From an uncultured Kordiimonas sp. (GTDB lineage Bacteria; Pseudomonadota; Alphaproteobacteria; Sphingomonadales; Kordiimonadaceae), in the NCBI GenBank assembly GCA_947503575.1, contig CANNDZ010000001.1:682001-746000 (forward strand): a stretch of 64,000 nucleotides of DNA, read 5' to 3'. Shown here in pieces: positions 1-64,000 of this stretch (positions are counted from its first letter, which is position 1; every line of letters begins with the position of its first letter). The position numbers were made by a program, and so were the translations under genes. Under the pieces are notes generated by a model. The model searched no databases and was not told the origin of the DNA. It saw only the letters and a list, made by a program, of their open reading frames with translations.

Positions 1-146
1 ACCGCATTCCCTTAGCGGTGGACAAGGAAGGGTTTGAGCGTGCGGCGTATGATTTCGCGCATAATTACCCATTTTGGTACGGTATCACGGCTGTGATTGT
101 GGCCCTGTCAGCCGGATGGTTGGCGGGTGTGCTGGGTAAGAAATAG
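1..146 (+). CDS. C-terminal end of a TIGR02186/PF09608 membrane protein (partial)
   Basis: The window opens inside a gene. The frame starting at base 3 reads 47 codons to a TAG stop. The tail contains GFERAAYDFAHNYP followed by a hydrophobic helix (about 20 residues) and a short GKK end. This matches the usual C-terminus of the alphaproteobacterial TIGR02186 / Alph_Pro_TM family, where a 'gFe..vydfA..' segment precedes the last membrane span. The function of that family is unknown. The start lies outside the window, so length and N-terminal signal cannot be judged. It converges on the TusA-like gene. Confidence 0.7.
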   Translation, partial: RIPLAVDKEGFERAAYDFAHNYPFWYGITAVIVALSAGWLAGVLGKK

Positions 147-149
147 TCC

Positions 150-383
150 TCAGCTTTTTTCAATCTCGAAAATGTATCTGTCGGCTTCCTGGCGGGCAAT
201 AATCAGCTTGTGGCCGGACATGCTGCAAAAAGCTGGCATATCCTGCACGGCGGTTGGGTCCGTTGCTGTGACAATCAGCAGGTCGCCCGTATTCAAGTCA
301 TCCAGCTTTCGCCGCGCCCGTAGGACGGGCATCGGGCACAACAGCCCGGTCACATCAAGCATCTCTGTTTTTGCGTCCGCCAT
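150..383 (-). CDS. tusA: TusA-like sulfurtransferase / SirA family protein
   Basis: A 77-residue protein with the hallmark LLCPMPVLRARRKL near residue 15, the CPxP motif of the TusA/SirA/YeeD fold whose cysteine carries persulfide sulfur. The rest (DLLIVTATDPTAVQDMP, then a beta strand at the end) follows the two-layer alpha/beta fold. TusA proteins pass sulfur to tRNA thiolation or other sulfur-transfer paths; paralogues serve other sulfur metabolism, so the exact role is uncertain. The frame stays open upstream to 581, but the family is about 80 aa long, so the ATG at 383 is chosen. It converges on the partial PF09608 gene with 3 nt between them. Confidence 0.85.
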   Translation of the reverse strand: MADAKTEMLDVTGLLCPMPVLRARRKLDDLNTGDLLIVTATDPTAVQDMPAFCSMSGHKLIIARQEADRYIFEIEKS

Positions 384-521
384 AACCAGTTCTACCCTAT
401 CCGCGGCATGTTTGCCCAGCTTCAGTGTGCCTTCGTGTAAATGTATATGATCAAATCTCAATAGGCGGTTAACGCGTGTAGCCAGTTCGCGATGCCATGC
501 TTGGGGTGAGCATAAATGAAA

Positions 522-550
522 TGACCCGCCCCTGGGTAAGGGGCGGGTCA
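522..550 (-). terminator. Strong 12-bp GC hairpin, probable terminator
   Basis: TGACCCGCCCCT (522-533) and its exact reverse complement (539-550) enclose a 5-nt loop. On the minus strand the stem is followed by a T-rich run (TTTCATTTAT), as expected for a terminator of the small gene at 647-871. A second inverted repeat, GACCGGAA / TTCCGGTC (553-560 / 570-577), lies directly next to it, upstream on the minus strand. The T tract is weak, so an RNA-stability element is also possible. Confidence 0.45.
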
Positions 551-646
551 GTGACCGGAATTGGGTGTGTTCCGGTCGCAAGCAGGGAACGTTGGGTGTG
601 GGTGCTGAGAAACTCCCCGCTCGCTTGTTGCAATGCCGAGACTGTC

Positions 647-871
647 CTAGTGCAGAACGGTTCCGGTTGGACGGAAATCCTGTGTTGCCTTGTCTGTCAG
701 GTGCGCATGAATTTCCAGCCAGATATCAAAGCCTTCGTCGTCACCGATAGCGCGCATTTTGGACAAGGCGTCATCGGCGTATGACAGGGCTTTTGCGCCA
801 AAGTTTTTAAGCAGATTGTCTGCAACCAACCCAAAATAGAAATCGGGATCAAAGGGAAGTTGTTGTGGCAT
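647..871 (-). CDS. Small conserved helical protein, function unknown
   Basis: A 74-residue acidic protein. The ATG at 871 is preceded by GGAGAG at good spacing, so the longer open frame (to 1081) is not used. The sequence has an amphipathic helix (ADNLLKNFGAKALSYADDA) followed by AIGDDEGFDIWLEIHAHL. The pattern of a helix, a G-D-x-x-G turn and a W-containing helix recurs in short alphaproteobacterial proteins of unknown function. No signal peptide or membrane span is seen. It is divergent from bioB, with the shared 296-nt region between them holding both promoters. Confidence 0.7.
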   Translation of the reverse strand: MPQQLPFDPDFYFGLVADNLLKNFGAKALSYADDALSKMRAIGDDEGFDIWLEIHAHLTDKATQDFRPTGTVLH

Positions 872-1145
872 CGCTACTCTCCGGCAATAAAAAGATTTGC
901 AGGATAGGTAGCAACCAGCGTGCCAGTTTGTAACGCTTACGCTAAAGCCCGGCATTGTGCGGTTTACGTTTAAACTGACCGGTGGTGCCGGGAAAAGGGC
1001 GGCATAATTGCGCCGTTGCATTTTGCCGGGTGGCAAAGCTTGCCGTAGCAAAGCTTCACGCATACATCGGGCGCGAAACATGCAGATATTTTGCTTGACT
1101 AGCGCACCTTCTCCCGCGAGGTTGCCGCGTCTAAAACGTCCTTTA

Positions 1146-1158
1146 TTTCCACAGGAAA
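1146..1158 (+). promoter_or_regulatory. Small inverted repeat over the bioB ribosome binding site
   Basis: TTTCC-ACA-GGAAA lies just upstream of the bioB start and includes the AGGA that would serve as its Shine-Dalgarno sequence. Pairing would hide the site. The stem is only 5 bp, so this is suggestive only. I see no TTATCTATAA-type BioR box in the 872-1167 intergenic region. That region also carries a 9-bp direct repeat, GCAAAGCTT, at 1033 and 1048. Confidence 0.2.
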
Positions 1159-1167
1159 AATCATTCT

Positions 1168-2169
1168 ATGACTATGACGTCCTTGTCCGCCCCGCAGGCG
1201 GGCTCTGAACCCACTTTGCGCACACTCACCCGCCATGATTGGCAGCAAAATGAAATTTTGGCCTTGTTTGATTTGCCTTTGATGGACCTTTTGTTTCAGG
1301 CTCAACAGGTGCACCGCGCGCACCACGACCCTAACAAGGTTCAGCTTTCGCAACTTATCTCTATCAAAACCGGGGGATGTGCAGAAGACTGCGCCTATTG
1401 CTCCCAAGCCGCTAGCCACAAAAAAGGTACAGGCCTGACCGCCACCAAATTGATGGAAGTAGGGCGTGTGATCGCTGCTGCCAAACGGGCAAAAGCGGGC
1501 GGCGCCTCGCGTTATTGCATGGGAGCGGCTTGGACCAGCCCCAAAGACCGCGACATGGACACACTGGTTGCTATGGTCGAAGGGGTTAAAGAGCTTGGCA
1601 TGGAAACATGCATGACACTGGGCATGTTGTCTGAGCAGCAGACAGCACAGCTAAAGGACGCGGGTCTTGATTACTACAATCACAATGTGGATACGTCCGA
1701 GGAATTTTATGGCCAGGTCATAACAACCCGCACCTATCAGGAACGGTTGGATACTCTCGCGAGGGTTCGCGGCGCGGGTATAAATGTTTGTTCAGGGGGT
1801 ATTGTTGGTATGGGCGAGGAACGCGCAGACCGTGCCGGGATGCTGAGAACTCTTGCAAACCTGCCACATCACCCTGAAAGCGTGCCAATTAACATGTTGG
1901 TGGCTGTGCCGGGGACGCCGCTAGAGAATGTGGAAAAGCTGGACCCTTTTGAATTTGTCCGCACCATTGCCGTCGCCCGCATCATGATGCCGGGGTCCGA
2001 AGTGCGCCTTTCGGCCGGACGTCAAGGCATGAGCGAGGAGTTGCAGGCCATGTGTTTTTTTGCTGGTGCCAGCTCCATATTTTACGGTGAACAGCTACTT
2101 ACAACGCCGAACCCGGAAAACAATAAGGACCTGGCCTTATTCAAGAAGCTGGGTCTTACAGCGGCGTAA
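1168..2169 (+). CDS. bioB: Biotin synthase
   Basis: Radical SAM enzyme inserting sulfur into dethiobiotin, the last step of biotin synthesis. The CAEDCAYC segment near residue 69 gives the CxxxCxxC site for the [4Fe-4S] cluster. [13 protein letters not shown] and [10 protein letters not shown] are the conserved substrate and cluster regions, and RLSAGRQGM near the end holds the [2Fe-2S] arginine ligand. At 333 residues it has the usual family length. Two in-frame ATGs (1168 and 1174) are possible starts; an AGGA lies upstream. It stands alone here, without other bio genes. A bidirectional terminator follows. Confidence 0.97.
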
Positions 2170-2176
2170 CAAAAAG

Positions 2177-2202
2177 AAAGCCCGGCTGATTGGCCGGGCT
2201 TT
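2177..2202. terminator. Bidirectional rho-independent terminator
   Basis: AAAGCCCGGC (2177-2186) pairs with GCCGGGCTTT (2193-2202) around a 6-nt loop. T-rich sequence follows on the plus strand, and the A-rich sequence before the stem becomes a T tract on the minus strand. It sits between the convergent bioB and DUF547 genes and can serve both. Confidence 0.85.
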
Positions 2203-2227
2203 TGTGGTTGGTTGATTGCCGGGTCTG

Positions 2228-3295
2228 TCACCGACCGCCTACAACCTCTTCAACGTCCACTTTTCCTTCGCGTTTTGTGTCCGCATTTTTTTCATCGCGG
2301 TAGCGCAAAAGTTCCAAAACATGATCAGGTAGTCCGCTGATGATTTGGATGCCCAGCGCGTCGCTGGAGTTGCCCGCCAAAGAGCCCCCGACTTGCGCCA
2401 TGTTCCCGTTGTAAAGGTCGGCAATATGCCAATCCTCAATTCTGGCGCTGACCTCATTGACACCGTCGATCTTGGCTAGGAACCCTGGTTTTGAATATTG
2501 ACGAACATGTTTCATCACATCGTCTTCAAAATTCGGGAATTGTGCGGCCATGCGCTCATAATAGGTCGCGACGCGCAATTGCTTCTTTTTCCAGACCTGA
2601 GTTCCTCGTACGCTGTTGACATAGTCAATCGCGTTTGATTTCAGGTCTTCAAACACGGTGGCCCCAGTGTAGGCCGCTGTGCGAACGTTGGGTGTGCCAA
2701 CTGCCCCCATATAAAACCCGTATATAACCAGCGGATCGTCCCAGTTTTCTACGACGTGGTCCTGAATATCTTTCAGGCTGATCATGGTGCCGCTTAGATC
2801 AAACAATTTTTGCTGGTAAAAAGCGTCAGACTTTTCAGGGTCAAACAAAGGCTCAAGCTTGGTAATTGGGTATTCTTCAGCAATTTTTGCCAGAACAATC
2901 GCATTATGCAGATTGAACCAATACGCAAGCTGTTCGTCTTTTGAAAGCTTTTCAATCGGCACTTGTGCGGGGATTGCCAGCAGGTCGTCGCGCATGCCTT
3001 TCAAATATTCGACCTGTGCATCTTCAAATTTGTCGAACATGACCCGATTGCCTTCCAGGCGGGACGGCATTTGATTGGCTAGTATCATTCTGGACGACGT
3101 GCTTTTGCGTGGTTTTTTGGCACGTTTATGCGTTGATGGCCCCATATCCAGAACCGAGCTTTTCAGCACGGCGTTCATATCGCTGTAATTCAAACGATAC
3201 TTTGAATTTGGGTCATTTTCTGTCGGAAGGTCGCCTGCAAACGTGGCGGGCGTCAAGACCAAGCACAGGCACACTGCGCCTATCTTTTTAAACAT
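2228..3295 (-). CDS. Exported DUF547 domain protein
   Basis: A 355-residue protein with an N-terminal signal peptide (MFKKIGAVCLCLVLTPATFA, cleavage after AxA). The central part carries the DUF547 (PF04784) pattern: EQLAYWFNLHNAIVLAKI, then a region around SLKDIQDHVVE, and YGFYMGAVGTPNVR. The family is widespread, often exported, and without a firmly known function; a link to cysteine-peptidase-like folds has been suggested. The start has AGGAG 7 nt upstream. It converges on bioB and shares its terminator. The extra C-terminal part (about residues 250-355) is charged and less characteristic. Confidence 0.85.
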   Translation of the reverse strand: MFKKIGAVCLCLVLTPATFAGDLPTENDPNSKYRLNYSDMNAVLKSSVLDMGPSTHKRAKKPRKSTSSRMILANQMPSRLEGNRVMFDKFEDAQVEYLKGMRDDLLAIPAQVPIEKLSKDEQLAYWFNLHNAIVLAKIAEEYPITKLEPLFDPEKSDAFYQQKLFDLSGTMISLKDIQDHVVENWDDPLVIYGFYMGAVGTPNVRTAAYTGATVFEDLKSNAIDYVNSVRGTQVWKKKQLRVATYYERMAAQFPNFEDDVMKHVRQYSKPGFLAKIDGVNEVSARIEDWHIADLYNGNMAQVGGSLAGNSSDALGIQIISGLPDHVLELLRYRDEKNADTKREGKVDVEEVVGGR

Positions 3296-3551
3296 GTTTC
3301 ACTCCTGTTTCTCGCGTCGTTACGATCATTTTTATTATTTCGGGGACAGTATGAACCAGTTTGCCATCATTGCTAGTGCTGCCAACCCTACCTACCCGAA
3401 GGAAAGACTGCTGATGACTGCAGCAAATAACAATGACAACGCGGCCAACCGCCTTTTTAACGCGACAGCCTGCGCCCCCGTGAGCTTATTGCTCTGCAAT
3501 CAATATGGGAGCTTCATGGCGTTTTTGCAACAAGATCGTGGGATGTGCATA
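3296..3551. other. Intergenic region, probable promoter of the DUF547 gene
   Basis: About 320 nt separate the DUF547 start from the end of the Bax-inhibitor gene. The distal part is a terminator (separate entry). The rest is AT-rich near 3305-3345, in keeping with a minus-strand promoter. Short plus-strand frames exist but have no convincing ribosome site or protein-like composition, and I do not call a gene. Confidence 0.5.
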
Positions 3552-3581
3552 AAAAAAGCCCGGTCTAAACCGGGCTTTTTT
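3552..3581 (-). terminator. Rho-independent terminator
   Basis: A 13-bp perfect stem (3552-3564 with 3569-3581) combines a GCCCGGT core with A/T flanks around a 4-nt loop. The minus-strand T tract ends transcripts of the Bax-inhibitor-1 gene. The structure is symmetric and would also stop plus-strand transcription. Its core resembles the terminator at 2177-2202. Confidence 0.85.
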
Positions 3582-3619
3582 GTTCATTAGAAAATAAACC
3601 GTCGCTCGTGGCTACCCGC

Positions 3620-4336
3620 CTATTCGCGGTTCCCAAGGAACTGCAACAGGAACATGAACAGGTTCACAAAGTCCAGGTACAGATTTACCGCACCCATAAT
3701 GGCACCTTTGGCAACAGCTTCGCCAGTTGCCATCATGTAATAGCTTTCCTTGATACGCTGCGTGTCGTAAGCGGTGAGGCCCGCAAAAATGAGCACACCC
3801 GCCACCGAAATGATAAACTGCAGCATGCTGGAGCCGAGAAAGATATTCACCACCATCGCAATCAGTAAGCCGATCAGGCCCATGAACAAGAACGTGCCAA
3901 AACCTGAAAGGCTTTTCTTCGTTGTGTAGCCATACAGGCTGAGCGCACCAAAGGACGCTGCCGTAATAAAGAAGGTGCGCGCGATGCTTGTGCCTGTGTA
4001 GGCCGCAAAAATCCACGCCATCGACACACCCATGGTCGCAGCAAACGCCCAGAAAATCATCTGCAGCGTGCTGGATTTCATTTTATGAACGCCAAAGCTC
4101 ATCACCATGACAAATGCCAGTGGTGCAAGGGCGACAATCCAATGCAGGCCGCTGCCGTATATCGCGCTCAGCAAGGCTTCGTTTGTGCCAACAACCATCG
4201 CAACGATGCCTGTTAGCAAAACACCTGAGGCCATGTAGTTATAGACCTTCAGCATATAGGCCCGCAGGCCTTCATCATACTCAGCGGTTTGTGCCGCTGT
4301 TCCTGCCCGATAGGCAGTTCCGTATCGATCAACCAT
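3620..4336 (-). CDS. Bax inhibitor-1 / YccA family membrane protein
   Basis: A 238-residue protein with seven hydrophobic segments and the family-typical parts YMLKVYNYMASGVLLTGI at the first span and AGLTAYDTQRIKE near the C-terminus, the aspartate-containing loop that acts as pH sensor in the TMBIM fold. Bacterial relatives include YccA, which modulates the FtsH protease, and the BsYetJ calcium leak channel, so a role in membrane protein quality control or ion leak is possible. The start is supported by GGGAG 5-6 nt upstream. Monocistronic, with its own terminator downstream. Confidence 0.9.
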   Translation of the reverse strand: MVDRYGTAYRAGTAAQTAEYDEGLRAYMLKVYNYMASGVLLTGIVAMVVGTNEALLSAIYGSGLHWIVALAPLAFVMVMSFGVHKMKSSTLQMIFWAFAATMGVSMAWIFAAYTGTSIARTFFITAASFGALSLYGYTTKKSLSGFGTFLFMGLIGLLIAMVVNIFLGSSMLQFIISVAGVLIFAGLTAYDTQRIKESYYMMATGEAVAKGAIMGAVNLYLDFVNLFMFLLQFLGNRE

Positions 4337-4449
4337 AATTACTCCCCATGGAAGTTAGTTACACATTGCCCTCAATATGGGCATTCAACGTCGCCAATGC
4401 AACCGTAACCAGCGTTCGGTTTGTCGCTTTTGACGAGAAATGTCTTCGG

Positions 4450-6984
4450 TCACTCCGTCCGCAGAACGGCATTGGGTTTAACTGACAGTGCACGAAAGCT
4501 GGACCCAAGGCCAAAAAGTACTGTCACAAACAGACTTACAGAGACCGTGATTAGCATAGGAACCGGCAAAAAGGCGAATTCCATATCCATAACAAACGAT
4601 ACTACAATCCATCCGGTCAGTGTTCCAAGCCCAAGGGCAATAGCAGCAGTGATCAAGCCGATCAGGGCATACTCCAGAAGATACGCTCGCAAAATCTGGC
4701 TTCTGACTGCGCCGACAACTTTCAGGATCACGCTTTCATAAACCCGTTGCTGGAACCCGGCGGCAATCGCGCCTGCCAGCACCAGAATGCCTGCAATAAT
4801 CGCAACCATGGCCGTCGCGCGTACAGCAGTGCCGATTTGTTCCACTAGTGTGTTCACCGACGACAGCACATCTTTCATGCGCACAGCGGTAATGTTGGGA
4901 TACTTTCCAGTGATAGTGGAATGCGCCAATTGCTCCGCCGCGCCTGTGGCTTTCAGAGTTGCCATGTAGGTGTGCGGCGCTTGTGACAGGGTGTAAGGGT
5001 CAAACAAAATAACGAAGTTGAAGCCAAATGTGCCCCAGTCAATGGTGCGCAAGGACCGCACGGTTGCCGTGATGTCGCGGCCCAGCACATTAACCGTCAG
5101 CGTGTCGCCAATTGTCAGGCCCAGGCCGTCTGCCACTTCCTTGCCAAGGCTGACCTCGGGGTCACCTGCATAATCAACAGGCCACCATTCGCCTTCGACC
5201 ACAGTGCTCCCTTTGTTCAACTCCTCCATGTAGCTAAGGCCCCGGTCACCGCGTAAAACCCACCGCACATCCTGTGCGACTTCAACGTCGCTTGCGGGCA
5301 CATCCTTCAGGTGCGTTACCCGACCACGCAGGTTCGGAATGGTGACAATATCATCAACGCCTTCAACGGATTTTGCGGTTTGCTCAAATTCATCAATTTG
5401 GTAGGGCTGGATATCCAGCATGAAGAAAGCGGGGGCCTCAGAGGGCACTTGTTCCCCCAGGCGTTTACCCAGATTACCTTCAATGAGCGCAAGACCTGCA
5501 AATAGCGTAAGGCCAAGGCCAAGGGAGATAACAACAGCCCCCGTCGCTGCCCCGGGCCGGTGCAGGTTGGCGACAGCCATGCGGACAAGCGGATTTTTCG
5601 GTCTTGGGGCTGCGGCAGCGCTCTTTTCAATGAGCCAACTGGTCAGGCGCAGAAGCCCTAGCGCCCCCCCTGAGCCGGCCATGAAACCGGCGGCTAGTAT
5701 ACGATTGTCTGACATGCCAACAGCCAGCAGCACTACAATCGTTGCTGCGCCAAAAATGATGGCGGTGTAGGTCAGGCGTGGCCATTTTCCCTCTGGCGCA
5801 ACAATCGCCCGAAACAGGCGCACGGCGGGTAGGTCGCGTGCCTTACCCAGTGGCCATACGGCAAAAGCCACGGTTATCATAAGACCGTATATCGCCGCTA
5901 GCAGTAACGCGACGGGATAAACTCCGCCATCTGGCTTAACCGGTAATGTATCTGGCAGGAACTGCGCCAGCGTACCGGGCAGAAATGCGCCGATAAACAG
6001 ACCGGCAATAATGGCGATCGAGCCAATCAGCAAAATCTGTATAAAATATGTCTGGAAAACTGTGGCGCCGTCTGCCCCTAAAATCTTGAGCGTCGCTATG
6101 GTTCTGGTCTTGCGGTCCATATAGCCGCGCACGGCATTGCCAACACCTACGCCGCCCACCACGAGGGCAGAAATGCCAACAAGGGTCAGGAACATGCCCA
6201 TCTGTTCGATGAAGCGCCGCAAGCCGGGGGCGCTGGTGCCACGGTCGCGCACGCGCCAGTTTTCGTCCGGGAAGGTCTCTTTCATTTGCTCGCGCACGGC
6301 ATCGACATCCGCGCCGGGCGCCAGCCGGATTTTATAATAGAAATTCACCAAGCTACCTGCGGTGATAAGCCCAGTTTCTGCCAGCGCCTCGCGACCAATC
6401 ATCACGGTGGGGCCAAGCTGGAAACCCAGGTTGGCTTTGTCCGGTTCGCGGTCAATGAAAGCGCGGATATCAGCCTTGATGCGACCAAACACCAGCGTAT
6501 CACCCAGCGCCACATCCATTTTGTCGGCCAGAAGCGGATCAATTGCCACGCCCCAAACGTCGTTTACACGTGAAAACAGGGCATCGTTATCCAGTGTAGG
6601 CGACGTCTCGAATGCGCCGTAAAGAGGATATAGGTTATCGACCGCCCGCAGTTCCACGAGTGTTGACGATGGCACCCCTTCAACGCGGGCCATGGTGCGC
6701 AACCGGGCCGAGGATGAGACGTCGCCCGTCTCATTAAACCATGTCATCGCGTCGGGCGTTGCTTCCCGCTGGTAGATGTTGATTTCTATGTCACCGCCCA
6801 GAATGGACTGGCCTTCGCGCTCCAACCCTTCCTGAATGGCTCGGGTCAGCGACCCGATAGCTGCAATGGCAGTGACGCCCAAAATGAGGCAAGCCATGAA
6901 AACCTTGAAGCCGCTTAGGCCCGCCCGCAGTTCCCGAAGCGCCAGCTTTAGCGCAATCGGGGTTTTAGCATCCCGCGTGATCAT
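4450..6984 (-). CDS. ABC transporter permease of the YbbP type (FtsX-like)
   Basis: An 844-residue protein with the layout of the large MacB/FtsX-like permeases: one N-terminal span (LGVTAIAAIGSLTR), a periplasmic domain, a middle group of spans, a second periplasmic domain (about residues 480-690) and three C-terminal spans. LKLALRELRAGLSGFKVF at the start is typical of YbbP. The start codon overlaps the stop of the ATPase gene (ATGA), so the two are translated together. Together with the divergent TesA-like esterase this is the well-known tesA-ybbA-ybbP arrangement. The substrate is unknown; lipids or lipoproteins are often proposed. Confidence 0.93.
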   Translation of the reverse strand: MITRDAKTPIALKLALRELRAGLSGFKVFMACLILGVTAIAAIGSLTRAIQEGLEREGQSILGGDIEINIYQREATPDAMTWFNETGDVSSSARLRTMARVEGVPSSTLVELRAVDNLYPLYGAFETSPTLDNDALFSRVNDVWGVAIDPLLADKMDVALGDTLVFGRIKADIRAFIDREPDKANLGFQLGPTVMIGREALAETGLITAGSLVNFYYKIRLAPGADVDAVREQMKETFPDENWRVRDRGTSAPGLRRFIEQMGMFLTLVGISALVVGGVGVGNAVRGYMDRKTRTIATLKILGADGATVFQTYFIQILLIGSIAIIAGLFIGAFLPGTLAQFLPDTLPVKPDGGVYPVALLLAAIYGLMITVAFAVWPLGKARDLPAVRLFRAIVAPEGKWPRLTYTAIIFGAATIVVLLAVGMSDNRILAAGFMAGSGGALGLLRLTSWLIEKSAAAAPRPKNPLVRMAVANLHRPGAATGAVVISLGLGLTLFAGLALIEGNLGKRLGEQVPSEAPAFFMLDIQPYQIDEFEQTAKSVEGVDDIVTIPNLRGRVTHLKDVPASDVEVAQDVRWVLRGDRGLSYMEELNKGSTVVEGEWWPVDYAGDPEVSLGKEVADGLGLTIGDTLTVNVLGRDITATVRSLRTIDWGTFGFNFVILFDPYTLSQAPHTYMATLKATGAAEQLAHSTITGKYPNITAVRMKDVLSSVNTLVEQIGTAVRATAMVAIIAGILVLAGAIAAGFQQRVYESVILKVVGAVRSQILRAYLLEYALIGLITAAIALGLGTLTGWIVVSFVMDMEFAFLPVPMLITVSVSLFVTVLFGLGSSFRALSVKPNAVLRTE

Positions 6985-7721
6985 GACTGCGCTGCTTTTG
7001 GCAGGAGGTCTGTATCAATGCTGACAGACTGTGTGTCGCCGGTATCGTCAACAATTCGGCCATCTGCCATGGAGATGACACGGTCGCAGCGGTCTGCAAG
7101 CGCTGGGTCGTGCGTCACGAGGATCAGCGTAGACCCCCGGCTTTTTGACAGATCAAAAATCAGGTCGATAACCCCGCGGCCTGTTTTGCCGTCCAGGTTG
7201 CCCGTTGGTTCATCACCAAACAGGATGGAAGGTTCGGGTGCTATGGCCCTAGCCAGGGCAACGCGCTGCTGCTCACCACCGGATAACTGTGCTGGATAAT
7301 GATCCATCCGGTGGGCAAGTCCAACCGCCTCTAATTCTTTGGATGCGCGATCAAATGCATCGTTTACCTTTCCCAGTTCAAGCGGCACAGCAACATTTTC
7401 AAGCGCTGTCATTGTGGGAATAAGATGAAACGCCTGCATCACAATGCCCACGCGGCTAAGCCGGTGGCGTGCCAGCGCGTCTTCGTCTGCACCCTCAAAC
7501 GCCAGGCCGTCAACAAGAACTGAGCCTGTCGTTGCCTGCTCCAGCCCGGTCATCAAGCTCATCAGAGATGATTTGCCGGATCCGGATGGACCCACTATGC
7601 CAACTGTTTCACCGGCATGGATTGCAAAATTGATATCTTTAAGGATGTTTACGGGGCCTGCACCTGACTCCAAAGTCAATGAAACATTCGTGAGTTCGAT
7701 CACTGCGTGTGGCTTTGTCAT
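6981..7721 (-). CDS. ABC transporter ATP-binding protein of the YbbA type
   Basis: Walker A GPSGSGKSSL, signature LSGGEQQRVALARA and Walker B ILFGDEPTG are intact, giving a complete LolD/MacB-class ATPase of 246 residues. The frame is open to a TTG at 7745, but the ATG at 7721 with GAGG upstream fits better. It forms a two-gene operon with the following permease (4-nt overlap) and is divergent from the TesA-like gene, from which it is separated by about 70 nt holding both promoters. Confidence 0.95.
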   Translation of the reverse strand: MTKPHAVIELTNVSLTLESGAGPVNILKDINFAIHAGETVGIVGPSGSGKSSLMSLMTGLEQATTGSVLVDGLAFEGADEDALARHRLSRVGIVMQAFHLIPTMTALENVAVPLELGKVNDAFDRASKELEAVGLAHRMDHYPAQLSGGEQQRVALARAIAPEPSILFGDEPTGNLDGKTGRGVIDLIFDLSKSRGSTLILVTHDPALADRCDRVISMADGRIVDDTGDTQSVSIDTDLLPKAAQS

Positions 7722-7794
7722 TGTATTTTTATTCCTCGCTGCCAAATATGGTGCTTGTTGTTGTTAATTACGTCCATAGCTAGGGACTCGGATC

Positions 7795-8472
7795 ATGAAG
7801 GTCAATCGCATCACCAAAATATTATATGTGAAGCTTTTCGCAGCTTTTACGCTGTTTTTTGCGGCAAACAGCGCAATTTTTGCGGCGGATAGGGCTGAAA
7901 ATGCGGAGCCGATCGCTATCCTTGCGTTTGGTGACAGCCTCACGGCCGGGTATGGCCTGCCCGCAGGTGAAGGGTTTGTCGATCAGCTTGAAGTGTGGCT
8001 GACCAACGAATTGGGGACCCCTGTAACCGTTGTTAACGGCGGAGTATCGGGGGATACTTCAACCGGAGGCCGTTCCCGTCTGGATTGGGCGATGGCCCCG
8101 ATAAAGTCTGGCAAACCCGACCTTGTGATCCTGGAACTGGGTGCCAACGATGCCTTGCGCGGTGTTTCACCTGACGTCACGCGTGCAAATATTGATGCTA
8201 TGCTCAAAACGTTGACGGACCGAAACATTCCAACGCTGGTTGCGGGGATGTTGGCATCACCAAGCTGGGGCCCGGATTACGAGGCGGCTTTCAACAGCAT
8301 TTATCCAGACCTATCAGAGCAATACGGCCTGCCATTGTATCCGTTTTTTCTGGACGGTGTTGCGACCATCCCGGAGCTTAATCAATCTGATGGCCTGCAT
8401 CCAACCAAAGAGGGGGTAGCCATCATCGTTGAAAAAATTGGGCCCTTTGTGAAACAAGCCCTTTCCCGCTGA
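7795..8472 (+). CDS. tesA: TesA-like periplasmic SGNH esterase / lysophospholipase
   Basis: A 225-residue exported hydrolase. The hydrophobic N-terminus (about residues 10-31) is a signal peptide. Block I is AFGDSLTAGYG with the catalytic serine, block III is LGANDALRG (the oxyanion Asn), and block V is DGLHPTKEG (catalytic Asp and His). This is the multifunctional arylesterase / thioesterase I family. It is divergent from the ybbA-ybbP type transporter, a conserved partnership in Proteobacteria. Confidence 0.93.
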   Translation: MKVNRITKILYVKLFAAFTLFFAANSAIFAADRAENAEPIAILAFGDSLTAGYGLPAGEGFVDQLEVWLTNELGTPVTVVNGGVSGDTSTGGRSRLDWAMAPIKSGKPDLVILELGANDALRGVSPDVTRANIDAMLKTLTDRNIPTLVAGMLASPSWGPDYEAAFNSIYPDLSEQYGLPLYPFFLDGVATIPELNQSDGLHPTKEGVAIIVEKIGPFVKQALSR

Positions 8473-8518
8473 TTCGATTCGGGTTAGACTCGGCGCATCG
8501 CCAAGATAGGAGGTGCGC

Positions 8519-9127
8519 ATGGCCCGTCTTTTTGTCGGCTTGGAGTTAGACCCTCCCTTGCTTGGTGATATCGCGGCTGCGCGTGGCGGTGTTGAAGGCG
8601 CGCACTGGCAACGTGACAACCAACTTCATCTTACGCTTGCCTTTATTGGTGATGCTTCCCGTAAAACCAAACTTGAGATCGAAGACGCTTTGGCGCGCAT
8701 CCGGTTTGAACCGTTTGACATGGTGCTGTCAGGCGTTGGCATGTTCGGAAAGCCCAAGCAGCCAAAGGTTTTGTGGGCCGGGGTGGACAATAAAAAGCCG
8801 CTGATGCACCTGCATGAGAAGATTGCCATGGCGATGGCGCAGATTGATGTGGATATCGACCGGCGCAAATTTAAACCGCATATAACGCTGGCGCGGTTTC
8901 GCCGCGGTGCCCATGCGCGGGTTGGTGACTGGCTTACGGAAAATGAACGCTTGTCGACCCGGTCCATGCTGGTGGACCGGTTTGTCCTGTTTTCCAGTGA
9001 GCGGACATCGGAAGGGTCGTTTTATCGCCATGAAGCTGAGTTTCACGCTGATGGCTTTGAAGTTGCTGACAATGAAACGGCGGAAGACCATTTTCTGGCC
9101 GAATGGGCTCTGGTCGGCGCAAGCTGA
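8519..9127 (+). CDS. thpR: RNA 2',3'-cyclic phosphodiesterase (LigT/ThpR)
   Basis: A 202-residue 2H-phosphoesterase. The two HxT motifs are NQLHLTLAFIG near residue 40 and FKPHITLARF near residue 124. Members hydrolyse 2',3'-cyclic phosphate ends of RNA. A GTG lies at 8513, but AGGAGGT stands directly before the ATG at 8519, which decides the start. It follows the TesA-like gene by 46 nt in the same direction and may be read with it. Confidence 0.93.
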   Translation: MARLFVGLELDPPLLGDIAAARGGVEGAHWQRDNQLHLTLAFIGDASRKTKLEIEDALARIRFEPFDMVLSGVGMFGKPKQPKVLWAGVDNKKPLMHLHEKIAMAMAQIDVDIDRRKFKPHITLARFRRGAHARVGDWLTENERLSTRSMLVDRFVLFSSERTSEGSFYRHEAEFHADGFEVADNETAEDHFLAEWALVGAS

Positions 9128-9168
9128 CGTCCAGTTTCCCGGCTTTCAATCATTCTGACAAAGGGTGG

Positions 9169-10068
9169 TTACTCTGAAGTTATTGTCGCCTCAGGCATGG
9201 TTTGAGGCAGAATTTCCGCACTCATCTTCATCACGGCATCCATAATGATATCCTGTTGGCGCCATTGCAGGAAATGGTTCATGCCTTCAATACGGATGAC
9301 CTCCAGCGTGCTGGTGCCTGTCATCGTTGCTTCCATGAACGGAACATTGGCGTAGGGCACCAATTTATCCTCCGTTCCGTGAATGATGATGACAGGTTGG
9401 TGTATGCCCGCCAATTTTGGCTCCAGTAACTCAAGCTCGTCTTCCAGGGCAATCAGCTCCCGGTTGGCGTTGCGCAACATTCTTGGCAGCAGCCAGCTGA
9501 TCGGCGGTATGTTGCCAACGTATTGGATGAACTGAACATCTTCCAGGTCAGGATCCAGCGCACCGGCCAGAACTAGAATGCCACCAACCTGATCTGGGTA
9601 GTTGGCTGCAGCTGCGGCAACAACCGGCCCCCCCAGCGAATGCCCTGCCAGAATGGTTTTTCGTCCTAGTCTTGTATCAAACAAAGGTTCAAGGGCGGCG
9701 GCTTGTGCATCCAACTCCACCACTTGCCGTTTGGGCCGGGTGAGCCCAAAACCCGGGCGGTCAACAGCGAAGAACTCAAACCCATCCGGCACGTTTTTCA
9801 GTATATCAAGCCAGTTACCTGCAGCATCCCCCGGTGTGCCATGCACGAAAATAACGCGCTGACCACCTGGCGTTCCGGCACGCAGGTAACTCAGTTTTGT
9901 GCCGCCGTTGATGGCAACATCCACCGTTTCGCGGGCCACGAAATCGTCGCTAATAAACTCGGGGTCACTATCAATCAGAATGCCTGCACAGCCGATCAGC
10001 ACAAGCGGCAGCGCAATGATCACAGCCCAGAACTTTATGGATGTCAGTATGTTCTTCAGTTTTGACAC
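9169..10068 (-). CDS. Alpha/beta hydrolase lipoprotein
   Basis: A 299-residue alpha/beta hydrolase. The N-terminal span ends in a lipobox-like LIGC (about residue 27), so it is probably a lipoprotein. HGTPGDAAGNW gives the oxyanion HG motif, LAGHSLGGPV is the nucleophile elbow with Ser, IIHGTEDKLVP supplies the acid, and GMNHFLQW the catalytic His. The start is a GTG at 10068, with AAAGG 7 nt upstream. The substrate cannot be told. It converges on thpR. Confidence 0.88.
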   Translation of the reverse strand: MSKLKNILTSIKFWAVIIALPLVLIGCAGILIDSDPEFISDDFVARETVDVAINGGTKLSYLRAGTPGGQRVIFVHGTPGDAAGNWLDILKNVPDGFEFFAVDRPGFGLTRPKRQVVELDAQAAALEPLFDTRLGRKTILAGHSLGGPVVAAAAANYPDQVGGILVLAGALDPDLEDVQFIQYVGNIPPISWLLPRMLRNANRELIALEDELELLEPKLAGIHQPVIIIHGTEDKLVPYANVPFMEATMTGTSTLEVIRIEGMNHFLQWRQQDIIMDAVMKMSAEILPQTMPEATITSE

Positions 10069-10161
10069 ATGTGCGCCTTTGGCTTACTGCGGCATTGTTC
10101 GGATACTTTCCTTGGTATGATAGCGAACTGTTGCAAGGAATTCATGTCACATTGACTTGAG

Positions 10162-10183
10162 CTTGAAATCGCATGATTTCAAG
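10162..10183. promoter_or_regulatory. Palindrome upstream of the PhoD gene, possible operator
   Basis: CTTGAAATC (10162-10170) and GATTTCAAG (10175-10183) form a perfect 9-bp inverted repeat with a 4-nt spacer in the 207-nt divergent region between the hydrolase and phosphatase genes. A related half-site CTTGAAAC follows at about 10208. The sequence does not fit the usual PHO box. It may be a repressor or activator site for either gene. Confidence 0.35.
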
Positions 10184-10275
10184 ACGGGTTCATTGATAAA
10201 ATAAGTGTCTTGAAACAGTCATTTTGCAAAACCGGTACCGCGCGTTAGAAGTAAGAAGTTTTTGAGGAGGGATAC

Positions 10276-11841
10276 ATGAAAGTTTCACGTCGCCATTTAC
10301 TGCGCGGGGCAAGTCTTCTGGGTGCGGCTGCTTTTGCGCGTCCCCTTTTGGCAACGACACCCTGGATAACAGGGTCCGTCAAATTTATCGATTATCCCTT
10401 TAAACTGGGCGTTGCGTCAGGTGACCCTATCCCAACAGGGTTTGTGATATGGACCCGTCTTGCGCCGTCACCGCTTGATGCCGCTGCTACTGGTTCAGCG
10501 CCTATCCCTGTTGGGTATGAGATTGCACTTGATGATCAATTCAAGCAGCCCGTGCAGACCGGGAGTGTTGTGGCTTATCCAGCCAACGCCCACGCGGTTC
10601 ATGTGGACGTGGAAGGTCTTGCCCCTGGCAGGCCGTATTTCTACAGGTTTAAAGCGGGCGGCGAGATCAGCCCGACGGGCCGCGCGCTTACAACACCGCT
10701 TCCCGGCGCAGCACTGGATCGATTCAAATTCGCATTTGCGTCTTGCCAGAATTACGAAGCCGGGTATTTCAAGGCATACCGGGATATGGTGGAACAAGAC
10801 CCGGACCTGATTGTGCATCTGGGCGATTATATCTACGAAAAAAGCTATGGGGACGGATTCCGCCGATCCCCGGTGGCCGATGCGCGCTCGCTTAATGATT
10901 ACCGCCAGGTCCACGCCATCAGCAAGCTGGATAAAGACCTGCAAATGGGTCATGCTCATGCCAGTTGGATTTTTACATGGGATGACCACGAAGTCGCCAA
11001 CGATTATGCCGCCGACCAAGATGAAAACTTTGAGCCGGTGGATACGTTTCTGAAGCGGCGTGCCGCAGCCTACAAAGCCTATTATGAACACCTCCCGATC
11101 CGGGCTGCCGCAAAGCCGAAAGGCCCCGATGCTCTTTTGTTCCAGCGCGTAACAATTGGCGACCTAATGGAAGTGCACATGCTCGACACACGTCAGTACC
11201 GGGATGACCAGCCGTGTCAGCTTCCTGATGATGGCGGATGGCGCCTGATACCGGATACATGCGAGGAAAGGCTGGACCCAAAACGGTCCATTCTTGGGTA
11301 CGATCAAGAGCGCTGGCTAACGTGGGGGTTATCGCGCACGCAAGCGAAATGGAACGTCATGGCCCAAGGCATGCTGTTTTCCAAACATGACTATCAAGTC
11401 GGTGAAGGTGAAAAATTCGGTAGCGAATATTGGGATGGCTACACGGGTTCGCGTGACCGCCTCATGCAAACCCTTGAAAACCGCAACGTCAGCAATCCGG
11501 TCATTATTGGCGGCGATGTGCATGCAACATACGTGTGCGATGTGAAAAAAGACTTTGATGATCCTGCATCTGCAACGCTTGCTAGCGAGTTTGTTTGCAC
11601 ATCTATTACCAGCGGCAACTGGAATCATGACCGCAACGCGGCAACTTTGGTCGATAACCCGCACATCAAATTGTATGAAGGCCGTCACAGGGGCTACTCT
11701 TTGTGTACGTTAACGCCCGATCAGATGACCACGGATTTGCGTGTGGTTAACGATGTACGCAGTTCTAAGCTGGAAGCCCGCACCCTAAAGTCCTATGTGG
11801 TTGAAAATGGCAAGCCTGGCCCGCAACTGGCATCAGGCTAA
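10276..11841 (+). CDS. phoD: Tat-exported alkaline phosphatase / phosphodiesterase (PhoD family)
   Basis: A 521-residue protein starting with a twin-arginine signal (SRRHLLRGASLLGAAAFA). The metallophosphatase motifs are in order: FASCQNYEAGYF, HLGDYIYE, WDDHEVANDYA and, near the C-terminus, IGGDVHATYVCDV, which supply Fe/Ca ligands in PhoD. An N-terminal Fn3-like PhoD_N domain (about residues 40-145) precedes the catalytic domain. The enzyme releases phosphate from mono- and diesters in the periplasm. The start has GAGGAGG 5 nt upstream. A palindrome lies in its upstream region. Confidence 0.94.
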   Translation: MKVSRRHLLRGASLLGAAAFARPLLATTPWITGSVKFIDYPFKLGVASGDPIPTGFVIWTRLAPSPLDAAATGSAPIPVGYEIALDDQFKQPVQTGSVVAYPANAHAVHVDVEGLAPGRPYFYRFKAGGEISPTGRALTTPLPGAALDRFKFAFASCQNYEAGYFKAYRDMVEQDPDLIVHLGDYIYEKSYGDGFRRSPVADARSLNDYRQVHAISKLDKDLQMGHAHASWIFTWDDHEVANDYAADQDENFEPVDTFLKRRAAAYKAYYEHLPIRAAAKPKGPDALLFQRVTIGDLMEVHMLDTRQYRDDQPCQLPDDGGWRLIPDTCEERLDPKRSILGYDQERWLTWGLSRTQAKWNVMAQGMLFSKHDYQVGEGEKFGSEYWDGYTGSRDRLMQTLENRNVSNPVIIGGDVHATYVCDVKKDFDDPASATLASEFVCTSITSGNWNHDRNAATLVDNPHIKLYEGRHRGYSLCTLTPDQMTTDLRVVNDVRSSKLEARTLKSYVVENGKPGPQLASG

Positions 11842-11863
11842 GGGCCCGCTGATCGCGGACCAG

Positions 11864-12736
11864 TCACTCGAATTGCGACAGAATTGCCTCAACCTGCTGG
11901 ACGTAGCCACCACCAAACAAGCGCACGTGCACCAGCAGTGGCCAAAGCTGATACAAGCCTTTTCGTGTTTTAAAAAACTCGGTGTCTATCGCGTTGACGA
12001 CATTGTAGGAATCAAAAAATACCGCAGGTAAACCGCCCATCAAATCCATAAAGGCCAGGTCCATTTCAGCGTGCCCGTATGAGATCGCAGGGTCGATAAA
12101 ACCAGCCACTTTATCGCCGTCTATCAGCATATTCCCTGACCATAGATCACCATGCAGCAAACTGGGTGTTGGCTGAGGCGGCAAAAAATCGGTTAACCGT
12201 GCTGCCAGTGCCTCAACCCGCTGCATCAGCGCTAATGGCATTTTCCCGGTTCTGGTCGCGGACCCCGCCATTGCTAACAGGCGGTGCTCGGTGAAAAAGG
12301 CGCACCAGTTGTCGTTGGGTTTATTGTGCTGGGGCAGTGGCCCAATGAAAGTATCTTTTTCAAAGCCGTAAAACGGCTCTTTGGATTCTGCGGTGCTATT
12401 GTGTAAGGCAGCGACGTGGCGGGCAATATCCCGGGCAGCAGCGTTTGCGTCCTCAATGCCCCGATGCGGTATATAACTGATCACAAGCAGACCTTTGGTC
12501 TGAAAAAGAACATCAGGCACCGGCAGACTTGATTGCGACCCCAGATGTTGAAGCATCATTTTCTCAGTCGCCGTCGTGTCTGGTTGGTCCATGCGGGGGC
12601 GTTTGGCAACGACTTGTCGGTCATCGTCGAGGGTCAGGAGCGAGACATCAGCAATATCACCACCCCGTAGCGGACGGCTTTGGATGATGCGTGCGCCAAG
12701 TGCTGCTTCAAGTTTTTGACTTATCGACCCAGCCAT
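11864..12736 (-). CDS. Fructosamine / ketosamine 3-kinase family protein
   Basis: A 290-residue aminoglycoside-phosphotransferase-like kinase. The catalytic loop is LLHGDLWSGNML (HGDxxxxN) and the metal-binding motif is GFIDPAISYGHAEMDLAF, both diagnostic of the FN3K family (PF03881). Such enzymes phosphorylate ketoamine adducts on proteins so that they fall off (deglycation); bacterial members act mainly on ribulosamines and erythrulosamines. It starts 4 nt after the stop of the LMW phosphatase gene, so the two are a tight operon. The partnership is biologically sensible (see findings). Confidence 0.9.
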   Translation of the reverse strand: MAGSISQKLEAALGARIIQSRPLRGGDIADVSLLTLDDDRQVVAKRPRMDQPDTTATEKMMLQHLGSQSSLPVPDVLFQTKGLLVISYIPHRGIEDANAAARDIARHVAALHNSTAESKEPFYGFEKDTFIGPLPQHNKPNDNWCAFFTEHRLLAMAGSATRTGKMPLALMQRVEALAARLTDFLPPQPTPSLLHGDLWSGNMLIDGDKVAGFIDPAISYGHAEMDLAFMDLMGGLPAVFFDSYNVVNAIDTEFFKTRKGLYQLWPLLVHVRLFGGGYVQQVEAILSQFE

Positions 12737-12740
12737 GGGT

Positions 12741-13214
12741 TTAAAAATACTGCTTTTTTAAGTCTGCAAGCAGAGCATTGGCTGCGACGACGGCGGCTTC
12801 AAAGCAGACGTCGAACTGGTTTTCAGCGCCATAATACGGATCTGGCATTTCTTCTCCCAAAAGATCTGGCGCATAGGTCAAAAACAGTCGGATGCGGTCG
12901 CTATACTCTGGCGGGCAGCGCTCCATCAGGTCAGACAGGTTTTCGCGGTCCATAACCAAAATATGCTGAAACGCGGCGAAATCATTGTCTGTGACCTTCC
13001 GGGAGCGTTGATCGCTAATGTCTATGCCATTTTTCTTGGCTGTTGCCTGTGCGCGCCGGTCTGGTGCTGATCCAGCGTGGTAGCCAATCGTACCGGCGCT
13101 ATCAATCTGAAATTTATCCAGCAACCCGTCTGCCTTGGCCACTGCGCGAAACGCGCCCTCGGCCATTGGCGAGCGACATATATTACCCATGCAAACAAAA
13201 AGTACCGAGGTCAC
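12741..13214 (-). CDS. Low molecular weight protein-tyrosine-phosphatase family protein
   Basis: A 157-residue phosphatase with the P-loop VCMGNICRSPMAEG (CX5R) at the N-terminus and the general acid region PDPYYGAENQFD near the end. The frame is open to an ATG at 13238, but the GTG at 13214 has AGGGAG 7 nt upstream and puts the P-loop at the usual distance from the N-terminus. It is followed by the ketosamine kinase after 4 nt. Beyond phosphotyrosine, members of this family can dephosphorylate sugar phosphates on proteins. Confidence 0.92.
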   Translation of the reverse strand: MTSVLFVCMGNICRSPMAEGAFRAVAKADGLLDKFQIDSAGTIGYHAGSAPDRRAQATAKKNGIDISDQRSRKVTDNDFAAFQHILVMDRENLSDLMERCPPEYSDRIRLFLTYAPDLLGEEMPDPYYGAENQFDVCFEAAVVAANALLADLKKQYF

Positions 13215-13297
13215 ACACAACTCCCTTGTGCCAGGCATGCTAGTTGGTACGTTATCGATAAAGCCTGATAGCCAAAATGTGCCAAAAGGAAAGCGTT

Positions 13298-14002
13298 GTG
13301 GCCAGTTATAAAAACATTGTTGTGCTTACGGGGGCAGGAATTTCAGCGGAGTCAGGTGTGTCCACGTTCCGGGACGCGGGTGGTTTGTGGGAAAAACACC
13401 GTATTGAAGACGTGGCTACCCCCGAAGCCTTTGCTCGTGACCCGGATGGAGTCCAGAATTTTTACAACATGCGACGCGCACAGCTTTTTTCCGTTGAGCC
13501 GCATGCTGCCCACCATGCACTTGCCCGGCTTGAGCGGGATTTGGATGGGCAGGTAACAATTGTAACGCAGAATGTCGATAATCTGCATGAACGCGGCGGA
13601 AGCCAAAATATCATTCATATGCACGGTGAGTTGGCGAAAGTACGGTGTCTAAGCTGCTACCAGATATTTGATTGGTTGGAAGACTGTGATCAGCAAACAC
13701 CGTGCCCCTTATGCAGCAGGGCACCAGCGCTTAGGCCGCATATCGTCTGGTTCGGTGAAATGCCCTTTGAAATGGACCGGATTGAGCGCTTGCTCTATGA
13801 ATGTGACCTCTTTATCTCGGTGGGGACAAGTGGCAATGTCTATCCTGCCGCAGGGTTCGTATCTGCCGTCCGCAGCCGCGCGGTTGCCCACACGATTGAG
13901 GTCAATCTGGAGCCAAGCGAAGGCGCTAGTTTCTTTGCGGAAAAACGACATGGTCTGGCAGGAGACTTGGTGCCGCTGCTAGTTGATGAACTGTTAAGTT
14001 GA
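13298..14002 (+). CDS. cobB: NAD-dependent protein deacylase (sirtuin, CobB type)
   Basis: A Sir2-family enzyme of about 234 residues. It has the NAD-binding GAGISAESGVSTFR, the TQNVDNLHERGG segment, the catalytic HMHGEL histidine, and a zinc site from two CxxC pairs (CLSC and CPLC). FYNMRR contains the YxxR pair that in CobB/SIRT5 favours succinyl-lysine, so it may remove acyl groups beyond acetyl. The frame opens at an ATG at 13277 without a ribosome site; the GTG at 13298 has AAGGAAAG upstream and is preferred. The next gene follows after 10 nt. Confidence 0.93.
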   Translation: MASYKNIVVLTGAGISAESGVSTFRDAGGLWEKHRIEDVATPEAFARDPDGVQNFYNMRRAQLFSVEPHAAHHALARLERDLDGQVTIVTQNVDNLHERGGSQNIIHMHGELAKVRCLSCYQIFDWLEDCDQQTPCPLCSRAPALRPHIVWFGEMPFEMDRIERLLYECDLFISVGTSGNVYPAAGFVSAVRSRAVAHTIEVNLEPSEGASFFAEKRHGLAGDLVPLLVDELLS

Positions 14003-14012
14003 AGGAAAAAAC

Positions 14013-14315
14013 ATGAGTGATCGCCCCCAAAAATTATCTGATGATGCCCGCAGTGCAGCAATGAAAAACCTGCCTGACTGGAGTTATGATGCGGATAACA
14101 AGGCAATTGAAAAGACGTTTCTGTTCAAAGATTTTAGTCGGGCATGGGGCTTTATGAACCGGGCAGCTCTGCTGGCCGAAAAGATGGATCATCACCCTGA
14201 ATGGTTCAATGTTTACAACCGTGTAGAGGTAAAAATGACGACCCACGATGCAGGCGGGGTTACGGATTTGGATATCCATATGGCAACAGCAATGGATGAG
14301 TTTGCCGGCGCTTAG
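14013..14315 (+). CDS. phhB: 4a-hydroxytetrahydrobiopterin dehydratase (pterin carbinolamine dehydratase)
   Basis: A 100-residue protein carrying the PCD signature EKMDHHPEWFNVYNRVEV with the catalytic His-His-Pro and a later TTHDAGGVTDLD. It regenerates the pterin cofactor of phenylalanine hydroxylase, but many bacteria keep it without phhA, and none is seen here. GAAGGAA precedes the ATG. It lies 10 nt after the sirtuin gene and probably shares its transcript. Its end overlaps the convergent PAS_5 gene by 4 nt. Confidence 0.94.
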   Translation: MSDRPQKLSDDARSAAMKNLPDWSYDADNKAIEKTFLFKDFSRAWGFMNRAALLAEKMDHHPEWFNVYNRVEVKMTTHDAGGVTDLDIHMATAMDEFAGA

Positions 14316-14821
14316 CCAGCGGTTTTGTCCCACTCAACCGGGTATACACGGGCATCGGAAGGGCCAAATCCGTCCGAAATATCAATTTGCTCGATACGCT
14401 TGAAATTCGACACAATCATGATCTTGTCGACAGTCTTGTGATCATGTGCCAGCGGCAGATACAGGCTACTCGCTTGCTTGAAGTCAGCTTTTGGGCCGAC
14501 ATAAGGAACCTCGCAGAAAAGGGGTTGACCAGTTTGGTGGATCTTTTCAATGATCGACCAGATTTTGCTGCCCGGTCCTTTACCTTCGATTTCCCTTAAG
14601 CTTCGGCCCGTATAATCATGAAACAGGAATTCGCGCAGCTTCGTACCGATCAACCGGTAGCGATAGTCGACTGGCTCTGCTTCGATATCAAGAACGGCGA
14701 CATAAGACATTCTATGCCGCATATCCGCGATTTTGATGTCTCCCCTTGAAGGGTAGACACCGTCAGAATCAGGGCAAGATTTCAGCCAGTATCGCAGGAC
14801 TTCGTCCTGAATCTCGCTCAT
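14312..14821 (-). CDS. PAS_5 domain protein
   Basis: About 169 residues with the layout of the alphaproteobacterial PAS_5 (PF07310) family: an N-terminal YWLKSCPDSDGVYPSRGDI, then YVAVLDIEAEPVDYRYRLIG, YTGRSLREI, and a final strand region around SLYLPLAHDH. The family is a single sensory PAS-like domain of unknown ligand and output. The frame is open to an ATG at 14860; neither candidate start has a good ribosome site, and the inner one at 14821 gives the commoner family N-terminus. It ends within the convergent phhB gene. Confidence 0.75.
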   Translation of the reverse strand: MSEIQDEVLRYWLKSCPDSDGVYPSRGDIKIADMRHRMSYVAVLDIEAEPVDYRYRLIGTKLREFLFHDYTGRSLREIEGKGPGSKIWSIIEKIHQTGQPLFCEVPYVGPKADFKQASSLYLPLAHDHKTVDKIMIVSNFKRIEQIDISDGFGPSDARVYPVEWDKTAG

Positions 14822-14929
14822 TTTCAAAGTGATGTCTCCCGGCCCGGCCCCAACCAGCATGGCTACACTATTGTGCTGAAATCAACAGGCGTCAATAAGA
14901 TTGGGGATTAGTTTAGTCGGGGTATAAAG

Positions 14930-15838
14930 TTAATTGGTTAACCAATGTTTTAAAAGGTTGTGAGCGATTGCCAGAGGTGGCGGCACAAAAAACTCGGGTG
15001 TTTCGCCGCGCATGGCTGCTGCTGCTTGGTCTCTGGTTATCCAGCGCGCATCGTCAATCTCTGTTTTATCCAGAGTAAGATCTTTGTCATCGGTTTCGGC
15101 CATACAGCCGATCATCAGGCTTGAAGGCCAGGGCCAGGGTTGATTAGCAATAATCTTGACCGAAGACACCGTAACACCGGCTTCTTCCATCAATTCACGC
15201 GCGACGGCTTCTTCAATCGTTTCGCCCGGTTCCATAAAACCCGCCAGCGCGGAATAAAACCCAGGCGGTAGATGCGGCCCCCGGCCAAGCAGGGCCTCTT
15301 CCCCGTGTGTTGCCAACATAATCACCACAGGGTCGGTGCGCGGGAAATGGTTGGCACCGCAGGATGGGCAGATGCGTTCGTAACCAGCTCTTGCAAGGTC
15401 TGACTCGTGCCCACATTTGGCGCAAAAGCGATGGGTTTCATGCCAGCTTAGCATGGATTTGGCTTGTGCTACGATGCCCAGCATCGGATGCGCAACACCA
15501 ACTTTCATTGCAAGTGCGCGCGCATCCCTGAATTTTGCGTCAGGAAACAAATCGTCGAAGTCGTCTTCTTCGCCGTCAAGAGCCGCAGCATAGCGGGGCG
15601 CGCCGCCCTCCAGACCCAGAAAAATTGTTGTGCCCACTGGCAGGTAGGCACACTGACGATGCGTGAGCCAATATATTGCCCCGACCGGATCGCTCAGTAT
15701 TTTACCATCAACAGTCACCATTAACCGGGCGTCTTGCTCCCGCATCATATCGCCCAATGTTGCTTCGTCTTTGCGCAAATGGTCTGCGCGATCAAGCGGG
15801 TTGCCTGAGAAGAAAGTCTGAATGTTCTGGAGTGCCAT
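14930..15838 (-). CDS. nudC: NAD(+) diphosphatase / NAD-cap hydrolase NudC
   Basis: A 302-residue Nudix hydrolase. The zinc ribbon is two CxxC pairs (CAKC and CPSC) at about residues 138-160. The Nudix box GFMEPGETIEEAV...REL.EEAGV is complete, and the NudC-specific NQPWPWPSSLM follows it. The enzyme cleaves NAD(H) and removes NAD caps from RNA 5' ends. AGGG stands 7 nt before the ATG. It is divergent from the SRP RNA gene. Confidence 0.95.
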   Translation of the reverse strand: MALQNIQTFFSGNPLDRADHLRKDEATLGDMMREQDARLMVTVDGKILSDPVGAIYWLTHRQCAYLPVGTTIFLGLEGGAPRYAAALDGEEDDFDDLFPDAKFRDARALAMKVGVAHPMLGIVAQAKSMLSWHETHRFCAKCGHESDLARAGYERICPSCGANHFPRTDPVVIMLATHGEEALLGRGPHLPPGFYSALAGFMEPGETIEEAVARELMEEAGVTVSSVKIIANQPWPWPSSLMIGCMAETDDKDLTLDKTEIDDARWITRDQAAAAMRGETPEFFVPPPLAIAHNLLKHWLTN

Positions 15839-15912
15839 TTATTTGCCCTGAATGTGCGCCTGTGGGTATGCCGTAGGCCGGGATAAATGTTACGTAGCGC
15901 GTGCGAATCCGC

Positions 15913-15943
15913 TTGCAAGTCGTTTTCACAAGCGCCATATAAG
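15913..15943 (+). promoter_or_regulatory. Probable promoter of the SRP RNA gene
   Basis: TTGCAA (15913-15918) resembles a -35 box. CATATA/TATAAG (15936-15943) resembles a -10 box at a spacing of 17-19 nt. The predicted start falls close to 15948, where the paired end of the RNA begins. Confidence 0.5.
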
Positions 15944-15947
15944 CGGC

Positions 15948-16040
15948 GGGAGAGCCGGCGGACATGCCGCTCGCCAATCCGGTCAGGTCCGAAAGGAAGC
16001 AGCCGTAACGAGTTTTGGCCTGGGTCGTGCAGGCTTTCCC
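15948..16040 (+). ncRNA. ffs: Signal recognition particle RNA (small bacterial 4.5S type)
   Basis: The conserved Ffh-binding tip is seen at 15981-16004, with GGTCAGGTCCGAAAGGAAGC followed by AGCC, including the GGAA tetraloop-side and AGCA/AGGAAG internal loop sequences. The two ends pair over 9 bp (15948-15956 with 16032-16040, one G-U). The length of about 93 nt fits the small alphaproteobacterial form. Its position just before dnaX is the classic one. The precise ends are inferred from pairing. Confidence 0.94.
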
Positions 16041-16169
16041 ACCTTCACATACAGCTTAATCACAGTGCATCAAAACATTCGTTTTTTGCAAACGCTGATG
16101 GTGAAGACGCTTTCATGACCTTGTTAATCCTGCTAGTCATATTCGGGTTTCAACCGGAGTATTAGACGC

Positions 16170-17942
16170 ATGAATGACGCGCCTGTGACAAAATCTGGGC
16201 CAGAAGCTTATCGGGTTTTAGCCCGCAAATATCGCCCTGCCGATTTTGACACCCTGATCGGTCAGGAAGCGATGGTGCGTACGCTATCAAACGCAATTGA
16301 TACCGGTCGGTTGGCGCATGCCTTTATTCTGACCGGTGTACGCGGGGTTGGTAAAACCACCACCGCGCGCATTATTGCCAAGGCGTTGAATTGTACGAAT
16401 GCTGATGGCCCAACCATCGCGCCTTGCGGCACCTGCACCAACTGTACGTCAATCGCGGAAAGCCGTCATGTTGATGTTCTGGAAATGGATGCAGCGTCGC
16501 GCACTGGTGTTGATGATATCCGCGAAATAATTGAAAGCGTGCGCTATGCGCCGGTATCAGCGCGGTACAAAATTTACATTATTGACGAAGTTCACATGCT
16601 GTCGAAGTCGGCTTTCAATGCATTGTTGAAAACGCTTGAAGAGCCGCCGGAGCATGTGAAATTCATTTTCGCCACCACGGAGATTCGCAAGCTGCCGGTT
16701 ACCGTGCTGTCCCGGTGCCAGCGCTTTGACTTGAAGCGGGTGGAGGCTGATGTTCTGGTCACACACCTGGATAAGCTTGTCAAAGCAGAGGGTTGTACCG
16801 CCGAAGAAGGCGCGCTTGCGCTGGTTGCGCGGGCGGCCGAAGGCTCGGTTCGGGACAGTTTGTCGCTGTTGGATCAGGCGATTGCCCATGGGGCCGGTGC
16901 GGTCACGGAAACCCAAGTGCGCGACATGTTGGGGCTTGCAGACCGTGCGCAGGTTCTGGACCTATTTGAGCAGATTATGAAGGGCGAGATCGCGGATGCG
17001 CTTAAAACCCTGCGGTCGCAGTATGATTCGGGCGCTGACCCGGTTGTGGTGATCAACGACCTTCTGGAGGTTTCGCACTGGCTCACTCGCCTTAAGGTAA
17101 CGCCTGATACCGGCATTGATACATTGGTCTCGGAAGCGGAAAAAGAGCAGGGCGGCAAGATGGCATCTGAGCTTTCGATGCCGCACCTGACGCGCGCCTG
17201 GCAGATGTTGATGAAAGGCTTGTCCGAGGTTCGGGTAGCCCCCAGCCCCATTGCCGCGGCAGAGATGGTGTTGATCCGTATGGCATATGCTTCGGGCCTG
17301 CCAAGCCCGGCCGATTTGGTGAAAAAGTTGCAGAGTGCCCCCGCAGGCAGTGCCGCACCTGTGCATTCGGCCCCTATGGGCTCAGCGGGGCCAACGGCAA
17401 CGGCACCCAATGTAGCCCCAACCGCGCAGCGATCAGCCGACGTGGTGGCCCTTCGGGCGGAACCCCCTGGCGATCACCCCAAGCACCCTATGCCCGTTAG
17501 TTTTGAGAAAATGGTAGCGCTGTTTCAGGCAGAAAAAGAAGGCCTTCTTGCCACCGTTCTGACCGACCATGTGCGGCTCGTGGACTACAAGCCAGGGGCG
17601 TTCACAATTACCACCACCGGTCGGACACCCAATGATTTTATCATGCGCGCCAAACAGTGCTTGAAAGCCTGGACTGACGCGGACTGGATGATCACTATTG
17701 ATCAGCAGGCAGAGGGTTCAACAACCCTAAAGGAACAGCATACCGCGCGCGACCAGAAGCGCCGCGAGGAAACGCTTGAAGACCCCAATGTGAAAGCCTT
17801 GCTGACGGTATTCCCCGAAGCAAGATTGCTTGCCGTGCGGGACAAACGCACGCTTGAAGAACAGATCGAAGAAGCAGAAGCAGACGATGCCGCGCTCGAT
17901 TTTAGCGAAGATGAGAGCGAAAAAAGCGAGTTTGACTTCTAA
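16170..17942 (+). CDS. dnaX: DNA polymerase III subunits gamma and tau
   Basis: A 590-residue clamp-loader ATPase. Walker A is GVRGVGKTTTA, a four-cysteine zinc module (CGTCTNC plus an earlier Cys) follows, Walker B is IIDEVHML, sensor 1 is FATTE and sensor 2 is GSVRDSLSLLDQ. From about residue 390 an Ala/Pro-rich linker leads into the tau-specific C-terminal domains, which end in a strongly acidic stretch. I do not see an obvious slippery A-run that would yield a shorter gamma form. It begins the dnaX-ybaB-recR group, with the SRP RNA just upstream. Confidence 0.96.
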   Translation: MNDAPVTKSGPEAYRVLARKYRPADFDTLIGQEAMVRTLSNAIDTGRLAHAFILTGVRGVGKTTTARIIAKALNCTNADGPTIAPCGTCTNCTSIAESRHVDVLEMDAASRTGVDDIREIIESVRYAPVSARYKIYIIDEVHMLSKSAFNALLKTLEEPPEHVKFIFATTEIRKLPVTVLSRCQRFDLKRVEADVLVTHLDKLVKAEGCTAEEGALALVARAAEGSVRDSLSLLDQAIAHGAGAVTETQVRDMLGLADRAQVLDLFEQIMKGEIADALKTLRSQYDSGADPVVVINDLLEVSHWLTRLKVTPDTGIDTLVSEAEKEQGGKMASELSMPHLTRAWQMLMKGLSEVRVAPSPIAAAEMVLIRMAYASGLPSPADLVKKLQSAPAGSAAPVHSAPMGSAGPTATAPNVAPTAQRSADVVALRAEPPGDHPKHPMPVSFEKMVALFQAEKEGLLATVLTDHVRLVDYKPGAFTITTTGRTPNDFIMRAKQCLKAWTDADWMITIDQQAEGSTTLKEQHTARDQKRREETLEDPNVKALLTVFPEARLLAVRDKRTLEEQIEEAEADDAALDFSEDESEKSEFDF

Positions 17943-17968
17943 AAAATTACGAAAAAGGGCAAAAAAAG

Positions 17969-18292
17969 ATGAAAAACCTCACAGAAATGTTGAAAAAAGC
18001 CCAGGAAATGCAGGCCAAGATGGGTGACATGCAAGCGGGCCTTGAAGACCTCACGGTTGAAGGTGTTGCCGGGGCGGGCATGGTAAAAGTTACCCTCAAT
18101 GGCAAAGGCGATATGAAATCCATTTCGCTCGATGACAGCCTGTTTAATTCCGAAGACCGCGAAGTTTTGGAAGACCTCATTCTTGCTGCCCATACCCAGG
18201 CAAAAGCCAAAGTGGCAGATGCCGCTGCCGAGCAGATGAAAGACCTTGCAGGCGGCCTTGATCTGCCTGCTGGTTTCAAGATGCCGTTTTGA
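17969..18292 (+). CDS. ybaB: YbaB/EbfC family nucleoid-associated protein
   Basis: A 107-residue DNA-binding protein with the family N-terminus MKNLTEMLKKAQEMQAKM, central GVAGAGMVKVTLNGKGDMKSI and the closing LPAGFKMPF. It follows dnaX by 26 nt, as in most Proteobacteria. Unlike the usual order, recR does not come next: three other genes intervene. A diverged copy of the last 69 nt of this gene, including the stop position, lies about 1.2 kb downstream (19421-19489). Confidence 0.95.
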   Translation: MKNLTEMLKKAQEMQAKMGDMQAGLEDLTVEGVAGAGMVKVTLNGKGDMKSISLDDSLFNSEDREVLEDLILAAHTQAKAKVADAAAEQMKDLAGGLDLPAGFKMPF

Positions 18293-18302
18293 GGGACAAT
18301 TC

Positions 18303-19436
18303 ATGAAAGCTGCAAAATATGGATTGGTCTTCGTTGGTGCACTGATACTGCTGGTGGGCGGTATTGTCGCCACCGGTGCGATGCGCGATATCGTGATCTG
18401 GTATGCCAAACCAGGCCATGGTTGGATGCCCGAGAAGAATGCCCCCGCGCCCGATTATGCGGACGCTAAAAACTGGGCGGCGCTCCCGGACCGGGAAGAC
18501 CTTGCTGACCTGACCCCTGAAGGTACTGTCGTAGCAATAGCCCCGGCTGTTGATGTCTTTTTCATCCATCCCACCGGGTTCCTGAACGGCATGAACTGGA
18601 ATTCACCGATGGACCCCAATAGCCGCACGGAAGAAAACACCCAATGGATGATGGCTAATCAGGCAAGCACGTATAATGGCTGCTGTGCGGTTTATGCGCC
18701 GCGTTACCGCGAGGCATCGATTTTCCGCTATCTTACGGCCACGCCCGATATTGTTGAAAAATCCATGGACCTTTCTTTCAGCGACCTGGTGCGTGCCTTT
18801 GATCATTTCCTCGAGCATCACAACAAAGGCCGCCCGTTCATTTTGGCAAGCCACAGCCAGGGCACGCAACATGGTTTTCGCCTGCTGGCGGAACGCATTG
18901 ATGGTACCCCGCTTGAGGGGCGGATGGTCGCCGCCTACCTTATCGGCAGCCGGGTCAGCAATACGATGGCCCGCTCGCTCAACAGTGTGCCTGTCTGCGA
19001 CAGGGCGCTGCAAACAGGCTGCCTGATCCATTGGGCTGTGTTCGGCGAGGGCGGCGCGCCCGATGACACCATGCAAGACCTTGTGTGTGTTAACCCTTTG
19101 AATTGGCGGCGCAATGGTCCACGCGCAGACGCCGCCCTGCACAAGGGGCTTGTGCCCGGCAGCGGCGAATTTTCGCTTCAGCTATGGGGCGATGACAAGG
19201 CAGCCGGTGTTGACTTTGGCCCGCTTGGTGCGCCAGTGACCGCGTTAACCTGGGCTGAATGCATGGACGGCATCCTATATGTGCGGGACTTTACGGGTAC
19301 GCCTTATGCTGGCCCAGACCTCGGCGGCAAAAACTATCATGGGCTTGATTATCCCTTGTTCCATATGGATATCCGCGCGAATGCCGCTGCTCGGACCGCT
19401 GCCTTTTTAGCCACTCTATCGCAGGTAAGTAGATGA
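18303..19436 (+). CDS. DUF3089 alpha/beta-hydrolase-like membrane-anchored protein
   Basis: A 377-residue protein with an N-terminal membrane anchor (GLVFVGALILLVGGIVATGA). DVFFIHPTGFLNG, YAPRYREAS and the nucleophile-elbow-like ILASHSQGTQHG are the marks of DUF3089 (PF11288), a lipase-like family of unknown substrate. The ATG at 18303 lies 10 nt after ybaB. The gene interrupts the ybaB-recR order. Its last codons and TGA fall inside a repeat of the ybaB tail, so its 3' end marks a recombination junction. This points to acquisition by transfer. Confidence 0.85.
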   Translation: MKAAKYGLVFVGALILLVGGIVATGAMRDIVIWYAKPGHGWMPEKNAPAPDYADAKNWAALPDREDLADLTPEGTVVAIAPAVDVFFIHPTGFLNGMNWNSPMDPNSRTEENTQWMMANQASTYNGCCAVYAPRYREASIFRYLTATPDIVEKSMDLSFSDLVRAFDHFLEHHNKGRPFILASHSQGTQHGFRLLAERIDGTPLEGRMVAAYLIGSRVSNTMARSLNSVPVCDRALQTGCLIHWAVFGEGGAPDDTMQDLVCVNPLNWRRNGPRADAALHKGLVPGSGEFSLQLWGDDKAAGVDFGPLGAPVTALTWAECMDGILYVRDFTGTPYAGPDLGGKNYHGLDYPLFHMDIRANAAARTAAFLATLSQVSR

Positions 19437-19489
19437 AATACCCGGCGGACGGCTTTTATTTGCCCACTGGTCTCAAAACGCCATTTTAA
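19421..19489 (+). pseudogene. Diverged second copy of the ybaB 3' end
   Basis: Bases 19421-19489 align without gaps to 18224-18292, the end of ybaB. By hand count 45 of 60 bases match from 18234/19431 on. In the ybaB frame the copy reads MKYPADGFYLPTGLKTPF and then TAA, against MKDLAGGLDLPAGFKMPF and TGA. Several differences are synonymous (CTG/TTG, CCT/CCC, AAG/AAA, CCG/CCA), so the copy looks like the tail of an orthologous gene rather than a decayed fresh duplicate. It overlaps the DUF3089 stop. Confidence 0.75.
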
Positions 19490-19501
19490 GACAGGTTTGA
19501 T

Positions 19502-19756
19502 GTGATTCAACAAACCAAATCGCTGAAAGACTGGATTGAAGAACTGATCTCTATGGAGATGGAAGGTGCCAGCCTTGAGGCGTGGTATGAGCGTGCCCAA
19601 GCCATGCTTGAGGCCCTGCAAAGCGATCCAAATGGTGCGGAAATCCCCGAACAGGTTTGGCAGTTTCTTTCAAACGCTGATAATCGCGCCGAAGACCCAA
19701 AATACGGTGTGGAAGAACTGCATAAAATCATGACCCTGATGGATATTAATGGCTGA
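19502..19756 (+). CDS. Small acidic helical protein, function unknown
   Basis: An 84-residue protein starting at GTG, with AGG about 7 nt upstream. It is rich in Glu and Trp, with helices around SLKDWIEELISMEMEGAS and LEAWYERAQAMLEAL, and ends [10 protein letters not shown]. No known motif is seen. It overlaps the next gene by 8 nt and starts 12 nt after the ybaB tail copy. The tight packing supports a real gene, but its role, perhaps linked to the GIY-YIG protein, is unknown. Confidence 0.65.
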   Translation: MIQQTKSLKDWIEELISMEMEGASLEAWYERAQAMLEALQSDPNGAEIPEQVWQFLSNADNRAEDPKYGVEELHKIMTLMDING

Positions 19757-20018
19757 GGTCTGCTTCACCTATGTGCTGGGCAGTGTTACGGGCGATGCCG
19801 GTCGTACTTATGTGGGTTGGACCAATGATCTGGAAAAACGGCTGGCGGCGCACAATGCGGGCACCGGGGCCAAATCCACCCGTGGTCGACAGTGGATCAT
19901 TTTACACATTGAAGAATTTAAAAACCGGTCCGACGCCATGAGCCGGGAATGGCACTTGAAACGTGACCGGAAATTCCGCAAACAGTTGCTAATGGAATTT
20001 ATGGCAAAGGATGGCTGA
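19749..20018 (+). CDS. GIY-YIG nuclease domain protein (YhbQ/UPF0213-like)
   Basis: An 89-residue single-domain protein. TYVLGS (GIY position) and [18 protein letters not shown] (YIG position and the conserved Arg) are followed by [16 protein letters not shown], with the metal-binding Glu. This is the standalone UPF0213 class, related to the UvrC N-terminal nuclease and of poorly defined function, probably in DNA repair. It overlaps the preceding ORF by 8 nt and shares one base with the recR start (TGATG), so it is translationally coupled to recombination repair. Confidence 0.9.
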
Positions 20019-20623
20019 TGCCTCGCTCCCACGGCGCCGATATAGACAAGCTTATTCAGCTGCTGGCCAAATTGCCGGGGCTCGGCCCGCGCTCGGCGCG
20101 ACGCTCTGCGCTGCAGATGCTGAAGAAAAAAGACAGCGTTATGGTGCCGCTTGCTACTGCGCTGCGCGATGTCGCTGAACGGGTTCAAATCTGCACTGTG
20201 TGTGGCAATGTGGACACCCATAATCCCTGCCATGTCTGTGAAGACCCGCGCCGCGACCAAACGGTTATTTGTGTTGTGGAGGAAGTGGCAGACCTATGGG
20301 CGCTGGATCGGTCTGAAACCTTCAGAGGGCGCTATCATGTGCTGGGCGGAACCCTGTCGGCACTGGATGGTGTTGGGCCAGATGACTTGAATGTCGCTGG
20401 GCTCATCGACCGCGCGGATGCAGAGGGTGTGACAGAAGTTATCCTGGCCCTTAACGCCACGGTTGATGGCCAAACCACCAGCCACTATCTGGCAGAACGC
20501 CTTGCGGATACCGGCGCCAAAGTTACGGCACTGGCACACGGTGTGCCGGTGGGCGGCGAGCTTGATTATCTGGATGATGGCACCCTGGCGGCTGCGCTGC
20601 GTGCTCGAGGAACGGTGTCATGA
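20018..20623 (+). CDS. recR: Recombination mediator protein RecR
   Basis: A 201-residue protein. An N-terminal helix-hairpin-helix ([14 protein letters not shown]) is followed by the four-cysteine zinc finger (CTVCGN...CHVC) and the Toprim domain ([19 protein letters not shown]), and ends with [17 protein letters not shown]. It works with RecF and RecO in loading RecA at gaps. The start overlaps the GIY-YIG stop and the end overlaps the GFA gene by 4 nt, so it lies inside a coupled run beginning with dnaX. Confidence 0.97.
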
Positions 20624-21000
20624 GCGGTCATGTTACACATACCGGCGGGTGTCATTGCGGTGCGGTGACGTTTGAGCTTGATGCCCCCGCCCACCTTGAG
20701 GCAAAGCGCTGCAATTGCAGTATTTGCAGCATGACTGGTTTTATCCATGTGTTTGCGACCAAAGCAGAATTCCGTATCACAGCAGGAAAAGTCAACCTGA
20801 CCGACTATCGCTTTAACACAGGCACAGCCCGCCATCTGTTTTGTAAAACCTGCGGCGTTAAATCCTTTTATGTGCCGAGAAGCCACCCAAACGGTTGGTC
20901 AATCAATCTGAATTGCATCAACCCGGCAACAATAACATCTTCCGAGGTTGGCGAATTTGACGGCGCAAATTGGGAAGGGTCAATCCACACACTGCGGTAA
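20620..21000 (+). CDS. GFA / CENP-V zinc-fold protein
   Basis: A 126-residue protein with [12 protein letters not shown] at the N-terminus, [11 protein letters not shown] and later [11 protein letters not shown], which supply the zinc cysteines of the GFA (glutathione-dependent formaldehyde-activating-like) fold, PF04828. Many members are not true formaldehyde enzymes, so the substrate is open. ATGA overlap with recR shows coupling. It is the last gene of the dnaX run; a region with two hairpins follows. Confidence 0.9.
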
Positions 21001-21027
21001 ATTACGGAATGGCCCGCCCAAAAAAAT

Positions 21028-21139
21028 GGTGGCGACCATAAGTGCTGCATGAGCATCGGGGGGGATTACGGTCGCCACCTGATGTTGGGCTATTCTTCAG
21101 TGTGCGACCGCCGACAGCAGGGGTGCGGGCGTGGCGGTC
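21028..21139. other. Intergenic region with two perfect inverted repeats
   Basis: Between the GFA gene and the convergent dapE lies about 280 nt. GGTGGCGACC (21028-21037) pairs exactly with 21070-21079 over a 32-nt loop, and GACCGCC (21106-21112) pairs with 21133-21139. Neither stem has a clear T tract. They may end transcription, stabilise mRNA ends, or belong to a small RNA. I find no convincing gene here. Confidence 0.4.
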
Positions 21140-21282
21140 TGGTTTCTCGCTGTGTTACCCGGTTTCGCCAAAAGGTACACTTGGTTCACATGCACGCTGT
21201 GTATGTCCAACTATCTCAGCTTAACAAATACACGCAAAAGAAGAAACTAAAACCTTATAGTTGTTTTTGTATGCGCGTTTGG

Positions 21283-22425
21283 TTATGCCAGCATGCGCGC
21301 CAGAATTTTCTCATAGATGCGGGTCAGCGACGTGATGTCGGCCACGGCGACATGTTCATCAATTTTGTGCATGGTTGCACCGACAAGGCCAAATTCTACC
21401 ACCGGGCACATGTCTTTAATGAAGCGTGCGTCGGATGTGCCACCTGTGGTCGAAAGCTCCGGTGACTTGCCGGTGACCTCTTCAACGGCGCTTTGAACCG
21501 CGTCCGACAGCGGGCCTTTTTTGGTAAGGAAACTGTCGCCAGACACCCACCAGTCGATGTGATAGTCCACACCGGCCCGGTCCATCCGCCGGGTCAATTC
21601 ATCCTTCAGGCTTTCAGGCGTATATTCATTGTTGAAGCGAACATTAAACCGTGCATGGGCTTCGGCCGGGATAACGTTATGGCTTTCGTTGCCGACCTCA
21701 ACGTTGACAATTTCCAGGTTTGAGGGCTGAAAAAGATCATTGCCATCATCAAGGGGTTCTTTGTTTAGTTCAGCCAATATGCGCACCAGATCAGGGATCG
21801 GGTTTTTAGCAACATGCGGATAGGCAACATGCCCCTGCACACCATGCACCACCAGCATGCCATGCAGGCTACCGCGCCTGCCAACCTTGATCATTTGGCC
21901 CATTTCCTGAGGGTTTGTTGGTTCGCCAACAACGCAATAGTCGATTGTTTCGCCGTTCTCGTGCATCCAGTCGAGCACTTTTTTGGTGCCGTTAACGGCG
22001 GGGCCTTCTTCATCACCGGTAATCAGGAAAGAGATGGACCCCTTTGGGCTACCGCTTTCAAGAAAGTGACTAACCGCCGCAACAAAAGCCGCGATTGCCG
22101 ATTTCATGTCCGATGCGCCGCGGCCATACAGGCTACCGTCTCTGATTTCGGCGGCGAACGGGTCAACGCTCCAGTTTTTTACGGCTCCCACAGGCACCAC
22201 GTCGGTGTGGCCAGCAAAACACAGGTTTGGGGTGCTTGTGCCAAAGCGGGCATATAGGTTAGGGACCGGTTCGGTGCCTTCTTCCTCGAATACGAGTTTG
22301 TGGCAGGTGAACCCAAGTTTCATCAGCTCTGCACTTAGCAAATCAAGGGCATCACCGCTGTCTGGCGTTACGCTTGGCTGGCGAATAAGCGCCTGTGACA
22401 GTTCTATGGGGTCAACCCGTGCCAC
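21283..22425 (-). CDS. dapE: Succinyl-diaminopimelate desuccinylase
   Basis: An M20 metallopeptidase of about 380 residues in the lysine / meso-DAP pathway. [11 protein letters not shown] and GRGASDMKS supply metal ligands, TGDEEGPA the catalytic Glu, and GGTSDARF and [15 protein letters not shown] the C-terminal ligands. The frame opens 19 codons earlier inside dapD, but the GTG at 22425, 4 nt after the dapD stop and next to AAGGA, gives the normal length. It removes the succinyl group that DapD adds two steps before. Confidence 0.95.
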
Positions 22426-22429
22426 GTCC

Positions 22430-23275
22430 TTAGTCCCGCAGCAGTTCGTTAATTGATGTTTTCGAGCGCGTGCGCTCATCAACCCGTTTCACGATAACAG
22501 CGCAATACAGGTTTGGCCCTGGTGTGCCATCTGGCAGAGGTTTGCCCGGCAGGGTGCCCGGCACCACAACGCTGTAGGCGGGGACACGCCCCATGAAAAC
22601 TTCGCCTGTGGCTCGGTCCACAACCTTTGTGGAGGCACCGATAAACACGCCCATTGACAGGACAGAGCCTTCTTCCACGATCACGCCTTCCGCCACTTCG
22701 GCGCGCGCGCCCACAAAGCAATTGTCTTCAATGATAACCGGTCCGGCTTGCAGCGGCTCCAGAACCCCGCCAATACCGGCTCCACCAGAGATATGAACGT
22801 TTTTCCCAATTTGCGCGCAGCTACCGACGGTTGCCCAAGTGTCAACCATAGTGCCTTCGTCAACATAGGCACCAAGGTTCACGAATGACGGCATCAATAC
22901 CGCTCCCTTGCCGATGAAGGCGGAGCGGCGTACAATCGCGCCCGGCACAGCGCGGAAGCCTGCCGCCGAAAATTCCTGAGCGCCCCAGCCTTCAAACTTG
23001 CTGGGCACTTTGTCCCACCAGTTTGTGCCCGAGCCCGGGCCGCCTGCAATGGTTTCCATCTCGTTCAGGCGGAAAGACAACAGCACGGCCTTCTTGAGCC
23101 ACTGGTTTACCTGCCAGCCATCACTCGATTTGCTTGCCACCCGAAGCGTGCCATCATCAAGAAGGCCGAGCGCTGTCTCCACAGCAGTGCGCACGCTGCC
23201 TGTGGTGCGGCTGTCAATTGTCTCGCGCGCATCAAACGCGTCATCGATGGTTTGCTCAAGTGCTGAATAGTCCAT
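22430..23275 (-). CDS. dapD: 2,3,4,5-tetrahydropyridine-2,6-dicarboxylate N-succinyltransferase
   Basis: A 281-residue left-handed beta-helix acyltransferase. Hexapeptide repeats run through about residues 110-240 (for example [20 protein letters not shown]), and the N-terminal helical domain holds [20 protein letters not shown]. It transfers succinate from succinyl-CoA to the DAP precursor. The gene order dapD-dapE with 4 nt between them makes an operon. AAGG stands 7 nt before the ATG. Confidence 0.97.
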
Positions 23276-23422
23276 GCGGAAACCTTCTCGTCATTGCGCC
23301 GCGGCTATACGGCTTTATTGGCTGGAAAAGCGCGCAAACAATAGCGATCCTTAAAGGCAAGTCAATGCGACACCCTATCACGATCATGGTATCATACGAA
23401 CCACGCCACCGGTTAGACGGCC

Positions 23423-24130
23423 CTAAAGCCCCAAATGACCTTGCAGCCAATCGTTGAGCGTGTTTGTTTCTGCATGGACTTTTTCCCGTGCATAGCCTGC
23501 TTCACCCCATACACTGCCTGTATTAACCCACACCGTTGCCATGCCCAGGTCATGGGCTGGCACAAGGTTTCGCGCCATATCTTCAAACATGATCGCCTGT
23601 GCCGGGTTTACCTGGAACTCTTGCAGGAACTTGTCATAAACATGAGGTTTGGGCTTGGGGTCCAGATCAGCGCTATGGATATCGAAGATGCCTTCAAACA
23701 TGTCTGCAACACCTAAGCGGTCCAACACCTGTTCTGCATAAGGGCGGTCTGCATTGGTGAAGACAATACGCCGTCCGTCAATGGCTTCGAGCGAGCGGCG
23801 CAAGGCTGGGTCGTTTGAGATAGGTGACATATCGATGTCATGCACATCGGCAAGATAGTGATGCGGATCAATATTGTGGTTGACCATCAGTCCTTTGAGG
23901 GTTGTTCCATGATCAACTAGGTATTTTTTTTGCAGGCTGCGGGCCTCGGTCGGGTCCAGCGACAACAGGTTCTGTACATATTCACCAATTTTCACATCGA
24001 CTTGCGCAAACAGGTTGCTTTCTGATGGATAGAGCGTGTTATCCAGGTCGAAAACATAAACATCCCGGTCTGTGAAAATGGAGTTGCTGGCAGGCTCAAA
24101 GGTGCCGCGATCGCTGGGTTGTGAGGGCAT
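23423..24130 (-). CDS. Pyrimidine 5'-nucleotidase, HAD superfamily
   Basis: A 235-residue HAD hydrolase. Motif I is YVFDLDNTLYPSE (DxDxT), motif II is IVFTNADR, motif III includes DPKPKPHVYDKF, and motif IV is FEDMARNLVPA. The DNTLYP form and the later ATVWVNTG match the Sdt1/YjjG-like pyrimidine 5'-nucleotidase class (TIGR01993), which dephosphorylates UMP/CMP or damaged nucleotides. It reads in the same direction as dapD-dapE but 147 nt upstream, so it may have its own transcript. Confidence 0.88.
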   Translation of the reverse strand: MPSQPSDRGTFEPASNSIFTDRDVYVFDLDNTLYPSESNLFAQVDVKIGEYVQNLLSLDPTEARSLQKKYLVDHGTTLKGLMVNHNIDPHHYLADVHDIDMSPISNDPALRRSLEAIDGRRIVFTNADRPYAEQVLDRLGVADMFEGIFDIHSADLDPKPKPHVYDKFLQEFQVNPAQAIMFEDMARNLVPAHDLGMATVWVNTGSVWGEAGYAREKVHAETNTLNDWLQGHLGL

Positions 24131-24274
24131 TTTATAAAGAGTCCGTTTCTAAAAGAATAGGGCGCCATTGTTAAAACAACTTTAACCCTGGCCTTCTACC
24201 CTACGGCGGTAAGAGATTCTAGGCCATACCTGCGGAAAAGTCGCGGTACGGGCTCCAGGAAAGAAAACGCCTGC

Positions 24275-25939
24275 ATGCAAACGCTTTTTGGCAATAAGTC
24301 ATCGACCCAGACGCCGCTCGCAAGCGCCCCTGTTTGTGCCATTTCGGTTGATCAGACGGGTGCGGTCGTGGATCAAAGCCCATCATCAGAACCGCTGATA
24401 ATGGCATGGCATGATCAGGACGCTGACCTTAAAGATGTTGTGACGGCATCGCGCGCATCGGGCAGTATTGCGGATGGTCGCTTGTGCCTGCAGGACGGCA
24501 GGCGTTTTTCACTAACGGGTGTTGCACAAGGCAAGCGCGTGTTGATTGTGGCTCAAGACACCACAGTCGGTGACCGCATGACCGAAGCCTTGCTGAAAAG
24601 CAGGGCTCTGTTGAAAGACCTTTTGGACCGGGCCGTGGATTTGAGTTTTGAGGTTGATGCAGACCGCAGGTTTACGTTTGTTTCTCCGTCTGATGCTTTT
24701 GGTCATTCCCTTGATGATTGGTTGGGCCGCAGCGCCGATAATTTTTTCTGGCAAGATGGAAAAATTCCAGCCCGTAACCCTTTTTCATCCCGCAAACCAA
24801 CCGAATTTGAGGCTGTTGCCATCAATACCGGTGATGGCAAAAAAGGCTGGGCCAGTTTTTCGGTTCATCCCGTCTTTGACGATGGCGGCGAATTTAAGGG
24901 CGTTCGCGGCGTGTGCAGGGATGTGTCCGCGCAGGTGGCGGGTGACAAACAAACCCGTAGCGACAATGTCAGGCTTGCGTTGCACCAGCGTATCGTCAAT
25001 CTGTTGAACACGACACACTCCGCCGAGGAATTGCTGGACCGGGCCTCTAGTGAGCTGAAGGAAGTGTTGCGGGCAGATCAAGTTTGGGCGGTGGTCAAAT
25101 TTAAAGAAGGGTTGGTGCCCGCAGCCATTTGCGGCGAAAGCTCGTTTTTACCGAATACTGATCGTATATGGGAACAGCTTGCCAATTCCGACAAACCCGT
25201 TGCTGAAGTCAGTGATGGTGATATGAGTCATCTTGCGGTGCGTCTTGAGGAGGCGGGCAAGGGCATTGGCATGCTGGTGATGTCCCGTGATACGGATCAG
25301 TTCCCCTGGTCCCGGCAGGAAAAAACACTCCTTGAAGACCTAATTGGTTCGCTGGCGGCCGCGTTTGGCAAAGCTCAACTGATCAACCGGCTGGAACGCT
25401 TGTCGTCGCTCGATGAACTAACAGGTATTATGAACCGCCGCGCATTTGTTGACGCTGCCGAACGTCGCCTGCAGCATCAGTCCCGGTCTGGCCAATCCGG
25501 GTGCCTTTTGTTTGTCGACCTGGATCATTTCAAGGAAGTCAATGATACGCTGGGGCACCTGGCCGGGGACCAGGCTATTCAGCTTGTTGCAGACACCATG
25601 CAAACCCTGGTGCGCGCGTGTGACATTGTTGGTCGTTATGGCGGGGATGAATTTGTCGTATGGCTTGAAGATATCGAACCAGCGGATGCGGCACTTAAAG
25701 CGCGATCATTGATTGATGCGATGCCCAGCATTCGGGACCAGATTGGCGGCAGCGATCTGCGTTTGTCAGCGTCGGTGGGTGTGTGCCCTTCTGTTCCGGG
25801 GCTCGATTTGAAGTTTGCCGACTTGTCGGAACGGGCCGACAAAGCCCTCTATGAGGTGAAAAACGCGGGCCGCAGCAATGTGGCTTTGGCGACGGCACCA
25901 TCGTTAACTGAAACTGTCGCTGTTGGGGGGATGGTCTGA
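24275..25939 (+). CDS. Diguanylate cyclase with PAS and GAF domains
   Basis: A 554-residue cytosolic signalling protein without a membrane span. A PAS domain (about residues 110-220; FEVDADRRFTFVSPS) is followed by a GAF-like domain (about 235-370) and a GGDEF domain (about 375-540). The active site YGGDEF is intact and is preceded by RACD exactly five residues upstream, the RxxD I-site for product inhibition, so the cyclase should be active and feedback-controlled. Its stop overlaps the start of the DUF2336 gene (TGATG), so the two are coupled. Confidence 0.92.
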   Translation: MQTLFGNKSSTQTPLASAPVCAISVDQTGAVVDQSPSSEPLIMAWHDQDADLKDVVTASRASGSIADGRLCLQDGRRFSLTGVAQGKRVLIVAQDTTVGDRMTEALLKSRALLKDLLDRAVDLSFEVDADRRFTFVSPSDAFGHSLDDWLGRSADNFFWQDGKIPARNPFSSRKPTEFEAVAINTGDGKKGWASFSVHPVFDDGGEFKGVRGVCRDVSAQVAGDKQTRSDNVRLALHQRIVNLLNTTHSAEELLDRASSELKEVLRADQVWAVVKFKEGLVPAAICGESSFLPNTDRIWEQLANSDKPVAEVSDGDMSHLAVRLEEAGKGIGMLVMSRDTDQFPWSRQEKTLLEDLIGSLAAAFGKAQLINRLERLSSLDELTGIMNRRAFVDAAERRLQHQSRSGQSGCLLFVDLDHFKEVNDTLGHLAGDQAIQLVADTMQTLVRACDIVGRYGGDEFVVWLEDIEPADAALKARSLIDAMPSIRDQIGGSDLRLSASVGVCPSVPGLDLKFADLSERADKALYEVKNAGRSNVALATAPSLTETVAVGGMV

Positions 25940-27204
25940 TGTTCCAGAAAATTAAGTCAATGCTCTCGAGCGACAAAGGCTTGCCTGATACGCTCTCGAT
26001 CGAAGATGAACAAACCATCCTGAGGGACGGCACTGAAAAACAGAAAGAGCAGCTTGCTGCGCGTCAGGATGCACGTCCTGAAGTCCTATATTTTCTTGCA
26101 GAAGATAAATCTGCATCTGTACGACGTCATATTGCGGGCAACCCGTCCACACCGATACAGGCGGACGAACTTCTGAAAAATGACTCTGATGACACTGTGC
26201 GAACCGAACTGGCCCGCAAAATCGGCCGCTTGGTCCCCGATATGTCATCGGCAGAACAGAAAACCTTGAGGGAAAAGTCGATCAAACTTCTGGAGGGTCT
26301 GGCGCGCGACCAGTTACCTAAAGTGCGCGCTATGGTCGCTGAAGAGATCAAAAACTCTGCCGAGGTGCCAAAAGAATTAGTTGATCGGCTGGCCCGCGAT
26401 ATTGAAGACATCGTCTGTGGGCCCATACTGCAATATTCACCGCTGCTGAACGATGACGACTTGCGGGAAATTATTGCGGCGGGCGCAAGCTCCAAAGCCC
26501 TGGAAGCGATTGCCAGTCGGACGCTTGTTTCTGAAGATGTTGCCTCCGATGTTGCTGCAACCCTTGATGTGCCCGCGGTGGCGGCGCTGCTCACTAACAA
26601 GAATGCTCAAATCCGTGAAGATACTCTTGACCAGATTATCTCTCAGGCGGAAAGCGTCGAAGATTTGCATAAACCTGTCGCCTTGCGTCCTCAGATATCT
26701 GTCAGGGCGATGAAACGTATTGCCGGGTTTGTTGCCTCTGCGCTGGTGCACGCGATGATGGAACAAAGCGATCTGTCCGAAGATCAGGCCGATGAACTGC
26801 TTGAAAAAGTACGCGACCGCCTGGCGGCAGAAAAAGTGGGTGACGATGAAGCCCGGCAACTGGCGGTAAAAGCGCAAGAATTTTATGACCGGGGTATGCT
26901 GGATGATGCTTTTGTCATCGAGCAAATTACCGAAAATAATCGGGAACTTTTGCTGCAGTGTTTGGCAGTGATGTCTGACCTGGCGGCTGAAACCGTCCGT
27001 CAGGTTATTCAATCCAAAAGCGGGCGGGCGGTAACGGCCCTGTGCTGGAAAGCCGGGCTGACGATGCGCACAGCCTATGACATACAGACCCAGTTCGCGC
27101 TGGTCCCCAATGCCCAGCTTTTATCGGCCAAAAATGGTAATGAATATCCGATAAAAGAAGATGAGCTTGAATGGCACCTCAGTTATTTCACGGAAAATGA
27201 CTAG
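25939..27204 (+). CDS. DUF2336 domain protein
   Basis: A 421-residue protein of HEAT-like helical repeats. EVLYFLAEDKSASVRRHIAG, KVRAMVAEEI and ITENNRELLLQCLAVMS lie on either side of the DUF2336 (PF10098) core. The family is alphaproteobacterial and of unknown function; it often occurs near signalling genes. No signal peptide. One-base overlap with the diguanylate cyclase suggests a shared function, perhaps as an effector or scaffold in c-di-GMP control. A hairpin covers its stop. Confidence 0.85.
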   Translation: MFQKIKSMLSSDKGLPDTLSIEDEQTILRDGTEKQKEQLAARQDARPEVLYFLAEDKSASVRRHIAGNPSTPIQADELLKNDSDDTVRTELARKIGRLVPDMSSAEQKTLREKSIKLLEGLARDQLPKVRAMVAEEIKNSAEVPKELVDRLARDIEDIVCGPILQYSPLLNDDDLREIIAAGASSKALEAIASRTLVSEDVASDVAATLDVPAVAALLTNKNAQIREDTLDQIISQAESVEDLHKPVALRPQISVRAMKRIAGFVASALVHAMMEQSDLSEDQADELLEKVRDRLAAEKVGDDEARQLAVKAQEFYDRGMLDDAFVIEQITENNRELLLQCLAVMSDLAAETVRQVIQSKSGRAVTALCWKAGLTMRTAYDIQTQFALVPNAQLLSAKNGNEYPIKEDELEWHLSYFTEND

Positions 27205-27226
27205 CTTTATCCATCAATAAAGTTAG
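27201..27226 (+). terminator. Hairpin at the end of the DUF2336 gene
   Basis: CTAGCTTTAT (27201-27210) pairs with ATAAAGTTAG (27217-27226) over 10 bp with one G-U and a 6-nt loop, overlapping the TAG stop. The stem is AT-rich and the following TTATTGTAGTT is only moderately T-rich, so it may be a weak terminator. Confidence 0.4.
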
Positions 27227-27274
27227 TTATTGTAGTTATGTACCTTTCCATGAAATTGCACATATGAGGCTGTT

Positions 27275-27778
27275 ATGCGCCGTATTCTGACTGTTTTCTC
27301 CCTTTGTTTCTGTGTTTTCGCGCTGCCTGCAGGCGCGCAAGATGGGGATGATGAGCGCCTTGGCGTTGCACGTGACATCATCAAACTAACTCGGGCGACT
27401 GAAGCTGTTGAAAAAATGATGCCCGTTCTGATTGATCAGCAGATGCAAATAATTGAGCAGCAAGGTCGAACTTTGTCGGCCAACCAGAAGCAGGCAGTTG
27501 AGGCTGCAGTTACGAATTTCACTGATAGCTTTGCACAAGCTTTTGCGCCCTTAATGGATGACATGGCCAGACTGTATGGCCAGAAGTTTTCATTGGCGGA
27601 CCTGAAGGCGATCAGAGATTTTTATTCGTCTGATGTGGGTGCGCGGTTTGTTGATGGTGGTCTTGAGCTGACACCAGAGCTTGTTCAGGTTAGCCAGGCA
27701 TGGACGATGGAACATGTTATGCCGGGTGCCAGGAAATTGGCTGCAGACCTCAAGGCAGCGCTGGAGGACAACCAGTGA
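27275..27778 (+). CDS. Exported DUF2059 domain protein
   Basis: A 167-residue protein with a signal peptide (MRRILTVFSLCFCVFALPAGA). The mature part is helical, with FSLADLKAIRDFYSSDVGARF as the diagnostic DUF2059 (PF09832) stretch. The family is periplasmic and functionally unassigned. GAGG stands 5 nt before the ATG. It converges on argB with a gap of 9 nt. Confidence 0.88.
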   Translation: MRRILTVFSLCFCVFALPAGAQDGDDERLGVARDIIKLTRATEAVEKMMPVLIDQQMQIIEQQGRTLSANQKQAVEAAVTNFTDSFAQAFAPLMDDMARLYGQKFSLADLKAIRDFYSSDVGARFVDGGLELTPELVQVSQAWTMEHVMPGARKLAADLKAALEDNQ

Positions 27779-27787
27779 TAATTTGAA

Positions 27788-28693
27788 CTAGGCTGGTGCG
27801 CTGCCGCGAATAAGGGTGCCCGCCCCTCTTTCTGTAAATATTTCAAGCAGGATGGCGTGCTTGACGCGTCCGTCCAGTATAACGGCACCGCGAACGCCCT
27901 GGCGCAGGGCGTTTAGGCATGTTTCCACTTTGGGGATCATACCGCCGGAAATGGTGCCGCTCTTTTTGAGGGTGCTGATTTGTGCTTCGTTCAGTTCTGT
28001 GATCATGTCACCGTCTTCATCCAGAACGCCCGGCACATCTGTCAGCAGAACGAAGCGCCGCGCCCCCAGCGCGCCTGCAATGGCACCTGCCATTGTGTCT
28101 GCGTTAATGTTGTAGGTGTTGCCATCTTCCCCCATTGCGATAGGCGAAATGACGGGAATGATGCCGTTGTCGATGCTTTGACGAATGATTGTCGGGTCAA
28201 TGTGTGCTGGTTCACCAACAAAGCCAAGGTCAATCACCTGTTCCAGGTTAGAGTCCGGGTCGGGTTTGCGGCGCTCCACTTTGCGGGCTGTTACCATGTT
28301 GCTGTCTTTGCCGGACAGGCCGATAGCGCGCCCGCCAACGCCGTTAATATCTGCGACAATGGATTTACAGACGGACCCGCACAGAACCATTTCGGCGACG
28401 TCTACAGTTGCTTTTGTGGTTACCCGTAATCCATCAATAAATTCGCTTTCGATTGATAGACGTGAGAGCATCTCACCGATCTGCGGACCTCCACCATGAA
28501 CGATAACCGGGAAAATGCCCACTTGGCGCAACAGCGTGATGTCTTCTGCAAACTGGCGCGCCAATTTATCATCCCCCATGGCATGCCCGCCATATTTAAT
28601 CACAAAAGTTTCGCCGCCGTATTTGCGCATATACGGCAATGCCTCAACCAGTGTGGCAGCTTTTTTCTGGAGTTTCTTTTTCTGTTTTTCCAC
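27788..28693 (-). CDS. argB: Acetylglutamate kinase
   Basis: A 301-residue amino acid kinase, second step of arginine synthesis. [11 protein letters not shown] holds the phosphate-binding glycines and Lys, [12 protein letters not shown] binds acetylglutamate, and [17 protein letters not shown] and [14 protein letters not shown] are the nucleotide-site segments. The start is a GTG at 28693; the N-terminus before the first motif is lysine-rich but of normal length. It stands apart from argH at 55-57 kb. Confidence 0.96.
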
Positions 28694-28751
28694 GAGGGTA
28701 TCGTCCAGGAATTTATACGTTGATCAGGGTGATGTGAGGCAAATCTGCCAA

Positions 28752-29468
28752 TTAGTCAAATCGGTAGCCACCGAAATTTGTTGGTCTTTCATCATACAGC
28801 ATCACCCCAACGGCTAAAAACAGTTGCCCCAGATAATAGGGGACCCAGACGCTGAGCGGCCCGCCCACGTCCAGATCGAGGAACGTTCGTACGCCGAGAA
28901 CGGCATCAGACACTAAAAATAAAATGGCACCACTGCCGACCAATCTTACAGGAAAGCGGCTCATCATGGCTGTTGTTGCCATCAGGGCAAGCACCACTGA
29001 ATAGGCTGCGACCGGAATGAGCATATCTCCCAGGCCTGGGTACAGAAAATAGGCGCCAAGGCCCGCCCCTGCCCAAAACAGCGCGCTGATACGCATGCGT
29101 ATGCCGGTGACATCTTCAAGGGGTAACCGGTTCTTCAAAAACAAACCAATGTAAAAAATATGCGCGATGAAAAAGGCTGCAAGCCCTTGCATAAAGCTGT
29201 TTTCACCGGGAATTGCCAGCAGGGCGTCACCGGCAACCGACGCCAGCAACGCGAGCAAAAGGATCATATGATTTGTGGTTTGAGCAGTAACAAGAACAAA
29301 CAATACCAGAAAGCCAACAGCGCTTGATTTTGCGGCGACTTGCCAAATCAGCCCTTCAGGGTACCAGCCGCCGCCGTATAACACGGCACCGACAAACGAC
29401 AGAAAGATCATCGCCTGGCCAATGCCTTCGATGATCGGTCGCTTGCGCCGACTGAAAATTCGTGTCAC
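28752..29468 (-). CDS. YhhN / TMEM86 family membrane protein (lysoplasmalogenase-like)
   Basis: A 238-residue integral membrane protein with about eight spans. ALLASVAGDALLAIPG and FFIAHIFYIGLFLK are the family-defining segments of YhhN (PF07947); animal TMEM86B hydrolyses lysoplasmalogen, while bacterial roles are less certain. The start is a GTG with GGGGAAG upstream. It lies 58 nt upstream of argB in the same direction, probably by chance. Confidence 0.87.
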   Translation of the reverse strand: MTRIFSRRKRPIIEGIGQAMIFLSFVGAVLYGGGWYPEGLIWQVAAKSSAVGFLVLFVLVTAQTTNHMILLLALLASVAGDALLAIPGENSFMQGLAAFFIAHIFYIGLFLKNRLPLEDVTGIRMRISALFWAGAGLGAYFLYPGLGDMLIPVAAYSVVLALMATTAMMSRFPVRLVGSGAILFLVSDAVLGVRTFLDLDVGGPLSVWVPYYLGQLFLAVGVMLYDERPTNFGGYRFD

Positions 29469-29605
29469 GTCTCTTCCCCTCTGGCACCACTATAGTCGTG
29501 GATCGCATGGGGCCTCAAGTCTTTGATTCAAATGTATCTATTTTCCATACCGGGTTGAATGTATCCGTGTGCACAGCGATTTGGCATAGCGGTGCACGTT
29601 TTGCG

Positions 29606-30889
29606 CTAAAGCGACTTTTGCAGTCGCCCGACAACCGGAATAAAAACCAGATTGCCAAGCCCGGTAATCAGCAGTACCTGCGGGGATGTCAGGCCAAACC
29701 CAATGAGGGCGGCTGCCAACAGGGATCCAACGGCCATGTAACCGCTGTTGACAATGTTGGTCGCAGCCATGGTGCGTGACCGTTCTGACCGGTCGGTTCT
29801 GTCTTGCAGCACCGCATAGAGCGGGACAATCACCATCCCGGCACCCATGGCAATAATCACCAACAAGCCAGTAATCACCAGGTTGGTCGGCGACGACAGG
29901 AACGCCGTAATGCCGATTGGGTCAGTCATGAGGTCTTGTTGCGCGGGCACCAGCAGGAACAAAAGTGTTGTTGCAACAGCCAAGGCCACAAGACCAGGCG
30001 CTGCCAATCGGGCCGTGATCACCCCTTTCAGGACTTTGCTGCACAATAAAGACCCGGCACCAATACCCAATGAAAAACAGGCCATGAACAAGGTGACAAT
30101 TTGCTCGTCACCGCCTAAGCGGTTTTTAACAATGTCTGGAATTTGCGCGATAAATATTGTGCCGAGTAACCAAATCCAGCTGATACCAATGATCGCACGC
30201 CGCGTAATGTCGCTTGACCAGCTGGATTTCAAAAGCGCACTGGTTGAGGCAAAAATATTTTTCTGTACCACCAGGTCCGGTGCCGCCTGTCCGGTTTTGG
30301 GGACCATTCTGCCAGTGAAGGCCCCCAGCACAGCAAGGGCAATCATGAATATGGATACGCTTGACAGGCCACCCTCACTTAACACCAGCAGACCGCCAAT
30401 AACCGTCCCCAAAAGAATGGCGATAAAAGTTGCGGCCTCCACCAGGGCGTTGGCGGATAACAGTTCATCGCGCTGCATCAGGTCGGGCAATATACCGTAT
30501 TTGATAGGCCCAAAAAATGTGGACTGCAGGCCAAGGCCGGCGAGCACAATGATCATCAGGGGCAGGCTTTCAAGATAGAAGGCAAGCGCCCCCACAATCA
30601 TCAGCCCAATCTCCCACACTTTTATCCAGACAATCTGCTGTGTTTTTTCAAACTTGTCAGCAAGCTGCCCCGCCAGCGCAGAAAACAGAAAAAACGGCAG
30701 GATAAACAGGCCAACCGCCAGATTGGTGAGAATGGGTGCCGCAACAGATACTTCTTGGGCAAAGCGGAAAGTAATAAGAATAATCACGGCCTGCCGGAAC
30801 AGGTTGTCGTTAAAAGCGCCCAGAAACTGGGTCAAGAACAGCGGCAAAAACCGCCGCGTCTTCAGGAAATGCGGATCGTTTGCTGGCAC
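29606..30889 (-). CDS. LplT-like MFS transporter
   Basis: A 427-residue, 12-span MFS protein. FLTQFLGAFNDNLFRQAV at the first span and FFGPIKYGILPDLM in the middle are the signature of the lysophospholipid transporter group (LplT), which flips lysophospholipids inward for re-acylation. In many Proteobacteria this domain is fused or adjacent to the Aas acyltransferase/acyl-ACP synthetase; no such gene is near. Start is a GTG with AAGG 7 nt upstream. It lies 9 nt from the CDF gene, so the two may be cotranscribed. Confidence 0.88.
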   Translation of the reverse strand: MPANDPHFLKTRRFLPLFLTQFLGAFNDNLFRQAVIILITFRFAQEVSVAAPILTNLAVGLFILPFFLFSALAGQLADKFEKTQQIVWIKVWEIGLMIVGALAFYLESLPLMIIVLAGLGLQSTFFGPIKYGILPDLMQRDELLSANALVEAATFIAILLGTVIGGLLVLSEGGLSSVSIFMIALAVLGAFTGRMVPKTGQAAPDLVVQKNIFASTSALLKSSWSSDITRRAIIGISWIWLLGTIFIAQIPDIVKNRLGGDEQIVTLFMACFSLGIGAGSLLCSKVLKGVITARLAAPGLVALAVATTLLFLLVPAQQDLMTDPIGITAFLSSPTNLVITGLLVIIAMGAGMVIVPLYAVLQDRTDRSERSRTMAATNIVNSGYMAVGSLLAAALIGFGLTSPQVLLITGLGNLVFIPVVGRLQKSL

Positions 30890-30898
30890 GATCAGGCC

Positions 30899-31525
30899 TT
30901 ATTCTGCGGGTGCATGCTGGTGGCTAAGTTCATGGCGGGCCTGCCTGATGATCGCGATCGCCCCTGACAAGAACAAAGACGCCATCAAGCCCGCAACAAT
31001 AAGGTCAGGCCATCCCGTGCCAGAGAACCAGACACCAGATGCCGCCACCATCACCATAACATTGCCAATGGCGTCATTGCGGCTGCACAACCATACAGAC
31101 CGGACGTTGGCATCGCCGTCCTTGAAGCGCAGCAGCAACAACACACTGGCAACATTGGCGATCAGCGCGGCAGCCCCAATCGAGCCCATAATGAGCGCTG
31201 CGGGTTGTTGCGTATAAAAAACGGAATAGATGGTTGATCCCAAAACCCAAAGGCCCATACCCCCCAAACTAAGCCCTTTTAAAAGAGCGACCCGCGCACG
31301 CGTTGCCACGCTTTTGCCAATCACGATCAGAGAAATGGTGTAGGTTAGCGTGTCACCCAGAAAATCCAGAGCGTCCGCTTTCAATGCCTGGGATTGGCCA
31401 ACAAACCCCATTGGCATCTCTACAAAAAACATGAAGGCGTTGATCGCAATGACAATAAACAACACGCGTTTGTAGGCCGGGTCCAAGCCATCAAATTTTA
31501 CGTCATTGCAACAGTGGGCACCCAT
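30899..31525 (-). CDS. Cation diffusion facilitator-type transporter
   Basis: About 208 residues with six spans. ALKADALDFLGDTLTYTISL in the second span is the CDF metal site (the usual HxxxD..DxxxD region, with A-D-x-x-D), and CSRNDAIGNVMVM is the paired site. The N-terminus MGAHCCND has a Cys/His cluster found in a compact cation transporter group of Alphaproteobacteria, possibly for sensing or handing over metal. The frame opens at 31609, but the ATG at 31525 begins the conserved HCC segment. There is no C-terminal cytosolic domain. Confidence 0.85.
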   Translation of the reverse strand: MGAHCCNDVKFDGLDPAYKRVLFIVIAINAFMFFVEMPMGFVGQSQALKADALDFLGDTLTYTISLIVIGKSVATRARVALLKGLSLGGMGLWVLGSTIYSVFYTQQPAALIMGSIGAAALIANVASVLLLLRFKDGDANVRSVWLCSRNDAIGNVMVMVAASGVWFSGTGWPDLIVAGLMASLFLSGAIAIIRQARHELSHQHAPAE

Positions 31526-31684
31526 GAATAACCCCCGGGTTGATCTTCCTATTAGGTGTATTAGGCCTGTTCGGCTGCATTGGTGCAACACCAAAATGCT
31601 GGCGGTCACTGCAATTTAATGTTTAACAACTCAAAAAATTATGCTTCTTGCTGATAATTAGCTTCTATCGATTAAAGAGCCACC

Positions 31685-32752
31685 ATGTTCCAGACACGCC
31701 AAATTGCCAGTCTCGTCATTGCTTTTGTTGCCGCAATCCCTTGGGTTTTTGGTGGTGCCGCGGCGTCCTCGCAGGACATGGAACCGCCTGCAACTGTAGA
31801 ATTTTTAAGCATCGACGACCTTGCGCCCGGCACTTACCGGTATCAGTTTAACGCTGGCAGCCGCAACACGGGAGAGGCGATATGGGTGCCTGTACTTGTC
31901 CTGAAGGGGCAAAAAGAAGGCCCGCGTCTGTTGTTAACGTCCGCAATCCACGGTGATGAGTTAAACGGTATTTTTGCCATTCACGGTTTGCTGGACCGAG
32001 TGAACAGTGAGGCCCTGGCGGGTACTCTGGTTGTTGTCCCTGGTGTCAATCAACCCGGGATGAATGCAAACAATCGCCACTTTGTGGGTGCTGGCGGTGG
32101 TGGCCATATGGCGGACCTGAATCGGTTGTTCCCGGGCCAGGCAAACAATGGCAGCACTGCCGAGCGCTATGTCGCCCGCCTATGGAAAAACATCATTGAA
32201 GACAATGTAGATTATGCAGTTGACCTGCATACACAAACCAGAGGCTCTGACTATCCTTTGTTTGTGTTTGCAGATTTTCGCAATGAAACAGCGCACCAAA
32301 TGGCACATGACTTGATGCCGGACCTGATAAAAAATGATCCGGGGCAAAGTGGCACTTTGGAGACAACGCTTATGGGCAAAGGTGTGCCTGCGGTAACACT
32401 GGAAATAGGCGGGCCCAAGCAATTACAGCCCGACCTGGTTGCCCGCGCCGTTGCCGGATTAGAAAACGTGATGCGTGGATTGGGCTTGCTTGCCGGGGAA
32501 CGGCGCAAGCCTGCAGTTCAGCCGTTTGTTGGGGCCAATTCCACCAATGTTTTCACCGATCACGGCGGCTTTGCCTACATCCATGTAAAGTTGAATGAAC
32601 GGATTGAACAAGGACAGAAGATTGCAACGGTTGTGGACGCGTTCGGGCGCGAGAAAGCAAGCTACTTTGCGCCATACGGCGGCGTGGTTTTATCTGTTGC
32701 CACTGACCCCTTAAGAGAACCGGGAGCCATGTTGGTCCGTATACTGCACTAA
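31685..32752 (+). CDS. Exported succinylglutamate desuccinylase / aspartoacylase family protein
   Basis: A 355-residue M14-type zinc enzyme with a signal peptide (cleavage near residue 30, AAASSQ). SAIHGDELNGIFA gives the His and Glu zinc ligands, NNRHFVG and DLNRLFPG the substrate region, and YAVDLHTQTRG the third ligand, with VTLEIGG holding the catalytic Glu. Family members cut acyl-amino acids or related amides; an exported form is more likely a peptidase or amidase than a true arginine catabolic enzyme. AAGAG precedes the ATG. Confidence 0.87.
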   Translation: MFQTRQIASLVIAFVAAIPWVFGGAAASSQDMEPPATVEFLSIDDLAPGTYRYQFNAGSRNTGEAIWVPVLVLKGQKEGPRLLLTSAIHGDELNGIFAIHGLLDRVNSEALAGTLVVVPGVNQPGMNANNRHFVGAGGGGHMADLNRLFPGQANNGSTAERYVARLWKNIIEDNVDYAVDLHTQTRGSDYPLFVFADFRNETAHQMAHDLMPDLIKNDPGQSGTLETTLMGKGVPAVTLEIGGPKQLQPDLVARAVAGLENVMRGLGLLAGERRKPAVQPFVGANSTNVFTDHGGFAYIHVKLNERIEQGQKIATVVDAFGREKASYFAPYGGVVLSVATDPLREPGAMLVRILH

Positions 32753-32794
32753 CCCAGGCCCGCGACAGTAACACCTTAAAGACTGAGTAACATA

Positions 32795-33817
32795 ATGACC
32801 GCTTCTCCACTGCCGTCAGATCATCCGGCTGTATCCTTTGGCAAAACCGGTGTTTTGCTAATGAGCCTTGGCACGCCTGACGCGCCCACCTACAGCGCTG
32901 TCCGGCGGTATCTTGCAGAATTTTTGTCTGACCCGCGGGTTATTGAAACACCCCGTCCTCTTTGGCTGCCAATCCTTTATGGTCTGATCCTGACATTTCG
33001 CCCAGCCCGGTCTGCCAAGGCATATGCCAAAATCTGGGATTATGAACGCGGCGAGTCGCCTTTGCGCACATACGCGCGGTCACAGGCGGAAAAACTGGAT
33101 GAACGCATGGGCGATGACGTGCCTGTTGCATGGGCTTTTCGCTATGGCTCGCCGTCCATTCAAAGCGGGCTTGAAGAATTGCAGGCGGCTGGCTGTGAAA
33201 AGATTATTTTGTTCGCGCTGTATCCGCAATATAGCGCCACAACTACGGCTTCGTCTTTTGACAAGGTATTTGAATGTCTGGGCAACATGCGCTGGCAACC
33301 GGCGGTGCACACGGTATCGCGGTACTGCGATGATCCGGTTTATGTTGATGCGCTTGCCGCATCTGCGAAACAGTCGCTGGCGACCATTGATTGGCAGCCT
33401 GAAAAACTGCTGATGTCGTATCATTCGATCCCGCAAGCTTACTATGACAAAGGGGACCCGTACCCCTGTTATTGTAAGAAAACATCGCGTTTGTTTGGCG
33501 AGGCGGGCGGTTTTGATCCAGACCATATCATCACGAGCTTTCAGTCGCGTGTGGGCCCGGCCCAGTGGGTTAGCCCCTATACGGATAAAACCGTCGATGA
33601 GCTTGCAGCCTCAGGCGTGAAAAAGCTTGCTGTTATGGCGCCCGCCTTTTCAGCGGACTGTCTGGAAACACTGGAAGAACTAAACATGGAACTGCGTGAA
33701 CAGTTCATGGAAGCGGGCGGAACACATTTCCATTACATCCCCTGCCTCAATGATACGGACCCCGGAATGGATGTTCTGGAAGCGGTTGTGCGCCGGGATG
33801 CAGCTGGCTGGCTTTAA
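32795..33817 (+). CDS. hemH: Ferrochelatase
   Basis: A 340-residue enzyme inserting iron into protoporphyrin IX, the last step of protoheme synthesis. LLMSLGTPDAP starts the protein, LMSYHSIPQAYYDKGDPY contains the catalytic His, and SADCLETLEELNMEL the catalytic Glu. RYGSPSIQSGLEEL and FALYPQYSATT are also conserved. It overlaps the end of the convergent PCuAC gene by 4 nt. Confidence 0.97.
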   Translation: MTASPLPSDHPAVSFGKTGVLLMSLGTPDAPTYSAVRRYLAEFLSDPRVIETPRPLWLPILYGLILTFRPARSAKAYAKIWDYERGESPLRTYARSQAEKLDERMGDDVPVAWAFRYGSPSIQSGLEELQAAGCEKIILFALYPQYSATTTASSFDKVFECLGNMRWQPAVHTVSRYCDDPVYVDALAASAKQSLATIDWQPEKLLMSYHSIPQAYYDKGDPYPCYCKKTSRLFGEAGGFDPDHIITSFQSRVGPAQWVSPYTDKTVDELAASGVKKLAVMAPAFSADCLETLEELNMELREQFMEAGGTHFHYIPCLNDTDPGMDVLEAVVRRDAAGWL

Positions 33818-34296
33818 TGCTGGTCGCCCGCAGGCCCAGATAGACCGGTCACGTGCACATTTACAGTAATTTCACCCGCTTTTTCCAGCGTCAGCGTTAG
33901 TGGGAAGGTGGTCCCTTCTGCGAGAGGTTCGCTCAACCCCATCAACATAATATGCAGACCCCCGGGCGCAAACTCCACCGTTTGGCCTGTGGGTAACATC
34001 ACTTCGTCCTGCATTTCCATTCGCATGATGCCATCAACCTCCCCTGACATATGCAAGGTTGTCATGGAGGCGCGAGGCGTTGTTGCCCCCAGCAATATAT
34101 CGGATTGTTCAGCGCCGTTATGCAGCTTCATGTAAACAGCTGCCGACATGGTGCGCCGTGTTTTGCGGGCCCAAACATCGGTTACTTGAACGCCAGCATT
34201 TGTTTGGCGTATCTGGTTTTCGTCAGCGTCCTGGGAAACAGCGGGCCATTGCAACAACGCAAAGCCAGCGATTAGGGCAATAACAAACGATTTCAT
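33814..34296 (-). CDS. PCu(A)C periplasmic copper chaperone
   Basis: A 160-residue exported protein (signal peptide about residues 1-20). The Cu(I) site is seen as LHMSGEVDGIMRM and, about 20 residues on, LHIMLMGL, matching the H-M-x10-M-x21-H-x-M rule of PF04314. Such proteins deliver copper to the CuA site of cytochrome c oxidase. It is convergent with hemH, and both serve heme-copper respiration, though separate transcripts are expected. AGG stands before the ATG. Confidence 0.93.
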   Translation of the reverse strand: MKSFVIALIAGFALLQWPAVSQDADENQIRQTNAGVQVTDVWARKTRRTMSAAVYMKLHNGAEQSDILLGATTPRASMTTLHMSGEVDGIMRMEMQDEVMLPTGQTVEFAPGGLHIMLMGLSEPLAEGTTFPLTLTLEKAGEITVNVHVTGLSGPAGDQH

Positions 34297-34374
34297 GTAA
34301 CCTACGACTCCGCTCTAGATGCATGACCCGCATCACATGACGATGTTAGGGCAAAAGGTCAAGATGTACGGGCG

Positions 34375-35340
34375 TTATGCCGCATCTGTAGCGCAGATCA
34401 ATTCGTGCTGGATTGCTGGTTCAAACGCCGAGTGGCCAGCCACAGGCACCATTTTTAATTTTGCCCAAGGCATTGCCTTTGAGAGGTCCCATGCGGCACT
34501 GGGCGGACAGATCGAGTCGTATCGGCCTTGGATGATAGTGGTGGGAACACCGATAAGCTTTCCGGCATCCCGCAAGATCTGGTTATCAGTTTCAAGGAAT
34601 CCCTTGTTATGAAAATAGTGGGCTTCAATGCGGGCAAAGGCGAGTGCAAAAACCGGATCCACGGAATGCGCGCGCTGTTCCTCATCAGGCACCAGCGTCA
34701 CCGTGCTGCCTTCCCACAGGCTCCATTCTTTTGCAAACCGCAACCGCGTATCTTCAAAAGCCGGGTCCGTCAGCCGGTGGTAATAGGCAGCGACGATATC
34801 CTCACGCTCGCCTTCTGGTACCATGCCGATAAATCTTGACCAGGCTTCAGGGAAAATTCGGCCTGTGCCGTCTTTGTAAAACCAGTCCAGCTCCCGCTGC
34901 CGCATCAGAAAAATTCCGCGCAGCACTAGGCTGTGGACCCTGTTGGGATGAGTTTCGGCATACAACAGCGATAACGTGCTGCCCCAGGATCCACCAAACA
35001 GCATCCAACGGTCCACACCAATATGAACACGAATTTGTTCCATGTCTGATATCAAATGGGCTGTTGTGTTGTAATCCAGTGATGCATGGGGTTTGCTTTG
35101 GCCACAGCCCCGCTGGTCAAACAGAATGATCCGATATTTGTTCGGGTTAAAGAACCGCCGCTGTATCGGACTTGTGCCGCCGCCCGGACCACCATGGACA
35201 AACAAGACCGGCAGGCCATTGGGGTTGCCGGACTGTTCCACATAGATTTTGTGCCCATCGCCAACCGACAACCACTCCTTTCGGAACGGTTGAAGGGCAG
35301 GGTAAAGCGTTCTTAAGGATGTCGTACCGTCCGCGCGCAA
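34375..35340 (-). CDS. pip: Prolyl iminopeptidase
   Basis: A 321-residue alpha/beta hydrolase of peptidase family S33. It has VHGGPGGGTSP, FDQRGCGQSKP, the nucleophile elbow GGSWGSTLSLLYAE, the acid in IQGRYDSICPP and the His in VAGHSAFEP. It removes N-terminal proline from peptides. The start is a TTG at 35340 backed by AAGGAAG 4-5 nt upstream. It is divergent from the ATP-grasp gene. Confidence 0.95.
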   Translation of the reverse strand: MRADGTTSLRTLYPALQPFRKEWLSVGDGHKIYVEQSGNPNGLPVLFVHGGPGGGTSPIQRRFFNPNKYRIILFDQRGCGQSKPHASLDYNTTAHLISDMEQIRVHIGVDRWMLFGGSWGSTLSLLYAETHPNRVHSLVLRGIFLMRQRELDWFYKDGTGRIFPEAWSRFIGMVPEGEREDIVAAYYHRLTDPAFEDTRLRFAKEWSLWEGSTVTLVPDEEQRAHSVDPVFALAFARIEAHYFHNKGFLETDNQILRDAGKLIGVPTTIIQGRYDSICPPSAAWDLSKAMPWAKLKMVPVAGHSAFEPAIQHELICATDAA

Positions 35341-35547
35341 TTATCTTCCTTTTTCTTTAACTCTAGCGGCACAGTCCCCTCGTGACAAGGTCACCAAGTG
35401 CTTCAGATTAACTCGAAACAATTTGGCATCGTCTTAAAAACGATGTAGATGAAACCAAGCTGGGGATCGCAAAGATGCGCGTGTGGAGAGCGCAACCAAA
35501 TGATCAAGATGGTCTAGCCGACGAAGCATCGAGAGAACGAGGTAGTT

Positions 35548-36561
35548 ATGCCGCACGAACAGTGTCTTCGCCTAAGGGATGAAGCCAAGGATAGATTAAA
35601 AATCCTTTTCCTTGCTAAATGGGCCGAAGGCGATGGAACACCCGACCCAAAAGACGGCACGCATGCCACCTATCATTATGAGTTGCGCGAAACGCTCAAG
35701 TCGATTGGCCTGAATATTGAAGCCTGCGGGCGGTATGAACGATTGTTCGAGACGCCCGATTACGATTTTCTGTTTACGCTATTTAACCGTGGTGGATTCC
35801 TGAATAGTGAAATGCTTGCGCCTTTGTTGGCGACATATCGACATGTACCATTTCTGGGGGCGAGCCCGATTTTGCGCGGGCTCGGTGATGACAAACATCT
35901 GATGAAACTGGCGGCCAAAAGCCGAGGTTTGTCCACGCCTCATTGGGAAGTGTACCGCAACGGGTGCCACGAAATGAAACCGCCCACCTTTGCTGGTGAC
36001 CGCATGGTGGTTAAGCCAAACGCCAGTTCTGCATCGTGGGGTATCAAAGCCGTTGAAAGCTGGCATGATGCCCTTGCGCACATCCAGTATTTGCACGGAC
36101 AAGGCCATGATGCGATTGTCGAAGAATTTGTCGATGGCTACGAACTGGCTGTCCCTATTGTGGGTGGTCGTGGGCCCTGGATATTGCCGATCATTCGTTT
36201 TGAAGTGGATGACCCGCTTGCGATCCGGTCCTATGAGCAGAAACGTCATCTGACCCCCAGTGATGATGTGGTACTAAAAGTATATGATGAGCAGCCGATT
36301 GTTGACCGGTTGCATCAGCACGCACACGATATTCTGCCCGAAATCTGGCCGTGCGATTATGCGCGAATGGAATTCAAATATGATCCAGCCACGGATGCCT
36401 TGAATTTTCTGGAAATAAACCTCAGTTGTAACCTCTGGTCAAAAAAGGCGGTGCCTTTCTCGGCACGTGCTGCAGGTGTGGAGTACCCCGAACTGATCGA
36501 GACAATTCTTGCGCATAGTTTGCTGCGCCAAGGTCTCGTATCTCGGGACGATATTATTTAG
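35548..36561 (+). CDS. ATP-grasp ligase, D-Ala-D-Ala-ligase-like
   Basis: A 337-residue protein with an ATP-grasp fold. MVVKPNASSASWGIKAVES is the ATP-lysine strand and phosphate loop, IVEEFVDGYELAVP the second nucleotide segment, and RMEFKYDP...FLEINLSCNLWS the metal-binding Asp/Glu-x-Asn, close to the Ddl form. The N-terminal half is not like Ddl, and true ddl belongs to the cell-division cluster, so this is probably a different carboxylate-amine ligase. The next gene, a nucleotidyltransferase, follows after 14 nt, and a lipid transporter operon follows that. The substrate is unknown. Confidence 0.82.
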   Translation: MPHEQCLRLRDEAKDRLKILFLAKWAEGDGTPDPKDGTHATYHYELRETLKSIGLNIEACGRYERLFETPDYDFLFTLFNRGGFLNSEMLAPLLATYRHVPFLGASPILRGLGDDKHLMKLAAKSRGLSTPHWEVYRNGCHEMKPPTFAGDRMVVKPNASSASWGIKAVESWHDALAHIQYLHGQGHDAIVEEFVDGYELAVPIVGGRGPWILPIIRFEVDDPLAIRSYEQKRHLTPSDDVVLKVYDEQPIVDRLHQHAHDILPEIWPCDYARMEFKYDPATDALNFLEINLSCNLWSKKAVPFSARAAGVEYPELIETILAHSLLRQGLVSRDDII

Positions 36562-36575
36562 AGGAATAGGGCGCG

Positions 36576-37370
36576 ATGAAGTTTCACGCGGTAGTGATGG
36601 CGGCGCAGCGGGTTGGCGTTGTCAATGAACTGGCTGCTGACGCCGGTGTTAGCCATAAATGTTTGATCGAAATGGACGGCAAAAAACTGATCGAGCATGT
36701 GCTGGATTGTTTGGACGCCAGCCCTGAAGTGGATCGGGTCACTGTTTCGGTTGACGATGTCTCTGTGCTGGACGGCGTGCCCGCGTTCACTCGCATGCAG
36801 GAGCAAGGCAAAGCTCGGGCAGTTGAAGCCGCAACAGACTTGTTTGCAAGTTTTCTGGTGGCGATGGAGGGCGGTAATAGATACCCCACCCTTGTCACAA
36901 CAGCAGACAATGTTCTGTTAACGCCCGGCATGGTGAAACATTTCTGCACCGAAATAGAAACAACCAACGCTCGGGCCGCTATTGCCGTTACGGAAAAAGA
37001 TGTTCTTCTTAACGTCTACCCCGATGGTCAGCGGCGTTTTCACAAATTTGCGGACAATGAATACTCCAACTGCAATCTTTATGCGATCGTTGACAAAGAA
37101 ACCAGCGACCTTGCCAGAGTTTTTCAAACCGGTGGTCAGTTCGCCAAGTCTTTAGCGCGTGTACTGAAGGCTTTTGGCCTGTGGAATGCTATTGCCTATC
37201 GGTTTTCACTTTATAGTCTGGACAAAGGCATGCAGAGGCTGTCTAGAAAATTCAAAACGCAACTTGTTGCGGTGCGCATGCCCTTTCCCGAAGCACCAAT
37301 AGATGTCGATAATTTCCGCTCCAAAAAGCTTGCCAATGAAATCCTGCAGGCGCGCCGCGCTGCCGAGTGA
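36576..37370 (+). CDS. MobA-like NTP transferase domain protein
   Basis: A 264-residue nucleotidyltransferase of the NTP_transf_3 type. The usual G-rich N-terminal loop is altered to MAAQRVGVVNELAADAGVSH, followed by KCLIEMDGKKLIEHVLDCL. TLVTTADNVLLTP is the metal-binding TADxxLL motif, and VDVDNF is the C-terminal acidic site. A GVSHKxL variant of this family is found in Alphaproteobacteria with no known product. The C-terminal part (about 200-235) is basic and amphipathic and may touch the membrane. It pairs tightly with the ATP-grasp gene. Confidence 0.8.
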   Translation: MKFHAVVMAAQRVGVVNELAADAGVSHKCLIEMDGKKLIEHVLDCLDASPEVDRVTVSVDDVSVLDGVPAFTRMQEQGKARAVEAATDLFASFLVAMEGGNRYPTLVTTADNVLLTPGMVKHFCTEIETTNARAAIAVTEKDVLLNVYPDGQRRFHKFADNEYSNCNLYAIVDKETSDLARVFQTGGQFAKSLARVLKAFGLWNAIAYRFSLYSLDKGMQRLSRKFKTQLVAVRMPFPEAPIDVDNFRSKKLANEILQARRAAE

Positions 37371-37534
37371 TGTCTAAAATCGTTGATTTCCCCCTGATAC
37401 GGCTGCCCTTTAAGTATTTATTTGCAAGGTTGTTCTACCAAAGTTTGGCGCAGCGGCGAAAATGCGTACAATATGTGCCGATGATTAAGCAGCAGGACCA
37501 GATTGAGCGTGGCCACAGCAATCACAGACAGTGA
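37370..37534 (+). CDS. Possible 54-residue basic ORF between the transferase and mlaE
   Basis: An ATG overlaps the stop of the nucleotidyltransferase gene (TGATG), and the frame runs 54 codons to TGA, ending inside the mlaE start. The product begins MSKIVDFPLIRLPFKYLFAR and is basic and hydrophobic. The stop-start overlap would allow coupled translation. Against this, the 132-nt interval may just be a promoter region, and the product matches nothing I know. Treat as tentative. Confidence 0.25.
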   Translation: MSKIVDFPLIRLPFKYLFARLFYQSLAQRRKCVQYVPMIKQQDQIERGHSNHRQ

Positions 37535-38657
37535 CTTTGTTACCTTCGAAGAGGTCGGGGGCCAGCGTCAGGCAACGCTTCGCGGTGACTGGACCATTGA
37601 AAACGCGCACGATATCGATGTTATGATGCGTAAGCTGTTTCCGGCCGGAAAATCACCCGAGAATATGCCGTCGCTGAATTGTGGTGGCATAGGGCGGCTT
37701 GATACAACAGGTGCAGTGATGGTGCGCCGGTTTGCAGCAAGAGTTGGCGAACACTGCGAAGCTGAACTGACGGGCGTCCCGGATGTTCACAAGCCTTTAC
37801 TGGACGTTATTACGGCCTGTCCGCCTCCTGCGGCGACAACACCAGACCCGATACCCTGGTATGTCGTGCCTCTTGTTGGCACTGGCGAGGCGGTCTGGTT
37901 GGCGCTGCGGTCTTTTGCCCGTTTGTTAAGCTTTTTGGGTCTTGTGTTGGTGCGCTTTGGTGGCTCGGTCACGGATCCAAGCCGTATTCGGCTGATCCCC
38001 ATTATCCACCAGATGGATGTAACCGGTTTGCGGGCCATGGGGATTGTCGGACTGATTTCTTTCCTGATTGGCGCCGTGATGGTCAATCAGGGGGCGATCC
38101 AATTAGCCAAATTCGGCGCCGACATTTTTGTCATTGATATGCTCGGTATTTCGCACCTGCGCGAGCTGGGTATTTTGCTGACCGCTATTATTATTGCAGG
38201 TCGGTCGGGCAGTGCTTTCACGGCTCAAATTGGGTCAATGGTGCTCAATGAAGAAGTGGACGCCATGAAAACCCTGGGCATGGACCCCATTGATGTGCTG
38301 GTGCTGCCGCGCCTTATTGCCATGCTGGTTTGTCTGCCTTTGTTGGCCTTCTATTCCGATGTTGTTGGTATTGCGGGAGGCATGATGATGGCATGGCTGC
38401 AGCTTGATATCTCGCCCGGTAACTTCATCGTTTATTTCCGCGAGGAAATTTCTATCGAACATTTCTGGGTCGGTATCATCAAGGCACCATTTTTCGCTGC
38501 AATCATTGCAGCATGCGGTTGTTATCAGGGGTTGCGTGTAGCTGGCAGTGCTGATGCGCTCGGATCACGCACAACAAAAAGCGTGGTGCAGGCAATCTTT
38601 TTGGTGATCGCGTTTGATGCGCTGTTTGCCATTTTCTTCACCAGCATTGGCTTGTAG
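37503..38657 (+). CDS. mlaE: MlaE-type lipid ABC transporter permease with N-terminal STAS domain
   Basis: A 384-residue permease. The first about 110 residues form a STAS-like domain (FEEVGGQRQATLRGDWTIEN), and the rest is a MlaE permease with six spans, including ILLTAIIIAGRSGSAFTAQIG and EEVDAMKTLGMDP. Fused STAS-MlaE is common in Alphaproteobacteria, where the STAS part replaces the separate MlaB. The start is TTG at 37503 (AGGA 5 nt before) or GTG at 37509. First gene of the mlaE-F-D-lipoprotein set moving phospholipids between the envelope membranes. Confidence 0.94.
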   Translation: MSVATAITDSDFVTFEEVGGQRQATLRGDWTIENAHDIDVMMRKLFPAGKSPENMPSLNCGGIGRLDTTGAVMVRRFAARVGEHCEAELTGVPDVHKPLLDVITACPPPAATTPDPIPWYVVPLVGTGEAVWLALRSFARLLSFLGLVLVRFGGSVTDPSRIRLIPIIHQMDVTGLRAMGIVGLISFLIGAVMVNQGAIQLAKFGADIFVIDMLGISHLRELGILLTAIIIAGRSGSAFTAQIGSMVLNEEVDAMKTLGMDPIDVLVLPRLIAMLVCLPLLAFYSDVVGIAGGMMMAWLQLDISPGNFIVYFREEISIEHFWVGIIKAPFFAAIIAACGCYQGLRVAGSADALGSRTTKSVVQAIFLVIAFDALFAIFFTSIGL

Positions 38658-38666
38658 GGGTATGCC

Positions 38667-39473
38667 ATGGATGACATGACCGCCAATAGCATCCCCGCCG
38701 CACCGTCGAGTGCGCAAGACGCCATTATCAGGATACGCGGCCTGAAAACCGCGTTCGGCGACCATGTGGTCCACCAGAATATGGACCTTGATGTCTATCG
38801 CGGCGAAATTTTGGGTGTTGTCGGGGGCTCTGGCTCCGGCAAGTCCGTACTGCTGAAAACTATCATTGGGCTTAACCGACAGGTAGAAGGCACCATAGAA
38901 ATTAATGGTTACGATCAGGCGTCACTTTCATTGGCGGAAGAGCGTCGGTCTCGGCAGGATTGGGGCGTTTTGTTTCAGGATGGTGCTTTGTTCAGTTCGC
39001 TGACGGTTGCGCAAAATGTGCAGGTTCCGCTGCGCGAATACTATGACCTGCCGCAAGATGTGATGGACGATTTGGCCCGCAGCAAAATTACCATGGCGGG
39101 CTTGCCGCTAGATGCAGCGCGCAAGTTCCCGTCTGACCTCTCAGGGGGGATGCGCAAACGGGCGGCGCTGGCACGGTCGTTAGCGCTTGACCCTCATGTC
39201 CTGTTTTTGGATGAACCCACCGCCGGGCTGGACCCGATCGGAGCCGCAGCTTTTGATGGTTTGGTGAAAGACTTGAGCCAGTCACTTGGTTTAACGGTAT
39301 TTTTGGTAACACACGACCTCGACACTCTTTACCGGGTGTGCGACCGTGTGGCGGTGTTGGGTGACAAGCGTATTTTGATCAATGCGCCTTTGCCCGAAGT
39401 GGTGAAATTTGATCACCCGTGGGTCAAAGAGTATTTTGGTGGTCCGCGTGCGCGGGCCGCGGGCATAGAATAG
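38667..39473 (+). CDS. mlaF: MlaF-type lipid ABC transporter ATPase
   Basis: A 268-residue ATPase. Walker A GGSGSGKSVLL, the signature LSGGMRKRAALARSLA and Walker B VLFLDEPTAGLDP are intact; the GGMRKR form of the signature is specific to MlaF/Ttg2A. It begins 9 nt after mlaE and powers the MlaE permease. An N-terminal tail of about 15 residues precedes the ABC fold. Confidence 0.96.
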   Translation: MDDMTANSIPAAPSSAQDAIIRIRGLKTAFGDHVVHQNMDLDVYRGEILGVVGGSGSGKSVLLKTIIGLNRQVEGTIEINGYDQASLSLAEERRSRQDWGVLFQDGALFSSLTVAQNVQVPLREYYDLPQDVMDDLARSKITMAGLPLDAARKFPSDLSGGMRKRAALARSLALDPHVLFLDEPTAGLDPIGAAAFDGLVKDLSQSLGLTVFLVTHDLDTLYRVCDRVAVLGDKRILINAPLPEVVKFDHPWVKEYFGGPRARAAGIE

Positions 39474-39523
39474 ACGTACAAGCAAACCTAAAGAACATGC
39501 GGTAATAAGCAGGAAGGAACACA

Positions 39524-40498
39524 ATGGAAACCAGGGCATCCTACATGTTGGTCGGCGGCTTTGTACTGACGTTCCTGGTCGGGTTGGTTGCTTTTGCTAT
39601 CTGGATCGCCAAAGTCGACCTTGATGCAGAATACACCGACTATGATATCTATTTTGAAGGCACGGTCAGTGGCCTTTTGAAACGCTCCATTGTGTATTAC
39701 CAGGGTATTCCGGTTGGGGATGTGCGCGATATTCAGCTTGCGCCGGACGACCCCAGCAAAGTGCTGGTGTGGATCAGATTGAAGGCTGAGGTGCCAGTTA
39801 ATCAGGAGTCGGTTGCAAAACTTGAATTTCAAGGCCTGACGGGCGTGGCCTATATCGAGCTATATGGCGGTACCCACTCGGACGCCCCGCCCCTGAAAGT
39901 GCCACCAGGTCAGGAACGGGCCGTGATCAAATCCGAAGCCTCGCCGCTGCTTGCGATTTTTGAAAGCGCACCCAATCTGGTGAACGAAGCCATACTGGTG
40001 GTGAGCCAGGTCCAGAAACTCTTGAGCGACAAAAACATCCAGAGCGTTTCCGGCGCAATTCAGAACACGGAACGCCTTACCGGCAATCTTGCAAAGGGTA
40101 CAGATGATCTGGACGTCATAATGGCGGATGTGAAGGAAATTTTGGCACAGGCAAAAATAGCATCTGCGCAAATCAATACCCTTATTGAAAATGGCAATTC
40201 GCTGCTGGAAGACGATGCAAAACTGTTGATGGAAGAAACAACCAAAACCATGCAAACAGCAACGGCCCTGCTGGAACGTGTGGACAATATGGTTGCCGCG
40301 AACGAAGGGGCAGTGACACAGTTCGTCAACACCAGCCTGCCGGAAGTATCGCGTATGATCCTGGATTTGCGGCTAACCGCGCGCAACCTGTCGCGCTTGA
40401 TGAGCCGGATCGAGCAAAATCCCGCAGAAATTATTTTTGGCACGAAAGAGGCCGAATATGACCTCAAGTCGCGCAAAACCGTGGAGGATGACAATTGA
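39524..40498 (+). CDS. mlaD: MlaD-type MCE domain lipid-binding protein
   Basis: A 324-residue protein with one N-terminal membrane span (YMLVGGFVLTFLVGLVAFAI) and an MCE domain (about residues 38-118; GLLKRSIVYYQGIPVGDV). A long helical tail (about 150-300) resembles the coiled part of PqiB/Mce-like proteins and is longer than in E. coli MlaD. GGAAGGA precedes the start. It forms the periplasmic hexamer through which lipid passes. Confidence 0.93.
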   Translation: METRASYMLVGGFVLTFLVGLVAFAIWIAKVDLDAEYTDYDIYFEGTVSGLLKRSIVYYQGIPVGDVRDIQLAPDDPSKVLVWIRLKAEVPVNQESVAKLEFQGLTGVAYIELYGGTHSDAPPLKVPPGQERAVIKSEASPLLAIFESAPNLVNEAILVVSQVQKLLSDKNIQSVSGAIQNTERLTGNLAKGTDDLDVIMADVKEILAQAKIASAQINTLIENGNSLLEDDAKLLMEETTKTMQTATALLERVDNMVAANEGAVTQFVNTSLPEVSRMILDLRLTARNLSRLMSRIEQNPAEIIFGTKEAEYDLKSRKTVEDDN

Positions 40499-41151
40499 TG
40501 ACTGTAGATACCCTTCACCTGTTGGTTCGGCAGCCCATAAAACTACTGGGCCTTGCTGGCTGCGCCTTTTTGGCTGCCTGCGGACCGATTATTTCTTTTG
40601 GCGATGATGGCCCTGCAGATCAGATATTTGGTTTGGAACATGCCGCTGCGCCGTCTGCGCTGGGCGACATGGGCACCATCATTTACGTGGAAGAACCACT
40701 GATGAGCGATGGTTTAGGCGGCAACCAGATTTCGGTCGCCCTTGCGGATAACCAACGCACCAGCCTGCAGGGTGTGCGGTGGTCGGCAAATTCAACAGAC
40801 CTTATTCGGGATTATCTGGTTCGGGGCGTTGCCAATGCTGCCGGTGTCCGGCTTTTGGGTGAAGGCGCCATCGATGTGCAGGCAGGATGCCGCATGGGTG
40901 TGAAGGTCTGGGCATTTGAGTTTGTGCCCGGTGACACCGCGGACGATGACCGCGTCGATGTTGAAATCGAATTTGTGCTTGTCCGGTATTATGACAACCG
41001 TCTGATCGGCCAGCCTACCTTTACTGCAAGTCCAGCTGTGAGCGAACCGGGGGGACGCGGCATTACGGCTGCTTTTGACACAGCCATGGGTTCCGTTAGT
41101 TCACAAGCGGGGGCGTGGCTTCGCGAATATGCTGGAGAGTGCGCGCTTTAA
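40498..41151 (+). CDS. ABC-type transport auxiliary lipoprotein (PqiC/LetC-like)
   Basis: About 217 residues. The lipobox LAAC follows a hydrophobic stretch ending at about residue 26. YVEEPLMSDGLGGNQISVAL and the VRWSANSTDLIRDYLVRG segment match the ABC_trans_aux family (PF03886), outer membrane lipoproteins that work with MCE-domain pumps. ATG at 40498 overlaps the mlaD stop (TGATG), with a TTG just before it. Last gene of the operon. Confidence 0.88.
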   Translation: MTVDTLHLLVRQPIKLLGLAGCAFLAACGPIISFGDDGPADQIFGLEHAAAPSALGDMGTIIYVEEPLMSDGLGGNQISVALADNQRTSLQGVRWSANSTDLIRDYLVRGVANAAGVRLLGEGAIDVQAGCRMGVKVWAFEFVPGDTADDDRVDVEIEFVLVRYYDNRLIGQPTFTASPAVSEPGGRGITAAFDTAMGSVSSQAGAWLREYAGECAL

Positions 41152-41164
41152 GTGCATGCACGGG

Positions 41165-42388
41165 CTACTCAGGCGGTGCGGGCGTCCGGCGATATGGGCG
41201 GCGAATATGTTCAAGCCAGGCCCAGCCAAAAATTGTTAGCCCAATCATTGTCACCACAACAAAGGGTGCGCCGGGTGTTGCGGCGCTGAACAATATACCA
41301 GCGGCAAGCGGCCCAGCGATGCGCCCCAGTGATGAAACACCGTTTGATAGCCCGAGCGCAGCGCCCTGGATGCGTCGGTCTGTGCGCCGTGATAAAAGGC
41401 TGTTGAGCGCCGGATAACTAACCGACAAAGCCCCCAAAACAAGGGGGAAACCAACCGCAACGGTATAGATTGATGCAGGACCCAGCACAATAACAAGGCA
41501 GCCCGCAATATGGAAAATCGAGCATAACTGTAGCGACCGGATTTCGCCAATTGCCTTGAACAATGGCCCCACAAGCCAGACCTGAAACACAAATACCAGA
41601 CCACCCACACCCATCAGGATAAAGCCGACTTCAAGTTCGGTCCAGTTTAACACAGCCGCCATCCAAAAGGGCGCGATAGAGAAGCTGATGCTTTGGCCCA
41701 CGGCGGTGACAACAAACATAATGAACAGCGGCAGCCGGTCAGGAACCAGAATAATCGCCCGCCAGCGGTTGCTTGGCACCTCTGTTAACGGGTTGGGGGT
41801 TACGGTGTCTGGTTGGTTTGGTTCGTTTTTATTTTCAACTGATGCCGGGTTTGTTTCCGGCACATAAATGGCCGTTAAAATCATTGCAAGCAGGGATAAG
41901 CCGCATGCCGCCATACCGGGTAGAAATATGTTTGTTTCCCCGCCAATACTGCTGAGGTAACCACCAAGACCGGGGCCAAATGCAAACCCAAGCCCAAAGG
42001 CACCGCCAATGCGCGCCATAGCTTTGCCACGGTTTTCTTCGTCGGTCATGTCCGCCATTACCGCCATTACAATGCCGATATTGCCCGTCATGGCACCGGA
42101 GATGGCGCGTGCGACAAACACCATCCACAGGCTGGTTGACATAGCCAGAAGCAGATACGCCAGTGCCGCTCCTAAAAATGTCACAGCAAGGGTTGGCTTG
42201 CGGCCGACCCGGTCTGATATGCGGCCCAAAATGGGGCCCAGCGAAAAGGCTGCCAGTGCATACACAGAAATCAGAGCTGTTCCGGTGAATGTGTCGCCGC
42301 CGTATTGCAGGGTCAAAAACGGCAGCAACGGAACAATCATGCCAAAGCCAACCAGATCAATGAATATCGCCAACAAAATGACCGGCAT
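41165..42388 (-). CDS. MFS transporter, TetA-like drug efflux class
   Basis: A 12-span MFS protein of about 407 residues. IDLVGFGMIVPLLPF in the first span, LGRISDRVGRKP in the loop after the second (motif A) and RAISGAMTGNIG in the fourth are typical of the Tet/Bcr-type drug:H+ antiporters. The loop after the sixth span is long and polar. The frame opens at a GTG at 42451, and the ATG at 42388 fits the common N-terminus; neither has a strong ribosome site. The substrate is unknown. Confidence 0.87.
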   Translation of the reverse strand: MPVILLAIFIDLVGFGMIVPLLPFLTLQYGGDTFTGTALISVYALAAFSLGPILGRISDRVGRKPTLAVTFLGAALAYLLLAMSTSLWMVFVARAISGAMTGNIGIVMAVMADMTDEENRGKAMARIGGAFGLGFAFGPGLGGYLSSIGGETNIFLPGMAACGLSLLAMILTAIYVPETNPASVENKNEPNQPDTVTPNPLTEVPSNRWRAIILVPDRLPLFIMFVVTAVGQSISFSIAPFWMAAVLNWTELEVGFILMGVGGLVFVFQVWLVGPLFKAIGEIRSLQLCSIFHIAGCLVIVLGPASIYTVAVGFPLVLGALSVSYPALNSLLSRRTDRRIQGAALGLSNGVSSLGRIAGPLAAGILFSAATPGAPFVVVTMIGLTIFGWAWLEHIRRPYRRTPAPPE

Positions 42389-42562
42389 GAGCACGTGTCC
42401 AATCGGAAAGAAACAGGTTATGCTTGTATCGTCAGGGCGCTTTGTCAGCACTGATGTGCATCAGCTTTGGCTAACCATCTGCAATAAACCGATTTGATCG
42501 ACAATGATGACCAAGCCCTAGTCGGTTTGTTGGTTATAGTGTTAAATGATGGAAACACCAGC

Positions 42563-43444
42563 ATGAATGCTGGCGGGTTTAACAGGCGGAGACAAAGTGT
42601 GCGGCCCGACGTTCTTGCCATGAACCGATTTTACAAAACGCCGATGGGGGCGGCTGCCAGTTGGCTTATTCATAAGCGCCTGGCCCCGATGTGGTCTGCG
42701 CCGACAGCGCCGCTTTATGGTTTGGGGTATGCCCTTCCGTTTCTGGAGCTTGAATCGATAGCGCATCAGGCAGCAACCATAGGCGAGACAAGCACACTGC
42801 CGCAGTTCGCGCTGATGCCTGCGGCGCAAGGCGTATTTCATTGGCCCAACATGCAGCAAAGCAGCACGACCCTGGTAGATGAATATCATTTACCCATAGC
42901 CGACTCGTCCGTGGAGCGCATGCTGATCGTACATGCTATCGAACATTGCGACCGCCCGGCACATCTGTTTCGGGAGATATGGCGCGTACTGGCACCAGGG
43001 GGGCAAGTGATTGCAGTTGTCCCTAACCGGCGCCGGACATGGTCTGCGCTGGATAAAACGCCGTTTGGGCACGGGCAGCCTTATTCCAGAAATCAACTGT
43101 CCGCTTTAATGTCGGACCAAATGCTGCCCGCAGAAAAGTGGGATACAGCATTGATGGTGCCACCTTTGTTTTGGCCGGGGACAGCACGCCTTATGCGTTT
43201 TACAGAACAAAGCCTGCATTCTTTAGGTAAGAATATGGGGGGTGCATTGCTGGTTTCCGCCCGCAAGCAAGTCTACGGTGCGCTGATGGAGACCAAGCCC
43301 AAAGTCAGAACCAGAACGCAGCCTGCTTTGAACCCATTACCGCGCACATCTTTGCAAAATGGTTCAACAACATCCGCTGTCGAATCTGCGCCATCTGGTC
43401 TGTCCAACCAACCAGATCGTACAGACTTAAGTAAACCGATGTGA
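42563..43444 (+). CDS. SAM-dependent methyltransferase-like protein
   Basis: About 293 residues with a class I methyltransferase fold. LYGLGYALPFLE is motif I and VHAIEHCDRPAHLFREIWRVLAPGG is the later signature; VVPNRRRTWSALDKTPFGHGQPYS is distinctive of an alphaproteobacterial group often found next to glyoxalase II. The start could be an ATG at 42563 or a codon at 42494. The last about 50 residues are low in complexity and rich in Ser/Thr/Pro. The substrate is unknown. Confidence 0.82.
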   Translation: MNAGGFNRRRQSVRPDVLAMNRFYKTPMGAAASWLIHKRLAPMWSAPTAPLYGLGYALPFLELESIAHQAATIGETSTLPQFALMPAAQGVFHWPNMQQSSTTLVDEYHLPIADSSVERMLIVHAIEHCDRPAHLFREIWRVLAPGGQVIAVVPNRRRTWSALDKTPFGHGQPYSRNQLSALMSDQMLPAEKWDTALMVPPLFWPGTARLMRFTEQSLHSLGKNMGGALLVSARKQVYGALMETKPKVRTRTQPALNPLPRTSLQNGSTTSAVESAPSGLSNQPDRTDLSKPM

Positions 43445-43552
43445 TCAAGCAACAGTGAGTGGCTGTTTGTGGCGGAAATTGGATTAACCCGGAAATTGCC
43501 ATTGTTTTATAATTTCGTGGGATATATTTTCCGTAACATAAAATTTCAATGA

Positions 43553-43567
43553 TGGTCCTATGGACCA
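43553..43567. promoter_or_regulatory. Short palindrome before the small ORF
   Basis: TGGTCC-TAT-GGACCA is a perfect 6-bp inverted repeat just upstream of the small-ORF/rraA pair, in an AT-rich 150-nt region. It may be an operator or part of an mRNA leader. Confidence 0.25.
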
Positions 43568-43594
43568 GGCCTTATGAGTGAGTGGAGAGATCGT

Positions 43595-43804
43595 ATGAGC
43601 GATTCGAAGGGTGATTCGACGATGGATGAAAGCCAGGAAATGGCAATCCGGCAAGTGGCGAATGCATTGCACAGGCTAAACGATGCCGTGATCGGCGCTG
43701 TTAGCAAAGGCGTTACTGTCGAACTGATGCGCGCATCCCGCTATCATAATGAAGAAGGTGCCTGGGGCGATATGCTGGTGCCGATTATTCACAAGCAAGA
43801 CTGA
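43595..43804 (+). CDS. Small conserved protein upstream of rraA
   Basis: About 69 residues, largely helical at the N-terminus (EMAIRQVANALHRLNDAVIGAV), followed by GVTVELMRASRYHN. The frame also has an ATG at 43574, but GGAG 7 nt before the ATG at 43595 favours the latter. No domain is recognised; short proteins with a similar 'LxxAVxxGxxVEL' layout occur in Alphaproteobacteria. It lies 14 nt before rraA and is probably cotranscribed. Confidence 0.65.
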   Translation: MSDSKGDSTMDESQEMAIRQVANALHRLNDAVIGAVSKGVTVELMRASRYHNEEGAWGDMLVPIIHKQD

Positions 43805-43818
43805 CGAGAGTTTCTGGC

Positions 43819-44319
43819 ATGACTTCAATACCAACACCCAAGCTTGCGACCGCAGATGTGTGCGATGCATTGGGTGCTGACGTTGATGTGTTGTCAGAAG
43901 ACTTCAAAAGCTACGGCGGTCGGCCCGATTTTGCCGGGCCAGCCGTGACGCTGAGAACACTGGATGACAACTCGCAGCTCAAAACCCTGGTCAAAACGGC
44001 GGGCGAAGGGCGTGTGATTGTCGTGGATGGCGGTGGCAGTCGGCGTACAGCCTTGCTCGGGGGCAACCTGGCAGCGGACGCGGCCTCAAATGGTTGGGCC
44101 GGACTTATCATCTATGGGTGCGTGCGCGACCTGCACGAACTGCATCGTGAAGATATTGGCATCATGGCGCTCGGGACCTGCCCGCGTAAAAGTCATAAAC
44201 AGGACCGCGGTGAACTCGATGAAAACGTGGCCATCGGTGGTGTATTGATCAGCCCGGGCTATTGGGTTATTGCCGATCAGGACGGGGTGGTTGTTTCCCG
44301 CGAGTTGCCTAGCCTTTAG
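43819..44319 (+). CDS. rraA: RraA family regulator of RNase E / related aldolase
   Basis: A 166-residue protein. TPKLATADVCDAL, VVDGGGSRRTALLGGNLA and GCVRDLHEL are the RraA motifs, and the total length equals E. coli RraA, which binds RNase E and lowers its activity. Some family members are HMG/CHA aldolases, and that cannot be excluded. The end overlaps the convergent metW by 4 nt. Confidence 0.9.
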   Translation: MTSIPTPKLATADVCDALGADVDVLSEDFKSYGGRPDFAGPAVTLRTLDDNSQLKTLVKTAGEGRVIVVDGGGSRRTALLGGNLAADAASNGWAGLIIYGCVRDLHELHREDIGIMALGTCPRKSHKQDRGELDENVAIGGVLISPGYWVIADQDGVVVSRELPSL

Positions 44320-44933
44320 GGCCCCTGCTTTTCCAGAAGAAATAGTGCCTGATCAGCAAACAAATTCGCACGTTTTACCCCCATGGACAGGCGACGCCCG
44401 TCTTTTTGATGCGGCACAAAATCCAGCAAGTTGATGTTTTCATCCTGTATAAGATCATGCAGGTCCAATATCGTACAGAAATGGATGTTTTCTGTATTGT
44501 ACCAGGTGCGATTGAGGGACTTTGTCACCGGCATCCGGCCCCGCGTCAGCAAATTCAGACGCACGTGCCACTGGCCAAAATTGGGGATGGTGACAATGGC
44601 TTGTTTGCCAATACGGAGCAGTTCCAAAAGGACAGTGTGGGGCTGGCGCACGGCTTGTAGGGTGCGAGACAGGATCACCACATCGAAGCTTTGGTCCGGG
44701 TATTCCGCCAGGTCATTGTCGGCGTCGCCCTGAATAACGGACAAACCTTTTGCCACGCATTGGTTCACACCGTCCTGACCAATTTCTATTCCCCGGCCAT
44801 CAACGTTTTTTTGATGCACCAGATAGTGCAGTAATTCACCGTCTGCACAGCCAATGTCCAATACACGGGCTTCTGGCGTTACCAGGTCGGCAATCAGCTT
44901 CAGGTCAGGCCTGATTGTGTTTTGCTCAGTCAT
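44316..44933 (-). CDS. metW: Methionine biosynthesis protein MetW
   Basis: A 205-residue methyltransferase-like protein. [15 protein letters not shown] is motif [14 protein letters not shown] and [18 protein letters not shown] are typical of MetW. It is needed with MetX for homoserine acylation in many Proteobacteria. It overlaps the metX end by 8 nt, so it is translated from the same message. Confidence 0.95.
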
Positions 44934-46074
44934 CGTCTTGCTCGCTTGCCGTAAAGGTCTGGGCGGCGGTTGTTAGAAAACCAGCCAACATGTCATCCAT
45001 TTCGGGCACGTTCAGCAAAAAGCTGTCATGGCCATAAGCTGTATCGATCTCTGCAAAACTAACGGGCACACCAGCCGCATTCAGGGCATGGACAATGCGT
45101 TTGTTTTCAATCGTCGGGTACAGCCAGTCTGATGTGAAACTGATAACGCAGCAGCGTACGCCCCGCGCCGGGATAAACGCATCCGCCAGGCGGCCATCAA
45201 ACCGGCCTGCAATGTCCAGATAATCCATCGCGCGGGTGATATAGAGGTAACTGTTCGCATCAAACCGATCGACAAAAGTTGACCCCTGGTGCCGCAGGTA
45301 ACTTTCGACCTGAAAGTCCGCATCAAACCCGAAGGTAACAGCATCGCGTTCCTGCAAATTGCGACCAAACTTGTTGGTAAGGGCATCTTCGGACAAATAG
45401 GTGATGTGCGCTGTCATCCGCGCGACAGCCAGCCCCTTGGCAGGGGGTGTGTCAGCACCGTAATATTGCCCTTGGTTCCAGTTTGGGTCCGCCATAACAG
45501 CTTGCCGGCCAACCTCATGAAACGCGATATTTTGCGCTGTATGGCGCGCGGCAGAAGCGATAACACAGGCACTGTGCAGCCTGTCCGGGTAGGTGGCGAG
45601 CCACTCAAGTACCTGCATGCCGCCCATGGACCCGCCAATCACCATCATTAATTTGCTGACCCCCAGCGCATCCAACAGGGCCGCTTGCACCCGCACCATG
45701 TCGCGGATGGTGATAACCGGAAACCGGGTTCCCCAGGGGTCGCCTGTCGCTTCCTCAAGCGAGGCTGGGCCAGTTGTGCCCATGCAGCTCCCCAGCACAT
45801 TGGAGCAAATCACAAAATATGTGTTGGTATCAATTAACTTGCCGGGCCCTACAAGTCGTTCCCACCAGCCGGGCTTGCCTGTTGTCGGGTGTTCGCTTGC
45901 GACATACTGGTCGCCTGTCAGCGCATGGCAAATCAGCACCGCATTATCCGCCCGTCGTGACAAGGTGCCATAGGTCTCATATGCAACATCAACGGGCGAC
46001 AAAGCGTCGCCACCATCCAGCGTCAGCGGGGCCTCTTCAAAAAGGCGCATACTGGTGAAGTCTTGATTGGTCAA
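44926..46074 (-). CDS. metX: Homoserine O-acyltransferase (MetX)
   Basis: About 382 residues, alpha/beta hydrolase fold. [20 protein letters not shown], the nucleophile elbow [14 protein letters not shown], the acid in SDWLYPT and the His in YGHDSFLL are all present. The frame opens earlier at a GTG (46125), but a TTG at 46074 has AGGAG exactly 7 nt upstream and gives the standard length, so translation very probably starts at TTG. First gene of metX-metW; the upstream divergent region faces hisC. I see no SAM-II-type riboswitch there. Confidence 0.94.
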
Positions 46075-46228
46075 AGTGTTGCTCCTGAGCGGGTTTGGGC
46101 GACAGCAAAGCGGCAAGACCTTCACTTGTCAACTGAGACAAACTTTCCTTTGCCTTTACCGTAATTGAGGTCTAAGCCTAAGCGGAATTTTTGCCGTTTT
46201 ATCGGCTTGGAAGCAGACGGAGAAGATC

Positions 46229-47323
46229 ATGGCAGGACCAAAGGCCCACGAATGGATTGCCGACATGGCACCCTATGTGCCAGGCAAGGCAAAAGTTGAC
46301 GGTGTTAGCAACCCGGTAAAGCTGTCATCAAACGAATGCGTTTATGGTGCCAGCCCCAAAGCGCTGAAAGCATTTGAGGCATCCGTGGGCGACCTGTTGC
46401 GCTACCCGGAAGCTGATTCGGCGCAGTTGCGCCGCGCCATTGGGGATGTTTACGGGTTGGATGTGGACCGCATTGTATGCGGCGCGGGGTCAGACGATAT
46501 TCTGACGTTGTTGATCCATTCCTACGCGGGGCCGGGCGACGAGGTTATCTACTCCCAGTATGGTTTCATGGTGTATCCGGTGCAGACCAAAGCTGTTGGC
46601 GCAACCGGTATTGCTGTGCCGAACAAAAACTGGGGTGCGGATATTGATGGTATCCTTGATGCTGTCACTAACAAAACCAAACTGGTGTTTATCGATAACC
46701 CCAATAACCCGACTGGTGCTTATTTGCCCTGGTCAGAAATTGAGCGGCTGCACGCTGGTTTGCCAGATAGCGTTTTGTTGGTGCTCGACGCCGCCTATGC
46801 TGAATGCGTTACCGCTGCAGACTATAAGGCGGGGGAGGACCTGGTGGAACGCGCGAACAATGTGATTATGACGCGCACATTTTCAAAAATGTATGCGCTT
46901 GCCGGTCTGCGGGTCGGGTGGGCGTACGCGACACCTGGTGTGATTGATATCCTGAACCGTGTGCGCATGCCGTTTAACGTGTGCCTGCCGGGTCAGCCCG
47001 CGGCCATTGCTGCCGTAAAGGACACGGATCACCTCGCGGCGTCTGTTGCGTTCAACAAAGAATGGCGTGATGCGCTAACTGCTGGCCTGTCGGCTCTTGG
47101 CCTTGATGTGGTTGAAAGCCAAACAAACTTTGTGCTGGTCGGCTTTCCCACAGATGGTCCGTTTGATGCGGCGTCCGCCAATACACACCTGATGAAAAAC
47201 GGTTATATCGTGCGGGCGCTGCCATCTTTGCCGCATCACCTGCGCATTTCCATTGGTACGGCAGAACAAAACCGCGCTGTTATCGCGCTTTTGACCGAAT
47301 TTATGAACGGGTCCCCTGAATGA
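46229..47323 (+). CDS. hisC: Histidinol-phosphate / aromatic aminotransferase
   Basis: A 364-residue class II PLP aminotransferase. NECVYGASPKAL binds substrate, NPNNPTGAYL holds the conserved Asn, and RTFSKMYALAGLRVGW contains the PLP lysine. GGAG stands 6 nt before the ATG. Because it overlaps tyrC by 4 nt, it probably acts also (or mainly) on aromatic substrates, transaminating prephenate or phenylpyruvates, as hisC2 copies do in Alphaproteobacteria. Confidence 0.93.
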   Translation: MAGPKAHEWIADMAPYVPGKAKVDGVSNPVKLSSNECVYGASPKALKAFEASVGDLLRYPEADSAQLRRAIGDVYGLDVDRIVCGAGSDDILTLLIHSYAGPGDEVIYSQYGFMVYPVQTKAVGATGIAVPNKNWGADIDGILDAVTNKTKLVFIDNPNNPTGAYLPWSEIERLHAGLPDSVLLVLDAAYAECVTAADYKAGEDLVERANNVIMTRTFSKMYALAGLRVGWAYATPGVIDILNRVRMPFNVCLPGQPAAIAAVKDTDHLAASVAFNKEWRDALTAGLSALGLDVVESQTNFVLVGFPTDGPFDAASANTHLMKNGYIVRALPSLPHHLRISIGTAEQNRAVIALLTEFMNGSPE

Positions 47324-48246
47324 GTGAAACGGCGGCACCTGTTGGCAAGCTGACGGTCATCGGCGCGGGCCTTATTGGGTCGTCGGTGGTGCGGGCGGCT
47401 CGCCAGTATGGTGCCGCTGAAACCATTGCCCTTGCTGACGCTGACGCCGATGTGCTGGCGCGGGCGCGGGCGCTATCCCTGGCGGATAGCTACAGCGCTT
47501 CTGTTGCTGATGCGGTGGACGGCGCAGACCTGATTATTCTGGCGGTTCCTGTTGGTGCCATGGCCAATGTTGCCGTTGCGGCCGCGCCTGGCATGAAGCC
47601 AGGTGCCATTGTCAGTGATGTCGGCTCGGTGAAATCAAGTGTTCTGAAAGCGGTTGCCCCGCATTTGCCCGACGGCGTGCATTTCATCCCCGGGCACCCC
47701 GTTGCGGGTACCGAACAATCTGGCCCTGAAGCCGGGTTCGCCACCCTGTTTGATGGGCGCTGGTGTATTCTGACCCCGGCGGATGGTGCATCAGAAACAG
47801 CGCTATCCATTCTGTCTGATTTTTGGTCCAGGCTTGGCAGCACTGTTGATATCATGACGGCTGACCATCATGACCTGGTGCTGGCGATCACTTCGCATGT
47901 GCCGCACCTTATTGCATACAATATTGTGGGCACAGCCAACGATCTCGAAACCGTAACCCGCTCTGAAGTGATCAAATATTCAGCGGGTGGCTTCCGGGAT
48001 TTCACCCGCATCGCGGCGTCTGATCCCACCATGTGGCGCGATGTTTTCCTGAATAACAAAGACGCAGTGCTGGAAATGCTGGGGCGCTTTAATGAAGACC
48101 TGACCGCTTTGCAGCGCGCTATTCGTTGGGGTGATGGGGATGCCTTGTTTGACCTCTTTAGCCGCACACGGGAAATTCGCCGCCGGATCATCGACGCTGG
48201 TCAGGATGAAGCAGCGGTTGATTTTGGTCGTCCGCACGACGACTAA
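47320..48246 (+). CDS. tyrC: Prephenate / arogenate dehydrogenase
   Basis: A 308-residue NAD(P)-dependent enzyme of tyrosine synthesis. VIGAGLIGSSVVRAA is the Rossmann loop, SDVGSVKSSVL and FIPGHPVAGTEQSGPEA the substrate region, and SHVPHLIAYNIV the later helix. There is no ACT domain, so it lacks that form of feedback. It starts within the end of hisC (ATGA overlap), giving a two-gene aromatic unit. Confidence 0.94.
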   Translation: MSETAAPVGKLTVIGAGLIGSSVVRAARQYGAAETIALADADADVLARARALSLADSYSASVADAVDGADLIILAVPVGAMANVAVAAAPGMKPGAIVSDVGSVKSSVLKAVAPHLPDGVHFIPGHPVAGTEQSGPEAGFATLFDGRWCILTPADGASETALSILSDFWSRLGSTVDIMTADHHDLVLAITSHVPHLIAYNIVGTANDLETVTRSEVIKYSAGGFRDFTRIAASDPTMWRDVFLNNKDAVLEMLGRFNEDLTALQRAIRWGDGDALFDLFSRTREIRRRIIDAGQDEAAVDFGRPHDD

Positions 48247-48254
48247 AACACCTG

Positions 48255-49199
48255 TTACTGATCAACGACCGGTGGCAGGCTTAATACATCATTACCTTCA
48301 ACCAATACTGCACCGTTTTGCAGCATCAGTGCCGTCTCCGCTGGTAACGATGCGGGTAGCCCTACGCCAAAGGCAGTCAATCTTTTTTGGGCCTCGCGCC
48401 AATCATTGGCTTTTATACTGGCGCTACCCAGCGGTCTAAACGCTTCATCCAAGGTCAGGTCACCGCTTGCCAGCAGCTCTAGCGGCCCGGCTTTCCATGT
48501 CAGGTTATCAATTTCCAGCAATCCGCCTTCATCCCGCCAGACACCAAGCTCTGTCTGAGACCAGTCTTTCACTCCGGGCCCGCTGATGCCGCCCATAAAT
48601 TCAAGCGTGCCGCCGCCGCTTTCTGCATACATGCGAAACTCTAGTGTGCGTTTTTCATACAGCCCAACAGATGCGCCAGATGCCGCATCGTCGCTGTAGT
48701 CCTTGCCAATTAGCAGGCTCCACTGTGTCAGCGCAGGCACATTTCGCGGGCTTGAAACGCGCATATCGGTCGCGCCAGCTGAGTCAATTTTGACCACCAT
48801 CTTGTTGCCGTCATGCATCCGGTAACTTGCCTGTAGAAATTCTTCAAAAAAGCTGACCCCGCCGTCCGCCAGTGCAATCTGGTTTCCGGCCGCCTGCACC
48901 ACCCAATGATCCGGTGTCCACAGATGAGAAACAAGCGTTAGTCGCTCGCTGGCAATTTCAAGGCCGCCCTGCCGCGTTGCCACATCCAGGTCGTCAATTT
49001 CAATCACCAGGCGGTACGGAAAGCCAGACAGTTTAATGTCGCCGTGTTTAACGCGCAGGCCCGTGTCCAGCCAGCCGGACAGTGTTGCGGTTACCAGTTT
49101 TTGCGTGCGGAAGCCAACCGTGTACCAAAGGCCAACATACCCCAGCGCCAGCAAAACCAGCATGGTAACAATCGTTCTGAAATTAAACAAGTTGGGCAT
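48255..49199 (-). CDS. DUF2125 domain protein
   Basis: A 314-residue protein with an N-terminal membrane anchor (IVTMLVLLALGYVGLWYTVG). LKVKHG-like segments (VKHGDIKLSGFPYRLVIEI) match the alphaproteobacterial DUF2125 (PF09898), a beta-rich family related to the AsmA-like repeats, of unknown function in the periplasm. GGAGA stands 4 nt before the ATG. It converges on tyrC and lies near YdcF and FtsX in the same direction. Confidence 0.87.
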   Translation of the reverse strand: MPNLFNFRTIVTMLVLLALGYVGLWYTVGFRTQKLVTATLSGWLDTGLRVKHGDIKLSGFPYRLVIEIDDLDVATRQGGLEIASERLTLVSHLWTPDHWVVQAAGNQIALADGGVSFFEEFLQASYRMHDGNKMVVKIDSAGATDMRVSSPRNVPALTQWSLLIGKDYSDDAASGASVGLYEKRTLEFRMYAESGGGTLEFMGGISGPGVKDWSQTELGVWRDEGGLLEIDNLTWKAGPLELLASGDLTLDEAFRPLGSASIKANDWREAQKRLTAFGVGLPASLPAETALMLQNGAVLVEGNDVLSLPPVVDQ

Positions 49200-49245
49200 G
49201 GTGTCTCCGAAAGCAAAACAGCAATTCTGTGGCGCTCAAGCTTTA

Positions 49246-49812
49246 TTACACAGATAACGCCGTACGGGCGTATGTAACGATGAATTTGGCGTATTCAATG
49301 ACCAGTCCTTCAAATGAAATGCTGGCTTCTACCGGATACGGCAATATTTCGCTGTTTGGCATCGCTGCTTCCAGCAGTAGTTTACTGCGATGCATATGAT
49401 AATCCGACGTCACGACATACAAACGCTTGAAGTCATGATCCCGCGCCCATTTCGCCGTCTCCAGGGCATTGTCGATGGTATTGACCGAGATACGGTCCAG
49501 ATCAACACAACAGTCAAACAGATCCGGTGTGCCGTTGGTCCGCCGGATCAAGTCCTGATCCCCGACAGACTGATGCACACCAGATACCAAAAGTCGTCTG
49601 CCTTTGTCCTGCGTTAACAACATAAAACCTGCTTCCAGCCGTCCCTTTCCACCGGTTAGCACAACAATGCCGTCGGCAGGCTCAAGGGCGTTTGCATCGG
49701 TTTCTGTTGGCAAGGTGAGCGAAAAGATCAACAATCCCGCAGCCCAGACGCAGACGATAATGACAATGGCCTTAGCCAGTTTTTTGATGCTGGATGAGAT
49801 GCCGGTTTTCAT
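49246..49812 (-). CDS. YdcF/SanA-like DUF218 protein
   Basis: A 188-residue protein with one N-terminal span (about residues 12-32) and a DUF218 (PF02698) domain in the periplasm. DGIVVLTGGKGRLEAGF, NTIDNALETAKWARD and VVTSDYHMHRSKLLL are the diagnostic segments. Relatives include ElyC/SanA, which affect the envelope and lipid-carrier use. It follows ftsX by 9 nt, so it belongs to the ftsE-ftsX transcript. Confidence 0.9.
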   Translation of the reverse strand: MKTGISSSIKKLAKAIVIIVCVWAAGLLIFSLTLPTETDANALEPADGIVVLTGGKGRLEAGFMLLTQDKGRRLLVSGVHQSVGDQDLIRRTNGTPDLFDCCVDLDRISVNTIDNALETAKWARDHDFKRLYVVTSDYHMHRSKLLLEAAMPNSEILPYPVEASISFEGLVIEYAKFIVTYARTALSV

Positions 49813-49821
49813 CGGACCGCT

Positions 49822-50700
49822 CTACATAAGGTCGCGCAGTGCGCTGCGCACAGTCAGGCGGGCTGTTACCATGGTCAACAAAGCCGCCACTACGGGTAAC
49901 AGCAGTAACCACGCGCTGAAATCGGCGTTTGGCGTGAAGGCGGACACCAACCCTTCGCCAACGGTTGCTGCCATCCGGGAAACGAGCCATAGGGTCGTCA
50001 GTGCAAACACAATACCGACCAAACCACCTTTAACGCCGTGCGACAGGTACCTCAGGTCGAAAGCTCGGCAAATCATGGCGTCCTCGGCCCCCATCAAGTG
50101 CATGATGGCGATAGGCTCTGCATGGGTTGCAAGCCCGGCCCGGCAGCCAAAAATTACAATCGCAATCGTTGACAGAACAACCATGCCCACAACAGCATAC
50201 AGAACAATCTGAATAACAGCAGCTAGTTCAAGGATTTGGCCCAGCCACGCCTGATGGTCGTCCAATCGGGCACCGGGCGATGCAATACGCAGCCGTTCAT
50301 TCAAGGCTTGGGCATTAACCGGTGTAACCCCATCCAGTTGCACATCAATCAGGCTGGGAATGGGCAGATTGGCATCAATCGGCAAATCACCCAGCCATGG
50401 AGACACCAGCGCCATCACGTCAGCACTGGCTAACACAGTTGCATCGGCAACACCGGGTGTTGCGCGCAGTAGCCTTAGGGCCGCATCCGTTTGACGGGTG
50501 CGCTCTTCAGGGTCTGATACAACAATCTGAACGGTTATATTGCTTGCCAGTCCCTGGCTCCAGCGGTCGATGCCACTGCCGATGGCGACGGCGCTGGCAA
50601 TCGCAAGCGCGCATAAAAACAGCATGACGCCAATCACCCATGGTAACAGACCTTCCCGATCTTTGGATTTGGGCAAAAACTGGAGTGTGCGGCCCCACAT
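49822..50700 (-). CDS. ftsX: Cell division protein FtsX
   Basis: A 292-residue permease-like protein with four spans and a periplasmic loop (about residues 55-165) that in other bacteria controls cell-wall hydrolases. [14 protein letters not shown] and [18 protein letters not shown] are family-typical. ATG overlaps the ftsE stop by one base. With FtsE it forms the ATP-driven switch at the divisome. Confidence 0.93.
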
Positions 50701-51401
50701 CAGACTGTTTCCCCAGTGTTGATGGCGGGACTATCGGCCATGGTAGTGCGTTGGCCCAGTTTGCCTTTTGCAAGGCTCAGGACCGGCGCACCAATGGCAG
50801 AAACAAGCGTTTCATCGTGGGTCGCGACAATGGTGGTGGTGCCCAATTTGTTCAGTTCAACAAACAAGTGCATCAGCCGCTCAGACATTTCGGGGTCCAC
50901 GTTACCTGTGGGTTCGTCCGCCACCAGCAGGTCCGGTTTGTTGATCACCGCGCGGGCGATCGCAACACGTTGTTTTTCACCGCCTGATAGTGTCGCAGGC
51001 TTGGCATTAAGCCGGTCTTCAAGCCCAACCCATACCAGCAGTTCTTCAACATGGTCTTGAACCTGTTTTTTTGTGGCACCCTTGATGCGAAGTGGCAGGG
51101 CAACATTTTCAAACGCCGTTAAATGATCAAACAGGCGGAAGTCCTGAAATACAACGCCGATGCGTCGCCTGAGCCGGGGCAGGTCATCCCGCCCCAGCGT
51201 TGCCAGGTCACGGCCAAAAAAATTCACCAGTCCGCGCGATGGGCGGTGCGCAAGGTACAGAAGCTTCAGCAGGGTGGTTTTGCCAGCGCCCGAAGGGCCA
51301 ACCAGAAAATGGAAAGACCCTTTTTCAAGCGCAAAAGACACATCTTGGAGGATTTCCGCCCCCATTCCGTATCGCATGCCCACATTTTCAAAAGTGATCA
51401 T
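50700..51401 (-). CDS. ftsE: Cell division ATP-binding protein FtsE
   Basis: A 233-residue ABC ATPase. [12 protein letters not shown] starts the protein, Walker A is [14 protein letters not shown], the signature [14 protein letters not shown] and Walker [14 protein letters not shown]. The frame is open to 51440, but the ATG at 51401 gives the standard N-terminus. It precedes ftsX with a one-base overlap, and YdcF follows. The 276-nt region upstream separates it from the zinc-ribbon gene. Confidence 0.96.
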
Positions 51402-51619
51402 AAAAGGTGGCCTGAGTGTTGTTCCCGCGCACTTTTGCATACGCAGATCAGCAGGTCTAGTCTGGGGTCAGGGCGCATCAATATGACTTCATCCGGTTTA
51501 GGTTCATGCCAAGGCTGTTTATCCCGGCTCAGGTGGCTGAAACGCTTGAAACATGCAAGTCCCAGGGTTCTTGGCTCTAAAGCCTTTGCTTGTATTTTTC
51601 GCCTCGTGACTTATAGAGT

Positions 51620-51647
51620 TAACGTGAAGGCAATATTAACTATTATA
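51620..51647 (+). promoter_or_regulatory. Possible promoter of the zinc-ribbon gene
   Basis: TTAACG (51620-51625) and TATTAT (51642-51647) are 16 nt apart in an AT-rich stretch about 70 nt before the start of the MJ0042-type gene. The boxes are only approximate matches. Confidence 0.3.
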
Positions 51648-51716
51648 CGGTAATTTATTGCTAGTTTTTGCGGCAACAGCCCCTATTGCGCAGTGGTGGG
51701 AAGTAACTGACACATT

Positions 51717-52796
51717 ATGATCCTTGTTTGTCCTTCATGTGATTCAAAATTCAAGGTTCCGGACAACGCCATCCCGCCGGAAGGCCGGAAGGTGCGTTGT
51801 GCGCAATGTGGTCATGTGTGGCACGCAACCCGGGCGCATGAGCTAAAGCCGACAGCTGCGCCCGCAACCGCGGCAGCACGGGCTCCAGCTGCAGCGGCCT
51901 TTACACCGCCGGTTGCAGAAGTTGACGCCGGTGCGGCGGCAAAGGCAGCGGCCATCCGTCGTAGTGTTGTGTCTGAAGAAGAAAACGTGACCGCGCCGGA
52001 CCCGGACGAAAACCTTTTCGATGAAGGCATAGAAGGTGCGCCCGTGGCGGGTGCCGACCATGATTTACGCAGTGATGCAACTTTCACCGATGAGTTTGAT
52101 GGCGGCGGCCTGGATCAGCACGATTATGAGGCAGACGTCGATCACACAGAAGACGACGCTGACCAAATGGGCGGCGAAGACGAAGACTTCGACGACTTTG
52201 ACGAAGACGATATTCTGGCGCGGCGGCGTGGTGATTTGCACCGCGAAGCCGTTTTGAAGGCGCGGGCCCGCAACCAGCTTTTGTTGAACATTGGCTGGGG
52301 TAGCCTTGTTGTTTTTGTCTTGGCTCTGCTGGGGGCTTTGTTCTTCATGAAAGACACGGTGACCGGTGCGTTTCCCGGAACCAACCAACTGTATGACTTT
52401 TTTGCAGAAACTCAGGCAGAGGCCCTTTATCAGCCAGAGGCAGACAAGCCATTGTCCAAGCCCATTACCGAAACGGAAGTATACGTGCGCGCGGGTCTTA
52501 TCCGTGACCGGATGCGCATAGAAACCGTTGATGGCCAAAGCCAGGTTGTGATTGTTGGCCAACTCGAAAATACTGGCCAGCGGGCGGCTAATGTGCCGAA
52601 GGTGGAAATCAGTATCAAGGACGGCCGGGGGCGCGTGCTGGACCAGTGGGTGTTTGATCCACCGGGGCTTGTGCTCCGGCGCCTCAGCAGTTTGTCTTTT
52701 GAAACGACACGTCCTGTCCCTGATGGGATGATGAGCGTTGAGGTAAAGCCGCTTGAGGGCACCAAATCTGACAACAGGGCACCGTCGCAGTTATGA
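51717..52796 (+). CDS. MJ0042-type zinc-ribbon protein with a C-terminal DUF3426-like domain
   Basis: A 359-residue protein. The N-terminus is a zinc ribbon of two CxxC pairs (CPSCDSKF and CAQCGHVW; MJ0042/PF13717). A long Ala/Pro then highly acidic linker (Asp/Glu-rich, about residues 100-165) follows, then a single membrane span (about 195-215), and a periplasmic beta domain (EVYVRAGLIRDRM onward). The arrangement is common next to ftsE in Alphaproteobacteria; its role is unknown. The gene overlaps hpt by 4 nt (ATGA). Confidence 0.88.
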   Translation: MILVCPSCDSKFKVPDNAIPPEGRKVRCAQCGHVWHATRAHELKPTAAPATAAARAPAAAAFTPPVAEVDAGAAAKAAAIRRSVVSEEENVTAPDPDENLFDEGIEGAPVAGADHDLRSDATFTDEFDGGGLDQHDYEADVDHTEDDADQMGGEDEDFDDFDEDDILARRRGDLHREAVLKARARNQLLLNIGWGSLVVFVLALLGALFFMKDTVTGAFPGTNQLYDFFAETQAEALYQPEADKPLSKPITETEVYVRAGLIRDRMRIETVDGQSQVVIVGQLENTGQRAANVPKVEISIKDGRGRVLDQWVFDPPGLVLRRLSSLSFETTRPVPDGMMSVEVKPLEGTKSDNRAPSQL

Positions 52797-53347
52797 ACCC
52801 TTTTTTCGACTGGAACAAAGCGGGCGACGCTCACCATGGCATCGAGCCGGTTTTTACGGCAGACGAAATTGTCGCCAAGGTTGATGACCTTGCTGAACGG
52901 CTGGTGCGGTGGTTTGATGAAGAACCCGTTGCGCAGGTTTTGATGAACGGTGCCATGATGTTTGCCGCCGACCTGTCGCGTGCCATGTCTGTGCGGGGAT
53001 GTGTGATGGAAATGGATTTCATCCAAACCGAAAAAAACCGCCAAACCCGCGATGTTACACTGACGGCGGCGTCTAACCTTGATGTAAAGGGGCGCGATGT
53101 ACTGCTGATTGACGACATCTATGACGATGGTGGATCGCTATCTTTTGCGTATGAGCATTTTACCGCGCTCGGCGCGCAGTCTGTCACCAGCGTAGTATTG
53201 CTTGACAAAAGTGGTGGCCGTGACACTAAAATAAAACCTGATTTTGTTGGGTTTGAGTGCCCCGATATTTTTGTCATCGGCTACGGGATGGATATTGCGT
53301 ACCGGTACAGGGAATTGCCATTCATTGGCAAGATGGGGCGCGCGTAA
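52793..53347 (+). CDS. hpt: Hypoxanthine phosphoribosyltransferase family protein
   Basis: A 184-residue PRTase. The PRPP loop is VLLIDDIYDDGGS, the pyrophosphate loop is the VLMNGAMMF segment and the purine-binding end is DIAYRYRELPFIG. It salvages hypoxanthine and guanine. The EMDFIQ at the usual EFD position is slightly changed. It is coupled to the zinc-ribbon gene by overlapping codons and precedes a response regulator by 35 nt. Confidence 0.88.
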   Translation: MNPFFDWNKAGDAHHGIEPVFTADEIVAKVDDLAERLVRWFDEEPVAQVLMNGAMMFAADLSRAMSVRGCVMEMDFIQTEKNRQTRDVTLTAASNLDVKGRDVLLIDDIYDDGGSLSFAYEHFTALGAQSVTSVVLLDKSGGRDTKIKPDFVGFECPDIFVIGYGMDIAYRYRELPFIGKMGRA

Positions 53348-53382
53348 ACCGAACATAGATAATGTTTGCGGAGGCTGTTGCT

Positions 53383-53811
53383 GTGGGGGCAAGCCAGCAA
53401 GAGCATGGAACATCAGACGTTCCGGGGGATATGAAACCTGTGGCACAGGTGTTATTGGCCGAAGATGAAGATACAGTGCGCGAGTTTGTCTCGCGGGTAT
53501 TGACCATGCACGGTCATAGCGTCCTGGAGGCATGCGACGGCGCAGAAGCTGTCGAACAGATGAACCAGCATCATTTTGACCTTTTGCTCACCGATATTGT
53601 GATGCCGATCATGGACGGTATTTCGCTTGCGCTGAAAGTGCGGGCAACCCGGCCGGATGTGCCAATTATCCTGATGACGGGTTATGCCAATGAAAGCCAG
53701 CGGGCGCATAACCTGTCTGTTTTAATCGAAGAGTTGCTGACCAAGCCCTTTAATAAGGACGAGCTGGTTGCAGCAGTGAACAAGGCGCTTAACGGATCCG
53801 ATAAAAGCTGA
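53383..53811 (+). CDS. cpdR: CpdR-like single-domain response regulator
   Basis: A receiver-only protein. LLAEDEDTVREFV holds the acidic pair, LLLTDIVMPIMDG the phosphoryl aspartate, LMTGYAN the conserved Thr, and LLTKPFNKDEL the Lys. The order and the RxHNL region resemble CpdR, which in Caulobacter directs ClpXP proteolysis under CckA-ChpT control. The GTG at 53383 has GGAGG 8 nt upstream; the ATG at 53431 is closer to the domain and is an alternative. No output domain is present. Confidence 0.8.
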   Translation: MGASQQEHGTSDVPGDMKPVAQVLLAEDEDTVREFVSRVLTMHGHSVLEACDGAEAVEQMNQHHFDLLLTDIVMPIMDGISLALKVRATRPDVPIILMTGYANESQRAHNLSVLIEELLTKPFNKDELVAAVNKALNGSDKS

Positions 53812-53817
53812 ATAAAG

Positions 53818-55095
53818 TCAGCGGGTTAGCCAGTTTGGCACAGTATCCATACCAATCATATCATCCAGCGTCGGGCGTGCCCGCACCACAGCATACTCAC
53901 TGCCGTTGACAAGAACTTCCGGCACCAGCTCACGCGTGTTGTAGGTGGATGCCATCACGGCGCCGTAGGCCCCTGCAGATTTAAACGCCACCAGATCACC
54001 CGGGTTCATGGGGACAGTTTTGCGGGCTTTGGCAAACGTATCGCCGGTTTCACACACGGGGCCGACAAAGTCTGCCTGAACCGAGGCATTGCGGGCGTTG
54101 TCGCCTGGCTCCGCCACCGGCAGGATGTTATGAAATGCATCATACATGGCGGGGCGTAGCAGGTCGTTCATGGCCGCATCAACAATGTAAAACAGGCGAT
54201 CTTCTCCTTGTTTTACATAGAGAAGTTCCGACAACAGAATACCTGCGTTACCGGCGATAAGGCGCCCGGGCTCAAGGATAATGGAGCAGGGCAGGTCACC
54301 CAGCACTTGCTTGATCATGGACCCGTAATCCACGGGGCTTGGCGGCGTTTCTGCGTCCGGGTCATAAGGGATGCCAAGCCCACCGCCCAGATCGATATGC
54401 TCAATGGCGTGGCCTTCGCTGCGCAAGTCCTTCACCAACGAAACGACCTTTTCAAACGCCAGCTTGAAGGGGTCCAGGTCGGTCAGTTGTGAGCCAATAT
54501 GCACATCAACGCCGGTTGCGCGCACATTCGGTAAGTTATTGATTTCACGATAAACTTCAGGGGCCTTGGCCCAGGAAATGCCGAACTTGTTTTCCGATTT
54601 GCCGGTGGCAATTTTGTGGTGCGTTTTGGCATCGACATCAGGGTTTACCCGCATGGAAACCGGCGCAATCTGGCCCATTTCACCGGCGACATGATTAAGC
54701 GCCTCCAGCTCCGGCTCGCTTTCCACATTGAACTGTTTGATGCCGACTTCAAGCGCGCGGCGCATCTCGCTTGGTTTCTTGCCAACCCCTGAAAAAACAA
54801 TGCGTTGCGGCGGAATGCCAGCTTTTAGAGCGCGTTCAAGCTCACCGATGGAGACAACATCCGCGCCCGCGCCCTCGGCTGCCAGCGTCGCCAGTACCGC
54901 CTGGTTGCTGTTGGCCTTGACAGCGAAGCATACCAAGGCATTGAGGCCCTCGAACGCGGATGAAAACACCCGGAAATGCCGCTGTAATGTGGCGGTGGAA
55001 TAGACATAAACCGGCGTGCCAACCTCGCGCGCAATGCGGCTCAAGGGTACATCTTCGGCGTACATTTCACCGTTTTTGTAGGAAAAATGGTCCAT
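53818..55095 (-). CDS. lysA: Diaminopimelate decarboxylase
   Basis: A 425-residue PLP enzyme, final step to lysine. LVCFAVKANSNQ holds the PLP lysine, HIDLGGGLGIPY and EPGRLIAGNAG bind phosphate and substrate, and GPVCETGDTFA supplies the catalytic Cys. It follows lptM and argH in the same direction, as in most Alphaproteobacteria. Its end is 6 nt from the stop of the convergent response regulator. Confidence 0.96.
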   Translation of the reverse strand: MDHFSYKNGEMYAEDVPLSRIAREVGTPVYVYSTATLQRHFRVFSSAFEGLNALVCFAVKANSNQAVLATLAAEGAGADVVSIGELERALKAGIPPQRIVFSGVGKKPSEMRRALEVGIKQFNVESEPELEALNHVAGEMGQIAPVSMRVNPDVDAKTHHKIATGKSENKFGISWAKAPEVYREINNLPNVRATGVDVHIGSQLTDLDPFKLAFEKVVSLVKDLRSEGHAIEHIDLGGGLGIPYDPDAETPPSPVDYGSMIKQVLGDLPCSIILEPGRLIAGNAGILLSELLYVKQGEDRLFYIVDAAMNDLLRPAMYDAFHNILPVAEPGDNARNASVQADFVGPVCETGDTFAKARKTVPMNPGDLVAFKSAGAYGAVMASTYNTRELVPEVLVNGSEYAVVRARPTLDDMIGMDTVPNWLTR

Positions 55096-55104
55096 AAAAG
55101 GGGC

Positions 55105-55302
55105 CTAACCGATAAAAAACTTACGAGAATGGATCAAAAAGTTACGAGAAGGGGCCAAAAAAGGCGCAGAAACAGCAAAAACGGCGGAAATTGCGGCCTC
55201 CCGCGAGGGGGGCTTAACATCGCCTTTTTTGCCGCAAGCCGACACGCTGATCACCAAACAGGTCGCAACGACAGTTTTTGCAAAAATTCGGGCAACGCTC
55301 AT
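55105..55302 (-). CDS. lptM: LptM family small lipoprotein
   Basis: About 65 residues. The lipobox VSAC is followed by GKKGDVKPP, the short conserved LptM (formerly YifL, Lipoprotein_19) motif. LptM helps the LptD translocon mature in E. coli. The ATG at 55302 overlaps the argH stop (ATGA) and has GGAG 8 nt upstream. The C-terminal end carries a 7-residue tandem repeat (FLAPSRN / FLIHSRK), from a 21-bp DNA duplication. Confidence 0.88.
55114..55156. repeat. 21-bp imperfect tandem repeat in lptM
   Basis: Two units, both built on TTACGAGAA flanked by A runs and ending GGATC or GGGCC, lie at about 55114-55135 and 55136-55156. They encode the repeated FLxxSRx in the lipoprotein tail. The period equals seven codons, so the reading frame is kept. 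Confidence 0.6.
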
Positions 55303-56783
55303 TGTTTCGACTCCGTAACGGTTGGTTTTTCCCAAGCGGTCAGTTTTTCACGGGCGGCCCCAATTTGCGCGCGCACATTATCGGGTGCCGTACCACCAAA
55401 CGAGGTGCGGCTCGCGACCGATGCCTCCACCGATAGCACATCAAAAACCGCCTCGGTGATTTTGGGCTCGGCTGATTGCATGTCTACGAGCGGGAGGGCG
55501 GCAAGATCACATTTTTGATTTTCCGCCAGCTTCACAATCGCACCGGTGACATGATGCGCGTCCCGAAACGGCATTTTCAACTCCCGCACCAGCCAGTCGG
55601 CAAGGTCCGTCGCGGTCGAGAAGCCTTGCCCGGCGGCGTTGCGCATGGCGTCCGGGTTCGGGCGGAAGTCGGCCATCATGCCGGTCATCGCCACAAGGCA
55701 CAGCTCAAAGTCGTCCACCGCCTGAAAAACCGGTTCTTTGTCTTCCTGCATGTCCTTGGAGTAAGCGAGCGGCAAGCCCTTCATCACCATCATCAGGCCC
55801 GAAAGCGCGCCCGCAATGCGGCCCACCTTGGCGCGCACCAGCTCGGCGGCGTCGGGGTTGCGTTTTTGCGGCATGATCGAGCTGCCGGTGGAAAAACTGT
55901 CTGACAACGTCAGAAAACCAAACGCAGGCGTTGCCCACAAAACAATCTCGTCCGCGAGGCGCGACAGATGCGTCGACGCAATCGACAGCGCCGCCATCAG
56001 CTCCAGCGCAAAATCGCGGGATGAGACGGCATCAAGGGAGTTCGCCATCGGCCGGTCAAACTCAAGCGCCGCGGCCGTCATGTGCCGGTCGATCGGGAAG
56101 CCCGTGCCCGCCAGCGCTGCGGCCCCCAGCGGGCTTTCGTTCAGGCGCGCCCTGCAATCCGCCAATCTTGCGCGGTCGCGGAACGCCATTTCCGCGTATG
56201 CCATGATGTGATGGCCAAGGGTGACGGGCTGCGCCGTTTGCAGGTGCGTGAAACCGGGCATAAGGGTGGCGGCGTGCGCCTCTGCCACATCCAGCAGGGT
56301 ATGGATGAAGTCGGCGTACAGGCCGTCAAACCGGTCAACCGCGCCCCGGCACCACAGGCGAAAATCGGTCGCGACCTGATCATTGCGGGAGCGGGCGGTG
56401 TGCAGCCGTGCGCCCGCGTCGCCCACAATCTCGCGCAGGCGGCTTTCAACATGCATGTGAATGTCTTCAAGGGCCGGGTCAAACGTAAACTCCCCGGCTT
56501 CAATCTCGGCCTTTACCTGGCCGAGCCCCTTATGGATGGCATCCCGGTCCGCGGCGCTGATAATCCCGGTGGCGGCCAGCATGTCAGCGTGCGCCATGGA
56601 ACCAGCAATGTCTTCGGCGTACAGCCGCTTGTCAAACCCGATGGAAGCATTGATTTCCTGCATCACCGCAGAGGGCCCGGCGCCAAAGCGCCCGCCCCAC
56701 ATGGTTTGCTGCCGGGTTTGGCCTTCGCTTGCCTTGCCGTGCGCGGCATCGCCAGTTTTTTTCGCGTTTTCCTGATCGCCCAC
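55299..56783 (-). CDS. argH: Argininosuccinate lyase
   Basis: A 494-residue fumarase-superfamily enzyme, last step of arginine synthesis. [26 protein letters not shown] and the signature [14 protein letters not shown] with the catalytic serine loop are all present. The start is a GTG at 56783 with AAAGG 7 nt upstream; the first about 25 residues are an extra polar tail before MWGGRFG. It is noticeably GC-rich compared with the genes beyond 58 kb. Divergent from tlpA. Confidence 0.96.
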
Positions 56784-56934
56784 GGGCTTGCCTTTCCCTT
56801 GCCTTTCTCAGACGAGAAACTATGGTCAAGCCTCGCTTATAGGGGTGCGCCATAAAGAAGGCAATCCGCCAAAGGCTGCCGCGCGTAGCAAGGGCGCGAT
56901 TAGTTGCCACATAGTTAATCGAGGGAGCTTGGCC

Positions 56935-57522
56935 ATGAACGCAAAAACCGGACTGATCGCAGGGATTGTTGTGGGTGCGCTTGCAGCATTGGGCGCGGTG
57001 GTGTTCACGGGCGGTAACGGCACCAAACAGACCGGCGGGATAGAGCCTTACCTCGTGGGGGAAATGGCATCCCTGACCGTACCGGCGGAACCGCAAATGC
57101 TGTCGGATCACATCATCATGGCTGAAAGCGGCGAGCCCAAAAAGCTGTCGGCCATGGCAGGCAAGGCCATGCTGATCAACCTGTGGGCGCCCTGGTGCGC
57201 GCCCTGCCGCGCGGAGATGAAAGAGCTGGCGCATGTGCAAAAGGAACTCGGCGACGATAGTTTTGAGGTTATCGCCATTAATGTGAACCGGGGCGGTATT
57301 CGTGAAGCAGAAGAAACCCTGAAGGAATGGGGCATCGAAGGCTTGGCCCTGTATGCCGAACCCACGATGGCGATCGCGTTTGACCTCGCTGAAGGCGCGC
57401 TGCCCACCAGCTTTGTGGTGGACAAGGCGGGCCGCGTGCGTGCGCTGTACCTCGGCCCGCTGGCGTGGGACAAACCCGAGGGCATCAAGCTCTTTGAAGC
57501 GCTTAAGAAGGGCGAGATTTGA
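56935..57522 (+). CDS. tlpA: TlpA/DsbE-like thiol:disulfide oxidoreductase
   Basis: A 195-residue membrane-anchored thioredoxin-like protein. The N-terminal span (GLIAGIVVGALAALGAVVF) leads to a periplasmic domain with the WAPWCAPCRAE active site and PTSFVVDK (cis-Pro loop). Such reductases serve cytochrome c or copper-site maturation. GGGAG stands upstream of the ATG. The argH/tlpA pair is conserved in Alphaproteobacteria. The last codons are repeated in diverged form at 58509-58562 and, shorter, at 63309-63335. Confidence 0.94.
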   Translation: MNAKTGLIAGIVVGALAALGAVVFTGGNGTKQTGGIEPYLVGEMASLTVPAEPQMLSDHIIMAESGEPKKLSAMAGKAMLINLWAPWCAPCRAEMKELAHVQKELGDDSFEVIAINVNRGGIREAEETLKEWGIEGLALYAEPTMAIAFDLAEGALPTSFVVDKAGRVRALYLGPLAWDKPEGIKLFEALKKGEI

Positions 57523-58466
57523 CGGCTGGACAGTTGGCCAAAATTTCAAAAAACGACGTGGTTACCGTTCTGCGGATTTTTTCACTGGTATGGCTTTGCA
57601 TCGTCGCTAAGCCTATCGTAGCCCAGGAATCGGTGGGTATACCAATTGAACTGGATGCGGATGGCCATGTTCTCGTGTCTGCTTATGTTAACGGCAAGGG
57701 CCCTTTCACCTTTGTGCTGGATTCGGGTGGTGGCGGCAGCCATATGATTTCGGCGTCTGTGGCGGCACAGGCTGAGGTGTCACTTGGTAAACCATCAACC
57801 GGTCAAACGGGGTCCGGCAGCATCCAAATGTGGGATGGGGGTGAACAGAAACTGTCATTCGTAAATAGCATGGGCCAGCAGGCGCAGTTTTTTATCGAAC
57901 AATATACCTTTGGTGAACCCCCCGTTGCGGGCCAGCCTGAGCTGGCAGGCACGATTGGCACGCCCTTGTTTGACCAGTTTGTCGTTGAGCTGGACTTTGC
58001 AAACCTTCAGATGGTTTTGCATGACCCCAAAAGCTGGACCAGACCCGCACAAACGTTTGAGGTAAAGCTGCATTTTGGTTGGTTTTCTAAAGTGCCGCGT
58101 GTTGCCCTGAATATCAACGGGCGAAAGACAAAACTGTTGTTGGATACTGGTGCTTTTGCCGCTGCTGTACTGCCGCCAAAGGCAAGCGCAAAGTTTGGCC
58201 TGGCCGCGACAACCATATCCGGCAGGATAACGACAGGGGCTGAAAACCTGACCACCCGCAACATGGTTGCGGATACTGTTGATTGGGCGGGCCGGTCTTT
58301 TGCGGGGGTCCCTCTTGTGGTGGCCGAGGGGTTTAGTGGCGACGGGGTGCTGGGCATGGGCCTGCTCGCCTGCCACCACTTATGGATATCTTACCCGAAA
58401 AAGAAAATGTATTTGGGCGAAGAGAGCACCAATGCGCTGTGTACTGCAGGCAAACCAGTTGATTGA
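57519..58466 (+). CDS. Retropepsin-like aspartic protease
   Basis: A 315-residue exported protein (hydrophobic stretch about residues 14-33, then AQE). Two pepsin-like half sites are seen: FVLDSGGGGSHM in the first half (DSG) and LLLDTGAFAAAV in the second (DTG), each followed by a hydrophobic flap region such as GTIGTPLFDQFVVELDF. This is the Asp_protease_2 type (PF13650), of unknown bacterial substrate. The start is TTG at 57519, overlapping the tlpA stop, with AGGGCGAG upstream. It looks inserted: a copy of the tlpA tail follows it. Confidence 0.8.
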   Translation: MTAGQLAKISKNDVVTVLRIFSLVWLCIVAKPIVAQESVGIPIELDADGHVLVSAYVNGKGPFTFVLDSGGGGSHMISASVAAQAEVSLGKPSTGQTGSGSIQMWDGGEQKLSFVNSMGQQAQFFIEQYTFGEPPVAGQPELAGTIGTPLFDQFVVELDFANLQMVLHDPKSWTRPAQTFEVKLHFGWFSKVPRVALNINGRKTKLLLDTGAFAAAVLPPKASAKFGLAATTISGRITTGAENLTTRNMVADTVDWAGRSFAGVPLVVAEGFSGDGVLGMGLLACHHLWISYPKKKMYLGEESTNALCTAGKPVD

Positions 58467-58475
58467 TCTGGTGCA

Positions 58476-58562
58476 GGGCACGTCTTGTTCCTCGGGCCGA
58501 TGAAATGAGAAAACCCCGAAGGCATCGCGCTGTTTGAATCGCTGAAGAAGGGTGGGATTTAG
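58476..58562 (+). pseudogene. Diverged remnant of the tlpA 3' end
   Basis: The stretch reads, in one frame, GHVLFLGPMK, a stop, and then ENPEGIALFESLKKGGI and TAG, matching tlpA GRVRALYLGPLAWDKPEGI...LFEALKKGEI with two codons missing and one stop inside. Over the last 18 codons 42 of 54 bases agree with 57469-57522 by hand count. Differences include many third positions, as between orthologues. It lies 9 nt after the retropepsin stop. Confidence 0.75.
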
Positions 58563-58587
58563 ATCGCCAATGAAGATAGAAACGCGT

Positions 58588-59997
58588 CTAAGGGTTTTGT
58601 AACGTTTCGATTTTCTCAATCATTGTGCTTGCGTTCACATTGCCGGGTTCAAGCGTTAACACCTTGCGGTAGTTCAGCAGGGCGGCGGCAGTATCACCCG
58701 CCGCCAACATGGCCTCCCCCAAACTGTCGTAAGCGTTAGGTGACGTTGGGAAAAGCTCGGTGTTGAGAGCAAACACAGCTATGGCATCCTGCGCTTGTTC
58801 CCGCGCTAGAAACGCATAGCCAATAGTATTCAATAGCCTTTCGCTTTCAGACAGGTCATAGCGCCCGGTTTGTCTCATCGCGACCGTATAAGCCGCAATA
58901 ACTTCCTCCGCCGTCATGGTCTGATGTCCTGCAAGTGCAACCAACAGCGGCGTTGTTGGCACGTCACCTGTGATGATTTCATGCAAGAGCATTTGTGCTA
59001 AAGAAATCGCGAGCTCATTATTTTGTGTGTCATCTGTGCACACCATAACGCCCACTTTTTCATCTGGTGCGTATCTGATATTGGCGCGAGCGCCGCCGCC
59101 TCTGTGACCTAATGTTAAGACGCCGTTTCGGTTTTCTATGATGGTGCCAAGGCTGTAGTTATCAAACCGGTATTCATTATTGAGCAGCAGGCTTTCCCAG
59201 CTTTTTGCCTCAATAACAGAGCCATTGTTGATACCCAAAAACAGGCGGGCCATGTCGTTTGCTGTTGTCTCGTAACCGCCTGCGCTCATGAGGAGTGCTG
59301 GCTGTGTTTGATCCCTCTGTGACGGATGTTTGGTGTTCGTCATTCCTGCGGGCGCAGTAATATATTGGTCAACCAATGCATCGAAGCTTTGTTCCAGTTT
59401 GGTTGCCAGTATCATCTCACCGACTGCGTACCCTGATTGGCGGTAGCGGGAATATTGGCCGGGCTGATAGTCGAGCGGCGCATCTTTTACCATGCGGTAA
59501 ACATCTTCATTGCCCGATTTAGGGTTTGAAGCGAGTTCGCTGAAATCGGGTCTGTTTACCACCATCGGGATGCCTGAAGTGTGGTTGAGCAGCCGGTAAA
59601 AGGGTATTGTTTTCCAAGGTTCTGGTGCATCAGTAATATAGTGCTCGAGGGGGGCGCGTAAGCTGATGCGCTTATCTTGCTCAAGCCGTGCATATGTGAT
59701 GGACGCAAGCACTTTGGTGGCGGAAAACAAGCCACATGTTGAATTGGACGAATAGGTGTTACCATCTGCTGTTACGCCAAATCCCTCAGATACAATAATT
59801 TTGTCTCTGGCGACAGCAGTGACGGCCAAGCCGTGTACATCAAAGGCTTCCATCAACTCGGGAATTTTATCGATAGTTGCCAGCTTTGGTGCGACGTTGC
59901 ACCCGGCCAGAATGCCCGTGAGGAAGAGAGAAGACAGCTGTAATGTCAACCGTTTTGAATGCTTTTGCAGGGTAGGCGCCGATGTGATGTTTGGCAT
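58588..59997 (-). CDS. Serine hydrolase (beta-lactamase/PBP4* fold) with C-terminal TPR
   Basis: A 469-residue lipoprotein-like enzyme (lipobox LAGC after residue 30). The SxxK is FSATKVLAS, and the third motif is GHRGGGARA (HxG). The usual YSN is YRQ in PGQYSRYRQSGYAVGEMI, so the second-motif Asn is Gln. After residue 340 come TPR-like repeats (GYAFLAREQAQDAIAVFALN, AALLNYRKVLTLEPGN). Members are beta-lactamase-like esterases or peptidases. The AraC gene next to it is the likely regulator. It looks less GC-rich than argH. Confidence 0.87.
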   Translation of the reverse strand: MPNITSAPTLQKHSKRLTLQLSSLFLTGILAGCNVAPKLATIDKIPELMEAFDVHGLAVTAVARDKIIVSEGFGVTADGNTYSSNSTCGLFSATKVLASITYARLEQDKRISLRAPLEHYITDAPEPWKTIPFYRLLNHTSGIPMVVNRPDFSELASNPKSGNEDVYRMVKDAPLDYQPGQYSRYRQSGYAVGEMILATKLEQSFDALVDQYITAPAGMTNTKHPSQRDQTQPALLMSAGGYETTANDMARLFLGINNGSVIEAKSWESLLLNNEYRFDNYSLGTIIENRNGVLTLGHRGGGARANIRYAPDEKVGVMVCTDDTQNNELAISLAQMLLHEIITGDVPTTPLLVALAGHQTMTAEEVIAAYTVAMRQTGRYDLSESERLLNTIGYAFLAREQAQDAIAVFALNTELFPTSPNAYDSLGEAMLAAGDTAAALLNYRKVLTLEPGNVNASTMIEKIETLQNP

Positions 59998-60107
59998 GGC
60001 CGGTCCTTATAGTTAGATGTCGCGAAATTTGCCGGATTTGTTGAACGCAAGTTTCTGGGCCACCGTGCATCATTTGCTTGAAAGATGTCTTATTGATTTC
60101 GCCGAAA

Positions 60108-61184
60108 CTATGGTTGATTTCGCGGAAGACGGCCGGATTGGGGGATTTCAGGTATTGATGGTTTCAGGCTTCTTCGATACTGAGAAGGGGTCATGTTTTC
60201 GCTCTCCCGAAAAGCGCGGTTAAAGGGCGAAATAGAGTTGAAACCGCAGTCCATTGCAATTGTTAGAATAGGAAGGGCGTTTGTGGCAGGGTCTTGCATG
60301 GCTTTTTTGGCAGCTGATATCCGATAGTCATTAATGAAACTGTTGAAGTTTTGGTAGCCAAGGGTTTGGTTGATAAGCGCGCGCAGGCGGTGTTGGGTTA
60401 CCGCTAGTTTTTTCGCCAATGTTGTTATTTTAAGGTCCGGTGATCGGAAAGCTTCGTCAGACGTCATTATGGTCTCAAGTCTGGCCAGAAGCTCTGCGTC
60501 ATCTTGGCTGGTTTTCTTCGCGGGCGGCGTACCACTGAAGCTTAGCACTTCTGGCTTCGCACCTAATATCCAGAAGCAAGTCCAGGCAATCCCGGGCCAA
60601 ACCGTAGCGATCCAAAGCGTTTGGAAAGCCATTCCTGGTGGTCGAAAATCGCTGGCTTCAACCAACGCTGCGGCTATGGCAACAAAACTGATAATAAGAA
60701 CAAAATAAACACGGGCTCTGCGCCTTCCTTCAAGCAGATCATCCGCTCGCCCCAAAAGTGTTGTCGCGATCAGGTGGATCATAAGAGCAACAGAGAAGAA
60801 TTCGGCAGTGTAGACAAATGGTTGCGGGTTCCATGCCGCTATTTCAAATTGATAGAACCTCGTGGCCAGAATCGGCAGTGAATAGATTACGCCGACGGCA
60901 ACGTGGTGCCAGCGCAATTTAAAATTGCGCTGGAACAGTGAAAGGGCAAACAGCCATACGAAAACAAGATGCGGAATGTCTACAAATCGAACCAGCATAT
61001 TAAGTGTCTCCGGCAACCGAAACGGTTCAATAGTAAAGCCCACATAGGCGGCCATAACGCTTAAGCTTGCTAGAAAGAGATAAGGGGCGCTTCGTGTATT
61101 TCGGAGATCTCGTGCGGAGTAAACAGCGAGCAGGCCAAGCAAACCAACACCGGAAAACCTGATAAATGCATCAAACATAACCAT
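60108..61184 (-). CDS. Membrane-anchored AraC-family transcriptional regulator
   Basis: A 358-residue protein with seven N-terminal spans (about residues 5-210) and a C-terminal AraC/XylS HTH pair (LKITTLAKKLAVTQHRLRALI and TIAMDCGFNSISPFNRAFRE). This 7TM-AraC class senses signals at the membrane and usually controls the adjacent hydrolase. Start at the first of two ATGs (MVMFDAF). The gap of 110 nt to the serine hydrolase could hold its binding site. Confidence 0.88.
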   Translation of the reverse strand: MVMFDAFIRFSGVGLLGLLAVYSARDLRNTRSAPYLFLASLSVMAAYVGFTIEPFRLPETLNMLVRFVDIPHLVFVWLFALSLFQRNFKLRWHHVAVGVIYSLPILATRFYQFEIAAWNPQPFVYTAEFFSVALMIHLIATTLLGRADDLLEGRRRARVYFVLIISFVAIAAALVEASDFRPPGMAFQTLWIATVWPGIAWTCFWILGAKPEVLSFSGTPPAKKTSQDDAELLARLETIMTSDEAFRSPDLKITTLAKKLAVTQHRLRALINQTLGYQNFNSFINDYRISAAKKAMQDPATNALPILTIAMDCGFNSISPFNRAFRESENMTPSQYRRSLKPSIPEIPQSGRLPRNQP

Positions 61185-61215
61185 AACCGATCTCTAGGGG
61201 TTATCTTTTGTGGCT

Positions 61216-61443
61216 TCAACGAAAATCGATAGGGTTGAATTGCAGTGCTCTGGCGACCTTTTCATTGCTGAGGGAAACATCTGGTTTTGACCAATTCCTG
61301 TGAAAAAGTTGCAGCTGCGCCTCGTTGCTTGCGCCCGGCCACCAGTTCTGTCCCATAGATTTTATCCGTAGGCTTTCTCCAGTGTAGTTAATTTGAGCTC
61401 TCGTTTCCTGGCGGGGGTGGTAATGCCGCCCTAAACCTTCGAT
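61216..61443 (-). pseudogene. Possible C-terminal gene remnant or small ORF upstream of the AraC gene
   Basis: In the 328-nt interval before the CxxCH lipoprotein, one minus-strand frame stays open for 75 codons to a TGA at 61216, with a TAA just upstream (61444-61446). From the inner ATG at 61356 it would be a 46-residue peptide starting MGQNWWPGASNEAQ. The composition is protein-like and polar, but no start is supported by a ribosome site, and I recognise no family. It may be the end of a lost gene, or chance. Confidence 0.25.
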
Positions 61444-61512
61444 TTAGGCGCAATTCTGGGCCATGTGTGGTTTAATGGGGTTAGAGGCCTGCATGAAGGG
61501 GGAGCGGTTGAT

Positions 61513-61965
61513 ATGAAAATTTTGTCTTTAGCGGTAGGCGCTTGCATGTTCCTTAGCCTCGCGGGGTGCGAAACGAGTAATGGCATTAATGGTGGCAGTG
61601 AGGGCGATTTTCCTCAGGTCGCTAATCCGCCGCCTTTTGATTATGCGGACGGCGAGGATTTGCGCACGGGCATGCATGAGCTTGCTTATGCGCTGCAAAG
61701 GCTCGATCGCGCGCTTGCAACCCAATATGATGAAACCGCGCGTTTCCATGACTCCGTGATGGACAGCCTGAATAGAATTGAGCGGATCGGGCGGAGCCTG
61801 CGGTATGGTGACATGCAGTCCAACCACGCGTTTTTGGCAGACGGCATGGATGACTTCCTCGCGGATGTGGATATGGCCAAGCAGTATGCCGAGAGAAAAC
61901 GCTATTATATGGCGGGCCGCGTTACCGGTGCCTGTATTAGTTGCCATAAAGCCAACCCTTATTGA
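61513..61965 (+). CDS. Lipoprotein with C-terminal CxxCH heme motif
   Basis: A 150-residue protein. LSLAGC (Cys 19) is a lipobox. The body is helical (LRTGMHELAYALQRLDRAL and HDSVMDSLNRIERIGRSL) and ends in GACISCHKANPY, one CxxCH at residues 141-145. This resembles the four-helix cytochrome c'/c-556 arrangement with a C-terminal heme site, here tethered to the membrane. The ATG has GGGGGAG 7 nt upstream. A palindromic repeat element follows the stop. Confidence 0.8.
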   Translation: MKILSLAVGACMFLSLAGCETSNGINGGSEGDFPQVANPPPFDYADGEDLRTGMHELAYALQRLDRALATQYDETARFHDSVMDSLNRIERIGRSLRYGDMQSNHAFLADGMDDFLADVDMAKQYAERKRYYMAGRVTGACISCHKANPY

Positions 61966-61997
61966 TGTGTAGGCAAACGCTGGTGCAGGGTACGTAG

Positions 61998-62093
61998 ACG
62001 GAGCCAGTGGATGCCGGGGTCAAGCCCCGGTATGACGGTGAGATGTATCAAGCCCCGGTAGGGCAAGTGAGCCCGGGGGTAGGCTCCGTTTTC
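61998..62093. repeat. Structured palindromic (REP-like) intergenic element
   Basis: An outer 8-bp stem ACGGAGCC / GGCTCCGT (61998-62005 / 62082-62089) encloses a core palindrome (62011-62019 / 62025-62033, CCGGGG-TCAAG-CCCCGG) and a second GC stem (62053-62058 / 62073-62078). The core with GGATGCCGGGGTCAAGC and TATGACG is the type of dispersed extragenic palindrome found in many alphaproteobacterial genomes. A TTTT follows the outer stem, so it may also end the cytochrome lipoprotein transcript. Confidence 0.6.
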
Positions 62094-62099
62094 AGGGCA

Positions 62100-63182
62100 T
62101 CATCGTACCGGCAAAGTTAGCGCAATGCCGCTGCCGCCGCTATCTTGTTGTGCCTGCAGGTTGAACAGAATACGCAGCATCATGAAAACTTCTTTACTGC
62201 TGGTGTCGCCGCTGTCGATAGCAAACCAGGTGCCCAAATGGTTAACCGAAACAATTGCGGATGAGGGGCGGTTATTACTGGTTTTTACACGGAACCCGAG
62301 CCGATCATGAACTTCACGGTCCTGGATGGCCGGGTCCAGCGTGTCCTCCTCAATAAAAGAGGACAAATACCGCATCACGCCGAGCAAAGGCCTGGTCTCA
62401 AGCGCAAGGGTTGAGCTGTCGCCCTTTAAACCCAGCGAAAGCTTTACTTCACTGCTTTCAGGATCAAGGCCGAAGGTTTTATGAACCTCTGTCCAGTCCG
62501 GGGACCGCCTGCCTTCGTCGGACAAAATCATTACCAAAGTGTCTGATTTTTCGCCTGCGACTTCAGTGCCGATAGTAATTTTGCCGGCTCTTTGCAGGTT
62601 CCCGAGAGCAGACACTGCGCGCGTGAAGCGCCGGTACTCTGCAGGAAATCCGCTGGATTGACTATATTGCTGATCATAATTGCGAACACCATTGATCGAG
62701 CGCGAAAGCGGCAGAAGAACAGTGTCCAGCGACCAGCCATTTTCCAGCAAAATGAAAATTGGAGGAAGCTTGATGGGCAGCAATAGCTCTTTTGAAAATT
62801 CCCTGCCTAACAGGGGCTTGTAGACGATGGTTGGCTGCTCGGCATAACTGATGCTGGGCGATAGCCTGCCCGTGGATACCACGCTGCTGTCGAGTGTCGC
62901 TTCCCCGCCCAGGCGGAATGTCAGATCCGGGGACACAGTGATGCTGTCAATTTGCATGAATACAGGGGCTTCGGAATGGCGCAGACGAACCAGATTTGCC
63001 AGCAGCTCTTCACGGTCTGTGGCGGCAATAACCTCGATATAGTTCCCGCGGCTTTCTTCCAAATATTGCGGCCCAAAGCTTGAGCAAGCTGCCAAATGCA
63101 GGCAAGCCAAAATGCCAAGGCCCCAGTTAATGCAGCTATGGCTTTTTGCCAATAACGCGTTCACGACACGTTCCAAATGCAT
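62100..63182 (-). CDS. Lipoprotein of unknown function
   Basis: A 360-residue protein. The N-terminal hydrophobic stretch ends at LAAC (about residue 33), a lipobox. The start of the mature part, NYIEVIAATDREELLANLVRLRHSEAPVFMQIDSITVSP, follows a pattern (E-x-L-L-x-N-L-V-R-L-R) seen in a scattered family of uncharacterised bacterial lipoproteins. The rest is mixed alpha/beta without recognised motif. GGAG stands 7 nt before the ATG. It lies between the repeat element and a tlpA-tail-like scar. Confidence 0.7.
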   Translation of the reverse strand: MHLERVVNALLAKSHSCINWGLGILACLHLAACSSFGPQYLEESRGNYIEVIAATDREELLANLVRLRHSEAPVFMQIDSITVSPDLTFRLGGEATLDSSVVSTGRLSPSISYAEQPTIVYKPLLGREFSKELLLPIKLPPIFILLENGWSLDTVLLPLSRSINGVRNYDQQYSQSSGFPAEYRRFTRAVSALGNLQRAGKITIGTEVAGEKSDTLVMILSDEGRRSPDWTEVHKTFGLDPESSEVKLSLGLKGDSSTLALETRPLLGVMRYLSSFIEEDTLDPAIQDREVHDRLGFRVKTSNNRPSSAIVSVNHLGTWFAIDSGDTSSKEVFMMLRILFNLQAQQDSGGSGIALTLPVR

Positions 63183-63308
63183 AGTTGTTCTCCGGCCCCT
63201 GATCGAGAATGATTGCTTTGTAATACGTACACTCTGGAGTTGAATGTAGGCACTTTCAAGAGGCGATTACCAGATGACTGGGCATCTGAAGATGTCAGGC
63301 AAGCCCAA

Positions 63309-63335
63309 GAAACCCTGAAGAAGGATGAGATTTAG
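63309..63335 (+). other. Third, short tlpA-tail-like sequence
   Basis: The 27 nt GAAACC...TTTAG match the remnant at 58536-58562 at 23 of 27 positions and encode ETLKKDEI and a TAG stop (compare tlpA EALKKGEI). Upstream similarity is weak; a Trp codon in register is the main further hint. The rest of the 316-nt interval 63183-63498 holds no convincing gene. Chance resemblance is possible for so short a match. Confidence 0.4.
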
Positions 63336-63498
63336 CCACAATTTGCCTGTGTGCCTCGCTCAACTGATTGGGCTTCAGAGATGTTCTGTGATGGTCGGGT
63401 TGCGTGAGGCTCTTGTTTATTTTTGGGTGGCGATGATGCGCGGTGCTTTGATCAAGAAATAGACCGCCCGATAATGTGGCATTCAGCATTACGTTCGC

Positions 63499-63972
63499 TT
63501 ACATATCCTGCTGAATAAGTGGCAAATGCTTCTTTACAGGCGAAGACTGAATGATCGAAGAGTTGGTCATCGCAAAGGGGATGATTTTATCAATGAGCGC
63601 TTGCATATCTTCTATCGATGAAACATAGGCGCGGGCGAGGAAACAATCCTCCCCGGTGATGCGGTCACACTCCACAACTTCAGGTATGGTTTGGAGTAAC
63701 TTGGCAACCTTTTCCAATTGCCCCGGAATGGGCCGTATGCGCAGCCAACAGGCAATATGATACCCGAGTGCTTTAGGGTTGATCGAGATCGTATATCCTT
63801 CAATTATGCCTGCTTCTTCAAGCCTTTTTATGCGTTCCGCCACACTGGGCGGCGACAGCCCAATCATGCGACCAAGTTCTGCGTGGCTAATCCTGGCGTT
63901 GTCAAACAGGGCATCCATAATACGCGCGTCGACACTGTCGATTTTGCCACTTTCATAACGAAGGCGTTTCAT
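63499..63972 (-). CDS. Lrp/AsnC family transcriptional regulator
   Basis: A 157-residue regulator. The N-terminal HTH (ISHAELGRMIGLSPPSVAERIKRLEEAGII) is followed by EGYTISINPKALGY and the RAM ligand-binding domain (about residues 70-145; VVECDRITGEDCFLARAYV). Family members respond to amino acids and often control the neighbouring gene, which would lie beyond the window's end. AAAGG stands 8 nt before the ATG. It is the last gene of the window. Confidence 0.93.
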   Translation of the reverse strand: MKRLRYESGKIDSVDARIMDALFDNARISHAELGRMIGLSPPSVAERIKRLEEAGIIEGYTISINPKALGYHIACWLRIRPIPGQLEKVAKLLQTIPEVVECDRITGEDCFLARAYVSSIEDMQALIDKIIPFAMTNSSIIQSSPVKKHLPLIQQDM

Positions 63973-64000
63973 TAATTTAGCCTTTAAAAATTAGAAAAAA

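Follow-up and report, generated by a model that had tools for sequence, protein, structure and literature searches.

Displaced 3' ends of ybaB and a thioredoxin-like gene in Kordiimonas suggest one-sided, upstream-anchored gene addition

The 3' end of the intact ybaB gene of an uncultured Kordiimonas sp. is repeated on the far side of a DUF3089 gene, and the 3' end of an intact thioredoxin-like gene (tlpA) is likewise repeated behind an insert within the same 64,000-nucleotide stretch of DNA analysed here (the window, which sits in contig 1 of a 3.6-Mb genome, G000) and, counting the window, in 5 of 17 loci of the genus. One-sided homologous addition, anchored in the upstream gene and completed by a non-homologous joint on the right, is the explanation that we favour for the scars at ybaB and tlpA, with a probability of roughly 0.6. 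The incoming DNA would stem from a relative and consist of one or a few foreign genes preceded by the 3' portion of a conserved gene, which would serve as the anchor for homologous recombination. The other end of this DNA, having no homology, would be joined within the 3' portion of the resident copy. The anchor gene would remain complete, now with the end brought in by the donor, and the resident end (37-143 aligned bases), along with everything behind it, would be pushed downstream and decay. At ybaB, a single event would have set the DUF3089 gene in front of orf84; at tlpA, repeated events within one clade would have produced arrays in which genes and tails alternate.

The ybaB-recR locus consists of the following parts:

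17969..18292, + strand: ybaB (YbaB/EbfC family; Pfam PF02575, E 3.6e-29), intact, its end repeated
18231..18293, + strand: tail A, the ybaB end within the repeat (local alignment, 47/63 identical to tail B)
18303..19436, + strand: inserted DUF3089 gene, 377 aa, running to a TGA inside tail B (Pfam PF11288, E 6.6e-58)
19428..19490, + strand: tail B, a displaced and decayed copy of the ybaB end (local alignment, shuffle score, codon-position test)
19502..19756, + strand: orf84, no family, starting 12 nt past the stop of tail B (spacing as behind ybaB in the relative G003)
19749..20018, + strand: GIY-YIG domain gene (Pfam PF01541, E 4.3e-16)
20018..20623, + strand: recR, right border of the variable interval (Pfam Toprim_4, RecR_HhH, RecR_C)

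The tail repeat at ybaB is genuine. Positions 18224-18292 and 19421-19489 align without an indel, as a preliminary description had it, with 49 of 69 bases identical; the match over the last 60 bases stands, at 44 identities on recount rather than the 45 first given, and 42 of 57 are identical when counted from the ATG. Local alignment pairs 18231-18293 with 19428-19490 (47 of 63 columns identical), and the second-best 57-base match to the tail copy on both strands of the window has 31 identities. Comparison with shuffled sequence, suggested at the outset, gives a score that exceeds those of dinucleotide shuffles of the following 4.8 kb by 11 s.d., and the chance expectation, binomial over 6 kb, is about 1e-10. 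A repeat finder (seed 9) did not report the pair among direct repeats, returning only a 21-nt inverted match between both gene ends. The stop codons of the two tails coincide and the TGA of the DUF3089 gene (19434-19436) lies inside the copy, both as originally described. The displaced tail (19433-19489) is still an open frame of 18 codons, whose ATG overlaps the DUF3089 stop (ATGA) and whose end lies 12 nt before orf84; this frame could couple the translation of orf84.

Relatives of the DUF3089 protein with 56-58% identity stop near the same residue as the inserted one; thus, the joint between insert and tail probably lies near 19421-19433. The two nearest relatives are labelled Kordiimonadales and Kordiimonadaceae. 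In the genome G002, the nearest relatives (56-58% identity) form a tandem pair away from ybaB (C24:18651-20930), on a contig other than that of the G002 ybaB; a search for a donor genome with ybaB followed by the DUF3089 gene found none. The insert is inconspicuous in base composition, a promoter and terminator scan gave results near chance, and RNA folding of the tail-copy region (z -0.65) and an Rfam scan of it yielded no structure score of note and no family, respectively. The sole Rfam match in the window is a small bacterial SRP RNA (15945-16046; RF00169, 51.6 bits) just 5' of dnaX. Heads of recR and the GIY-YIG gene sought upstream, and tails of dnaX and recR sought downstream, matched at no more than 30 and 32 of 57 bases, which we take as noise.

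A ybaB match is present in 27 of 29 family genomes. The comparison set comprises 27 further ybaB loci from 26 genomes, 26 of them with sequence behind ybaB; the locus G004b, where the contig ends, is omitted from downstream counts. The interval between ybaB and recR is at most 80 bases long in 8 of these 26 loci, holds only a GIY-YIG gene in 2 and holds further genes of several kinds in 16, five of which have one two-gene pair in common (by eye). The order dnaX-ybaB-recR, which the DUF3089 gene had been thought to interrupt, is accordingly not fixed, as GIY-YIG and/or other genes lie between ybaB and recR in 18 of the 26. Neither a DUF3089 gene in this interval nor a tail copy occurs in any of the 26, so that no relative lacking the gene shows the second, downstream tail, a point singled out for checking from the start. 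No integrase had been noticed nearby, and there is none among seven scanned proteins of the surrounding operon.

The relatives also indicate which tail is the resident one. In the nearest relative, G003 (ybaB 93% identical), the ybaB stop is followed after 12 bases by the GTG of orf84, with a single tail and no DUF3089 gene; G003 is thus an empty-site relative for the displaced ybaB-orf84 junction. In the window, orf84 begins 12 bases past the stop of the copy, and a search of 296 genomes of the order found orf84 in G000 and G003, with a borderline match in G207 (E 0.001, 34% identity). The identical spacing, together with the rarity of orf84, identifies the downstream tail as the resident ybaB-orf84 junction, before which the DUF3089 gene was inserted. 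Sequence comparison therefore supports displacement of the resident ybaB tail by insertion of the DUF3089 gene, and with it the earlier view that the resident tail was left behind.

The two ybaB tails do not differ as orthologues do. Their 18 codons contain 14 differences, 9 at codon positions 1-2 and 5 at the third, compared with 125 of 174 at third positions and 49 of 174 at positions 1-2 among ybaB genes of 15 genus members (Fisher p = 0.012, the comparisons not being independent) and with 25 of 34 and 9 of 34, respectively, for the four nearest ybaB genes (p = 0.022). In a 63-nt comparison, 17 sites differ, and at 7 of them no other ybaB end among 27 has the base of the copy, whereas the base of ybaB recurs in every case; G013 and G016, whose ybaB ends contain an indel, were excluded from both the codon-position test and this site comparison. 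The excess at positions 1-2 and the bases not found in other ybaB ends show that the copy has decayed without visible selection. The initial impression that many of the differences are synonymous, as between orthologues, therefore fails for the ybaB pair (5 of 14 at third positions), though it is right for some of the tlpA tail copies described below.

The same comparisons bear on the origin of the present ybaB end. The last 60 nt of ybaB are 85% identical to those of G003 and 82% to those of G006, with no drop from the identity upstream, and no mosaic break was seen along dnaX-ybaB. Over the 63 nt, the two tails share a base that G003 lacks at 5 sites, and the copy and G003 share one that ybaB lacks at 1. 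A tree of ybaB 3' ends, proposed as a check, fails to place the 57-nt tail: the best branch for the copy is that of G018, and positions beside its own ybaB and beside G003 are 1.1 and 2.5 log units worse (AU 0.35 and 0.09). Of the original proposal that foreign DNA carrying a ybaB end recombined into the operon, the displaced resident tail is supported, and the present end may be of foreign origin. These data speak for a duplication within the lineage, in which a circle or tandem duplication containing the genome's own ybaB tail and the DUF3089 gene was incorporated by a single crossover or end joining, with no foreign ybaB end: the tails side with each other against G003 at 5 sites to 1, their difference at third positions is no larger than that at positions 1-2, and identity along ybaB shows no break.

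When the window was scanned for 57-base repeats separated by 150-4000 bases, one additional pair emerged, the end of the thioredoxin-like gene (Redoxin/AhpC-TSA), for which tlpA is a label of convenience, and a copy 1040 bases further on:

56935..57522, + strand: tlpA, thioredoxin-like gene (ORF 56788-57522, start picked by comparison; Pfam Redoxin / AhpC-TSA; orthologues in 16 other genus genomes)
57446..57520, + strand: tlpA end within the second repeat (58/75 identical to the copy)
57519..58466, + strand: inserted aspartyl-protease-like gene, 315 aa (Pfam PF13650, E 1.8e-17)
58486..58560, + strand: putatively displaced copy of the tlpA end (local alignment 58/75; z 18)

The aspartyl-protease-like insert has only distant matches elsewhere in the genus (26-41% over parts). 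A protein search of 19 genus genomes returned tail-only matches behind tlpA in several relatives. Among the 17 genus loci (16 relatives and the window), nine tail copies occur in five, three each in G018 and G006 and one each in G015, G003 and G000, with different genes between; in the other 12 loci the best match behind the gene is at most 31 of 57. Relative to the stop, the copies extend from -135 to 6, -63 to -16 and -35 to 1 in G018; from -61 to -2, -105 to -2 and -51 to -2 in G006; from -94 to -7 in G015; from -70 to 0 in G003; and from -76 to -2 in G000. The right edge is thus at or near the gene end, at it for most copies (-16 to +6), and the left edges range from -135 to -35.

Several tlpA tails diverge as orthologues do, and three copies appear to pair ends from diverged lineages. 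Between copy G018+1601 and the tlpA end of G018 itself, 27 of 136 sites differ, 21 of them third positions, and this copy is equally close to the G006 end (108) and to its own (109); a third-position bias, tested against an even spread, is also seen in G006+2559 (10 of 15 differences) and G015+6157 (9 of 12). The nearest sequence to G006+1474 and to G003+2859 is their own tlpA end, and for G000+984, the copy in the window, neither its own end nor any other is clearly nearest. Across all nine copies, changes number 38 at positions 1-2 and 77 at position 3, compared with 19 and 81 in five orthologue pairs (p = 0.02), which suggests that their divergence took place mostly under selection, with some decay. 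Thus, some events would have joined diverged ends, and others look as though they occurred within the lineage or with a near relative. Duplication within the lineage gains from the two copies nearest to their own gene ends but does not account for the three that diverge from theirs in an orthologue-like manner; moreover, a plain tandem duplication would leave 5' or middle parts of the gene as well, none of which reached z 6 in the control described below. We regard it as a possible, although unlikely, origin of the scars.

Similarity of the copies falls with distance from tlpA in G006 (88, 85 and 74%) and shows no steady fall in G018 (80, 75 and 86%), so that no clear sequence of events can be read from the arrays. 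In five genomes, all free of tail copies, the neighbour at the tlpA end is a gene resembling glutathione S-transferase (by eye), which is probably the older state. G006 and G018 both have a tail copy ahead of the same PD40-repeat gene, 38 and 55 bases from its ORF, as would follow if some of the scars are older than the separation of these species; no copy was detected in front of the PD40 gene in G003 and G014. An empty site for a single event at tlpA was not seen among the relatives.

One-sided addition accounts for the shape of these scars: an upstream anchor leaves the gene whole; homology between donor and recipient would end at the stop, which fixes the right edge there; a non-homologous join could fall at any point within roughly the final 140 bases of the resident gene, which lets the left edge vary; and repetition would yield arrays. 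From this anatomy we infer all three of its elements, namely the one-sided homologous event, the illegitimate right joint and the donor. Elements with an integrase typically insert at gene 3' ends, where the gene is regenerated and its old end displaced, and tandem arrays such as those at tlpA would suit them. The 3' ends of ybaB and tlpA might then be attachment sites of small elements that carry a replacement gene end, with the integrase acting from elsewhere. Such site-specific integration is weakened by the left edges of the nine tlpA copies, whose variation from -135 to -35 leaves no fixed core; the ybaB and tlpA ends share no evident sequence (by eye); and no integrase, transposase or other recombinase family was found among 33 proteins scanned with Pfam, a scan that some cargo ORFs, such as one of 295 aa in G003, fell outside. 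We consider this explanation highly improbable.

A third anchor gene shows the same anatomy. In G012 (L099, reading from ybaB, approximately 4073-4127 and 4732-4786), the end of the GIY-YIG gene (55 bases, 49 identical) is repeated beyond a membrane-protein gene, and the repeated part ends 29 bases before the stop. As a control, the start, middle and end of ybaB (27 loci), tlpA (17 loci) and the GIY-YIG gene (14 loci) were aligned to the sequence behind each. Gene ends reached z of at least 10 in 7 of the 58 loci (tlpA 5/17, ybaB 1/27, GIY-YIG 1/14); starts and middles reached z 6 in none of 116 tests. Although other local repeats exist (paralogues, repeat proteins), similarity by chance or composition, or a dispersed repeat lying in gene ends by accident, has a negligible probability, given that the gene ends of the seven loci exceed dinucleotide shuffles by 11 to 49 s.d., that far-distance control comparisons gave no matches and that tlpA tail matches with E up to 0.001 are located behind tlpA, the remaining matches being tlpA itself or thioredoxin-fold proteins.

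The scars are rare. In a survey of 864 kb with 2654 ORFs of at least 80 aa, shadow ORFs included (464 kb of G000 with the window and 200 kb each of G018 and G006, whose tlpA loci lie outside the sample), the only tail-confined downstream copies with at least 40 of 57 identities were those of ybaB and tlpA in the window; hence the scars are real but confined to few sites and are no general feature of these genomes. Set aside as paralogues, repeat proteins or other repeats, on neighbouring-block similarity and by eye, were L108, L109 (1494), L110, L113, L115, L117 (39 and 34/57), L120, L126, L174, L175, L181 (39/57), L188 and G019. Weak tail-confined matches on the minus strand of L109 (38/57, a 26-nt AT-rich match) and in the GIY-YIG gene of G007 (20 nt) were also set aside, as were weak matches downstream in L127, L181 and L182 and upstream in L179 (34-35/57), and the ybaB end of G010 and ybaB start of G028 (both z 5.2).

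Several of these observations count against one-sided addition. The 16 other ybaB loci that bear extra genes have no tail copy, which suggests that scar-free exchange is commoner; the PD40 gene is free of a scar in G003 and G014; a ybaB-DUF3089 donor did not turn up; and the two ybaB tails seem more alike than the copy and G003 do (5 sites to 1). The uneven ages in the G018 array, the want of an empty tlpA site, the restriction to two sites in 864 kb and the unremarkable composition of the insert point the same way.

Comparable events are known elsewhere. Among Vibrio cholerae T6SS effector genes, sequential displacement generates arrays of immunity genes by a mechanism akin to homology-facilitated illegitimate recombination (PMC5361080); as described there, these arrays share with the scars reported here an upstream homologous anchor, a non-homologous far end, an old 3' part moved behind the newcomer, growth by repetition and independence from an integrase. 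In that system, the displaced immunity genes and effector ends are described as kept for use, whereas the piece displaced here, 37-143 bases from the end of a housekeeping-type gene that itself remains intact, has no use, and unrelated genes make up the cargo. C-terminal displacement in rhs and vgrG genes, in which recombination between similar 5' and different 3' parts is reported to orphan 3' ends downstream (PMC8125069), resembles the present case in those orphaned ends; here, by contrast, the displaced end and its replacement code for the same part of the protein, which leaves nothing but a scar. The minimal mobile elements of Neisseria, described as different whole-gene cassettes between two conserved genes in which no mobility genes were found (PMC3898611), fit the ybaB-recR interval, where 16 of 26 other family loci hold varied genes besides GIY-YIG, but are exchanged, according to that account, by homology on both sides, whereas the scars here point to one-sided additions. 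Of small variable segments, 10-18% are reported to lie between direct repeats, 66-94% of which are shorter than 30 bp and are read as deletion sites (PMC2884548); flanking direct repeats are common to both cases, but those found here consist of the upstream gene's 3' end, over 37-143 columns. Searches of open-licence papers brought up no description of displaced ends behind housekeeping genes, which is no proof of absence. The recurrence at tlpA is best read as a known type of event, end displacement, that is new in its housekeeping-type anchors and arbitrary cargo.

Variable spots between conserved genes that lack an integrase are well known, and the first addition of a gene at such a spot usually leaves no trace. 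The displaced end of a conserved gene reveals which way the event ran, on which side its anchor lay, where the resident junction was and roughly how old the event is. Past insertions of genes can thus be recognised by a decaying copy of a gene end on the far side of the newcomer, and because scars of this kind can be sought in any set of genomes without knowledge of the cargo, the share of one-sided (homology-facilitated illegitimate) recombination in gene gain becomes measurable. A more speculative idea, which we consider doubtful, is that certain conserved genes of this genus have 3' ends that act as favoured landing pads, where an end-biased process, such as uptake-linked recombination or cutting by a nuclease (for example, the GIY-YIG protein encoded between ybaB and recR), might add genes, including ones for phage defence and immunity, behind ybaB, tlpA and the GIY-YIG gene, each leaving a decaying scar that records order and origin.

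The cargo of the tlpA inserts or the ybaB-recR interval is diverse, comprising a PD-T4-6-like kinase and CHAT, HARE-HTH, HTH, AhpC/TSA, CdiI_3 immunity-family and DUF2199 proteins, along with several proteins of no family. In the ybaB-recR interval, the CdiI_3 immunity-family protein is found in G003 (L081) and the DUF2199 protein in G014 (L087); a protein in G005 (L091) resembles, by eye, the CdiI_3 protein of G003. Directly behind tlpA in G006 (L156:1679-2947) lies a gene whose product matches the anti-phage kinase PD-T4-6 (PADLOC E 6.4e-124).
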